32,687 nt of DNA from assembly GCA_017503785.1 (NCBI GenBank), contig JAFVSK010000007.1, forward strand, positions 1 through 32,687, in the 5' to 3' direction. This DNA comes from Clostridia bacterium. Lineage in GTDB: Bacteria; Bacillota; Clostridia; Oscillospirales; Acutalibacteraceae. A program made the position numbers and the translations under genes. The notes under the pieces are model-generated. The model was not told the origin of the DNA. It worked only from the letters and a program-made list of their open reading frames with translations, and did not search any database. Within the stretch, counting starts at the first letter, position 1. The number at the start of each line of letters is the position of its first letter. Positions 1 to 32,687 of this stretch are shown piece by piece.

Positions 1-255
1 ACCAACGCCTGGGTGCGTGACAGCGTGGGTTGGTGCTACGTAGGCGCTGACGGTTACGCTGTGACCAACTGCTGGAAGCGCGACTCGGTGGGCTGGTGCT
101 ACTTAAACGGCAACGGCAGCATGACCAAGTCGCAATGGTTGTACGATGGCGGCCAGTGGTATTACCTGGATGCCAACGGCTACATGGTGACCGGCACGCG
201 TGTAATCGGCGGTAAGACCTACAAGTTTAACGCCAGCGGCGTGTGGATTGGATAA
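1..255 (+). CDS. Cell-wall/choline-binding-type repeat protein, C-terminal part (5' end outside window)
   Basis: The frame is open from base 1 and ends at TAA 253-255, so only the last 84 residues are present. They form about four short aromatic and glycine-rich repeats of the kind found in choline-binding and glucan-binding proteins of Firmicutes (W-x-Y-x-D/N-x-x-G-x-M). Examples are GWCYVGADGYAV, GWCYLNGNGSM and QWYYLDANGYMVTG, with a closing KTYKFNASGVW. Such repeats hold a secreted enzyme, often a murein hydrolase, on the cell surface. The catalytic part lies upstream of the window, so the enzyme type cannot be named. A GTG at 13 is in frame but has no reason to be the start. A terminator hairpin follows directly. 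The family call is firm; the function is unknown. Confidence 0.8.
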   Translation, partial: TNAWVRDSVGWCYVGADGYAVTNCWKRDSVGWCYLNGNGSMTKSQWLYDGGQWYYLDANGYMVTGTRVIGGKTYKFNASGVWIG

Positions 256-268
256 ACACAAATAAAAT

Positions 269-298
269 GAGGCGGTAACACGATTGTGTTACCGCCTC
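269..298. terminator. Bidirectional rho-independent terminator between convergent genes
   Basis: A perfect 13-bp stem (GAGGCGGTAACAC pairing with GTGTTACCGCCTC) closes a GATT loop. It is followed by TTTGATTT on the plus side and flanked by AATAAAAT on the other, which reads as a T-rich run on the minus strand. It lies between the end of the cell-wall-binding gene and the end of trpB, so it can serve both. Confidence 0.85.
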
Positions 299-308
299 TT
301 TGATTTGT

Positions 309-1529
309 TTAGCGAATACCGTAATTTTCGATGATATAATCCATATCCTTATCGCCGCGACCGGACAAATTGATGAGCACCGAGCCCTTATCCATGGTCT
401 TGGCCAGTTTCATGCCATAGGCTACTGCATGCGAGCTTTCAATAGCGGGAATGATGCCCTCCAGGCGGGACAGCTTGAAGAACGCGTCGATGGTTTCCTC
501 GTCGTCGATCACGTCGTACTTCACGCGGCCGATCTCCTGCAAAAACGCGTGCTCGGGGCCGGAGGACGGATAGTCCAAGCCGCTGGCCACCGAATACACC
601 GGAGCAGGCTCGCCGTTTTCATCCTTCAGCATAATGCTGTTGAAGCCGTGCATGACGCCCTCGGTGCCGTATTTCAAGCTGGCAGCATGGTCGCCCAGCT
701 TCGGGCCACGGCCGAGAGGCTCGATACCGTAAATGTCCACGGGATCGTTCAGGAAGCCGGCAAACAAGCCTGCGGCATTGGAACCGCCGCCCACGCAAGC
801 CACAATGGCATCCGGCAGATGACCCGTCATATCGACAAACTGTTCACGGGCTTCAATGCCCACCACGCTTTGGAAATCACGCACCATCATCGGGAACGGA
901 TGCGGGCCCAACACCGAGCCGATGCAGTAGATGCAGTCTTTATACTCCTTGCTGTAGGCATCGAAAGCGGCATCGACCGCCTCCTTCAGCGTTTGCAGGC
1001 CGTGCGTAACCTCCACCACGTTGGCACCCAAGATCTTCATGCGTGCCACATTGGGAGCCTGCTTCTTAATGTCGACCGAGCCCATATAAATATCACATTC
1101 CAGGCCGAAATACGCCGCTGCCGTGGCGAGCGCCACACCGTGCTGGCCGGCGCCTGTTTCGGCAATCACCTTTTTCTTGCCCATGTATTTGGCAAGCAGG
1201 GCCTCACCCATGCAGTGATTCAGCTTGTGGGCACCGGAGTGGTTCAAGTCCTCGCGCTTGGCATACAGCTGCACCTTGCCGCCCAGCATATCGGACAAGC
1301 GCTCCAAGTGCGTTACGGGCGTGGGGCGGCCTTGAAATTCCTTGCGGATGCGGCGCAGTTCGGCAATGAATTTGCGCGACTGGCAAATGGAATAATACGC
1401 TTCGGTGATTTCGGCCATGGCAGCTTTCAGCTTATCGTCAATATACACGCCGCCGTATTTGCCAAAGTAGCCTTCCTTGTTGGGATAGTTGTTAAAATAG
1501 GTATCAAAATCAACGCCGTTAAATTTCAT
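309..1529 (-). CDS. trpB: Tryptophan synthase beta chain, standing alone
   Basis: TrpB is a cytoplasmic PLP enzyme that condenses indole with L-serine to give L-tryptophan. The 406-residue product is close to the family's usual ~397. Visible motifs are GRPTPV (about 67-72), [11 protein letters not shown] with the PLP lysine near K102, [11 protein letters not shown] with the catalytic Glu near 124, the phosphate-binding GGGSNA, and LSGRGDKD near the C-terminus. It looks like the ordinary TrpB1 type, not the longer TrpB2. The start follows GGAGGAAACGATC. No trpA or other trp gene lies beside it; the downstream neighbour is convergent and the upstream neighbour is a B12 operon. Expression is presumably set by tryptophan supply through the T-box leader upstream. 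An isolated, Trp-regulated trpB fits indole salvage, but trpA could be elsewhere in the genome. Confidence 0.95.
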
Positions 1530-1573
1530 GATCGTTTCCTCCGTTAATTAAAATAAGATGCGTACCAACTTTT

Positions 1574-1606
1574 TCAGCAACGCCATCGTTTGGTTAACAG
1601 CTTCAT
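1574..1606 (-). CDS. Possible 10-residue leader peptide with one Trp codon
   Basis: Between the T-box terminator and trpB lies a complete 10-codon frame, MKLLTKRWRC, then TGA. It is preceded by a textbook ribosome binding site (GGAGGAATTACC then ATG), better than many real genes have, and it ends 44 nt before the trpB start. Trp is codon 8, followed by Arg and Cys. Bacillus subtilis rtpA is a known case in which a T-box is combined with a 10-codon Trp leader peptide (rtpLP), so a second tryptophan-sensing layer is conceivable. I see no strong hairpin hiding the trpB ribosome binding site, so it may instead be a decayed gene start. Nothing shows that it is translated. Confidence 0.45.
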   Translation of the reverse strand: MKLLTKRWRC

Positions 1607-1618
1607 GGTAATTCCTCC

Positions 1619-1902
1619 AAAACAAAACGCCCTTGACAGACTGAATTTCTGCCAAGGACGAATAACGCTGTATCCGCGGTGCCACCTTGCTTCACGGCTG
1701 TGCCGTGCACTTTTTGGAGTACCAACATACCCCCGGCAACTAACGTATGCCTTCACGTTGCAGTATACTCTGTGCGCATGCACATTTGACTGCACCCTCT
1801 GCGGCCCATTTGACGATGGTTTCTTGCCCGATTTCCAGCACCACGGGCTCTCTGTGAAGGCTTGATCGCCGTTACTTCCGCTTCAACGGTTTGTATTAAT
1901 TT
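1619..1902 (-). promoter_or_regulatory. T-box leader (probably tRNA-Trp) with terminator, upstream of trpB
   Basis: On the minus strand the T-box core AAGGTGGCACCGCGGA (1673-1688) is followed by a terminator: the stem CCTTGGCAGA / TCTGTCAAGG (1631-1657), then GCGTTTTGTTTT. Upstream is a Stem I-like region with GAGAGCCCGTGGTGCTGG, and a candidate specifier TGG at 1806-1808 in the context AAATGGGC. The UGGC of the antiterminator bulge is complementary to GCCA, the 3' end of the tRNA-Trp gene at 12584-12659 in this window. In this class uncharged tRNA stabilises the antiterminator, so trpB should be expressed when Trp-tRNA charging is low. T-box identity is firm; the exact specifier placement is inferred. 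Confidence 0.88.
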
Positions 1903-1908
1903 GAATAC

Positions 1909-1937
1909 AGTATACCGCACCGCACCGCATTTGTCAA
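1909..1937 (-). promoter_or_regulatory. Sigma-A-type promoter of the trpB T-box transcript
   Basis: Minus strand TTGACA (1932-1937), a 17-nt spacer, and TATACT (1909-1914). The -35 is perfect and the -10 has one mismatch. Transcription would begin near 1902, just before the T-box. Confidence 0.85.
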
Positions 1938-1980
1938 GAGGAACTTGCAGGAGGTGTTTTCCAAAAAACAACTTCCCTTT

Positions 1981-3705
1981 TTATTTCAGGTCGTCACCTA
2001 AATTACAGGTGTATAGCCATTCCACGGTATCCCCCGGTGACAGGCGATATTCTCCGCAGCTTTTCAGCGTTTTTTCGCCGTTGACGGTGTAGGTCCAGCC
2101 CGAAAGATCACCGAAATCAAACTCGTAGATATTGCCGATCCCCTGCACGTACTCGGCACCTGCAGCACCGCTGGTTTCCAAATGCAACCGATTTTCGGCC
2201 GCCACCGCACGCAGCACGCTGTACACGGTGTCACCCTCGGCAATTGACACGGTTGTAGTAGGCAGCAGCACGCCGTCGTCCGGAACGTGCGCAGCACTCT
2301 TGTCGGGAATGGCATCACAACGAATAGACAGCGTGATCTCCCCTATCGTATCACCCGCATTGTCGCTGTTTTGATAATACGCATCGGTGCTTTGGATATC
2401 CAGCAGCCACACACCGCCGATCAGCACCGCAGCGATCACGAGAACGATCAGCAGATCCTTTGCTCGTTTTCGCATAAGCAGCAGCACCGTACCGACAATC
2501 GCCGCAACAGCCGCAATGGCTACCGTAGCCCAAGGCCGATAGTCATTGTGCGACGGTTCCGTTAGCGGTGCGGCGGTCGGCGCCGCCGATGAATACGTTG
2601 TAGCCACCGACGTGGCAGCCGTCGTCACGGTACTCCACGCCGTAGTTGTCGCTGAGGTCGGTGTCACCGCTGTTGTCGCAACAGGTCGTGTTGTTGTTGG
2701 TTTAGCAGTGGCTTGAATCGTTGTCGTCGGCTTGTTCACAGTTGTGGTAGGCGGCTGCGGCAGTCCTGCAGGATTACGCGCATCCAACAGATAGATCGGT
2801 GCGTTATTTTCCAGCAAACGGCGGTGAGCCACCATGGCAAAAAACACCTGCACCGTTGCGGTGGGATTGTAGGCACCGCCCAGCGTGTGAGAAAAACTGC
2901 CGTCCGACAAACGGTAACGGCAGATACCCTCCAGCAGGGTGTTGCCGTTTTTGATAAACCGCTCATCGACAAGACCGTCGACCCCCAACGCCGCCAACGC
3001 CACCAACACCTGCGCCGTGCTTTCGGGATTGGCAACACCATAGCTGGCATAATCGCCCTCGGGGTTTTGCTTCCCCGACAAAAAGACAAGCGCGCGATCG
3101 ATCGCGGCAGCTACGTCAGCGTGGCTCTTATACTGCGGTGCCAAGGCTTGTACCGCCATGGCCGTGGCATCGGTGTCGCCGTAATTGCCGGTAACAGACC
3201 AGCCGCCGTCCTCATGTTGGAGCGATAACAGCCTTTTCGTCACCGAATCCACCGTGTGCTCGGCGGCGGTATACCCATTGTTCAGCAAATGCAGGCCGAA
3301 CACCCAGCTCATCAGCCCTTGCTTGCCGATGGAATCGTTCAGCACCGTACCAATATACGGATGCGTGCTACCGCAAGCCACCAGTGTTAACGCGTATTTT
3401 TGCCGCGAAGAGGCCGCGTGCACAGTGTTCTCTGACACGTACGCCGTAAGCGCCGCTTCATAGGCAGACAGATCGTATTCCCCATACTGGCACAGCGCCA
3501 AGGCGTACCACTCCGAGGCTTCGGGCGCATCGGCGAGAGGACCATCCAGCCATTGCTGCACGGTTTTACCGCCCGATTGCTGCGCGATAATGCCGTTGAT
3601 GATCGCGTTCACCTCATCGGCAGCGCTATTATCTGCCGCTACAGACCATAGCGGCAGCAAAAAGATCAGCAGGCAAACGCCAATGGCAATAACCTTATTT
3701 CGCAT
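1981..3705 (-). CDS. Intrinsic-factor-like membrane protein: alpha/alpha domain, Thr-rich linker, two TM helices, C-terminal DUF4430
   Basis: Predicted 574 residues. A signal peptide (about 1-24, ending WSVAA) is followed at about 30-300 by helical repeats of the squalene-cyclase/prenyltransferase-like fold, with SLQHEDGGW, GDTDATAMAVQAL, NPESTAQVLVALAALG and NPTATVQVFFAM. Residues 312-385 are a Thr/Pro-rich stalk. Two TM helices (about 391-411 and 417-436) are joined by RKRAKD, and residues 455-570 are a DUF4430 domain (GDTVYSVLRA, GWTYTVNG, SPGDTVEWLYT). Human intrinsic factor and transcobalamin have the same two parts, an alpha6/alpha6 domain and a DUF4430-type beta domain, clamping cobalamin. 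Both parts should lie outside the membrane, joined by the hairpin. It is the last gene of a B12-riboswitch operon, overlapping the preceding gene by 11 nt. ATG 3705 is chosen as the start of the signal peptide; TTG 3720 is an alternative. No good ribosome binding site is seen, so translational coupling is likely. B12 binding is inferred from fold and context. Confidence 0.8.
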   Translation of the reverse strand: MRNKVIAIGVCLLIFLLPLWSVAADNSAADEVNAIINGIIAQQSGGKTVQQWLDGPLADAPEASEWYALALCQYGEYDLSAYEAALTAYVSENTVHAASSRQKYALTLVACGSTHPYIGTVLNDSIGKQGLMSWVFGLHLLNNGYTAAEHTVDSVTKRLLSLQHEDGGWSVTGNYGDTDATAMAVQALAPQYKSHADVAAAIDRALVFLSGKQNPEGDYASYGVANPESTAQVLVALAALGVDGLVDERFIKNGNTLLEGICRYRLSDGSFSHTLGGAYNPTATVQVFFAMVAHRRLLENNAPIYLLDARNPAGLPQPPTTTVNKPTTTIQATAKPTTTRPVATTAVTPTSATTTAWSTVTTAATSVATTYSSAAPTAAPLTEPSHNDYRPWATVAIAAVAAIVGTVLLLMRKRAKDLLIVLVIAAVLIGGVWLLDIQSTDAYYQNSDNAGDTIGEITLSIRCDAIPDKSAAHVPDDGVLLPTTTVSIAEGDTVYSVLRAVAAENRLHLETSGAAGAEYVQGIGNIYEFDFGDLSGWTYTVNGEKTLKSCGEYRLSPGDTVEWLYTCNLGDDLK

Positions 3706-4546
3706 CGGCTTTTCTACCAAACAAGCTCATTGCGACAAAAGCCACACCCAACACAATAACCAGCAGCGAGGCTTCCGCACCTGTTTGCGGGTTTTTTTCG
3801 GGTGACGGAGCGGTTTCTTGTTCCGGCTCTTGATTTTCGGGCTTCGCTTCTTCCTTGGCGGCCGTTACAGTTGCCACGCACACAGGCGGTACCAGCACCT
3901 GCGTAGCCGACGTGGCGCTGACGGTATGCACCCCAGCCTCCAGCGTTACGGTAACCTTACCCTCGGCATCGGTAACGAACTCGGTGGCCTTACCGTCAAC
4001 CGTGATGGTTGCACCCGCAACAGGAACCACGATCGGGCTCCAGTTTTGGTCGAAGCCTGCACCAGACAAGGTGAGGGTGACAGCCTTGCCCGCTTCGGTG
4101 GCAACGGCCGCGGCGTCGAAATACGTATACACATCGGAGAACGTGGTACCATCGGTGTACACGTAGGCGTACACGGTATCGCCATCCTTCACCGGATCGA
4201 CCAAACTCCAGGCAGAAGCATTGTTCACATAATACCCGAAATTGCCGCTGGTGTTGCCCCACAGCGTTACCATCGACACACCGTACTGCGTTTGTGCCGT
4301 GGCATAGCCGGCGGCGGCACCACCCTCATACTTTGCCTCGTGAGCGGCATACAGCACATCGTTAATGGTGAGCGCGTTATCGGCATCACAGTCGGTAACG
4401 GTAACGGTCTGCTGAATCAGCTTCAGCGCCCCTTGATCGGCAATCGTTACCGTAACCGCAGCCGAAAGCTCTTCTGCCGAAGCAACAAAGCCGAAGCAAC
4501 TGACAAGCAGCAACAGCGACAAGAGAACAACCATACCTTTTTTCAT
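3695..4546 (-). CDS. Sortase-anchored DUF4430 (transcobalamin-like) surface protein
   Basis: 283 residues with four parts: a signal peptide (MKKGMVVLLSLLLLV to about ASA-24); a DUF4430-like domain at about 30-135 (ALTINDVLYAA, GNFGYYVNNASAWSL, VKDGDTVYAYVY); a second beta domain at about 150-228 resembling an Ig-like or carboxypeptidase-regulatory fold (VAGATITVDG, TDAEGKVTVTLEAG, HTVSATS); and a Glu/Pro-rich stalk. The C-terminus is a cell-wall sorting signal, NPQTG at 252-256, then a hydrophobic helix and GRKADAK. NPxTG is a sortase-substrate variant, so the protein is likely linked to the wall. The start has GAGAGG at proper spacing. It lies 40 nt after the S-component gene inside the B12 operon. 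A role in capturing corrinoid and passing it to the transporter is inferred from context. Confidence 0.8.
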   Translation of the reverse strand: MKKGMVVLLSLLLLVSCFGFVASAEELSAAVTVTIADQGALKLIQQTVTVTDCDADNALTINDVLYAAHEAKYEGGAAAGYATAQTQYGVSMVTLWGNTSGNFGYYVNNASAWSLVDPVKDGDTVYAYVYTDGTTFSDVYTYFDAAAVATEAGKAVTLTLSGAGFDQNWSPIVVPVAGATITVDGKATEFVTDAEGKVTVTLEAGVHTVSATSATQVLVPPVCVATVTAAKEEAKPENQEPEQETAPSPEKNPQTGAEASLLVIVLGVAFVAMSLFGRKADAK

Positions 4547-4586
4547 TGTAAACGACCTCTCTTTTTATGATTTACGGCACCTGCCG

Positions 4587-5276
4587 TTAGGAAACAAATA
4601 ACCCATACTTCCGCTTAATGCGCTCCAGCTTTTCGCCAAAGGGCTTCGCCAGAAGCGCCAGGAAGATCACGTTCGACACCGCGTATTCTGCCGTAACGGG
4701 CAGTGCTGCGATCACCGAGGCGGCATAGCGTGAAAATTGAAACGCGTTATCCGCCCACAGTGTCGTCCAAACGTCCAATGTCAGCGAGTAGAGCACACCG
4801 GCCAGCGCTCCAAACACGCACAGCCACAACCGATGGCGCTGTAACGGCTTGGCCAGCAGGCCTGCCAGCAGCCCCAGTAGACCCCACGCCAGCATTTGAA
4901 ACGGTGTCCATGGGCCTTGACCGAAATACATATTGGAAACCACCGCCGACAGCGCGCCCACAATAAAGCCTGCCTCCTTGCCCAGCCACACGGCAGCGAT
5001 CACGGTGATGGCCGTAATGGGCTTAAAACCCGGCAACCACGCAAAAATCAGCCGTCCTGCGGCAGACAGCGCCACCAGCACCGCCAACACCGTAAGCTCT
5101 TTTGACGAGCTTTCGCGGCGTTCGAAGCTGTAGGTTAGCGGCAACAGCGACAGTACCACCACACAAAGCGTGATCCACAAATAATGCTTTTCGCGGAACA
5201 GCACCGCACCGCCGATCACCACCATCGGGATCAGCAGCAAAAACAGCAACAGCGTCACTATACGTTTGTGCTTCAT
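4587..5276 (-). CDS. ECF transporter S component, probably cobalamin-specific (CblT-like)
   Basis: 229 residues, nearly all hydrophobic, with about six TM segments: LLLFLLLIPMVVIGGAVLF, LWITLCVVVLSLLPL, TVLAVLVALSAAGRLIF, then AITVIAAVWLG, MLAWGLLGLLAGLLA and VIFLALLAKP. The stretch YFGQGPWTPFQMLAWG resembles predicted cobalamin S components, as I recall that family. S components bind the vitamin in the membrane and dock with EcfT plus two ATPases. The gene starts with ATGA overlapping the stop of the ATPase gene (4 nt), behind AAGGCGG. All three ECF parts are adjacent here, so the module is dedicated (group I arrangement). Cobalamin specificity rests on the B12 riboswitch and the transcobalamin-like partners; I cannot prove it from the sequence. 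Confidence 0.85.
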   Translation of the reverse strand: MKHKRIVTLLLFLLLIPMVVIGGAVLFREKHYLWITLCVVVLSLLPLTYSFERRESSSKELTVLAVLVALSAAGRLIFAWLPGFKPITAITVIAAVWLGKEAGFIVGALSAVVSNMYFGQGPWTPFQMLAWGLLGLLAGLLAKPLQRHRLWLCVFGALAGVLYSLTLDVWTTLWADNAFQFSRYAASVIAALPVTAEYAVSNVIFLALLAKPFGEKLERIKRKYGLFVS

Positions 5277-6952
5277 TTTGCCACCGCCTTTTCGCCGTTT
5301 AAGCGGCACAACGCCGCCACCTGCTCGCACAAAACCGCTCCCTCGTAATATCCGCGCGACAAACGGTTCGCCGCCGTGGTATAGAAGTTATTTTCGGCAA
5401 AGAACGCACGCGGCGTGTCAATCGACGTCATCGCGCCGTCAAACATCATGGCGCAACGATCGGCCGTGGCAGCGGCAAATTCCACGTCGTGTGTGACGGT
5501 GATCACCGTCATTTCCGCTTTCAGCTTCACCAAAAGCGCCGCCAAGGTCTGCTTGGCGTAAGCGTCGATCCCCTTGGTGGGCTCATCCAGCAACAGCACC
5601 TTCGGCTGCAGCAGCAACAGCTTGGCAAGCGCCGCCTTTTGCTGCTCACCGCCGCTGATATCGTAGGGATGCATGGCAAGCAGATGCTCAATGCCCAACA
5701 GCTGCGTGATCTGTGTAATGCGCTGTTTCGCTTCATCAGGCGTGTATTGCATGACCGTGCAGGTCTCGCGCAGGTCCTCGCCCACTGTCTTTTCCAAAAA
5801 CACGGTTTGCGGATTTTGCGGCAGCAACGCCAAGCCGTGGCGGTACAGCGCATTTCCGTGGTACTGCTCCACGCGTTTGCCGTTCAGCAGCACCTTACCG
5901 CGATAGACCTTGTGCAGCCCGGCGATCACGCTAAGCAGCGTACTCTTCCCTGCGCCGTTGCCGCCCAGCACGCACAGATGCTCGCCGCGATACACCGAAA
6001 GCGACAACCCCTTCAGCACGTCGGGAAGCTCCTTTTCGTAGCGGAACCACGCATCCTTGAGTTCCACAACACAATCGCCCTGCGGCACCGTCGGCTCCTC
6101 GGGGAGCGACGAAATGCGGTTATCGTACCGCTCCGTCACAAACGCGCGCCCCTCACGCACGGTCAGCGGCGCCTCGCCGTCGGCTTCCAACAAATGAAAC
6201 ACCCGCATGGCGGCCGGTAACGCCGCCAGCATCGGATGCGCAGGCTTGTCGGCAAAATAGGCACCGATCTTGCGCGGTGCATCGGCATACACCAGCCGCC
6301 CGCCGTCGATCAACAACACGCGGTCGGCCACGGGAAACACCTCTTCCAAGCGATGCTCCACCAGCAAGATCGTCAATCCCAGCTCGCGGTTGAGCTTTTG
6401 CAGCGTGGCAATAAAATTGGATGCCGCAATCGGGTCCAGCTGTGCCGTCGGTTCATCGAGCAACAACACCTTCGGCTGCATCACCATCACTGCCGCCAAA
6501 TTCAACAGCTGCTTCTGTCCACCCGACAGCTCGGCTGTTTTTTTGTAAAACCAATCTTCGATGCCGAAATATCCCGCCATTTCCGCCACGCGGCGACGGA
6601 TCACCGACGTATCGATCCCCAAATTTTCCAAACCAAACGCCAGCTCGTGCCACACGGTATCGGTGACGATCTGACTGTCGGGATCCTGCAGCACAAACCC
6701 AATATCGGTAGCCGCCGTGCGGCTGTCCAGCTGCGCCAGCGGCGTGCCGAGATAAGCAATGCTGCCGCTCAGCTCGCCGTAGGGCGCCACCTCGCGCTTT
6801 AACAGCTTTAACAAGGTGGATTTTCCGCAGCCCGACTCACCGCAGATCACGGCAAACTCACCCGCCTTAACGGAAAGGCTCACCTGTGTTAACGCGTCGC
6901 GCTCAGCATCGGGGTAGCGAAAACTCAAATTTTCGATCTGTAATACGTCCAC
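5273..6952 (-). CDS. ECF transporter ATPase, EcfA1-EcfA2 fused in one chain
   Basis: 559 residues with two complete ABC ATPase domains. Domain 1 has Walker A GESGCGKST (about 38-46), signature LSGGQ (142-146) and Walker B KVLLLDEP (161-168). Domain 2 has Walker A GGNGAGKST (330-338), signature ISGGEQ (432-437) and Walker B KVLLLDEP (451-458). A linker of about 60 residues joins them. The chain powers vitamin uptake by the EcfT/S-component complex. I chose GTG 6952 because AAAGGAGGG sits 7 nt upstream and the product then begins VDVLQIENLSFRYP, the usual start of a CbiO-type domain. An upstream ATG at 6994 would add 14 residues that are really EcfT coding sequence in another frame. The gene overlaps the end of ecfT by 28 nt. 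Confidence 0.92.
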   Translation of the reverse strand: MDVLQIENLSFRYPDAERDALTQVSLSVKAGEFAVICGESGCGKSTLLKLLKREVAPYGELSGSIAYLGTPLAQLDSRTAATDIGFVLQDPDSQIVTDTVWHELAFGLENLGIDTSVIRRRVAEMAGYFGIEDWFYKKTAELSGGQKQLLNLAAVMVMQPKVLLLDEPTAQLDPIAASNFIATLQKLNRELGLTILLVEHRLEEVFPVADRVLLIDGGRLVYADAPRKIGAYFADKPAHPMLAALPAAMRVFHLLEADGEAPLTVREGRAFVTERYDNRISSLPEEPTVPQGDCVVELKDAWFRYEKELPDVLKGLSLSVYRGEHLCVLGGNGAGKSTLLSVIAGLHKVYRGKVLLNGKRVEQYHGNALYRHGLALLPQNPQTVFLEKTVGEDLRETCTVMQYTPDEAKQRITQITQLLGIEHLLAMHPYDISGGEQQKAALAKLLLLQPKVLLLDEPTKGIDAYAKQTLAALLVKLKAEMTVITVTHDVEFAAATADRCAMMFDGAMTSIDTPRAFFAENNFYTTAANRLSRGYYEGAVLCEQVAALCRLNGEKAVAK

Positions 6953-7803
6953 CGTAAGCCCTCCTTTACTTCCAAAATAAACGGCAATAAGCACAGCACG
7001 GCAAACGCTGTCAACGCTGCAACGTAAGGCACCTCCGGCAACGGCGCCGCCACCGATGGATAAAACCGAAACGCTTCTCCCGAGGCCATTGCCATGAGCA
7101 GCACGGCATCAGCGGTAACGATCATGGCCGCCGTAAACGCATCGGAGCCGCGAAACGTGTACAACGAATAACAACGGCGGCCGGGCAGTCCGTAGCCGCG
7201 CGCTTTCATGGAAGCGCCGGTGTCGATCGCCTTTTCCAGCGCCCACGTAATCAGCGCCGAATACACGCGCGCTACCGCTTTCAGCTTATCGGTCCACGTG
7301 TCGGTATGATACAGCCCCATCGCCGTTTGCGCCTGCCGTATACGCACCGCCTGCGCCTTAAGCATCGGCACGAACCGCAACGCCGAGGAAACCAAAAGCG
7401 ACAGCTTCGGCGCGATTCGTCCCAGCAAGTACAACAGCTTATCCTCGCTCATGACGCTGTTGAAGCATTGAAACCAATATAACACCGCCAGCAACATCAC
7501 GCCCAAATACACACCGTATTGCAGCGCTTCGGCCGTAATGGGATTGCCGTTCAGGAAAAAGAGCGGCGTTACACCCTTGTGCGAAAACAACGGATTGGTA
7601 ACAGCCACCAGCACGAATAAGCCAACGTGCCAGCCCAAGCCGCGCACAAAGCGACGGCCGCCCTCCAGCTTTACCGCGCACAACACACCGCCCAATAACG
7701 CCAGCGCTGCTATGTAGGGATCGGCATGAAACATAGCGATCAGCAATACCGACAGAAAATACACCGCTGCAACCAACGGATGCCACGCTGAAATCTGTAT
7801 CAT
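6925..7803 (-). CDS. ECF transporter transmembrane component EcfT
   Basis: 292 residues with several TM helices and the long cytoplasmic region typical of the CbiQ/EcfT family. The coupling motif is visible as GASMKARGYGLPGRR; its ARG is the conserved ATPase-docking element. EcfT joins the S component to the ATPase pair. The chosen start, ATG 7803, overlaps the TGA of the upstream small gene (ATGA). An upstream ATG at 7863 would add 20 unlikely residues lying inside that gene. The ribosome binding site is weak (GGGTGG), so translation probably depends on coupling with the gene before it. Confidence 0.9.
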   Translation of the reverse strand: MIQISAWHPLVAAVYFLSVLLIAMFHADPYIAALALLGGVLCAVKLEGGRRFVRGLGWHVGLFVLVAVTNPLFSHKGVTPLFFLNGNPITAEALQYGVYLGVMLLAVLYWFQCFNSVMSEDKLLYLLGRIAPKLSLLVSSALRFVPMLKAQAVRIRQAQTAMGLYHTDTWTDKLKAVARVYSALITWALEKAIDTGASMKARGYGLPGRRCYSLYTFRGSDAFTAAMIVTADAVLLMAMASGEAFRFYPSVAAPLPEVPYVAALTAFAVLCLLPFILEVKEGLRWTYYRSKI

Positions 7804-7994
7804 ACTCGACCACCCGATTGGCGCGCTTCTTTCAGTCCTGCCGCCTCCAAGGCACGCGGCCATGGGCCGAGAAACGCTTTAATGCGCGAGCGAGTGACCT
7901 CGTCGTAATCGTCCTTTTTCGGCAACCGCCCCAGTTCTGCAGCCTTGTCGCGCAGCTGCGAGATCGCCCACTCTTTCTTCTGTTCCTGCGCCAT
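7800..7994 (-). CDS. Small stand-alone HNH/homing-endonuclease-associated repeat protein
   Basis: 64 residues: one copy of a helical repeat with the pattern L..KAAELGRLPKKDDYDE...IKAFLGPWPRALEAAGL. This matches the homing-endonuclease-associated repeat (HNH_repeat), a small putative DNA-binding module (consensus about LGR.P...D......S..SY.RRFGSW..AL..AGL). No nuclease domain is attached. The ATG at 7994 follows GGAGGAACTGTT, and the gene is first in the transcript, directly after the riboswitch terminator. Its stop overlaps the ecfT start (ATGA). Being first in a B12 operon and coupled to ecfT, it may be a regulator or simply a translational starter for ecfT. The true role is unknown. Confidence 0.75.
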   Translation of the reverse strand: MAQEQKKEWAISQLRDKAAELGRLPKKDDYDEVTRSRIKAFLGPWPRALEAAGLKEARQSGGRV

Positions 7995-8011
7995 AACAGT
8001 TCCTCCAAAAC

Positions 8012-8049
8012 AAAAAAATACTCTTTTGACCACCTAGGCCAAAAGAGTA
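8012..8049 (-). terminator. Riboswitch-controlled terminator of the B12 operon
   Basis: On the minus strand the stem TACTCTTTTG / CAAAAGAGTA (8019-8028 with 8040-8049) is followed by seven T. It lies between the cobalamin aptamer and the first gene, so it is the likely expression platform: cobalamin bound, transcription stops. Confidence 0.88.
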
Positions 8050-8150
8050 CAACAGATCCATTCACACCGCGTACAAGACAAGTGCCCCCGAAAGCGCGGC
8101 AAAACAAATCGGTTGCACTCTTCACACCAAAGCTGTGGTAAACCTAAATA

Positions 8151-8330
8151 CACACGGCAGGTATCCTGACTTATGAGGAAGCGGTTTCCCGCGCGAGAAC
8201 ATCCCTTCTCGGAACGGTGTGTTCCAATGGGTTCCATGCTCTCTCTGCTCAACTACAGTAATGGCGGTTGTTCCGGATTTCGACCGGATTCCCTGTTGGG
8301 CTACTCGGCAACGCCTTTCGCACCGTGCTT
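8151..8330 (-). promoter_or_regulatory. Cobalamin (AdoCbl-type) riboswitch aptamer
   Basis: On the minus strand I see the conserved pieces in order: CACGGTGCGAAAGG, then AACAGGGAATCCGGT and AATCCGGAAC, the B12-box-like CCGCCATTACTGTAG, and the closing AAGTCAGGATACCTGCCGTG. The P1 helix can form between CACGG (8323-8327) and CCGTG (8153-8157). About 100 nt of linker separate it from the terminator at 8012-8049. This sets the whole downstream operon as a corrinoid-repressed uptake system. Confidence 0.93.
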
Positions 8331-8349
8331 TGTCTATTCGGTTTTCTTC

Positions 8350-8378
8350 AGTATACTGCCTTTTTCTATAAAATGCAA
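8350..8378 (-). promoter_or_regulatory. Promoter of the cobalamin riboswitch operon
   Basis: Minus strand TTGCAT (8373-8378), 17-nt spacer, TATACT (8350-8355). Transcription would start near 8343, about 15 nt before the aptamer. Confidence 0.75.
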
Positions 8379-8393
8379 GAGAAATTTTGAAAA

Positions 8394-8451
8394 AACAGAA
8401 CCGTCCCCTGTGTTCCCGTACCCTGTGTCCCCGCTAACCGTCCCCTGTCCC
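8394..8451 (-). repeat. Three partial copies of the ACAGGGGACGGTTCTGTTGTC repeat
   Basis: On the minus strand, units read GGGACAGGGGACGGTTAG (8436-8451), GGGGACACAGGGT (8420-8432) and CACAGGGGACGGTTCTGTT (8394-8412). They follow directly on the stop of the 124-residue gene. The same core recurs at 8897, 9531, 9561, 10341 and 11561. Short dispersed repeats of this look are common in clostridial genomes; a link with REP-type transposases is possible, but no transposase is present here. Confidence 0.7.
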
Positions 8452-8452
8452 G

Positions 8453-8827
8453 TCATCCTAAGTCGTCATCATCAAAGCAAATCGGTGAATCTCCCACCTG
8501 CTTTCCTGCTATGAAAAGATCAAGCAAATCAAAAAAAGCGTAAAATGCTCTTCTATCTGTGGTGGAAAAAAGGCGAATCACTCTTACCCAAGGATCGTCG
8601 GTTTTAAATTGATACTGCACATCAAAATAATCACAGACAAACTTAGAAAAATCGGAAAAAAAGTGCCTTTCTTCCGGCGAAGCCATTACTTGGTAAACCA
8701 TTCTGCAAGCAGAGTATCCATTAAGAAAAGCGTGTAACAATTCTAATGAGGGTTGTCCCAAATACAATCCCGGCCTCTCTTTTATATCTTTGAGAAGAAT
8801 TAAGAATTTGTTATCTATTGTATTCAT
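8453..8827 (-). CDS. Putative immunity-type protein, copy 1 of a tandem pair
   Basis: 124 residues starting MNTIDNKFLILLKDI; ATG 8827 has GAGG at good spacing. The N-terminal half holds KERPGLYLGQPSLELLHAFL, a pattern (RPG-Y-LG..SL..L..F..GY) seen in families of small cytosolic proteins of unknown structure. No signal peptide or TM helix is present, and the C-terminus is acidic (CFDDDDLG). It is about 90 percent identical to the product of 8920-9291. The second copy lies directly after a toxin C-terminal stub, and traces of the same stub precede this copy. That arrangement suggests an immunity protein for that toxin; the sequence gives no biochemical proof. Confidence 0.7.
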   Translation of the reverse strand: MNTIDNKFLILLKDIKERPGLYLGQPSLELLHAFLNGYSACRMVYQVMASPEERHFFSDFSKFVCDYFDVQYQFKTDDPWVRVIRLFSTTDRRAFYAFFDLLDLFIAGKQVGDSPICFDDDDLG

Positions 8828-8853
8828 AGCTAACCTCATTTTTCTTTGCTCAT

Positions 8854-8886
8854 AAAAAACAAATTATACACAAAAGGTGTGCCATC
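8854..8886 (-). pseudogene. Toxin C-terminal scrap preceding immunity copy 1
   Basis: Eleven codons, DGTPFVYNLFF, match the end of the toxin stub upstream of copy 2 (DDIPFMYNSFF). Here the frame then continues past the place where copy 2 has its stop. The scrap shows that the duplicated unit included the toxin 3' end as well as the immunity gene. Confidence 0.55.
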
Positions 8887-8896
8887 GGTTTTTCAA

Positions 8897-8914
8897 CGCA
8901 AGAGAACCGTTCCC
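8897..8914 (-). repeat. Diverged copy of the GGGGACGGTTCTGTTGTC repeat
   Basis: Minus strand GGGAACGGTTCTCTTGCG, between immunity copy 2 and the toxin scrap of copy 1. It differs from the core at a few bases. Confidence 0.5.
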
Positions 8915-8919
8915 TTCTT

Positions 8920-9291
8920 TCATAAATTGTCATCATCAAAGCAAATCGGCGAATCGCCAATCTGCTTTCCGGCTATAAAAAGATCAAACAAATCAAAAAA
9001 AGCGTAAAATGCTGTTCTATCTGTGGTGGAAAAAAAGCGAATTACTTTTACCCAAGGATCATCGGTTTTAAATTGATACTGCACATCAAAATAATCACAG
9101 ACGAATTTAGAAAAATCGGAAAAAAAGTATCTCTCTTCTGGCGAGGCCATTACTTGGCAAGCTTTTCTGCAAGCAGAGTATCCGTTGAGAAAAGCATGCA
9201 ACAATTCTAATGAGGGTTGTCCCAAATACAACCCCGGCCTCTCTTTTATATCTTTAAGAAAGATCAAAAATTTGTTATCAGTTGTATCCAT
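8920..9291 (-). CDS. Putative immunity-type protein, copy 2 of a tandem pair
   Basis: 123 residues starting MDTTDNKFLIFLKDI behind AGAGGATAACT. It shares the KERPGLYLGQPSLELLHAFL block and nearly every other residue with copy 1; differences are scattered conservative changes (for example MVYQ versus KACQ, and VRVIRL versus VKVIRF). It is cytosolic with no membrane segment. The gene starts 17 nt after the stop of a toxin C-terminal stub on the same strand, which is the usual toxin-immunity order. Duplicated immunity genes are common in polymorphic toxin loci. The immunity role is inferred from position. Confidence 0.72.
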   Translation of the reverse strand: MDTTDNKFLIFLKDIKERPGLYLGQPSLELLHAFLNGYSACRKACQVMASPEERYFFSDFSKFVCDYFDVQYQFKTDDPWVKVIRFFSTTDRTAFYAFFDLFDLFIAGKQIGDSPICFDDDNL

Positions 9292-9308
9292 AGTTATCCT
9301 CTTTTTCT

Positions 9309-9491
9309 TTACTCATAAAAAAACGAATTATACATAAAAGGTATGTCGTCAATAGTAACTATTTTATTCCCTAATCCCTGGAAATCGTTAATCCAATCAA
9401 GTAACGGAAGACCATTTGGGTGAATATTGCAACGTACAATCCCGTCCACCATAACTCCAACGTGATACCCGTTTTCACTAATCGGGTCCCT
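9309..9491 (-). pseudogene. Truncated polymorphic toxin C-terminus (papain-like fold suspected)
   Basis: A 60-codon open stretch without a start codon ends at TAA 9309-9311. It reads SENGYHVGVMVDGIVRCN then IHPNGLPLLDWINDF and ends SFFYE. A conserved GYHxGV, a following DG turn, NxHPNG and a WINDF are typical of the C-terminal half of papain-like polymorphic toxin tips, where the His would be catalytic; this family call comes from memory of the pattern. The part carrying the Cys is missing: upstream, the sequence changes abruptly into two small hairpins and a GGGGACGGTT repeat. It sits directly before the putative immunity gene. It is almost surely non-functional. Confidence 0.6.
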
Positions 9492-9526
9492 TTACACAAG
9501 GGAGCCTTGGCTCAGCTGGTTTTTGT

Positions 9527-9991
9527 TTAGGAGACAACAGAACCGTCCCCTGTCTTCCGAACCGTCCCCTTGTTTCCCTCCACTATTCTTTTAAAAAGCA
9601 GTTCCTCGCCGACTTGTTGCTTTGTATCCAAATCGTACTTTTTTATTCTTAACATCTCGTCGGCGGTCAGTGTAAAACTCAATGCCCACGGTTTGCAAAA
9701 ATATTGCGGTTCCGACCCATCGGTTGACGGAATAAAACTTTCAACCTCCATCCACACAACACCATCAAGTTTAAACATAGGAAGGCCACCCATCATATCC
9801 CATCCAATTGTCCCTGTTTCATCAAAGGCCACTTTGTATTGATATCCTTCATTATTTTCTTCTAATTGTTGTTCCCATTTTGTATTCGCAAGATATGACG
9901 ATGTTACCGATTCATCTTGAGGTGTTTTGTTGCACCCAAAAGTTGTAATTAACAAACAAAGAAATAAGATTGATAAAACTGTTCTTTTCAT
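9527..9991 (-). CDS. Small lipoprotein of unknown function
   Basis: 154 residues with a lipoprotein signal peptide: MKRT, a hydrophobic run and lipobox TFGC (Cys near 20), followed by NKTPQDES. The mature part is soluble with about 130 residues (SSYLANTKWEQQLEEN, GTIGWDMMGGLPMF, TLTADEMLRIKKYDL), resembling the lipocalin-like small lipoproteins of clostridia. The start has GGAGG at proper spacing. The C-terminal tail GTVRKTGDGSVVS and the stop are encoded by two tandem copies of the GGGGACGGTTCTGTTGTC repeat, so the natural end of the protein has probably been replaced. It could be an exported immunity protein; nothing in the sequence decides this. Confidence 0.75.
   Translation of the reverse strand: MKRTVLSILFLCLLITTFGCNKTPQDESVTSSYLANTKWEQQLEENNEGYQYKVAFDETGTIGWDMMGGLPMFKLDGVVWMEVESFIPSTDGSEPQYFCKPWALSFTLTADEMLRIKKYDLDTKQQVGEELLFKRIVEGNKGTVRKTGDGSVVS
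9531..9579 (-). repeat. Two tandem copies of the GGGGACGGTTC repeat at a gene end
   Basis: Minus strand AACAAGGGGACGGTTCGGAA followed by GACAGGGGACGGTTCTGTTG. The units supply the last codons and the stop of the lipoprotein gene. Confidence 0.7.
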
Positions 9992-10003
9992 AGAGAACCT
10001 CCA

Positions 10004-10211
10004 TTAGCGTAATATAATATAACTCGTAAACTGATCCGGAAAGTCAGGAATCTCCTCTCCTGACACAATGGAATTAAAAGTCCAATTATGATTCAAATAG
10101 GAACCAGATGGCCCATCGACGCGGCTCGCTACCAAATACCTGCCCATATCAGTATCGCACATATATAGAGCAATTGTAACTTGATAAAGACCACTGATTA
10201 CGTTAATATCA
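10004..10211 (-). pseudogene. Decayed coding fragment downstream of an RHS scrap
   Basis: The frame reads CNDINVISGLYQVTIALYM, later MGRYLVASRVDGPSGSYLN, and ends SYIILR. Codon use and composition look like real protein, but there is no start: the RHS fragment upstream is in another frame and ends in TAA TGA at the junction. A long open frame beginning at 10297 runs through the RHS part in the wrong frame, so it should not be annotated as a gene. It is likely the 3' remnant of a former RHS tip or its neighbour. Family not recognised. Confidence 0.5.
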
Positions 10212-10337
10212 TTACAAGCGGCCGCCGACGTAATAATACGTGGTGGTAACACCGTTGGCCGTTTTGCTTGTGCGTGTACCGTCCGAGTCGTAGCCAAACG
10301 ATACCGTTGTACCGCCCTCTGCAGACTGTTTTTTCAT
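10212..10337 (-). pseudogene. RHS-repeat core scrap 1
   Basis: The 41-codon frame from ATG 10337 encodes KKQSAEGGTTVSFGYDSDG, then TRTSKTANGVTTTYYYVGG, RL and TAA. This is a canonical RHS/YD repeat (FGYDxDGxRTSKTxNGVTTTYYY), the part of RHS polymorphic toxins just before the variable tip. Only one repeat survives, so it is a displaced fragment. A GGGGACGGTTCTGTTGTC repeat abuts it directly upstream. Confidence 0.8.
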
Positions 10338-11318
10338 TTAGGAGACAACAGAACCGTCCCCTGTGTCCATGTAGTATCGTCTTAAGGCCACAATTCTACC
10401 CGTGGGTTCCTCTTCAGTTTTTTTAAACGATAGTATTTTATAGTTATCCCGACTCAATTCAACTACAAAAGTACCGCATATTACCGTGGCTTCCGGGGCA
10501 GCATCGGGGTGAAAATATCTCGCTTTAAATTCGAACACATTGTCCCTCAACTCAATGTTATCATAATCGATATCAATCTCTACTCCTGCCCAATCATATT
10601 GCGGTTTTTCGTATTCATAACATAAGGTTTCGCTGTTGTAGAATTCATCAACCCACATATCGATTTGTTGAGGTGATGCCGTTGTTGGAAATTTATGCTC
10701 CAGATATTCATCAACTATCCTATGAGGAATAGCAAATTTTCCGGTATCGCTATCATAGTAAGGATAAACTATGTCTGACAACCTTTTTTGATCAAAAGTC
10801 ATTATTCCCTCATAGAAAAAATATTGAAAAACTTTCTCGTATGGAACGGTTTCTCCATCTTCAAATTCAGTGTTCCAACAAGCGGAAAAATAATTTTCCA
10901 CAATGCTATGCTTCATAATATACGAAAGATAGTAATGCTCCTTAGGTTCGATTCCTTGGCTCTTTAGGTGAATTTTTATTCCACTGTCATTGTCTTTTAG
11001 AATAAGAGTATCACCTTTAACGGTATATGGCCCTCGGTAAAAAACCTTATCATCCGAGCCATAATAATGATCCGCTCGAAATTCAATAACCAAAAACATT
11101 CCGTGGCTAATTCTTAGTTCGACTTTTTGAACAGTTCCATCTTCAAGAAGAAGTTCGCCCACATAATACTCACCCATATCAAAATATAGTTGCGGTGATT
11201 CACTGACAACACGCATATTTAAAAACTGGTCAATCGGAGCAGAATAGGAACAACTCGATAACGTGAAAATAATTAGTAAAACCAAAACAATTGATACATA
11301 TTTTTTCAATCGAGCCAT
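10338..11318 (-). CDS. Lipoprotein of unknown function, 326 residues
   Basis: The signal peptide MARLKKYVSIVLVLLIIF ends in lipobox LSSC (Cys near 23), so the protein should be lipid-anchored outside the cell. The mature part begins with a beta-rich domain (FDMGEYYVGELLLEDGTVQ, YTVKGDTLILKDNDSG) resembling clostridial lipocalin-like lipoproteins. A mixed region follows with many Tyr and acidic residues. The start has AGGAGG seven nt ahead. The tail MDTGDGSVVS and the stop come from a copy of the GGGGACGGTTCTGTTGTC repeat, so the original C-terminus may be lost. An RHS scrap lies directly upstream, its stop 11 nt before this ATG. No function can be named. Confidence 0.75.
   Translation of the reverse strand: MARLKKYVSIVLVLLIIFTLSSCSYSAPIDQFLNMRVVSESPQLYFDMGEYYVGELLLEDGTVQKVELRISHGMFLVIEFRADHYYGSDDKVFYRGPYTVKGDTLILKDNDSGIKIHLKSQGIEPKEHYYLSYIMKHSIVENYFSACWNTEFEDGETVPYEKVFQYFFYEGIMTFDQKRLSDIVYPYYDSDTGKFAIPHRIVDEYLEHKFPTTASPQQIDMWVDEFYNSETLCYEYEKPQYDWAGVEIDIDYDNIELRDNVFEFKARYFHPDAAPEATVICGTFVVELSRDNYKILSFKKTEEEPTGRIVALRRYYMDTGDGSVVS
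10341..10368 (-). repeat. Copy of the GGGGACGGTTCTGTTGTC repeat joining lipoprotein end to RHS scrap 1
   Basis: Minus strand GGACACAGGGGACGGTTCTG then TTGTCTCC, followed at once by TAA ATG, the stop of the lipoprotein and the first codon of the RHS scrap. Confidence 0.75.
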
Positions 11319-11329
11319 AATTGCACCTC

Positions 11330-11422
11330 CTAATCAATACACCAAATCATTATGGTGGTGACACCGTTGGCCGTTTTGCTTGTGCGTGTACCGTCCGAGG
11401 CATAGCCAAACGATACCACTGT
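11330..11422 (-). pseudogene. RHS-repeat core scrap 2
   Basis: The frame reads TVVSFGYASDGTRTSKTANG, then VTTIMIWCID and TAG. It is nearly the same RHS repeat as scrap 1 (Asp to Ala in the YD position) and ends just ahead of the lipoprotein start. Upstream, the sequence shared with scrap 1 (SAEGGTT) is separated from it by about 110 nt that include a long palindrome. Confidence 0.75.
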
Positions 11423-11426
11423 GGTG

Positions 11427-11466
11427 TATTATATAGATTGTTAAAAATTTAACAATCTATATAATA
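11427..11466. repeat. 40-nt near-perfect AT-rich palindrome
   Basis: Arms TATTATATAGATTGTTAAA and TTTAACAATCTATATAATA (19 bp) surround AA. It has no T-run after it and no gene end beside it, so it is not an obvious terminator. It lies within the stretch that splits RHS scrap 2. Confidence 0.8.
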
Positions 11467-11501
11467 ACCTCTGTTGAATATAGGGTGGGTTTAGCTTTTT
11501 G

Positions 11502-11580
11502 CGAGGGTTGCAGGGGGCGGCGGTTGTACCGCCCTCTGCAGAGCGTTTTTTCATTTAGGGGACAACAGAACCGTCCCCTT
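11502..11580 (-). repeat. Repeat block shared with 10307-10368: GC-rich hairpin plus GGGGACGGTT unit
   Basis: GCAGGGGGCGG / CCGCCCTCTGC can form a hairpin with one mismatch. It is followed on the plus strand by GCGTTTTTTCATTTAGGGG and by the repeat core GACAACAGAACCGTCCCC. The part from GTACCGCCCTCTGCAGA to the core is almost the same as at 10307-10358, showing duplication of the junction. Confidence 0.7.
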
Positions 11581-11587
11581 GCCTCTG

Positions 11588-12112
11588 CTACCCTATAGTT
11601 CTTAAGTCATCCGTTTTTTCTAAAATATTAATTTTCCCTTCAGATACTAGAAAATCTGCCCAATCCTCCTCGGTAGGCTCGTATCTTGTGAATACAGCAC
11701 AAAACTCGATTTCCGAAGTTCGTTGGTTGGTTTTTTTAATGGTCAAGGTGTCTTTTTCGATGGAAAAGTCTGTGTCATAACCGATAGCGTAAACATATTC
11801 TCCAGTTACAAGTCGTCCTGCGCAATGCCGCCATTTGTTCCACTGTTTAACAAAAACCACTTGGCCAAACGGTGCGAAGGTCGTTACTATCGTGCCGGTA
11901 TTATCAACTTGTAAAATATATTTTGTTTCACTACCCGAATCATCTTCTGTATTAGTAATCCAAAACGAATTTTTTAATTCACTTTCAGGTATAGCGAAAC
12001 AAATGTCATTGTGAAATATTGCAAAGAAGAACAAACAACCAAGAGCGAAAAGCACGGTGCCGACGATAATATATTTTACGAGTGTCGGTATTTTTACATC
12101 TTCTAAATTCAT
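11588..12112 (-). CDS. Single-pass membrane protein of unknown function
   Basis: 174 residues: a short cytosolic N-terminus (MNLEDVKIPTLVK), one TM helix (YIIVGTVLFALGCLFFFAIF), then an exported domain of about 130 residues (SFWITNTEDDSGSETKYILQ, GTIVTTFAPFGQVVFVKQW, YDTDFSIEKDTLTIKK). The extracytoplasmic part resembles in layout the lipoprotein encoded at 9527-9991 (W-T/N start, a GTI segment, late TLTIKK), so both may be distant relatives. The start has GGAGG ahead. It ends close to a GGGGACGGTT repeat, like its neighbours. Membrane-anchored immunity proteins look like this, but no function is shown. Confidence 0.75.
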   Translation of the reverse strand: MNLEDVKIPTLVKYIIVGTVLFALGCLFFFAIFHNDICFAIPESELKNSFWITNTEDDSGSETKYILQVDNTGTIVTTFAPFGQVVFVKQWNKWRHCAGRLVTGEYVYAIGYDTDFSIEKDTLTIKKTNQRTSEIEFCAVFTRYEPTEEDWADFLVSEGKINILEKTDDLRTIG

Positions 12113-12321
12113 CGTTCCATCCTCCTCTTACATAGTTATGTAATAATCCTTTGAGTAATTTTGCTATAATAGCTATAAAGTGTGGTTCTGTTTTGAACCA
12201 ACAGGAGAAAGTCGCCTTGGCTCCCACTATCTATAGTCCAATAATACCAGATTTTGGGCTTTTTGTCAATAAAAGCCCTTGTTATAAACCGCGTGCCGAG
12301 GATCCCCCCCCATCTCTGGCC

Positions 12322-12360
12322 AAAACAAAAACACCACCCGCTGGGTGGTGTTTTTGTTTT
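12322..12360. terminator. Strong bidirectional hairpin terminator
   Basis: An 18-bp perfect stem, AAAACAAAAACACCACCC with its complement, has a GCT loop. A-rich and T-rich arms give both strands a U-run. It stands between the AT-rich accessory block and the tRNA pair; no gene end abuts it directly. Confidence 0.85.
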
Positions 12361-12424
12361 GTCTATGGGCTACGAAAAAGATATTTTTGCTGTTTTTGCA
12401 TATGAATTCGAACTCTCACAAAAA

Positions 12425-12549
12425 TGATATATTGCTACGCAATATGATATAATATCCGTTCCTTCATATGCCGCAGGCATATATCATCCACCGCAGGTGG
12501 ATATCATATCGAAGATATATCACCCGTTCCGGCAGGAACGGATATCATT
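12425..12549. repeat. Array of five small hairpins with about 20-nt period
   Basis: Consecutive stem-loops: ATATTGC-TAC-GCAATAT (12429), ATATGCC-GCA-GGCATAT (12466), ATCCACC-GCA-GGTGGAT (12486), ATATC-GAA-GATAT (12506) and CCGTTCC-GGCA-GGAACGG (12524). The last four start 18-20 nt apart. Most are followed by an ATCAT or ATCAC spacer (ATATATCAT, ATATCATAT, ATATATCAC, ATATCATTG). The stem sequences differ while the pairing is kept. There is no open frame. It follows the tRNA terminator on the minus strand. It is a structured noncoding element of unknown role. Confidence 0.8.
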
Positions 12550-12550
12550 G

Positions 12551-12582
12551 AAAAACCGACAAGTCGAAACTTGTCGGTTTTT
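12551..12582 (-). terminator. Terminator of the tRNA pair
   Basis: AAAAACCGACAAGT pairs with ACTTGTCGGTTTTT across a CGAA loop, directly after the CCA end of tRNA-Trp on the minus strand. Confidence 0.88.
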
Positions 12583-12583
12583 C

Positions 12584-12659
12584 TGGCAGGGGCAGAAGGA
12601 CTTGAACCCTCGGCACGCGGTTTTGGAGACCGCTGCTCTACCAACTGAGCTATACCCCT
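12584..12659 (-). tRNA. tRNA-Trp (CCA)
   Basis: 76 nt with an encoded CCA end. The acceptor AGGGGTA pairs with TGCCCCT. The D arm is AGCTCAGTTGGTAGAGC, the anticodon stem-loop is GCGGT-CTCCAAA-ACCGC with anticodon CCA, and the T arm is GAGGGTTCAAGTCCTTC. The discriminator base is G, so the 3' end is GCCA, complementary to the UGGC of the trpB T-box in this window. Confidence 0.96.
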
Positions 12660-12664
12660 ATGTT

Positions 12665-12741
12665 TGGTGGGCCTTCAGGGACTTGAACCCGGGACCGTCC
12701 CGTTATGAGCGGGATGCTCTAACCAACTGAGCTAAAGGCCC
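12665..12741 (-). tRNA. tRNA with CAT anticodon, probably tRNA-Ile2 (lysidine type)
   Basis: 77 nt with encoded CCA. The acceptor GGGCCTT pairs with AAGGCCC, the D arm is AGCTCAGTTGGTTAGAGC, and the anticodon stem-loop is TCCCG-CTCATAA-CGGGA. The 5' end GGGCCTTTAGCTCAGTTGG and the C4-G69 and C5-G68 pairs resemble the tRNA-Ile2 of Bacillus and known TilS identity elements more than elongator tRNA-Met. It is not an initiator (no C1-A72 mismatch and no three GC pairs at the anticodon stem). It lies 5 nt upstream of tRNA-Trp in one transcript. Confidence 0.8.
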
Positions 12742-12774
12742 GAATAGGTTGTCGCTGTTTAAAGCACGCATTTT

Positions 12775-12802
12775 ATTGTACCATAAATCTGCCGCTTGTC
12801 AA
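12775..12802 (-). promoter_or_regulatory. Promoter of the tRNA pair
   Basis: Minus strand TTGACA (12797-12802), 16-nt spacer, TACAAT (12775-12780). The transcript would start about 30 nt before tRNA-Ile2. Confidence 0.8.
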
Positions 12803-12836
12803 GTGTTTTTGCAAACATTTGTGAAAATCCGCACGA

Positions 12837-12865
12837 TTGACACCCGCGCCCCACCGTGCTACAAT
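12837..12865 (+). promoter_or_regulatory. Promoter that makes a leaderless SDR transcript
   Basis: TTGACA (12837-12842), 17-nt spacer, TACAAT (12860-12865). Only six bases separate the -10 from the ATG at 12872, so transcription should begin at or next to the start codon. Confidence 0.8.
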
Positions 12866-12871
12866 ATCGGT

Positions 12872-13762
12872 ATGAATACGAAACGTTGGCTATCACAACA
12901 TACCCACGATCTCACCGGCGTGCACGTGGCCGTTACCGGCCCCACCGGCGGGCTGGGGCTTGCATTATGCCGTTATTTGGCGGGGCTTCATGCGTCATTG
13001 ATTCTGTTGGACCGCAATGCAGAAAAATCTGCTGCGCTGCAACAGCAATTGCTGGCGCAATTTCCGCAACTCCAATTACGCCGCATCCCGCTGGACTTGG
13101 CCGATATGGCTTCGGTGCGCGCGGCGTGTGCCGAGTTGAAAACACAACCCATAGATATACTCATTCACAATGCCGGCGCCTACAGCATCCCCCGCACCCG
13201 CTGCGACACCGGATTGGATAACGTGTTTCAGATCAACTGCGCCGCGCCCTACTATCTCACGCGCGAGCTGTTACCGCTTCTGCGTGAGCGTGGCGGCCAC
13301 GTGGTAATGGTGAGCAGCATTGCTCACAACTACGCCCCCACCGATCCTGCCGATCCCGATTTTTCTACCCGCCGTCCCGCACGGTTGGTATACGGCAACG
13401 CCAAACGGCGGCTCATGTTTGCGCTGCAGGAGCTGTTTGCCGCCGAAACGAAAGCCACGTTGGCCGTTGCGCACCCCGGCATCACGCTCACCAACATTAC
13501 GGCGCATTATCCCAAGTTTGTCTTTGCCGTTATCAAGAATCCGATGAAGTGGATCTTTATGAGCCCTCAACACGCCTGCCTCAGTCTGCTGTGCGGCGTG
13601 TTTGAGAAAACCGGCTATCACGAATGGATCGGTCCGCGCTTGTTTCATATCTGGGGCGCGCCCGCGCACCGAAAGCTGGGCACTTGCACCCCTGCCGAAA
13701 GCACCGCCATTGCCGCGCAAATGGATGCACTATACCAAGCAATGAAAACACCCGACGCCTAA
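12872..13762 (+). CDS. Short-chain dehydrogenase/reductase (SDR)
   Basis: 296 residues with a Rossmann fold. The cofactor motif is VTGPTGGLG (about 22-30), with NAG in HNAGAY (about 100). The catalytic Ser lies in MVSSIA and the YxxxK is seen as YGNAK (about 173-177). The size and C-terminal extension resemble the retinol-dehydrogenase/WW-domain-oxidoreductase-like branch. The substrate cannot be told. ATG 12872 is chosen because coding character begins there; the frame stays open upstream to 12749 but that stretch contains the promoter. No ribosome binding site precedes it (leaderless). The gene is monocistronic, with a terminator overlapping its stop. Confidence 0.9.
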   Translation: MNTKRWLSQHTHDLTGVHVAVTGPTGGLGLALCRYLAGLHASLILLDRNAEKSAALQQQLLAQFPQLQLRRIPLDLADMASVRAACAELKTQPIDILIHNAGAYSIPRTRCDTGLDNVFQINCAAPYYLTRELLPLLRERGGHVVMVSSIAHNYAPTDPADPDFSTRRPARLVYGNAKRRLMFALQELFAAETKATLAVAHPGITLTNITAHYPKFVFAVIKNPMKWIFMSPQHACLSLLCGVFEKTGYHEWIGPRLFHIWGAPAHRKLGTCTPAESTAIAAQMDALYQAMKTPDA

Positions 13763-13776
13763 CGTCGGGTGTTTTT
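13747..13776 (+). terminator. Terminator overlapping the SDR stop codon
   Basis: ACACCCGACG (13748-13757) pairs with CGTCGGGTGT (13763-13772), followed by TTTTTT. It overlaps the last codons and may also serve the convergent small gene, whose stop abuts it. Confidence 0.85.
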
Positions 13777-13946
13777 TAGCAAATCGTATACGAGAGCATT
13801 TCATAGTGCAGGCGCGTACCGACATCGGTGTTCGGCGGCAGTAAGGCCATCGCAATAAACAGCGGTTCGGCTTCGGGATGTTCCACGTCGCTCAAATAGG
13901 CGTATTCGCCCTCGATCTTCAGCACCACATAGTCCTTTGGTTCCAT
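13776..13946 (-). CDS. Small conserved-looking protein, 56 residues
   Basis: The product begins MEPKDYVVLKIEGEYAYLSD, then VEHPEAEPLFIAMALLPP, and ends HYEMLSYTIC. It is soluble and acidic, with one beta-rich domain and no membrane segment. ATG 13946 has AAGGGGG about 10 nt ahead, and a good promoter at 13972-14000 serves it. The pattern (DYV.L.I.G.YAYL ... E.LFIAMALLP..TD.G..L.YE...Y.I) is, as I recall, shared by small uncharacterised proteins of related clostridia. Function unknown. Confidence 0.75.
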   Translation of the reverse strand: MEPKDYVVLKIEGEYAYLSDVEHPEAEPLFIAMALLPPNTDVGTRLHYEMLSYTIC

Positions 13947-13971
13947 AAAGCACCGGCCCCCTTTGCGATTT

Positions 13972-14000
13972 AGTATAGCAAAATTCGTCGCTTTTTGCAA
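13972..14000 (-). promoter_or_regulatory. Promoter of the 56-residue protein gene
   Basis: Minus strand TTGCAA (13995-14000), 17-nt spacer, TATACT (13972-13977). Confidence 0.75.
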
Positions 14001-14017
14001 CATATCCGTTCAACTTA

Positions 14018-14046
14018 TTGACAAACATTTTTTGCAGTGCCATAAT
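14018..14046 (+). promoter_or_regulatory. Promoter of the MFS transporter gene
   Basis: TTGACA (14018-14023), 17-nt spacer, CATAAT (14041-14046). It is divergent from the promoter at 13972-14000, with the two -35 boxes 17 nt apart. Confidence 0.8.
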
Positions 14047-14073
14047 AACTATATCAAACACGGCAGGTGACGT

Positions 14074-15285
14074 ATGAAACGAATAACTATCAGTGAAAAA
14101 GCACGCAACGCCATTATGCTGGGCGTTATGTGCGCCATTGCTTACTTGGCGGTGTATCTTGCACGAAATATTCTCAGCGCGGTGTCGCCGCAAATGATCG
14201 AGCTGGGGGTGCTCCCCACCGAAAAGGTGGGCACGCTGTCTTCGGCGTTCTTTATCACCTATGCCATCGGTCAGCTCATCAACGGCTCCATCGGCGATAA
14301 GATCAAAACCAAATACATGATCTGCTTCGGCTTGGCGCTGGCAGGCGTGTGCAACCTGTTGTTCGCATGGTTTGTGCATCTGCCGCTCGCCGCCTATGCC
14401 GCCTACGGTATGACAGGCTTTTTCCTGGCCATGATCTACGGCCCCATGGTGAAGCTGGTGGCCGAAAACATTGATCCCATCTACGTGGCACGTTGCAGCT
14501 TGGGATACAATTTCTCCTCGTTTTTCGGTTCACCGTTGGCCGGCTTGTTGGCAGTGAACCTCACGTGGAACACCGCATTTTCCGTGAGCAGCGCCGTGCT
14601 CATTATCATGGCGGTCATCTGCTTTACGGTGTTTCATCAAATGGAACGGCACGGCATTATTCGTTACGGTCAATACCGCAAGCCCAAGGGCAGCGGCGGT
14701 GGTGTCAAGGTCTTGATCAAGCACCGCATCATTAAGTTTATTTTTATCTCCATCATCACCGGTGTGGTACGCACCACCGTGGTGTTCTGGCTTCCCACCT
14801 ATTTGTCGCAGCACCTCGGCTTCGCCTCCGATACGGCGGCGCTGCTGTTCACGGTGTCCACACTGATCATTTCGGCCGCCGCCTTTTTGGCAATCTTCAT
14901 TTACGAGCGGCTCAATCGCAATATCGACACCACTCTGCTGTTATCGTTCAGTGTGGCTGCCGTGGCGTTTTTGCTGGTGTATCTTTTACCCCACCCCGCC
15001 GCCAATATTGCCTGCATGATCGTGGCCATCACGTCTTCCAACTGTGCCGCTTCGATGCTATGGAACATTTACTGTCCCAGCCTGCGCGATACGGGTATGG
15101 TATCGGGTGCCACCGGCTTTTTGGATTTCGTGGGCTATATGTCGGCGGCCATTTCCTCAACGCTGTTTGCCGAAGCCACCACCACCATCGGCTGGGGCGG
15201 CCTCATCCTCGTGTGGCTCGCCTTAATGCTGGCCGGTATCGTGGTGTCGCTCCCCTATCATAAGTTCAAAAAAACGACCGCGTAA
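14074..15285 (+). CDS. MFS transporter, organophosphate:phosphate antiporter-like
   Basis: 403 residues with about 12 TM helices in two halves and a cytosolic loop in the middle (RYGQYRKPKGSGGG). The N-terminal AYLAVYLARNILSAVSP resembles the YxxRxN segment of the GlpT/UhpT (OPA) family, whose Arg binds phosphate. AIGQLINGSIGDKIKTKYMI is the MFS motif between TM2 and TM3. The likely substrate is a phosphorylated sugar or glycerol-phosphate, but this is inference from the family. The start has AGGTGA ahead. The gene is monocistronic, with its own promoter and terminator. Confidence 0.87.
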   Translation: MKRITISEKARNAIMLGVMCAIAYLAVYLARNILSAVSPQMIELGVLPTEKVGTLSSAFFITYAIGQLINGSIGDKIKTKYMICFGLALAGVCNLLFAWFVHLPLAAYAAYGMTGFFLAMIYGPMVKLVAENIDPIYVARCSLGYNFSSFFGSPLAGLLAVNLTWNTAFSVSSAVLIIMAVICFTVFHQMERHGIIRYGQYRKPKGSGGGVKVLIKHRIIKFIFISIITGVVRTTVVFWLPTYLSQHLGFASDTAALLFTVSTLIISAAAFLAIFIYERLNRNIDTTLLLSFSVAAVAFLLVYLLPHPAANIACMIVAITSSNCAASMLWNIYCPSLRDTGMVSGATGFLDFVGYMSAAISSTLFAEATTTIGWGGLILVWLALMLAGIVVSLPYHKFKKTTA

Positions 15286-15297
15286 GCGGTCGTTTTT
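15270..15297. terminator. Bidirectional terminator between convergent genes
   Basis: AAAAACGACCGC pairs with GCGGTCGTTTTT across GTAA. It ends the MFS gene, and also the epimerase gene on the minus strand. Confidence 0.88.
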
Positions 15298-15304
15298 CTT
15301 TGTG

Positions 15305-16222
15305 TCATTCAATCAAGCCTTCGCTGCGCATCCAATCCACTGCACGGCGAAGCGTTTCCTTGGCGCTGTACTTCGGCTCATAGCCAAGCAGCTTGCGCGC
15401 CTTGGAAATATCGGGCAGCATGTGGGCATAGAAATGCCACCAGTTACCCATGTCGGGGTTGATCTCGGTGGTGTACGTTTCCCACGAAACACGCTCCACG
15501 GGAATATCCACACCGTAGATCTCGCTAAACAGCTGCACCAGCTGCGTGCCGGTCACCGAATCGGCGGCACCCACGTTGAAGATCTGCCCTGCTGCCGCGG
15601 TGCGGTTGTTGATGGCCAAGGCAAACAATGCTGCAATATCCTCGGCATCGCACGGGCCGATCAGCGCTTCGGGGCCGTCGGGTAAAATCACCGTTTCGCC
15701 ACGTTGAAGCGCCTTGTGGCACTCCACGCTGCGCCCACCCATTTGATCCAGCGGAACCTTACCCGGGCCGCAAATGTTGGGCGGCATAATGGCGGTAAAT
15801 TCCGCCTTACAAGCACTCGATTGGGCGATCATTTCGCAAATTTGCGGATACCGTACGTCGTACCCACCAAACAGGCACGGGTTTTGGTACAGCTCGGGCG
15901 TGGGCACCACGCGGGGATAACCAAACATCCACAGCGACCCGCAGGCCACCAAGTGTCCAATATCGTCCTTCAGGGCGTTCCAAACGGCATAGGCCTTGCC
16001 GGGAAACTCTGCCACCGCATCAAAATGATACTTACGCAGTTCCTTTAAGCTCTCCTCATCACCGGCATTGCAGGTGATAAACTGTGCGCCGTCCAAAGCG
16101 GAACCCGTGTGTGCAGGGCGCAGGCCGCGTGTACCCACATAGACCTCATGGCCCTGTTTTAACAGCATCGGCACCAAAAACGAGCCAACATGGCCGGTAC
16201 CACCAATAACTAATACTTTCAT
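15305..16222 (-). CDS. NAD(P)-dependent epimerase/dehydratase (extended SDR)
   Basis: 305 residues. The product starts MKVLVIGGTGHVGSFLVPML, with the GxxGxxG cofactor motif (GGTGHVG, 7-13). The core has ACGSLWMFGY in place of the usual catalytic Ser region and ICGPG (usual RxxxxxGPG) in the middle. The YxxxK is replaced or shifted: DVRYPQICEM gives Y-P-Q-I-C, without Lys. This makes a classical UDP-sugar epimerase reaction doubtful; atypical nucleoside-diphosphate-sugar epimerase-like proteins are common in clostridia. ATG 16222 follows AAGGAGAG; an upstream ATG at 16264 is less likely. The gene is monocistronic and convergent with the MFS gene. Confidence 0.85.
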   Translation of the reverse strand: MKVLVIGGTGHVGSFLVPMLLKQGHEVYVGTRGLRPAHTGSALDGAQFITCNAGDEESLKELRKYHFDAVAEFPGKAYAVWNALKDDIGHLVACGSLWMFGYPRVVPTPELYQNPCLFGGYDVRYPQICEMIAQSSACKAEFTAIMPPNICGPGKVPLDQMGGRSVECHKALQRGETVILPDGPEALIGPCDAEDIAALFALAINNRTAAAGQIFNVGAADSVTGTQLVQLFSEIYGVDIPVERVSWETYTTEINPDMGNWWHFYAHMLPDISKARKLLGYEPKYSAKETLRRAVDWMRSEGLIE

Positions 16223-16368
16223 CTTCAACTCTCCTTTCAAGGGTATCATATCAAAAATCATCACTTTATGGGAGTGGAAAATCGGGCATTTTCAGTGTGC
16301 GATCGTACATTTTAAACCTGCCGTTTCGCATATTCACCAATTTTGTAACACCAACTTTGGCATAAATA

Positions 16369-16405
16369 ACCAAGACCGTGCAGCAGAATGCTGCACGGTC
16401 TTGGT
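16369..16405 (-). terminator. Long hairpin after the AAA+ gene
   Basis: A 17-bp perfect stem, ACCAAGACCGTGCAGCA with its complement, has a 3-nt loop and abuts the stop at 16407. The U-run after it on the minus strand is poor (TTATTTATG), so it may act as a weak terminator or a 3'-end stabiliser. Confidence 0.7.
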
Positions 16406-16406
16406 G

Positions 16407-18491
16407 TTATACAAAGCCTAAAGCACGAGAGCGCTTTTTGTCCATCATTTTGGAAAATTCGTTTTCGCCGCTCGCTGCCATAAAGTCTTCGGCAATCAGC
16501 ACCGAGGTATCTTCCTTGTTCAGCTGAGCGCGCAACACGGTTTTGGCCCACGTGCGCTCGAACAGATTGCGTACAAAACGTGCATTGCTGAATTCCTTTG
16601 ATTCCAGCACGTCGTCGGGAAGCGCATCAAAATACGCCTTTACCGCTTGCTTAAACTCCTCGTCAAACGTGAAGTTTTTGCCCGCCATTTGTAAGAAGAT
16701 TTCATACAGCTGCTCGCGAGTATAGTTCGGAAATTCAATGACATACGGCATACGGCTTGCCAAACCGGCGTTGCCGTGCATCAGTTCTTCCATTTCGTCG
16801 GGATAGCCCGCCATGATCACCACAAAATCCTTGCGGTGATTTTCCATTTCCGCAATGAGCGTGTCGATCGCCTCGCGGCCGAAATCACGCTTGCTGGTTT
16901 CGTTACCGCGATACAGGGAATACGCTTCGTCGATGAACATTACCGAACCATAGGCATCGCGGCACATAGCAGCTGTTTTCGGTGCGGTTTCACCAATGTA
17001 GACACCGCACAGATCTCGTCCGCGATGCTCAAAGAAACCGCCGTTGCGCAAAACGCCCTTCTCTTTGAGGATACGCCCCACCAAGCGTGCCACGGTGGTT
17101 TTACCGGTACCGGGGTTGCCCACAAAGCGCATGTGGATACACGGTGCGCCCAGATCCTTGCTTTTCAGTGACATCTCGATCTGTGCCACGATCTCCAGCA
17201 CGCTTTGCTTTACCGAGTCCATACCGACGTATTCATCCAACAGTTCCAGTCCGGTCTTGTTGGCATCACCGTATGCGGTAACAAAGCCGTCGAGTTCTTC
17301 GCAGCGAACCACCATATCGGTGCTGTTGTGGCAAGCATTATACAGTTCCTTGCGGTACACCAGCTCGCGAACGATCTTATTTACGGTATTGATACCATAA
17401 AAACGGCCGTCGTTCTTTTCCTCGGCGATGCGTTCGGCAAACAGGTCCCACACCTCGGGCTGCGGCAAAAAGCCGCGCCGTTTCACTTCTTCGCGAGCGT
17501 AGGTGATCAGCTCCTCGTTGGTAAAAGGGACAAACGGAACCGTGCGAACCGTCAACAGGTCGCCAATGCCCTCTTGTAAAGTTTGCAGCACCTCGGGCTC
17601 CACAAACGGCACACGGAACACCACCAGGTTTTTGCCCAGGTTATCCTCAACGTACAGCAAAAAATCCCGAAATTCTTTTTCGCGGATCTTAGTCATCCAC
17701 TCGCTGATATCGATACATACAATACGTCCCAGCCCGTTCAGACTTCTTTGAATGGTATCCTTCGCTTTGTCAAACGGATGGTCGTTCGTGCGCTCCTTAT
17801 AGGGCTGCAGCTTAATTTCCGTGACCTTTCGCAGCTGGAACTTAAACAGATCCAAATCGGAGAGAATGTCACCAAACAATTTCAAATACGTTGACAAACC
17901 GCAACCGTCATTAATAGCAAACAAATAGCATTGACTGTAGAACACGTCGCGATTACGCTGAGTCAGTTTGGGCGATATCGTGGCGAACTCGTGCATGAGC
18001 TCCTTAAACGCCTCTGCACCGATCACCGAATCCAACCGCTGCTCAACCTTCGGTTCCTCGACGTTTTGGGCAGAGGGTTGCGCTTGCGGCAAAGGATCTT
18101 CGTCACCAAAGAACTCAAACATTTCCTCATCAAGATCAAAAGGATCCCTCGTTACTTGCGGCGTGGTTGGGACTGTTTTGGACATGACCTGCGATATCGG
18201 AATCCCCGCCGCAACCGACGGTGCCGTTTTCACTGTGTAGTGTACGAGCGAGCTTCCCGGTTCAATGCCCAGTTTTTCCTTCAACGTTTCCTGGAGGCAG
18301 ATAATGGCCTCCGTCATGCGCACGTCTGCCTTGATAAGCACGCTGCCCTCATAAATTGATTGCGCTTCAAACTCGGTTTTTCCGAACTTTTCCTCCAGAT
18401 ACCGCACGATCGTGTGCAGCACCAGCACGTTTTCTTTATTAAATTTTTCGCTTGCCCACGGTCTGTCCAGCGACAGCTTTACGATAAGCAT
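16407..18491 (-). CDS. CbxX/CfqX-type AAA+ ATPase with a degenerate first ATPase domain
   Basis: 694 residues. Residues 1-90 form a small alpha/beta domain; 100-150 is a Pro/acid-rich linker. At 185-330 a first AAA-like domain has a P-loop that has lost its Lys (INDGCGLST, about 194-201) and a Walker-B-like IVCIDIS (257-263). The C-terminal AAA+ domain is intact: Walker A GNPGTGKTT (458-466), Walker B VMFIDEA (517-523), a sensor in VIMAGY, and the arginine-finger region GLASRMPYVIEF. This pattern matches the CbxX/SpoVK/EccA group, hexameric remodelling ATPases. The start follows GAAGGGTGAAAGCC. It is last in an apparent operon with the two genes upstream (24-nt and 18-nt gaps). The client is unknown. 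Confidence 0.85.
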   Translation of the reverse strand: MLIVKLSLDRPWASEKFNKENVLVLHTIVRYLEEKFGKTEFEAQSIYEGSVLIKADVRMTEAIICLQETLKEKLGIEPGSSLVHYTVKTAPSVAAGIPISQVMSKTVPTTPQVTRDPFDLDEEMFEFFGDEDPLPQAQPSAQNVEEPKVEQRLDSVIGAEAFKELMHEFATISPKLTQRNRDVFYSQCYLFAINDGCGLSTYLKLFGDILSDLDLFKFQLRKVTEIKLQPYKERTNDHPFDKAKDTIQRSLNGLGRIVCIDISEWMTKIREKEFRDFLLYVEDNLGKNLVVFRVPFVEPEVLQTLQEGIGDLLTVRTVPFVPFTNEELITYAREEVKRRGFLPQPEVWDLFAERIAEEKNDGRFYGINTVNKIVRELVYRKELYNACHNSTDMVVRCEELDGFVTAYGDANKTGLELLDEYVGMDSVKQSVLEIVAQIEMSLKSKDLGAPCIHMRFVGNPGTGKTTVARLVGRILKEKGVLRNGGFFEHRGRDLCGVYIGETAPKTAAMCRDAYGSVMFIDEAYSLYRGNETSKRDFGREAIDTLIAEMENHRKDFVVIMAGYPDEMEELMHGNAGLASRMPYVIEFPNYTREQLYEIFLQMAGKNFTFDEEFKQAVKAYFDALPDDVLESKEFSNARFVRNLFERTWAKTVLRAQLNKEDTSVLIAEDFMAASGENEFSKMMDKKRSRALGFV

Positions 18492-18515
18492 TGGCTTTCA
18501 CCCTTCGATTATCAT

Positions 18516-19007
18516 TTACAGAACAATTTCAAACTGCTGTTCGGGGGTAAGATCTGCCACGGCAAGATCGTTTGCATAGGTGCATTCCGGCAGAATGATC
18601 AGTGCCGTCAGCTTATCCTTCGAAGCCGGCAGCGGTGCCAAATGCCAAATTGCCGCATTCATTTTAATCAGCGTGTGCTTCGGCACAATAAACGCCTTCA
18701 CCAGCTCCGGAACAGGCGTGCCGCCCGAAGCGGGGGCTACGTGCAGGATCATATCGTCGTCCAACGGCATGATCATTTCCCACGTGGTCGTGTGATACTC
18801 CTGCTGGGTAATGATCATACGCTCGGGTTTTTTCACTACGATGGGAGAATAGCCCACGCGGTGCTCGCTGTCGCCCACGATACGATCGGGATAGAAGCTG
18901 TGCAATTCGCCGCACAGCGCATATCCCTGCGGCTGTTCCATGTTGTAGAACTGGCCAAACGGCGCAAATTCCTCGTGCGTGAGCGGCATCGCTTTAATGG
19001 TTTTCAT
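18516..19007 (-). CDS. Ureidoglycolate lyase-like cupin protein
   Basis: 163 residues starting MKTIKAMPLTHEEFAPFGQF, the typical opening of the ureidoglycolate lyase (AllA) family. The central EYHTTTWEMIMPLDDDMILHVAP and late PKHTLIKMNAAIWHLAPLPA fit a cupin beta barrel with His and Glu residues. AllA splits ureidoglycolate into glyoxylate and urea, but no other allantoin gene is here, so the real substrate may differ. The start has GAGG six nt ahead. It lies between the SGNH hydrolase gene and the AAA+ gene in the same direction with short gaps. Confidence 0.78.
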   Translation of the reverse strand: MKTIKAMPLTHEEFAPFGQFYNMEQPQGYALCGELHSFYPDRIVGDSEHRVGYSPIVVKKPERMIITQQEYHTTTWEMIMPLDDDMILHVAPASGGTPVPELVKAFIVPKHTLIKMNAAIWHLAPLPASKDKLTALIILPECTYANDLAVADLTPEQQFEIVL

Positions 19008-19025
19008 AATAATTCCTCCTCAAAA

Positions 19026-20075
19026 TTATACAATACTTTGCAGTAAGGGATACAAGGCTTTAGCTATCGACATAAAGCCCAGATCATTCGGATGGCAATT
19101 ATCGACCGTGCCTTCATTTTCGGCCCATTCCATCAGCGAAGGTCCGGGGACGAAATACACGTTCTCGTCGCCGGCGAGCTTGGCGGTACGGTAGGTTTTC
19201 TTAACGACCTCTAACCGCTGTTTTTCTTCTTCGTTTAAATACACCTTAGGACGTGTCATCATGACAATAGGCATGGTGGGGTGCGCCGCGCGGATCGTGC
19301 GGAACATGCGCTCGTGCGTTTCCTCCAGGTGCTGAACGGTGGGCGCGTTATGATCGTAATCGTACACAAACAGCGACATATTCAGTCCGGCAATGTACTC
19401 AGCCATAACTTCCTCGCCCTTGGCACTGCCGGAAAAGCCTAAGTTAACGTGATCGCGATTTAGCCAGCGCGTTAATATGTTTTGATAGGCGTTTCCCGGG
19501 CGCGAAGCGCAGCCGCCCTGGGTAATGGACGAGCCGTAATATACAATGGGAGCAGCTTCAATGTACGGTGTAGGCGCTTCCAGCACAGCAGTTTCACTCA
19601 CGCCGATATACAGAGCGCTGACCTGCGAATACAGCGGAAAATGCACTGTGATCTCGTGCATTCCCTCCCCCAGTTCGATTACGCCCTCATAGGCGCTGAT
19701 CTCCTCCAGTGGCGGAACGAAGGTGCGTATGTAGCGCTCCTTACCATCAATCGTTTCATACAAATCCAAACCGGCAGAGCCCGAAAACGCAAAATGCGCC
19801 ATACGACCGGGGCACGGTGTTTCCATGTGCATGGCAACGTAGGTGCTGTTGGTGCGAAAACGCACACGCCCACCGGCTGTGTGATTGTGCAACTCGTAAA
19901 CGCCCTCGCTGGTAGCTCGTGCCACTTCCTCGGGCAAACGGCGATACTGACCGTTTTCGTAAAACACACCGTACACCGCAAACGGTTCATCCTGCACGTT
20001 GTAGAACTTTACATCCGCTTTACCGATTGTGGTGTTGGTTTTGAAATTGGCATCAATTTCCTCAATTCTCGCCAT
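19026..20075 (-). CDS. SGNH/GDSL hydrolase with N-terminal GxDLY domain
   Basis: 349 residues. An N-terminal jelly-roll domain (about 1-165) contains the GLDLY motif (FSGSAGLDLYETIDG). The C-terminal SGNH domain has the nucleophile block YYGSSITQGG (about 177-186), the Gly block NLGFSGSAKGE, and the Asp-His block DNCHPNDLGF. Such two-domain esterases remove acyl groups from sugars or glycans. No signal peptide is seen, so it should act in the cytoplasm on imported substrates. ATG 20075 follows AAGAGGTGATAACT; the longer frame to 20228 runs across the upstream terminator and is not used. It heads the three-gene cluster. Confidence 0.88.
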   Translation of the reverse strand: MARIEEIDANFKTNTTIGKADVKFYNVQDEPFAVYGVFYENGQYRRLPEEVARATSEGVYELHNHTAGGRVRFRTNSTYVAMHMETPCPGRMAHFAFSGSAGLDLYETIDGKERYIRTFVPPLEEISAYEGVIELGEGMHEITVHFPLYSQVSALYIGVSETAVLEAPTPYIEAAPIVYYGSSITQGGCASRPGNAYQNILTRWLNRDHVNLGFSGSAKGEEVMAEYIAGLNMSLFVYDYDHNAPTVQHLEETHERMFRTIRAAHPTMPIVMMTRPKVYLNEEEKQRLEVVKKTYRTAKLAGDENVYFVPGPSLMEWAENEGTVDNCHPNDLGFMSIAKALYPLLQSIV

Positions 20076-20122
20076 AGTTATCACCTCTTGCTCCATTGTA
20101 CCACGCTTTTCGAGCAAGAGCA

Positions 20123-20154
20123 ACAAAAAAAGCACCGTACGGTGCTTTTTTTGT
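20123..20154. terminator. Palindromic terminator between the PRTase-like gene and the SGNH gene
   Basis: A 32-nt perfect palindrome, ACAAAAAAAGCACCGT and its complement. The T-run on the minus strand terminates the phosphoribosyltransferase-like gene, whose stop is at 20159. Confidence 0.88.
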
Positions 20155-20158
20155 GTTC

Positions 20159-20800
20159 TTACAATTTCGAGAAACCGTGGCTGTTTACCAACGCATCCAG
20201 TTTTTGACCCGCCTTGCACATAGGGCACTCGTGTGCGGGATAGTTTTGATAATCCTCCAAATCGTTCGGATCAAATACCGAGCGCACGGGGAAGCCGCCG
20301 CACTCCTTCGCGGTGGAGAAAATGGCCGCCACGCCCGATACCTTGCCACCATAATACTGAATGGCATCCAACGCGGCCTGCACCGTTTTTCCCGATGCTA
20401 CCGATACCGCCAGCACCAGCACATGCTTACCGGCGATCATCGGTACAATGTTATCGCGGAACAAGAGCTGACTGCCGCTGGTGGTTTCCGGTGTGACCAC
20501 GTAAATGGATTTGTGCGCGTTCATGTTGATAACGTCCGCCTTAGCCAAGCTATCGGCCAAGCAGGCACCGATCACCTCGGTGCCGTCGAGACAAAGCACG
20601 GTATCCACAACGGTATCGGTGTAATAGTAGGAGGCCAACTCCTCGGCCACGGCACGTGCCTCAGACAAACGCGCTTTTTGGGCTACCACGTCAATATAAT
20701 AATTGCTGTGGCAGTTGCTGGTGGCAAAGTGACCCATCGCCACGCGCAGGAACAAATTGTTGCGCTTGGTAGCGTATTTCATCGTGTGTACAGTTGGCAT
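20159..20800 (-). CDS. Orotate-phosphoribosyltransferase-like protein with altered PRPP loop
   Basis: 213 residues. The N-terminus FLRVAMGHFATSNCHSNYYID, the centre LCLDGTEVIGACLAD and IFRDNI-like LLFRDNIVPM belong to a clostridial PRTase-fold family often labelled orotate phosphoribosyltransferase. The PRPP-binding loop, usually VVVDDVxTTG, is here HVLVLAVSVASGKT, without the two Asp that hold the ribose hydroxyls. The C-terminus carries CPMCKAGQKLDALVN, a possible metal or structural CxxC, and ends SHGFSKL. Enzyme activity is therefore doubtful; a regulatory or binding role is possible. The start follows GGGAGGATACACT. It has its own promoter and terminator. Confidence 0.8.
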   Translation of the reverse strand: MPTVHTMKYATKRNNLFLRVAMGHFATSNCHSNYYIDVVAQKARLSEARAVAEELASYYYTDTVVDTVLCLDGTEVIGACLADSLAKADVINMNAHKSIYVVTPETTSGSQLLFRDNIVPMIAGKHVLVLAVSVASGKTVQAALDAIQYYGGKVSGVAAIFSTAKECGGFPVRSVFDPNDLEDYQNYPAHECPMCKAGQKLDALVNSHGFSKL

Positions 20801-20832
20801 AGTGTATCCTCCCTATGTAGTATCTTGGTTAT

Positions 20833-20861
20833 ATTGTACACTATTTATCAATGTACTGCAA
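20833..20861 (-). promoter_or_regulatory. Promoter of the PRTase-like gene
   Basis: Minus strand TTGCAG (20856-20861), 17-nt spacer, TACAAT (20833-20838). It stands directly after the end of the SulP gene. Confidence 0.72.
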
Positions 20862-20871
20862 GAGTTTTCTT

Positions 20872-22179
20872 TTAAGTTGCCCAAAAATTAATCGACTTTT
20901 TCCGCAAGCGACCAATTAACTTTCCAAGCAACCAGAAAATAAGTTGCAGCGCAATACCAACAACAATGGCCACAACCAAATCGAACACCACGGTAAGCAC
21001 GAACGTTGCCACCAGCACCACACTGTCGGTTACGTTCTTTTTACGCAAAATACCGGCAAACACCTTATATTCGCTCATGTTGTAGGCCACCATGAACAGA
21101 ATAGCAGCAATGGTGGGCATCGGGATCAGTGCGGCATAAGGCATCAAGAACAGCAGCACCAAGAACAACACCACGGCATGCACCATACCGGCGATCGGCG
21201 TTCTGCCGCCGTTTTTGGCATTGGCCGAGGTACGCGCAATGGCACCCGTGGCAGGAATACCGCCAAACAACACCGACGCAATGTTCCCCAAGCCCTGCGC
21301 CACCAACTCGCTGTTAGAGTTGTGCTTGGAATTCACCATACCATCAGCCACCACACAGGACAGCAGCGACTCAATTGCCGCCAGTAGCGCAATGGTGATG
21401 GCATTGGGAATCACCGCCACCAGCTTTGCTGCGCTAAAATCCATGGCACCGAAATCCACTCGCGGCAACCCGGTGGGAATGGTGTAAAGATCACCGATGG
21501 TGTACACACCCGCATCCAAAGCCGGGATAAATTTTACCAGTAATGCTCCCACAACCACGGCCACCAGCGAAGGCGGTAACCGTTTTTCAAACTTGGGATA
21601 GACGATCAAGATCGCCAGGCTCACGGCGCCCACCAACAACGCCCACGGACTGAAGGTACCGATCGCTTCCAGATTGGCTTCCACCTTTTCCAAGGTTTCC
21701 ACAGGCTTCACACCGTTTGCATAGGTCAGTCCCAAGAAATCCTTTATCTGACCCAGCAAAATGGTCACGGCAATACCGCTGGTAAAGCCCACGGTAATGG
21801 TGTGCGGCATATATTTGATGAACGAGCCCAACTTGCACACACCCATTAAGATCAGAAGAATACCCGCCATTACGGTGGCTAAAAACAGGCCGTCCATACC
21901 CTGTGTTGCCACAACGCCGGCCACAATGGTGGCGAACGCCGCCGTAGGGCCGGCGATCTGCACACGGCTACCGCCAAACAGCGATACCACGAAGCCGGCG
22001 GCGATCGCCGTATACACACCGCATGCAGGCTCCACACCAGAGGCCAGTGCCAAGGCGATCGACAGCGGCAGGGCGATGATCGCCACGATAATACCTGCGA
22101 TCACGTCGTTTAACAATTGCTTTTTCGTGTAGCCCTTCAGCGAAGAGATCAACTTCGGCTGTAAATAAAATTCTTTCAT
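20872..22179 (-). CDS. SulP-family anion transporter lacking the STAS domain
   Basis: 435 residues, nearly all membrane. Family features are NDVIAGIIVAIIALPLSIAL and ALASGVEPACGVYTAIAAG near the N-terminus, GGSRVQIAGPTAAF, and the later GNIASVLFGGIPATGAIART. SulP proteins carry sulfate, bicarbonate or other anions. Most have about 550 residues with a C-terminal cytosolic STAS domain; this one ends after the last helix with KLIGRLRKKSINFWAT. No STAS-coding sequence lies between its stop and the next promoter. The start has GAGAGG five nt ahead. It follows the HAD gene by 13 nt, so they may share a transcript. Confidence 0.9.
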   Translation of the reverse strand: MKEFYLQPKLISSLKGYTKKQLLNDVIAGIIVAIIALPLSIALALASGVEPACGVYTAIAAGFVVSLFGGSRVQIAGPTAAFATIVAGVVATQGMDGLFLATVMAGILLILMGVCKLGSFIKYMPHTITVGFTSGIAVTILLGQIKDFLGLTYANGVKPVETLEKVEANLEAIGTFSPWALLVGAVSLAILIVYPKFEKRLPPSLVAVVVGALLVKFIPALDAGVYTIGDLYTIPTGLPRVDFGAMDFSAAKLVAVIPNAITIALLAAIESLLSCVVADGMVNSKHNSNSELVAQGLGNIASVLFGGIPATGAIARTSANAKNGGRTPIAGMVHAVVLFLVLLFLMPYAALIPMPTIAAILFMVAYNMSEYKVFAGILRKKNVTDSVVLVATFVLTVVFDLVVAIVVGIALQLIFWLLGKLIGRLRKKSINFWAT

Positions 22180-22192
22180 TGTAACCTCTCTT

Positions 22193-22993
22193 TTACCATT
22201 CCTCGATCACGCGAGCAATCGCGTGTTCTTCATTGCTCACGGTGATACGATCGGCTGCCGCCTTAGCCGCTTGACTGGCATTGGCCACCGCCACGCCCAG
22301 TCCGGCCGCACGCAGCATGGAGACATCGTTGTCGTTATCCCCCACGGCGATAATATGTTTCACCGGCACCCCCGTAAGCTTCGACAAACGCGGCAACAAG
22401 TCACCCTTGCCGACACCTTGCGGCAACGCCTCATAATACGCTTTATCTGTGCGAAGAAACGTAAACTTTTGAGCAAGCGGATGCTTCTCCAGCAACGCGA
22501 TCAATCGCTGCAGCGTGGCTTCGTCTGCTTCGGTGAACATCACCTTGGCAAGCGGCTCTTGCACGGTGCGAATATCGCCTGCCACGTCCTCGAAGCCCTC
22601 GTCGCGGCGAAACCGCTCGGCAGCAGCGTTTTTCTTGTGAAAATACACACCGCTGTGCGTGCAAGCAATCACCCCAACCGAGGGCACCTGCTCCACAGCG
22701 TAATCCACCAGTTCTGCCACCTCAGCCGATATGCTGCGGCCCCACAGCTGCTGTCCTGTGCGGTGATCGTAAAGGCAACCACCGCTATTATGCCCGCACG
22801 GTGCATTGGGATGAACAACGTCCACCACCGCCTTGGCACCACGCGGAATACGTCCGGTAATGAAGCTGAATAAGCCACCCTCGCTTTGAAAATAGCGGAT
22901 CGCACGCAGATTTTCCTCCGACACGCTTTTATCGTCGCGCAGCAGTGTACCGTCCAGATCGGTCACGATCATCCAACCGCTAAACTTCCCCAT
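22193..22993 (-). CDS. HAD-superfamily (Cof-type) phosphatase
   Basis: 266 residues. Motif I is VTDLDGTLL (about 10-18, two catalytic Asp), motif II the Thr in FITGR, motif III a Lys in GVGKGD, and motif IV VGDNDNDVSML. The alpha/beta cap between motifs II and III marks the Cof/YidA group, which acts on sugar phosphates, flavin or PLP intermediates; the substrate cannot be told. The ATG overlaps the stop of the AlaX-like gene by one base (TAATG), a sign of coupled translation. Confidence 0.9.
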   Translation of the reverse strand: MGKFSGWMIVTDLDGTLLRDDKSVSEENLRAIRYFQSEGGLFSFITGRIPRGAKAVVDVVHPNAPCGHNSGGCLYDHRTGQQLWGRSISAEVAELVDYAVEQVPSVGVIACTHSGVYFHKKNAAAERFRRDEGFEDVAGDIRTVQEPLAKVMFTEADEATLQRLIALLEKHPLAQKFTFLRTDKAYYEALPQGVGKGDLLPRLSKLTGVPVKHIIAVGDNDNDVSMLRAAGLGVAVANASQAAKAAADRITVSNEEHAIARVIEEW

Positions 22994-24144
22994 TACAGCA
23001 GCGCCTCCACAGCGGCCAACAACTCCTCAGCCGACTTCGACGGCACCTTGCCCTGTGCATAGTTCGGCTTACCGCCGCCCTTGCCGCCGAATTGGGTATT
23101 CAGCAGCGTAACGACCGCTTTCACCACAGCAGCATCGCCGGCGGCTACGTACAAATAGCCCTCGCCCACAGCCGACAGCAGCACGCACGCCTTGGTATCA
23201 TTCTCCATCAGCGTGTTAGCACAATAGCGCATCTCATCAAAGCCGATATCGGCCGTCGCCGCCATTACCGACCCATTCACGGCAATCGGTTTCAGCTCAC
23301 ACAGTGCTACGCGCTTCAGCAATTGCTGATTTTCGGCACGCAAGGTCTGCTCTGCTTCAACATGCCGATTCACCGCTTCGGCCACAGCCTCGCGCGGTGC
23401 CGAAAGCAGCTTCATCAGGCTTTTGTTCACGCGGTTTAATGCCGCATAATCTGCCAGCGCGTGCTTACCCGCCAGCATGGTAATACGCGTACCGCCCTTA
23501 TAGGGTATACTATCAACGATCTTCACCAAACCGATCTCGCCCGTACGCGCAGGGTGCGGCGCACAACAAGCGCAGCAGTCGATCCCCTCCATCGTTACCA
23601 AGCGCAGATCATCAATATTTTCCAGCTTGCTGCGATAGGTAAGCGTGGCTTGCTCTTCGGGCGTGGGAAACGACACAGTGATCGCCGCGTTTTGCCACAC
23701 GGCGGCGTTTGCCTCGCGCTCCACCGTTTCCAGATCTTCTGCCGACAGCGGCCCGTTAAAGTCCACCGTCATCAATGCTTCGCTCATGTGGAAGCCCACG
23801 TTATCGTACCCAAACAAGCGGTGCACCACACCCGACACGATATGCTCGCCCGCATGGCTCTGCATTCGTTCGAAACGCAGCGGCCAATTAAGACAACCGT
23901 GCACCGTACTGCCCACAGCCAATGGTGCGGATACCGTGTGCACAACCTCACCGTCTTTTAACTGAACATCCTGCACGGCTTCGCCGTTCAGTGTGCCCTC
24001 GTCGGCCGCCTGACCGCCACCCTCCGGGAAAAAGGCCGTTTGGTCCAGCACAACACGGTATACCTCACCGTCCTGCTCACACGATACCACCGTGGCCGTA
24101 AACTCGCGACAATAGGCATCGCGTTCATACAATCGCTTTGTCAT
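22993..24144 (-). CDS. Alanyl-tRNA editing protein, AlaX-type with DHHA1 domain
   Basis: 383 residues in three parts. The first is a short AlaRS-like beta barrel (QTAFFPEGGGQAADEGTL). The second is the editing domain with the zinc ligands HAGEH (about 97-101) and CCAPHPARTGEIG (about 193-205). The third is a DHHA1 domain ending GGKGGGKPNYAQGKVP. AlaX enzymes hydrolyse Ser or Gly wrongly attached to tRNA-Ala in trans. The length fits the long AlaX-L form. The start follows GAGG. Cys replaces the usual first residue around the second metal motif, but the pair of His and the Cys/His set are kept, so activity is likely. Confidence 0.9.
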   Translation of the reverse strand: MTKRLYERDAYCREFTATVVSCEQDGEVYRVVLDQTAFFPEGGGQAADEGTLNGEAVQDVQLKDGEVVHTVSAPLAVGSTVHGCLNWPLRFERMQSHAGEHIVSGVVHRLFGYDNVGFHMSEALMTVDFNGPLSAEDLETVEREANAAVWQNAAITVSFPTPEEQATLTYRSKLENIDDLRLVTMEGIDCCACCAPHPARTGEIGLVKIVDSIPYKGGTRITMLAGKHALADYAALNRVNKSLMKLLSAPREAVAEAVNRHVEAEQTLRAENQQLLKRVALCELKPIAVNGSVMAATADIGFDEMRYCANTLMENDTKACVLLSAVGEGYLYVAAGDAAVVKAVVTLLNTQFGGKGGGKPNYAQGKVPSKSAEELLAAVEALL

Positions 24145-24165
24145 AGTTCCTCAATCCTTTAGTAA

Positions 24166-24196
24166 ATAGGGCGGAAGCGATCTGCTCCCGCCCTAT
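24166..24196 (-). terminator. Terminator of the aspS-gatC/gatA/gatB operon
   Basis: ATAGGGCGGAAGC pairs with GCTCCCGCCCTAT with one mismatch. It lies between the gatB stop (24201) and the AlaX-like start (24144). The T-run is short (TTTACT). Confidence 0.7.
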
Positions 24197-24200
24197 CGTT

Positions 24201-25625
24201 TTACAGCTCTTGCAGTTTCTTCTCCAATAATTCCTTGATCATTGCGGGATCACCGGCACCTTTGAGTTCGCGCATGCAAGCACCAAACAGCGCCTGTGCC
24301 GCCTTGACCTTGCCGTTCTTATAATCCTCAACGGCACGGGCATTCTCCGCCAGCACCGTATCGATCACACCGGCAATTGCCGCTTGATCCACCTGGCGGT
24401 CGAGCTTGTTTTCCTTGCAATACGCTTCAGGATCCACGCCATCTTCAATAACGGCAATGAGCACCTTTTTACCCGCGTTGCGGTTGATCTTGCCACCGTC
24501 AACCATCTTAATAACCGTAGCCAGCGTTTCAGCGGTAACTGCCAAATCGGCCAAGGTCTTGCCGTCTTTACGCAGAATACCCGCACAATCGGTCAAGATC
24601 CACGTTGCGGTATCTTTGGCGTTGCAGCCCAGCGCCACCGTATCGTCCAGCAGCTTGCCGATCTTGTGGTTCGAAATGAGCATATCCACCTCTTTGTCGG
24701 AAATGCCTGCTTCGCGGTACTGCTCGGCCTTTTCGTCCACCTCGGTGGGCTTGTTGGCCTTGATCTGCTCCAGCCACTCATCATCAATGATGATCGGCAT
24801 CAGGTTGGCATCGGGGAAATAGCGATAATCCGCTTCGGTTTCCTTGTTACGCATAGCAAAGGTTTTGCCGCTCACATCGTCAAAGCGACGGGTCTCCTGC
24901 ACCAGCTCCTCCAGTTCGAATTCCAGTGCATCAATGTGGCGCTGCGACTCGTAACGGATTGCTCGCTCAATTGCTTCAAACGAGCTCATGTTCTTGATCT
25001 CGGTGCGCACACCAAATTCGCTGCTACCCTCAGGCCGCACCGAAATGTTCACGTCGCAGCGCATCGCGCCCTCTTCACATTCCGAAATACCACCCGAACG
25101 GAACATCGACTTCAGCTTGTTCAAATACGTAACCACCTCTTCCGCGCTGCGGAAATCGGGCTGCGTTACAATTTCGATCAACGGCACACTGGTGCGGTTG
25201 AAATCCACGTAGGAGGAATTGCCACCGTGCACCAGCTTACCCGCATCCTCTTCCATGTGGATCTGCTTAATGCGGATATCCCGCGAGCCTGCCGAAGTCT
25301 TCAGCGTAATGCAACCGTCGGTACAAATGGGATGATTGAGCTGCGTGATCTGATAGGCACACGGCAGATCGGGATAATAATAGTTTTTCTTATCAAACGT
25401 GGTGTAGCGGTTAATGTTGCAGTTGAGCATTAAACCGGCCGTTACGGCGAGTTCTACCACGCGCTTGTTCATCACGGGAAGCATGCCGGGCATACCGCTG
25501 CAGGCAGGGCATACACAGTCGTTCGGCGACTGTGCTGCCGAATGACCGCCGCAGGAGCAGAAGATCTTGGACTCCGTGCTCAATTCCACGTGAGTTTCCA
25601 AACCAATAACGATTTCGTAGTTCAT
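24201..25625 (-). CDS. gatB: Aspartyl/glutamyl-tRNA amidotransferase subunit B
   Basis: 474 residues. GatB activates the side-chain carboxylate of Asp-tRNA-Asn or Glu-tRNA-Gln with ATP and joins ammonia to it. Visible features are MNYEIVIGLETHVEL at the start, the zinc Cys set (FCSCGG, CPACSG), YYPDLPCAYQITQ, IHMEEDAGKLVH and the C-terminal YqeY-like tail. Length and motifs are normal. ATG 25625 follows GGAAGGAAAGGGTG and lies one base after the gatA stop. It is the last gene of the T-box operon. Its kinase/transamidase half looks intact, in contrast with the gatA product next to it. Confidence 0.96.
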   Translation of the reverse strand: MNYEIVIGLETHVELSTESKIFCSCGGHSAAQSPNDCVCPACSGMPGMLPVMNKRVVELAVTAGLMLNCNINRYTTFDKKNYYYPDLPCAYQITQLNHPICTDGCITLKTSAGSRDIRIKQIHMEEDAGKLVHGGNSSYVDFNRTSVPLIEIVTQPDFRSAEEVVTYLNKLKSMFRSGGISECEEGAMRCDVNISVRPEGSSEFGVRTEIKNMSSFEAIERAIRYESQRHIDALEFELEELVQETRRFDDVSGKTFAMRNKETEADYRYFPDANLMPIIIDDEWLEQIKANKPTEVDEKAEQYREAGISDKEVDMLISNHKIGKLLDDTVALGCNAKDTATWILTDCAGILRKDGKTLADLAVTAETLATVIKMVDGGKINRNAGKKVLIAVIEDGVDPEAYCKENKLDRQVDQAAIAGVIDTVLAENARAVEDYKNGKVKAAQALFGACMRELKGAGDPAMIKELLEKKLQEL

Positions 25626-25626
25626 C

Positions 25627-26811
25627 TTACTCACCCTTTCCTTCCACACAGGCCGCCAGGCTGAGCAGCACGCTTTCGTCGAACTGCTTACCCATCAGCT
25701 GCACACCGCCGGTCACCAAAGCAGGAATACCCACCAGGTTCGCCACCGACGTGTACACGCTTTCCTCAAACACCTTGCCGAAGGCCTCATGGATAGCATA
25801 GGCCTCGTATGCCGCTTTACCGCACGCAGGCGTGAGAATGGCATCGTAGGTTTCAAACAGCGCCTTCACCTTGTCCGCGATCACGCGGCGCACCTTAAGC
25901 GACTTTTCGTAGCAATCCGCATAGCGGTTCTTGGACAACACGTCCGAGCCGTACAGAATAACGGCTTTTGTCAGGAAATTAAAGCCCTCGGTACGCGTGT
26001 TTACATACAACTCATCAATGTTTTTGTAGTTTGCCGCACGATGGCCGTATTTCACGCCGTCGTAACGCGATACGTTGTTACAGGTTTCTGCCGACATCAA
26101 AATCTGCCAAGCGGTGTTGGCCAGCTCGAACCAATCACACGAGATCTCCTCCACCGTCACACCGGCAGCACGCAAGCCGTCGACAACCGCTGCAATGCGG
26201 GCTTTCACCGTATCGTCAGCCTTGTCAAGCAATTCCTTTACCACACACACACGCTTACCGGCCACCACCGCGTTGGCGGCATAGTCGTAGGCTTTTTCGG
26301 GCAGGCTGGTGCCGTCTTTATCGTCGTGACCGGCAATAACGCCCAGTACCTCCGCCACAGCAGCAGCGTTTTGCGCGTACACGCCCACCTGCTCGCCCGA
26401 GGCTGCACACGAGATCACGCCGTAGCGCGATACCGTGCCGTAAGTGGGCTTCAAGAAATCCACACCGGCCAGCGCCGCCGCGCGGCGAGTGGCACCGTTC
26501 ATATCCACACCGAGCGCCGCTTTCACGTCGCCCTGCGCCACCAGCTGTGCTGCAGCGCCGCCGAGAGCACCCTCTTGCGGTGCGTAATGTGAAAACTCGC
26601 CCACCAGATCCAAACCGAACTCACCCACGTGAGTTTTACCGGCCACAGTATAGCCCGCCTGCTCTAAGCGAACCACGGCTTCAGCGCTGAACAAGGGCTT
26701 AAAGCCCTCCAAAATGCGCGAGCCTGCCGCTGCGGGAGCATCCTTTACCAGCAGCGTATCGTCGATCGCCACGGTACCCTTGTCGTTTAATTTAGCAGCA
26801 TAGTATTTCAT
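25627..26811 (-). CDS. gatA: GatA-like amidase subunit lacking the catalytic serines
   Basis: 394 residues, against about 485 for normal GatA. GatA hydrolyses glutamine and sends ammonia to GatB through a Lys-cisSer-Ser triad. Here the Lys is kept (AGKTHVGEF, about K59). The GGSSGGS block is EGALGGA, so the cis-Ser is Ala, and the nucleophile block GGSIR is NGATR, so Ser is Ala (about A107). Downstream parts are normal: FLKPTYGTVSRYGVI, and near the end a GVQLMGKQFDE. The N-terminal 60 or so residues of the family are absent; the product opens near the usual AIKDN region. ATG 26811 follows GAGG by 8 nt; GTG 26820 is an alternative. The frame is intact, so the protein is made but is probably not an amidase. 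Confidence 0.85.
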   Translation of the reverse strand: MKYYAAKLNDKGTVAIDDTLLVKDAPAAAGSRILEGFKPLFSAEAVVRLEQAGYTVAGKTHVGEFGLDLVGEFSHYAPQEGALGGAAAQLVAQGDVKAALGVDMNGATRRAAALAGVDFLKPTYGTVSRYGVISCAASGEQVGVYAQNAAAVAEVLGVIAGHDDKDGTSLPEKAYDYAANAVVAGKRVCVVKELLDKADDTVKARIAAVVDGLRAAGVTVEEISCDWFELANTAWQILMSAETCNNVSRYDGVKYGHRAANYKNIDELYVNTRTEGFNFLTKAVILYGSDVLSKNRYADCYEKSLKVRRVIADKVKALFETYDAILTPACGKAAYEAYAIHEAFGKVFEESVYTSVANLVGIPALVTGGVQLMGKQFDESVLLSLAACVEGKGE

Positions 26812-26821
26812 TGTGCACACC

Positions 26822-28900
26822 TCACTTTACCACTCTCGGCACTTGCCAACTATCCTCACTGCGTTCGGGCGCACCCTCCAGCAGGCTTTCGCGGCTGAAC
26901 GGCTGCTTGCGCACGTCCTCGCGCAGCACGTTCGTCATCGGCATTACGTGCACCATCACGTCAACGTTTTCCGTATCACAGCTCTGCAGCACCTTTTCGT
27001 TCTCACTCATTTGCGTGAAGATGGTCTGCATAACGCCCTCTTCCTCCTCGGTGAGCGACAGCTGATTCAGCTGCTGGGCATTGGAGAAGGTGGAGCGCTT
27101 ACCGGCAGCAGGCTTTCCTGCCGCGGCCGTACCGGCCGAACGCTGTGCCAGCGCATTGCCGGTACCCAATAGATGCACGTCCTCCAGCTGCTGGTTGGTA
27201 ACCTCGCTGGGTGCACCCAACAGCAGATCCTGCGCATTGCCGTTAAGCGGGAAGGCAATAACCTCCAAAATCTTTTCCTCGTCGGTCAGCAGCATCACCA
27301 TACGGTCAATACCGGGCGCCATGCCGGCGTGCGGCGGCGCGCCGTACTGGAACGCCGTATACAACGCGTTAAAGCGTTTTTTCAGTTCTTCCTCGTCGTA
27401 ACCGGCGATTTCAAACGCCTTTTTCATAATGTCGGTATCGTGGTTGCGCACCGCACCCGAAGCCAGCTCAATTCCGTTACACACCAAGTCGTACTGATAG
27501 GCCAGCACCTCGGTGGGATCCTTGGTGAGCAGCGCTTCCATACCGCCCTGCGGCATCGAGAACGGGTTGTGCGTAAAGATGGTTTCGCCCGTTTCCTCGT
27601 CGTTTTCGTACATCGGGAAATCAATTACGAAGCAGAATTCAAACGCATCGTCGCGAATGAGATCCAGCTGCTCTTTCTTCGCCAACCACGTGCGAATGTG
27701 GCCGGCCTTTTTCTCGGTATCGTTTTTCTTATCATCGCAAATGAAGAACAGCGTTTCGCCCTCTTTCACCTTGGTGAGCGCGATGATCTCTTCCTTTTGA
27801 GCCTCGGTGAGGAACTTGGCAATGGGACCGGCAAACACGCCGTCCTTCAATGTGATATAGCCCAAGCCGCCCAAGCCCACCTCGGCCGAGGTGGCAAACT
27901 TCAGCGAATCCTCAAAGAACTTTTTGGACTTGCCCGTGCAATCGGCCACGATGCCGCGCACCGGACGGCCCTTGAACGCCGGGAAATCCACGCCGGCAAA
28001 GAACTCCGTCAAGTCACAGATCACAAGCGGATTACGCAGATCGGGCTTATCCGAGCCGTAGGTCATCATCGCATCGGCATAGGTGATGCGGCGGAACGGC
28101 TTCGGCGTGATCTTTTTATCCGAGAAGGTCTTGAAGGTGTCGTAAATAACGTCTTCGCACACCTCCAGCACCTCGTCCTGCGTGGCAAAGGCCATCTCGA
28201 AGTCGAGCTGGTAGAACTCACCGGGCGAACGGTCGGCACGGGCATCCTCGTCGCGGAAGCAAGGAGCAATTTGGAAATAGCGATCGAAACCCGACACCAT
28301 CAGCAGCTGCTTAAACTGCTGCGGCGCCTGCGGCAACGCATAGAACTTGCCCGGGTGCTTACGACTGGGCACCAAGAAGTCACGCGCGCCCTCGGGAGAG
28401 GAGGCGGTTAAGATGGGGGTCTGCATATCCAGAAAATCCTTTTCCTCCATCTTGTTGCGCAGATGACGAATGATTTTGGAACGCATCACCAAATTATCGT
28501 GGTTGCGCGGATTACGCAGATCGAGATAACGGTATTTTAAGCGCAGCTCATCCTTGCTGGAACGAGAATTGCGCACCTCAAACGGGAGCATATTTTTGCT
28601 CTTGCCGAGCACCTGCAGCGTATCGGCCACCAGCTCCACGTAGCCGGTAGCGATCTTGGTGTTCACGGTTTCGGGATCACGCTTCTCCACTACACCGCTC
28701 ACCGAGATTACGGTTTCACGGTTGACGTTCTTCAGCAGTTCCTCATTATGGATAACCACCTGCGTAACGCCCGTGTAATCGCGAAGATCCACGAAGATAA
28801 CGCCGCCGTGATCGCGCACAACGTCGACCCAACCGGCCAGCTGCACGGTTTGGCCAATGTGCTTATCACAAATGCCGTTACAGAATAAGGTCCTATACAT
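26822..28900 (-). CDS. aspS: Aspartyl-tRNA synthetase fused to GatC
   Basis: 692 residues, against about 590 for bacterial AspRS. In order: the anticodon OB fold (HIGQTVQLAGWVDVVRDHGG), class II motif 2 (FRDEDARADRSPGEFYQLD), the bacterial GAD insertion (RPVRGIVADCTGKSKK to KKEQLDLIRD), and motif 3 (GMAPGIDRMVMLL). After AspRS ends near residue 587, an Ala/Gly/Lys linker leads into about 89 residues that match GatC: LSLTEEEEGVMQTIF, VMVHVMPMTNVLREDV, and LLEGAPERSEDSWQVPRVVK. GatC is otherwise the small scaffold of GatCAB. The fusion would tether the amidotransferase to the enzyme that makes Asp-tRNA-Asn. The start follows GGGAGGATGGTAGT. It is the first gene of a T-box operon. Confidence 0.93.
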   Translation of the reverse strand: MYRTLFCNGICDKHIGQTVQLAGWVDVVRDHGGVIFVDLRDYTGVTQVVIHNEELLKNVNRETVISVSGVVEKRDPETVNTKIATGYVELVADTLQVLGKSKNMLPFEVRNSRSSKDELRLKYRYLDLRNPRNHDNLVMRSKIIRHLRNKMEEKDFLDMQTPILTASSPEGARDFLVPSRKHPGKFYALPQAPQQFKQLLMVSGFDRYFQIAPCFRDEDARADRSPGEFYQLDFEMAFATQDEVLEVCEDVIYDTFKTFSDKKITPKPFRRITYADAMMTYGSDKPDLRNPLVICDLTEFFAGVDFPAFKGRPVRGIVADCTGKSKKFFEDSLKFATSAEVGLGGLGYITLKDGVFAGPIAKFLTEAQKEEIIALTKVKEGETLFFICDDKKNDTEKKAGHIRTWLAKKEQLDLIRDDAFEFCFVIDFPMYENDEETGETIFTHNPFSMPQGGMEALLTKDPTEVLAYQYDLVCNGIELASGAVRNHDTDIMKKAFEIAGYDEEELKKRFNALYTAFQYGAPPHAGMAPGIDRMVMLLTDEEKILEVIAFPLNGNAQDLLLGAPSEVTNQQLEDVHLLGTGNALAQRSAGTAAAGKPAAGKRSTFSNAQQLNQLSLTEEEEGVMQTIFTQMSENEKVLQSCDTENVDVMVHVMPMTNVLREDVRKQPFSRESLLEGAPERSEDSWQVPRVVK

Positions 28901-28921
28901 ACTACCATCCTCCCGATAGTT

Positions 28922-29137
28922 GAAAAATAAAAGTCCCGGGAATATATCGCTATATTCCCGGGACGAGTAAACAAATTACCCGCGGTGCCACCCGCATTGA
29001 TACGCCGCAGCGCATCCACTTTTCTATTCACTTGAAGAAACCGTTGAAGTGTTCCCGTGCTTACTACTCATCTCAAACGCGCTTTCAGTCGGTGACGCGT
29101 TCTCCCTGACAGACTTTCCACAAAAGCCGAGTCTTCG
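28922..29137 (-). promoter_or_regulatory. T-box leader of the aspS-gatC operon, with terminator
   Basis: Minus strand T-box core GGGTGGCACCGCGGGT, then a terminator with a 14-bp stem (GTCCCGGGAATATA, 28933-28964) and a T-run TTTTATTTTT. A Stem I-like region lies upstream (GTCAGGGAGAACGCG, CACCGACTGAAAG). The UGGC bulge fits a tRNA with discriminator G, as tRNA-Asp and tRNA-Asn have. I could not place the specifier with certainty; an AAC in CGGGAACACTT is a candidate, which would make it Asn-responsive. Confidence 0.88.
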
Positions 29138-29142
29138 TTATC

Positions 29143-29170
29143 ATTATAACAAATTTTTCTCGTTTGTCAA
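29143..29170 (-). promoter_or_regulatory. Promoter of the aspS T-box operon
   Basis: Minus strand TTGACA (29165-29170), 16-nt spacer, TATAAT (29143-29148): both boxes match consensus. Confidence 0.88.
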
Positions 29171-29208
29171 CAGTATTTTACCCGCAAAGCCGCGGGAATA
29201 TTCCCCTG

Positions 29209-29640
29209 TTACACACTGCGCTCCATCGCCACGTGCACAACGCCCTCTTCCAAAAACTCGTCGGAAACCGTGGCAAATCCAAACCGCTTATAAAACCCCT
29301 CCGCGTGCTTTTGTGAATCCAAGCACAACCGTCGGCAGGGCATTACGTTGGGGATCTCTGCCAAAGCACAGCGCATCAGTTCGGCACCCAAGCCGACTCC
29401 GTGCACCGACGTGAGCACTCTGCCGATGCGCACGGTTTCCGCATCGGTATAAAAGGCGCGCAAGTAGGCCATCACCTTACCGTTTTCCTCCAAGAAGACA
29501 TGGCGAGCGGTGTAATCCACGTCGTCCATATCCTGACAATGCATACGAAGCTCCACAAGAAACACCTGCGAGCGTGCTTTTAAGAGCTCATACAATTCCC
29601 GCTTGGTAAGCTCGTCAAACGTTTTGCTGACAAACCGCAT
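29209..29640 (-). CDS. GNAT acetyltransferase, ElaA-like
   Basis: 143 residues. The opening FDELTKRELYELLKARSQVF then VELRMHCQDMDDVDYTARHV is the ElaA hallmark (family consensus VFVVEQ.C.Y.D.D..D; here Leu-Arg replaces Glu-Gln). The acetyl-CoA loop is seen as IGRVLTSVHGVGLGAELM (R/Q-x-x-G-x-G/A). The late KHAEGFYKRFGFATVSDEF closes the fold. The acceptor is unknown. ATG 29640 has AAGGTGG 8 nt ahead; the ATGs at 29646 and 29652 are too near the ribosome binding site. A TATAAT at 29659-29664 with a weak -35 may be its promoter. Monocistronic. Confidence 0.88.
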   Translation of the reverse strand: MRFVSKTFDELTKRELYELLKARSQVFLVELRMHCQDMDDVDYTARHVFLEENGKVMAYLRAFYTDAETVRIGRVLTSVHGVGLGAELMRCALAEIPNVMPCRRLCLDSQKHAEGFYKRFGFATVSDEFLEEGVVHVAMERSV

Positions 29641-29721
29641 CGCCATCACCACCTTTAGATTATACTACGTTAAGTATACTTGAGCGACGGTAGAATCCAT
29701 CTCTGCTCATCACCGTTTTTC

Positions 29722-30441
29722 TCAGATATAGAGGGCGTTGTTGTATTTGGTCGGCAGTCCCTCGCGATACAAATGCGAATCCATCGACAATGTGAGAACC
29801 TTGGGAATACAATACCCCTCTCGCTCGGGAAATTCAATCACCGTAATGCCGGTATGGGTCATATCAAAATGCGTGGAAATCATCGGATACGGAATATCCA
29901 ATAAACAGCTTAAAAAGACCAACCCGAATCCTTGATGCGCAAACAGCGCAATGCGTTGATCGTTGGGCTCTTTCACGGCATACTTCCCCGTGTAGCGGAT
30001 ATGCTCGTAGCCCAGGCTCTCAAAGAACTTGTCCATCTCTCGATACACGCGCTCAATGCCGTTTTCATAGCCACCTGCTTTGAGGGCCGGATGATCGAAC
30101 CAGCGGTCACCCAGATCGCGAATTTCCTTACTGTTAAAAAGCTCTGCGATTTTCCGATTGTGAAACAACCACGTTTTGCCGTTTCCCTCGTCTTTTTCTA
30201 TTGTAAACTCCATCCATGCATGCGTTTCATCCGCAAAATCCAAAAGCTCCGGCTCCAGCTTCAGCAACTCACACGTGGGTCTTGCCGTCATAACCGCACG
30301 ATTCGAGGGAGAACTGTATATCTTGTCCAGCCCATGCAGCGCCAACCGCTTTGCCACCGCCTCTGCTTGACGAAGCCCCAACGGTGTTAACGAATTGGGA
30401 CTGTAGATCGGATCACCGTGTCGAATGTAATAGAAAATCAT
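29722..30441 (-). CDS. Histidine phosphatase family protein
   Basis: 239 residues. The product starts MIFYYIRHGDPIYSPNSLTP, with the RHG catalytic motif at 7-9, then LTPLGLRQAEAVAKRL and IYSSPSNRAVMTA; the second His is in IALFAHQGFG. The group includes phosphoglycerate mutase-like and broad phosphomonoesterases; the substrate is unknown. ATG 30441 follows GAGGTGAGTGGC; the longer frame upstream lies in the Dabb gene and is not used. It follows the Dabb gene by 10 nt and is co-transcribed with it. Confidence 0.9.
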   Translation of the reverse strand: MIFYYIRHGDPIYSPNSLTPLGLRQAEAVAKRLALHGLDKIYSSPSNRAVMTARPTCELLKLEPELLDFADETHAWMEFTIEKDEGNGKTWLFHNRKIAELFNSKEIRDLGDRWFDHPALKAGGYENGIERVYREMDKFFESLGYEHIRYTGKYAVKEPNDQRIALFAHQGFGLVFLSCLLDIPYPMISTHFDMTHTGITVIEFPEREGYCIPKVLTLSMDSHLYREGLPTKYNNALYI

Positions 30442-30451
30442 GCCACTCACC

Positions 30452-30745
30452 TCACGCCTCAAAATCCAGGCACAATCTGGTTTGTGTAAACGGGCGAACG
30501 TAGGTATCTGCCACGAACACGTGCTCGGGATGTGTGGTATACCCTTTAAGCGCCGCTTCATTCTCAAACACCGAATACAGCATTACGTCGGCGTTCGACG
30601 ATGGCAAACCATCGGCTTGAACGCGAATCTCAACCAACCCCGGGATCTTGCCGAGCAAGCCCTCAAGACCGTTCTTAATACCGCTTTTAACCGCAGCCGT
30701 GTTGTGCTCCTCTTTCAGCTTCCATAAAATAATATGTTTTACCAT
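30452..30745 (-). CDS. Dabb (stress-responsive alpha/beta barrel) domain protein
   Basis: 97 residues starting MVKHIILWKLKEE, the usual opening of Dabb proteins, with GLLGKIPGLVEIRVQADG, DVMLYSVFENEAALKGY and THPEHVFVADTYVRP. These are small dimeric barrels; some are enzymes of polyketide or aromatic metabolism, but most bacterial ones are uncharacterised. ATG 30745 follows GGAGGGGTGGAAGT. It is the first gene of a two-gene operon behind a good promoter. Confidence 0.9.
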   Translation of the reverse strand: MVKHIILWKLKEEHNTAAVKSGIKNGLEGLLGKIPGLVEIRVQADGLPSSNADVMLYSVFENEAALKGYTTHPEHVFVADTYVRPFTQTRLCLDFEA

Positions 30746-30774
30746 ACTTCCACCCCTCCGTATTCGTTGCATTT

Positions 30775-30803
30775 AGTATAGCATAAAAGCGTTGGAGGCG
30801 CAA
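30775..30803 (-). promoter_or_regulatory. Promoter of the Dabb/histidine-phosphatase operon
   Basis: Minus strand TTGCGC (30798-30803), 17-nt spacer, TATACT (30775-30780). Confidence 0.72.
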
Positions 30804-30828
30804 GGGTGAAGCCATTTATTAACTATTC

Positions 30829-31024
30829 ATCAGCGAACAAAGTGAGCGACTTCATTCTTCATTATTCATTCGGAAATCCGTTCCCTGTTAATGAATAATG
30901 AATGATGAAAAATGAATAGTGAATAGTACAAACAAAAATCCGTCCTCTTACGAGAACGGATTTTCGTTTGGGTGTTTTGAACTTAATGACACGAATAAAC
31001 TGTGCCTGAAAACAGAGAATTTTC
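30829..31024 (-). repeat. 3'-UTR cassette copy 1 (hairpins, terminator and conserved 27-nt block)
   Basis: The plus strand reads ATTCATCAGCGAAC to GCGACTTCATT, then an inverted repeat built of TTCATTATTCATT, a terminator hairpin (AAAATCCGTCCTC / GAGAACGGATTTT, 30935-30964), then a 27-nt block (30970-30996: GGGTGTTTTGAACTTAATGA, then CACGAAT) and CCTGAAAAC. The same order recurs at 32346-32494. On the minus strand each copy lies directly after a gene end, so it works as a duplicated 3'-UTR with terminator. Confidence 0.75.
30935..30964 (-). terminator. Terminator within 3'-UTR cassette copy 1
   Basis: A 13-bp stem with a TTAC loop and A/T-rich flanks. On the minus strand it follows the 131-codon gene ending at 31025 by about 60 nt. 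Confidence 0.75.
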
Positions 31025-31417
31025 TTACATTTGTTTAAATTTATTGTAAGTTATACAATTTACACAATTTTCATCATATTTTTTAAAACTTCTAAAAATA
31101 CCATTATCCAAACCTTCGTCTCCGCGAGGATTTCCTTTAACAACAAAAAGTGTATTTTTATTTTTTTCACTATTAAATTTATAAATAGGAATTTTATCTC
31201 CGCACATATATCCTTTGCCCGAAATTCTCCAAAAAAGCGGCAACTGTTCCCAATAAACAGTATTATCTACAAACTTAATTATGGTTAGTATGTTAGCAAT
31301 CTTTCTTGTAACAATTATTGTATATTCTTTGCCTTCGTGCAATACTGAATATACGTTTACAAATTCTGTTTGGTTAATAAGTTGTTTGTTTTCCTGAAAG
31401 GAATTAAAAAATTTCAA
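31025..31417 (-). CDS. Unknown protein, 130 residues, AT-rich gene
   Basis: The product opens MKFFNSFQENKQLINQTEF and contains NVYSVLHEGKEYTIIVTRK, WRISGKGYMCGDKIPIY and VVKGNPRGDEGLDNGIF, ending NCVNCITYNKFKQM. It is a soluble beta-rich protein with no signal peptide, and its late CVNC pair could bind metal. The start is TTG 31417, chosen because GGAGGG stands seven nt ahead. Codon use is much more AT-rich than the chromosomal genes on the left, suggesting recent transfer. It follows the AraC-type gene on the same strand with a 68-nt gap. Family not recognised. Confidence 0.6.
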   Translation of the reverse strand: MKFFNSFQENKQLINQTEFVNVYSVLHEGKEYTIIVTRKIANILTIIKFVDNTVYWEQLPLFWRISGKGYMCGDKIPIYKFNSEKNKNTLFVVKGNPRGDEGLDNGIFRSFKKYDENCVNCITYNKFKQM

Positions 31418-31485
31418 TACGGTTCCCTCCTTGCACTATTTGTTTAACTTGCATTGTGCAATTAACTAAACAATTTTGAATCTTA

Positions 31486-32199
31486 TTATTTGCTAATTAT
31501 AAATTCTCTCGTTGACGGCATATCCCGCCATATCGTTCCATCCGCAACATAATATTTTCTATCTATCGTTCCCATCCTTGTATGGTAATCAATAACAAAC
31601 ACCTGTCCGATTTCAATATTGATTGGAGGATAGTTATTGTATGGCAACACCTCGTTGCACTTCTCACATTTTTCAAATGCACTATTTACATTTTCAAGTC
31701 TCCAAAACTCTCGTTTCGTAGCATAATCAGACCAGCTCGACATATCTTGTTCACCGAAATAACTTGCTACATATTCTTTTCCGTTTATTGTTATCTTACC
31801 TTTATTCACTACATCAATTACGCCTTCCGCACTTATTTTATAAACCAGACGTGGAAACACATTTAGAACTACATCGCTTTTGTTTGCAAAACTCGGGTTA
31901 AACCCATGAAAAGATTGAAACGCTCTTGCAAAAGACACAGGAGAATTATATCCATATTTTAATGCAACATCGACAACCTTGATATTATCATTTCTCAATT
32001 CTATGCCCGCAAGCGTTAACCTACGGTTGCGTATATAATCCGAAATATTGATATCCGCTATCAAAGAAAAGATTCTCCCTACATCGTAATACGAACAACA
32101 AGCAATCTTTTCAATTGTCTTTGGCTCTATAGATTCCGTTAAATGACTTTCTATATAGTCTATCACCAAGTTTAGTTTTTCAGCAACATTTTCCATCAT
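31486..32199 (-). CDS. AraC-family transcriptional regulator with unusual C-terminal domain
   Basis: 237 residues. The DNA-binding domain is N-terminal (about 8-105) with both helix-turn-helix units: TIEKIACCSYYDVGRIFSLI and VDVALKYGYNSPVSFARAFQ, then FHGFNPS. Residues 115-237 form a ligand-type domain resembling GyrI-like effector domains at its start (PRLVYKI) but with its own features, including CEKCNEVLPYNNYPPINIEI. The layout is like the Rob/SoxS-GyrI group. ATG 32199 and ATG 32196 are both possible behind AAAGGTGGG; the latter has better spacing. The gene is AT-rich like its neighbour. It may control itself and the downstream 131-codon gene. Confidence 0.82.
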   Translation of the reverse strand: MMENVAEKLNLVIDYIESHLTESIEPKTIEKIACCSYYDVGRIFSLIADINISDYIRNRRLTLAGIELRNDNIKVVDVALKYGYNSPVSFARAFQSFHGFNPSFANKSDVVLNVFPRLVYKISAEGVIDVVNKGKITINGKEYVASYFGEQDMSSWSDYATKREFWRLENVNSAFEKCEKCNEVLPYNNYPPINIEIGQVFVIDYHTRMGTIDRKYYVADGTIWRDMPSTREFIISK

Positions 32200-32218
32200 T
32201 ATCCCACCTTTCAGATCA

Positions 32219-32224
32219 AGTATA
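32219..32224 (-). promoter_or_regulatory. Likely extended -10 promoter of the AraC-type gene
   Basis: Minus strand TGATATACT gives an extended -10 (TGn-TATACT) 20 nt before the start codon. A TTGCGA lies 19 nt upstream, a spacing too long to be sure of. Confidence 0.5.
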
Positions 32225-32345
32225 TCACATAAAAGAAACTGTTTCGCAACTTTTTATGCAAAGTATAGTTTTGTAAGTATTCTTATTTTTGTAATTAAGC
32301 TGTTATATTCTTCTATCACATTATAAAAGTAGCAAAGTTGCAATA

Positions 32346-32494
32346 ATTATTCATCAGCCGAAGGCGACTTCATTTTTTATGCACCGTTAGGTGCGCTTCA
32401 TTGAAAAAACTCCTTGAGAAAATCTCAAGGAGTTTTTTCTGGGTGTTTCGAACTTAATGACACGAATTGAACGTTCCTGAAAACCTGATTTTCT
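32346..32494 (-). repeat. 3'-UTR cassette copy 2
   Basis: The plus strand reads ATTATTCATCAGCCGAAGGC then GACTTCATT, a terminator hairpin (AAAAAACTCCTTGAGA and its complement, 32404-32438), then the conserved block at 32441-32467 (one mismatch to copy 1 over 27 nt) and CCTGAAAAC. It directly follows the stop of the partial membrane-protein gene on the minus strand. Confidence 0.75.
32404..32438 (-). terminator. Terminator within 3'-UTR cassette copy 2
   Basis: A 16-bp perfect stem with an AAA loop; the arms give a six-T run on each strand. On the minus strand it ends the partial gene at 32495-32687. Confidence 0.82.
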
Positions 32495-32687
32495 TTACTC
32501 AAATCTATTTTTTCTTTGTTTAATCTTTTCTTGAATATGTGCAATAGCAAAAGCTCCTATGGGAGTAAGTGGAATAAATATCCAAAATAAAATTCCCCAA
32601 ACACTGCTTATTACCCAAAGGGTTTTTGAGACCTCAACAATTTCGGCGTGATCACGAACAAAATATTGACCATTTTCTTGATATCCG
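32495..32687 (-). CDS. C-terminal part of a membrane protein (5' end outside window)
   Basis: The minus-strand frame is open from the right edge to TAA 32495-32497. It gives 63 residues: GYQENGQYFVRDHAEIVEV, then a hydrophobic helix region (TLWVISSVWGILFWIFIPL, TPIGAFAIA) and a basic tail ending QRKNRFE. One long or two short TM segments are present. There is no start codon inside the window, so it is easily missed. It is AT-rich like the other genes here. Function unknown. Confidence 0.6.
   Translation of the reverse strand, partial: GYQENGQYFVRDHAEIVEVSKTLWVISSVWGILFWIFIPLTPIGAFAIAHIQEKIKQRKNRFE

Follow-up and report, generated by a model that had tools for sequence, protein, structure and literature searches.

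The closest described counterpart of the locus presented here is itself a prediction. Burroughs et al. (2007; PMC1796856) proposed that Gram-positive operons encoding transcobalamin-like SLBB surface proteins scavenge vitamin B12, and no experimental test of such operons was found in the literature. TCN proteins carry a C-terminal DUF4430 domain (PMC4350170), and B12 import by an ECF transporter has been characterized for ECF-CbrT of Lactobacillus delbrueckii, the structure of which is 6fnp (PMC5997447). In Bacteroidetes, corrinoid is captured at the surface ahead of the importer by BtuG and BtuH, of which BtuG is a beta-propeller working with BtuB (PMC6977713; PMC8941943). 

A related operon is found in the window, the whole 32,687-nucleotide stretch of Clostridia bacterium DNA that was analyzed. 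Profile matches and sequence reading place all of its elements on the minus strand, from 8342 down to 1981, in the following order, with domains and sites listed below the protein that carries them:

8139–8342, minus strand: cobalamin riboswitch aptamer (RF00174, 80.4 bits, gathering threshold 31.5, model positions 1–189)
8018–8050, minus strand: intrinsic-terminator-like hairpin downstream of the aptamer (14-pair stem, then a T run; a consensus match only)
7800–7994, minus strand: small HNH_repeat protein (PF18780, 47.6 bits; likely start ATG 7994, GGAGGA upstream)
6925–7803, minus strand: EcfT transmembrane coupling protein (CbiQ PF02361, 47.0 bits; likely, inferred start ATG 7803)
5273–6952, minus strand: fused double ECF ATPase (two ABC_tran stretches in one open reading frame; likely, inferred start GTG 6952)
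4587–5276, minus strand: CbrT-like S component (PF07155, 50.0 bits; PF12822, 35.6 bits)
3695–4546, minus strand: wall-anchored surface protein (signal sequence and NPQTG anchor from sequence; beta-grasp and Ig-like domains from VIA-align of a predicted model, pLDDT 89.3)
4136–4468, minus strand: transcobalamin-type beta-grasp domain, wall protein residues 27–137 (VIA-align of the model)
3854–4132, minus strand: Ig-like domain, wall protein residues 139–231 (predicted model)
3779–3793, minus strand: NPQTG sortase-type motif, residues 252–256, with a hydrophobic tail after it
1981–3705, minus strand: protein of toroid, leash, membrane hairpin and DUF4430 domain (model pLDDT 86.9, pTM 0.68; likely start ATG 3705)
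2791–3627, minus strand: alpha/alpha toroid, residues 32–310 (model, pLDDT about 90–99 per block of ten)
2404–2541, minus strand: two transmembrane helices joined by a basic turn, residues 394–415 and 420–439 (model and sequence)
2008–2349, minus strand: DUF4430/transcobalamin-type beta domain, residues 458–571 (PF14478, 55.6 bits, cut-off 23.8; model)

The operon probably serves dedicated corrinoid (vitamin B12-type) scavenging in a Gram-positive bacterium that apparently needs B12 and does not make it. A preliminary description of this DNA, partly supported as a whole, had named the same series, and the riboswitch with a terminator-like hairpin, the HNH-repeat protein, the three importer genes and a protein joining an alpha/alpha domain to DUF4430 were all recovered. 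The tight overlaps it reported hold for neighboring genes with one exception, the S component and wall-protein genes, which are separated by 40 bases. Several features agree with the 2007 prediction: one operon encodes an exported toroid plus SLBB (DUF4430-type) protein, another exported protein of SLBB fold, a CbiO-like ATPase and a CbiQ-like protein, in a host that apparently lacks key B12 synthesis enzymes. Absent from the accessible part of that paper are a riboswitch, a CbrT-type S component, a membrane hairpin and an HNH-repeat protein (PMC1796856). The preliminary description knew of no characterized system of this exact make-up, and none with an experimental test was found; the functional idea is nevertheless less new than it suggested, because it was predicted in 2007.

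The RF00174 match lies above the gathering threshold across the whole model and is the only one in the host genome. A model built for this study, R2, scores the aptamer at 169.9 bits, the window being one of its 13 training sequences. Terminator-like sites such as the one downstream numbered 20 in a 10 kb scan, against a mean of 14.0 in shuffles.

Judged by its gene families, the importer set of EcfT, double ATPase and S component is complete, and the double ATPase scores 352.4 bits with TIGR04520 (cut-off 315). An S-component profile was built from alignment A7, which holds the window and 38 relatives (32 from the 80 loci described below and six from other regions), truncated or awkwardly fused open reading frames being left out. 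Compared with all PDB chains, this 39-member profile matched the ECF-CbrT chain 6fnp_A best (E 2.7e-18, profile positions 60–228) and gave one further match up to E 10, 4hzu_S (E 4.9e-4). Among solved relatives, by sequence comparison, the S component is thus nearest to CbrT, the characterized ECF B12 S component. Neither Pfam nor NCBIfam matches name its substrate: the best NCBIfam match is a folate family, under its cut-off (35.9 against 60) and weakly matched by 27 of the 39 members, and the best Pfam match is a riboflavin-named family. ECF-CbrT likewise joins EcfT to two ATPase domains; the same-operon fused double ATPase, about 60 extra residues at the N-terminus of the S component, which read as two hydrophobic segments, and the putative surface capture proteins are additions relative to the available description of that transporter (PMC5997447).

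The host itself appears, from its gene content, to need B12 without making it. Its genome encodes MetH with B12 domains and a single TP_methylase gene (open frame of 287 amino acids). The corrin-ring methyltransferase set, FecCD (the BtuC-type permease) and the PduO and BtuR adenosyltransferases were not found in this assembly, absences that are provisional because it is 95.3% complete with 6.07% contamination. The riboswitch, the CbrT-like S component, MetH and the missing methyltransferase set and permease together support corrinoid as the cargo, as the preliminary description had proposed.

The last protein of the operon resembles transcobalamin, intrinsic factor and haptocorrin in its order of an alpha/alpha toroid followed by a C-terminal DUF4430-type beta domain, and it holds the only DUF4430 match of the host genome. 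It differs from these directly joined soluble chains in being predicted as membrane-bound, with two transmembrane helices and a leash between the domains; the leash, at residues about 330–390, has low model confidence and appears disordered. In 80 of the 87 open reading frames of the homologue table, the hairpin region is hydrophobic, as a pair of segments or a single long one. Neither hairpin nor leash had been noted in the preliminary description, nor had the Ig-like domain of the wall protein. PF01122 (Cobalamin_bind), which we take to be the Pfam family of the animal toroid, is another difference, as it was not matched by this protein in Pfam at E up to 1. Profiles of the protein and of its DUF4430 domain did not reach transcobalamin by sequence, the latter giving only chance-level matches to PDB sequences (best E 0.84).

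Structure comparison goes further. Foldseek with the whole chain ranks transcobalamin first, and its best 15 rows are all transcobalamin, intrinsic factor or haptocorrin, with terpene cyclases (E 4.1e-5) close behind haptocorrin (E 2.4e-5) and an rmsd of 9–16 Å across toroid and beta domain together. VIA-align, dominated by the toroid, places terpene cyclases first with high Z; transcobalamin is absent from its best 50 rows, which is compatible with a transcobalamin likeness. The superposition anticipated earlier is supported by the whole-chain ranking and may also hold for the toroid by itself.

The first domain of the wall protein, compared as a predicted model with VIA-align, has the beta domains of the human B12 carriers as its best structural matches. 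With signals read from sequence and folds from model comparison, the earlier proposal that two exported proteins have the folds of these carriers is upheld. The wall protein had also been called a sortase-anchored DUF4430 protein. The anchor stands: the NPQTG motif and tail are accompanied by weak NPXTG/LPXTG model matches (NCBIfam NPXTG at residues 252–274, E 0.65), and the host genome has two sortase genes, but only 40 of the 70 wall proteins from the best 80 of 569 loci have a recognizable sortase-type motif. The DUF4430 label does not: Pfam gave no such match at E up to 1, nor at E up to 0.01 in any of the 45 members of alignment A6 (the window plus 44 of the 70 wall proteins, truncated or awkwardly fused frames left out), and the wall-protein profile matched no PDB sequence up to E 5. 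Its kinship with the toroid protein rests on fold, because profile–profile comparison of the two aligned only their signal peptides.

The same genes were found again in relatives. A scan of genome contigs gave 569 confirmed places, and the best 80, those most like the window, were read as loci. These contain the wall protein in 70, the S component in 70, the ATPase in 72 and EcfT in 74 cases. The recurrence confirms that the operon is real and beyond chance, and bears out the conserved neighborhood suggested earlier. In two loci (L050 and L064) the S gene directly follows the toroid-protein gene and no EcfT or ATPase was found in the locus; L065 is similar, its contig ending inside the S gene.

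A cobalamin-type riboswitch, counted when within 1 kb upstream of the first open reading frame or overlapping its over-long start, begins the operon in 58 of the 70 untruncated loci, ten truncated ones being left out. Eighteen of the 58 were recognized only when the loci were re-scanned with models R1 and R2. The training sequences of these models (18 for R1 and 13 for R2) came from the same loci and the window; of 58 loci matched by a model, 31 belonged to neither training set. RF00174 may have missed some cases, since for many genomes not all candidates were scored in the searches. The models used found no riboswitch in 11 of the 70 loci, and L086 has one only ahead of its separated wall-protein gene. 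Across the genomes of the 80 loci, 24 of 68 RF00174 matches lie elsewhere than in the operon leader. Among 20 split-type regions, hand-picked for long contigs and split genes, 13 have a riboswitch. The preliminary description had held that frequent non-B12 riboswitches would speak against its reading; with all Rfam families at gathering threshold, none was found upstream of the operon in 32 loci (8, 9 and 15).

From these data, we infer that the surface proteins bind corrinoid and hand it over to the S component. At low internal cobalamin, transcription would continue past the riboswitch. Corrinoid outside the cell would be picked up by the leashed toroid and by the wall-anchored beta-grasp/Ig protein. 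Beside the S component, the toroid would close, in the manner of transcobalamin, on the beta domain near the membrane. The corrinoid would then pass to the S component, EcfT and the double ATPase would drive import, and MetH would use the product. Such surface capture ahead of an importer, predicted here, parallels BtuG and BtuH, with toroid, beta-grasp and Ig-like folds in place of the beta-propeller that the available text describes for BtuG (PMC6977713; PMC8941943). If this reading is true, a single capture architecture is common to the B12 carriers of humans and to surface proteins of bacteria, and an ECF importer can be served by capture proteins of its own.

A more specific version is possible and is offered tentatively. 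The toroid/DUF4430 protein may pair constantly with the S component and form a built-in extracellular clamp, its hairpin docking on the extra N-terminal helices of the S component and its leashed toroid closing over corrinoid on the beta domain to feed the S component directly. Since leash and hairpin separate the two domains, an intrinsic-factor-like clamp requires the leash to fold back; given this separation and the Foldseek rmsd, the model does not itself predict the clamp. To our knowledge, ECF transporters are generally regarded as working without a separate binding protein. A docked clamp would therefore represent a transport architecture of a new type and, in many Bacillota, a present-day bacterial equivalent of intrinsic factor.

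Other explanations account for parts of the evidence. It is unlikely that the cargo is a corrinoid precursor or a lower ligand (cobinamide, cobyrinate or alpha-ribazole) in place of complete cobalamin, with surface proteins tuned to that compound. CbrT itself imports cobinamide besides cobalamin, according to the portion of the report available (PMC5997447), and neither adenosyltransferase family was found in the genome; however, MetH and the cobalamin riboswitch fit the use of a complete cobamide, and salvage would require CobU/CobS/CobT-type enzymes. This explanation overlaps the scavenging of corrinoid proposed above, as the importer would be identical. The ECF part could also import corrinoid while the surface proteins serve another purpose, for instance as adhesins or in binding host glycans or cell-wall sugars, which is rather improbable. 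The ligands of beta-grasp and toroid folds are diverse, VIA-align lists sugar epimerases as well as terpene cyclases among its best 50 rows for the toroid, and sequence profiles do not reach transcobalamin. Yet the carrier family fills the best Foldseek rows for the toroid-plus-DUF4430 chain, the wall protein leads independently to cobalamin-carrier beta domains, both proteins keep company with the S component in most of the best 80 of 569 loci, and L050 and L064 retain the toroid and S genes side by side.

The importer might instead carry cobalt in a CbiMNQO-like manner under cobalamin control, which would agree with the CbiQ match of EcfT. The CbrT-like S component argues against this, and the single TP_methylase gene found gives no evident need for cobalt in corrin synthesis; with no corrin methyltransferase set found in the assembly either, cobalt import is very unlikely and was rejected. 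Finally, weak Pfam SQHop_cyclase matches (E up to 0.01) in 64 of the 74 members of alignment A5 (the window plus 73 of the 80 loci, truncated or awkwardly fused frames left out) and the high structural Z could point to an enzyme related to type II terpene cyclases or prenyltransferases. Type II terpene cyclases have a DxDD motif, which needs one more Asp than the D-x-D-[AVI]-T found at this site in all eight sequences of alignment A1 (the window and seven hand-picked full-length homologues). The cyclase and prenyltransferase matches of the window protein also fall below curated cut-offs and its toroid domain is exported, so that an enzymatic role was rejected as extremely improbable.

The operon is a concrete candidate for Gram-positive B12 capture and seems widespread. 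Of 200 genomes sampled from the family, the host's own among them, 85 have a toroid-protein match, and two genomes of the same genus have none; DUF4430 occurs in 121 of 398 genomes drawn from the phylum. Two control genomes with DUF4430, Lactococcus lactis and Methanosarcina acetivorans, have no RF00174 match. In the phylum sample, an ECF part lies within 1.5 kb in 25 of 30 loci. Fifteen regions were hand-picked from these 30 loci, four odd cases and eleven others, and RF00174 is present in 11 of the 15. L166, L167 and L169 combine DUF4430 with an S component and have no cobalamin riboswitch in the region read, and L180 likewise has none there. L168 encodes, in a row, a riboswitch, DUF4430, an S component and a cobalamin adenosyltransferase.

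The operon lies on the minus strand, from 8342 to 1981, and consists of a cobalamin riboswitch, a terminator-like hairpin and six genes. The riboswitch at its head matches RF00174 over the full model length (80.4 bits). Behind it stand the following features, with gene starts inferred:

8050-8018, minus strand, terminator-like hairpin plus T run (consensus match)
7800-7994, minus strand, HNH_repeat protein, likely start 7994
likely start 7803, minus strand, EcfT
likely start 6952, minus strand, fused double ATPase
likely start 5276, minus strand, S component
likely start 4546, minus strand, wall-anchored protein
likely start 3705, minus strand, toroid-plus-DUF4430 protein

The preliminary description had these genes in tight overlaps, which stands for adjacent operon genes, the one exception being a gap of 40 bases between the S component and the wall protein. 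The HNH_repeat protein, perhaps a nucleic-acid-binding regulator, is small, with a strongly conserved core and a basic tail, and sits near the riboswitch, ahead of transport or surface genes.

A profile of 39 S components (that of the window and 38 others), compared with all PDB chains, gave two matches at E up to 10: 6fnp_A (E 2.7e-18, profile positions 60-228) and 4hzu_S (4.9e-4). 6FNP is the ECF-CbrT of Lactobacillus delbrueckii, shown in PMC5997447 to import cobalamin and cobinamide. About 60 residues at the N-terminus of the S component are extra and include two hydrophobic segments. The family libraries give a less specific answer than the PDB profile match: the top NCBIfam family is the folate family, under its cut-off (35.9 vs 60 bits), a weak match found in 27 of the 39 members.

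Related loci were collected by scanning genome contigs with an alignment of the toroid protein and seven homologues. Of 569 confirmed places the 80 best were kept; by title, most come from gut or rumen MAGs (Oscillospiraceae, Ruminococcus, Lachnospiraceae or Clostridia), and the isolate R. flavefaciens Y1 is among them. Among these 80, homologues of the window genes (E below 1e-5) were found for the toroid protein (80), EcfT (74), the ATPase (72), the wall protein (70), the S component (70) and the HNH_repeat protein (27), with nearly all neighbours on one strand. In loci L050 and L064 the S component directly follows the toroid protein, and EcfT and ATPase were not found in the locus; L065 has the same order, but its contig ends within the S gene. 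Elsewhere (L046, L055, L117, L124, L126, L130, L131) a single frame of 869-895 aa encodes both the double ATPase and the S component, which follows as the C-terminal part. In L117, L119, L120 and L176 a cobalamin riboswitch lies upstream of genes for very large toroid/DUF4430 surface proteins, 1597-2613 aa long.

Riboswitches were tallied in the 70 of the 80 loci with at least 300 bases ahead of the first gene, combining genome RF00174 matches with two models of our own, R1 and R2, built from 18 and 13 sequences. A cobalamin-type riboswitch was present in 58 of the 70, within 1 kb upstream or overlapping an over-long first-ORF start. On both strands of 81 sources (1.38 Mb), R1 gave 59 matches at E up to 1. 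Every one lies on the operon strand, at the operon start or, in four loci, ahead of a second HNH_repeat-EcfT block as well. RF00174 at E up to 0.001 gave 68 matches in 60 of the 80 genomes, eight of them under the gathering score; 44, in 41 genomes, lie at the operon leader and the remaining 24 elsewhere, which means that certain genomes carry a further locus under B12 control. Our own models alone detected 18 leaders, and an alignment of 13 of them shows a conserved core. The two leaders that were compared with Rfam fall just under its thresholds within the cobalamin clan: L042 (AdoCbl-II, 34.1 vs 36.5 bits) and L053 (AdoCbl, 43.2 vs 50 bits). The preliminary description named common occurrence of the protein pair with non-B12 riboswitches as evidence against it; in the 32 loci scanned against all Rfam, no competing class lay upstream of the operon, and a SAM riboswitch in L036 is downstream of the toroid gene. 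By the models used, a riboswitch is absent from 11 of the 70 loci, and an Rfam scan of nine of these found no family at all. In L086 the riboswitch precedes a separated wall-protein gene.

Four operons (L046, L055, L067, L075) contain two cobalamin riboswitches, before the wall protein and before HNH_repeat-EcfT. A divergent cobalamin-clan riboswitch with an altered 3' core precedes the operon at L042:8859-8964 and in similar leaders (L041, L044, L048, L051, L053, L057, L059, L061, L079, L081, L094, L108), and the MAGs concerned are often titled Ruminococcus; the preferred ligand of this type may be a different one.

Beyond these loci, a draw of 200 genomes from the family gave a toroid-protein match in 85, own genome included, and none in two genomes of the same genus. 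Twenty hand-picked split-type regions of the same family contain EcfT and ATPase in 16 cases and a cobalamin-type riboswitch, upstream on the same strand as far as about 4 kb, in 13. In a phylum-wide draw, 121 of 398 genomes encode DUF4430; an ECF component lies within 1.5 kb in 25 of 30 fetched loci, and RF00174 stands upstream on the operon strand in 11 of 15 regions read. One such region, L168, has the order riboswitch, DUF4430 protein, S component, cobalamin adenosyltransferase, a telling layout. Counting against the corrinoid reading are L166, L167 and L169, where DUF4430 accompanies an S component and no cobalamin riboswitch was found in the region read, L180, where none was seen in the region read, and two of 14 control genomes, Lactococcus lactis and Methanosarcina acetivorans, which have DUF4430 but no RF00174 match.

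The host assembly (2.06 Mb, 64 contigs, completeness 95.3%, contamination 6.07%) has a single DUF4430 match and a single RF00174 match, both at the operon, and two sortase genes. It encodes a methionine synthase, in which S-methyl_trans, Pterin_bind and both B12 domains are present, as well as a B12-binding radical SAM protein. TP_methylase gives one match, within an open frame of 287 aa, and thus the assembly holds no set of corrin-ring methyltransferases; FecCD gives zero matches, hence no evident BtuCD-type importer, and a search for PduO and BtuR adenosyltransferases gave none. The host appears to use cobamides but not to make them, and the operon is the sole importer for which evidence was found, within the limits that a draft assembly and the families searched set on such absences.

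In the mechanism proposed here, low cobalamin would open the operon, the wall protein and the toroid would pick up corrinoid, the leashed toroid would close onto the membrane-proximal beta domain and pass the corrinoid to the S component, and the ATPases would drive uptake. The predicted site of regulation, importer type and carrier-like folds are borne out at the level of sequence, as is the apparent lack of an alternative importer of the family searched; the clamp and hand-over to S are the weakest step. Two alternatives, in which the cargo is a corrinoid precursor or lower ligand, or the surface proteins have a role other than corrinoid capture, overlap in likelihood with corrinoid capture and uptake because the importer is common to both.

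Burroughs et al. (2007; PMC1796856) describe bacterial toroid-plus-SLBB surface proteins with second SLBB paralogues, CbiO/CbiQ operons and hosts without B12 synthesis, and propose B12 scavenging and transfer to animals; siraeum is mentioned in PMC8941943. In the literature searched, mostly outside subscription journals, six papers contain DUF4430, two of them together with cobalamin, and none of the papers listed was recognised as testing a bacterial protein of this sort by experiment. As far as could be seen, this kind of system was predicted earlier but not characterised; the present analysis contributes a survey of the riboswitches, the connection to CbrT, the architecture of membrane hairpin and leash, and the match at the level of structure.

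Downstream of the operon are:

1651-1895, minus strand, T-box leader, ahead of a PALP-family gene
309-1529, the PALP-family gene, after the T-box leader, probably trpB (tryptophan synthase beta)

Two closely alike small proteins (128 and 123 aa) are encoded in tandem at 8453-8839 and 8920-9291 on the minus strand; Pfam has no match to either at E up to 0.01. A Gut-1 RNA (RF01706, 62.9 bits) at 12476-12550, minus strand, adjoins tRNA-Trp and tRNA-Met genes.
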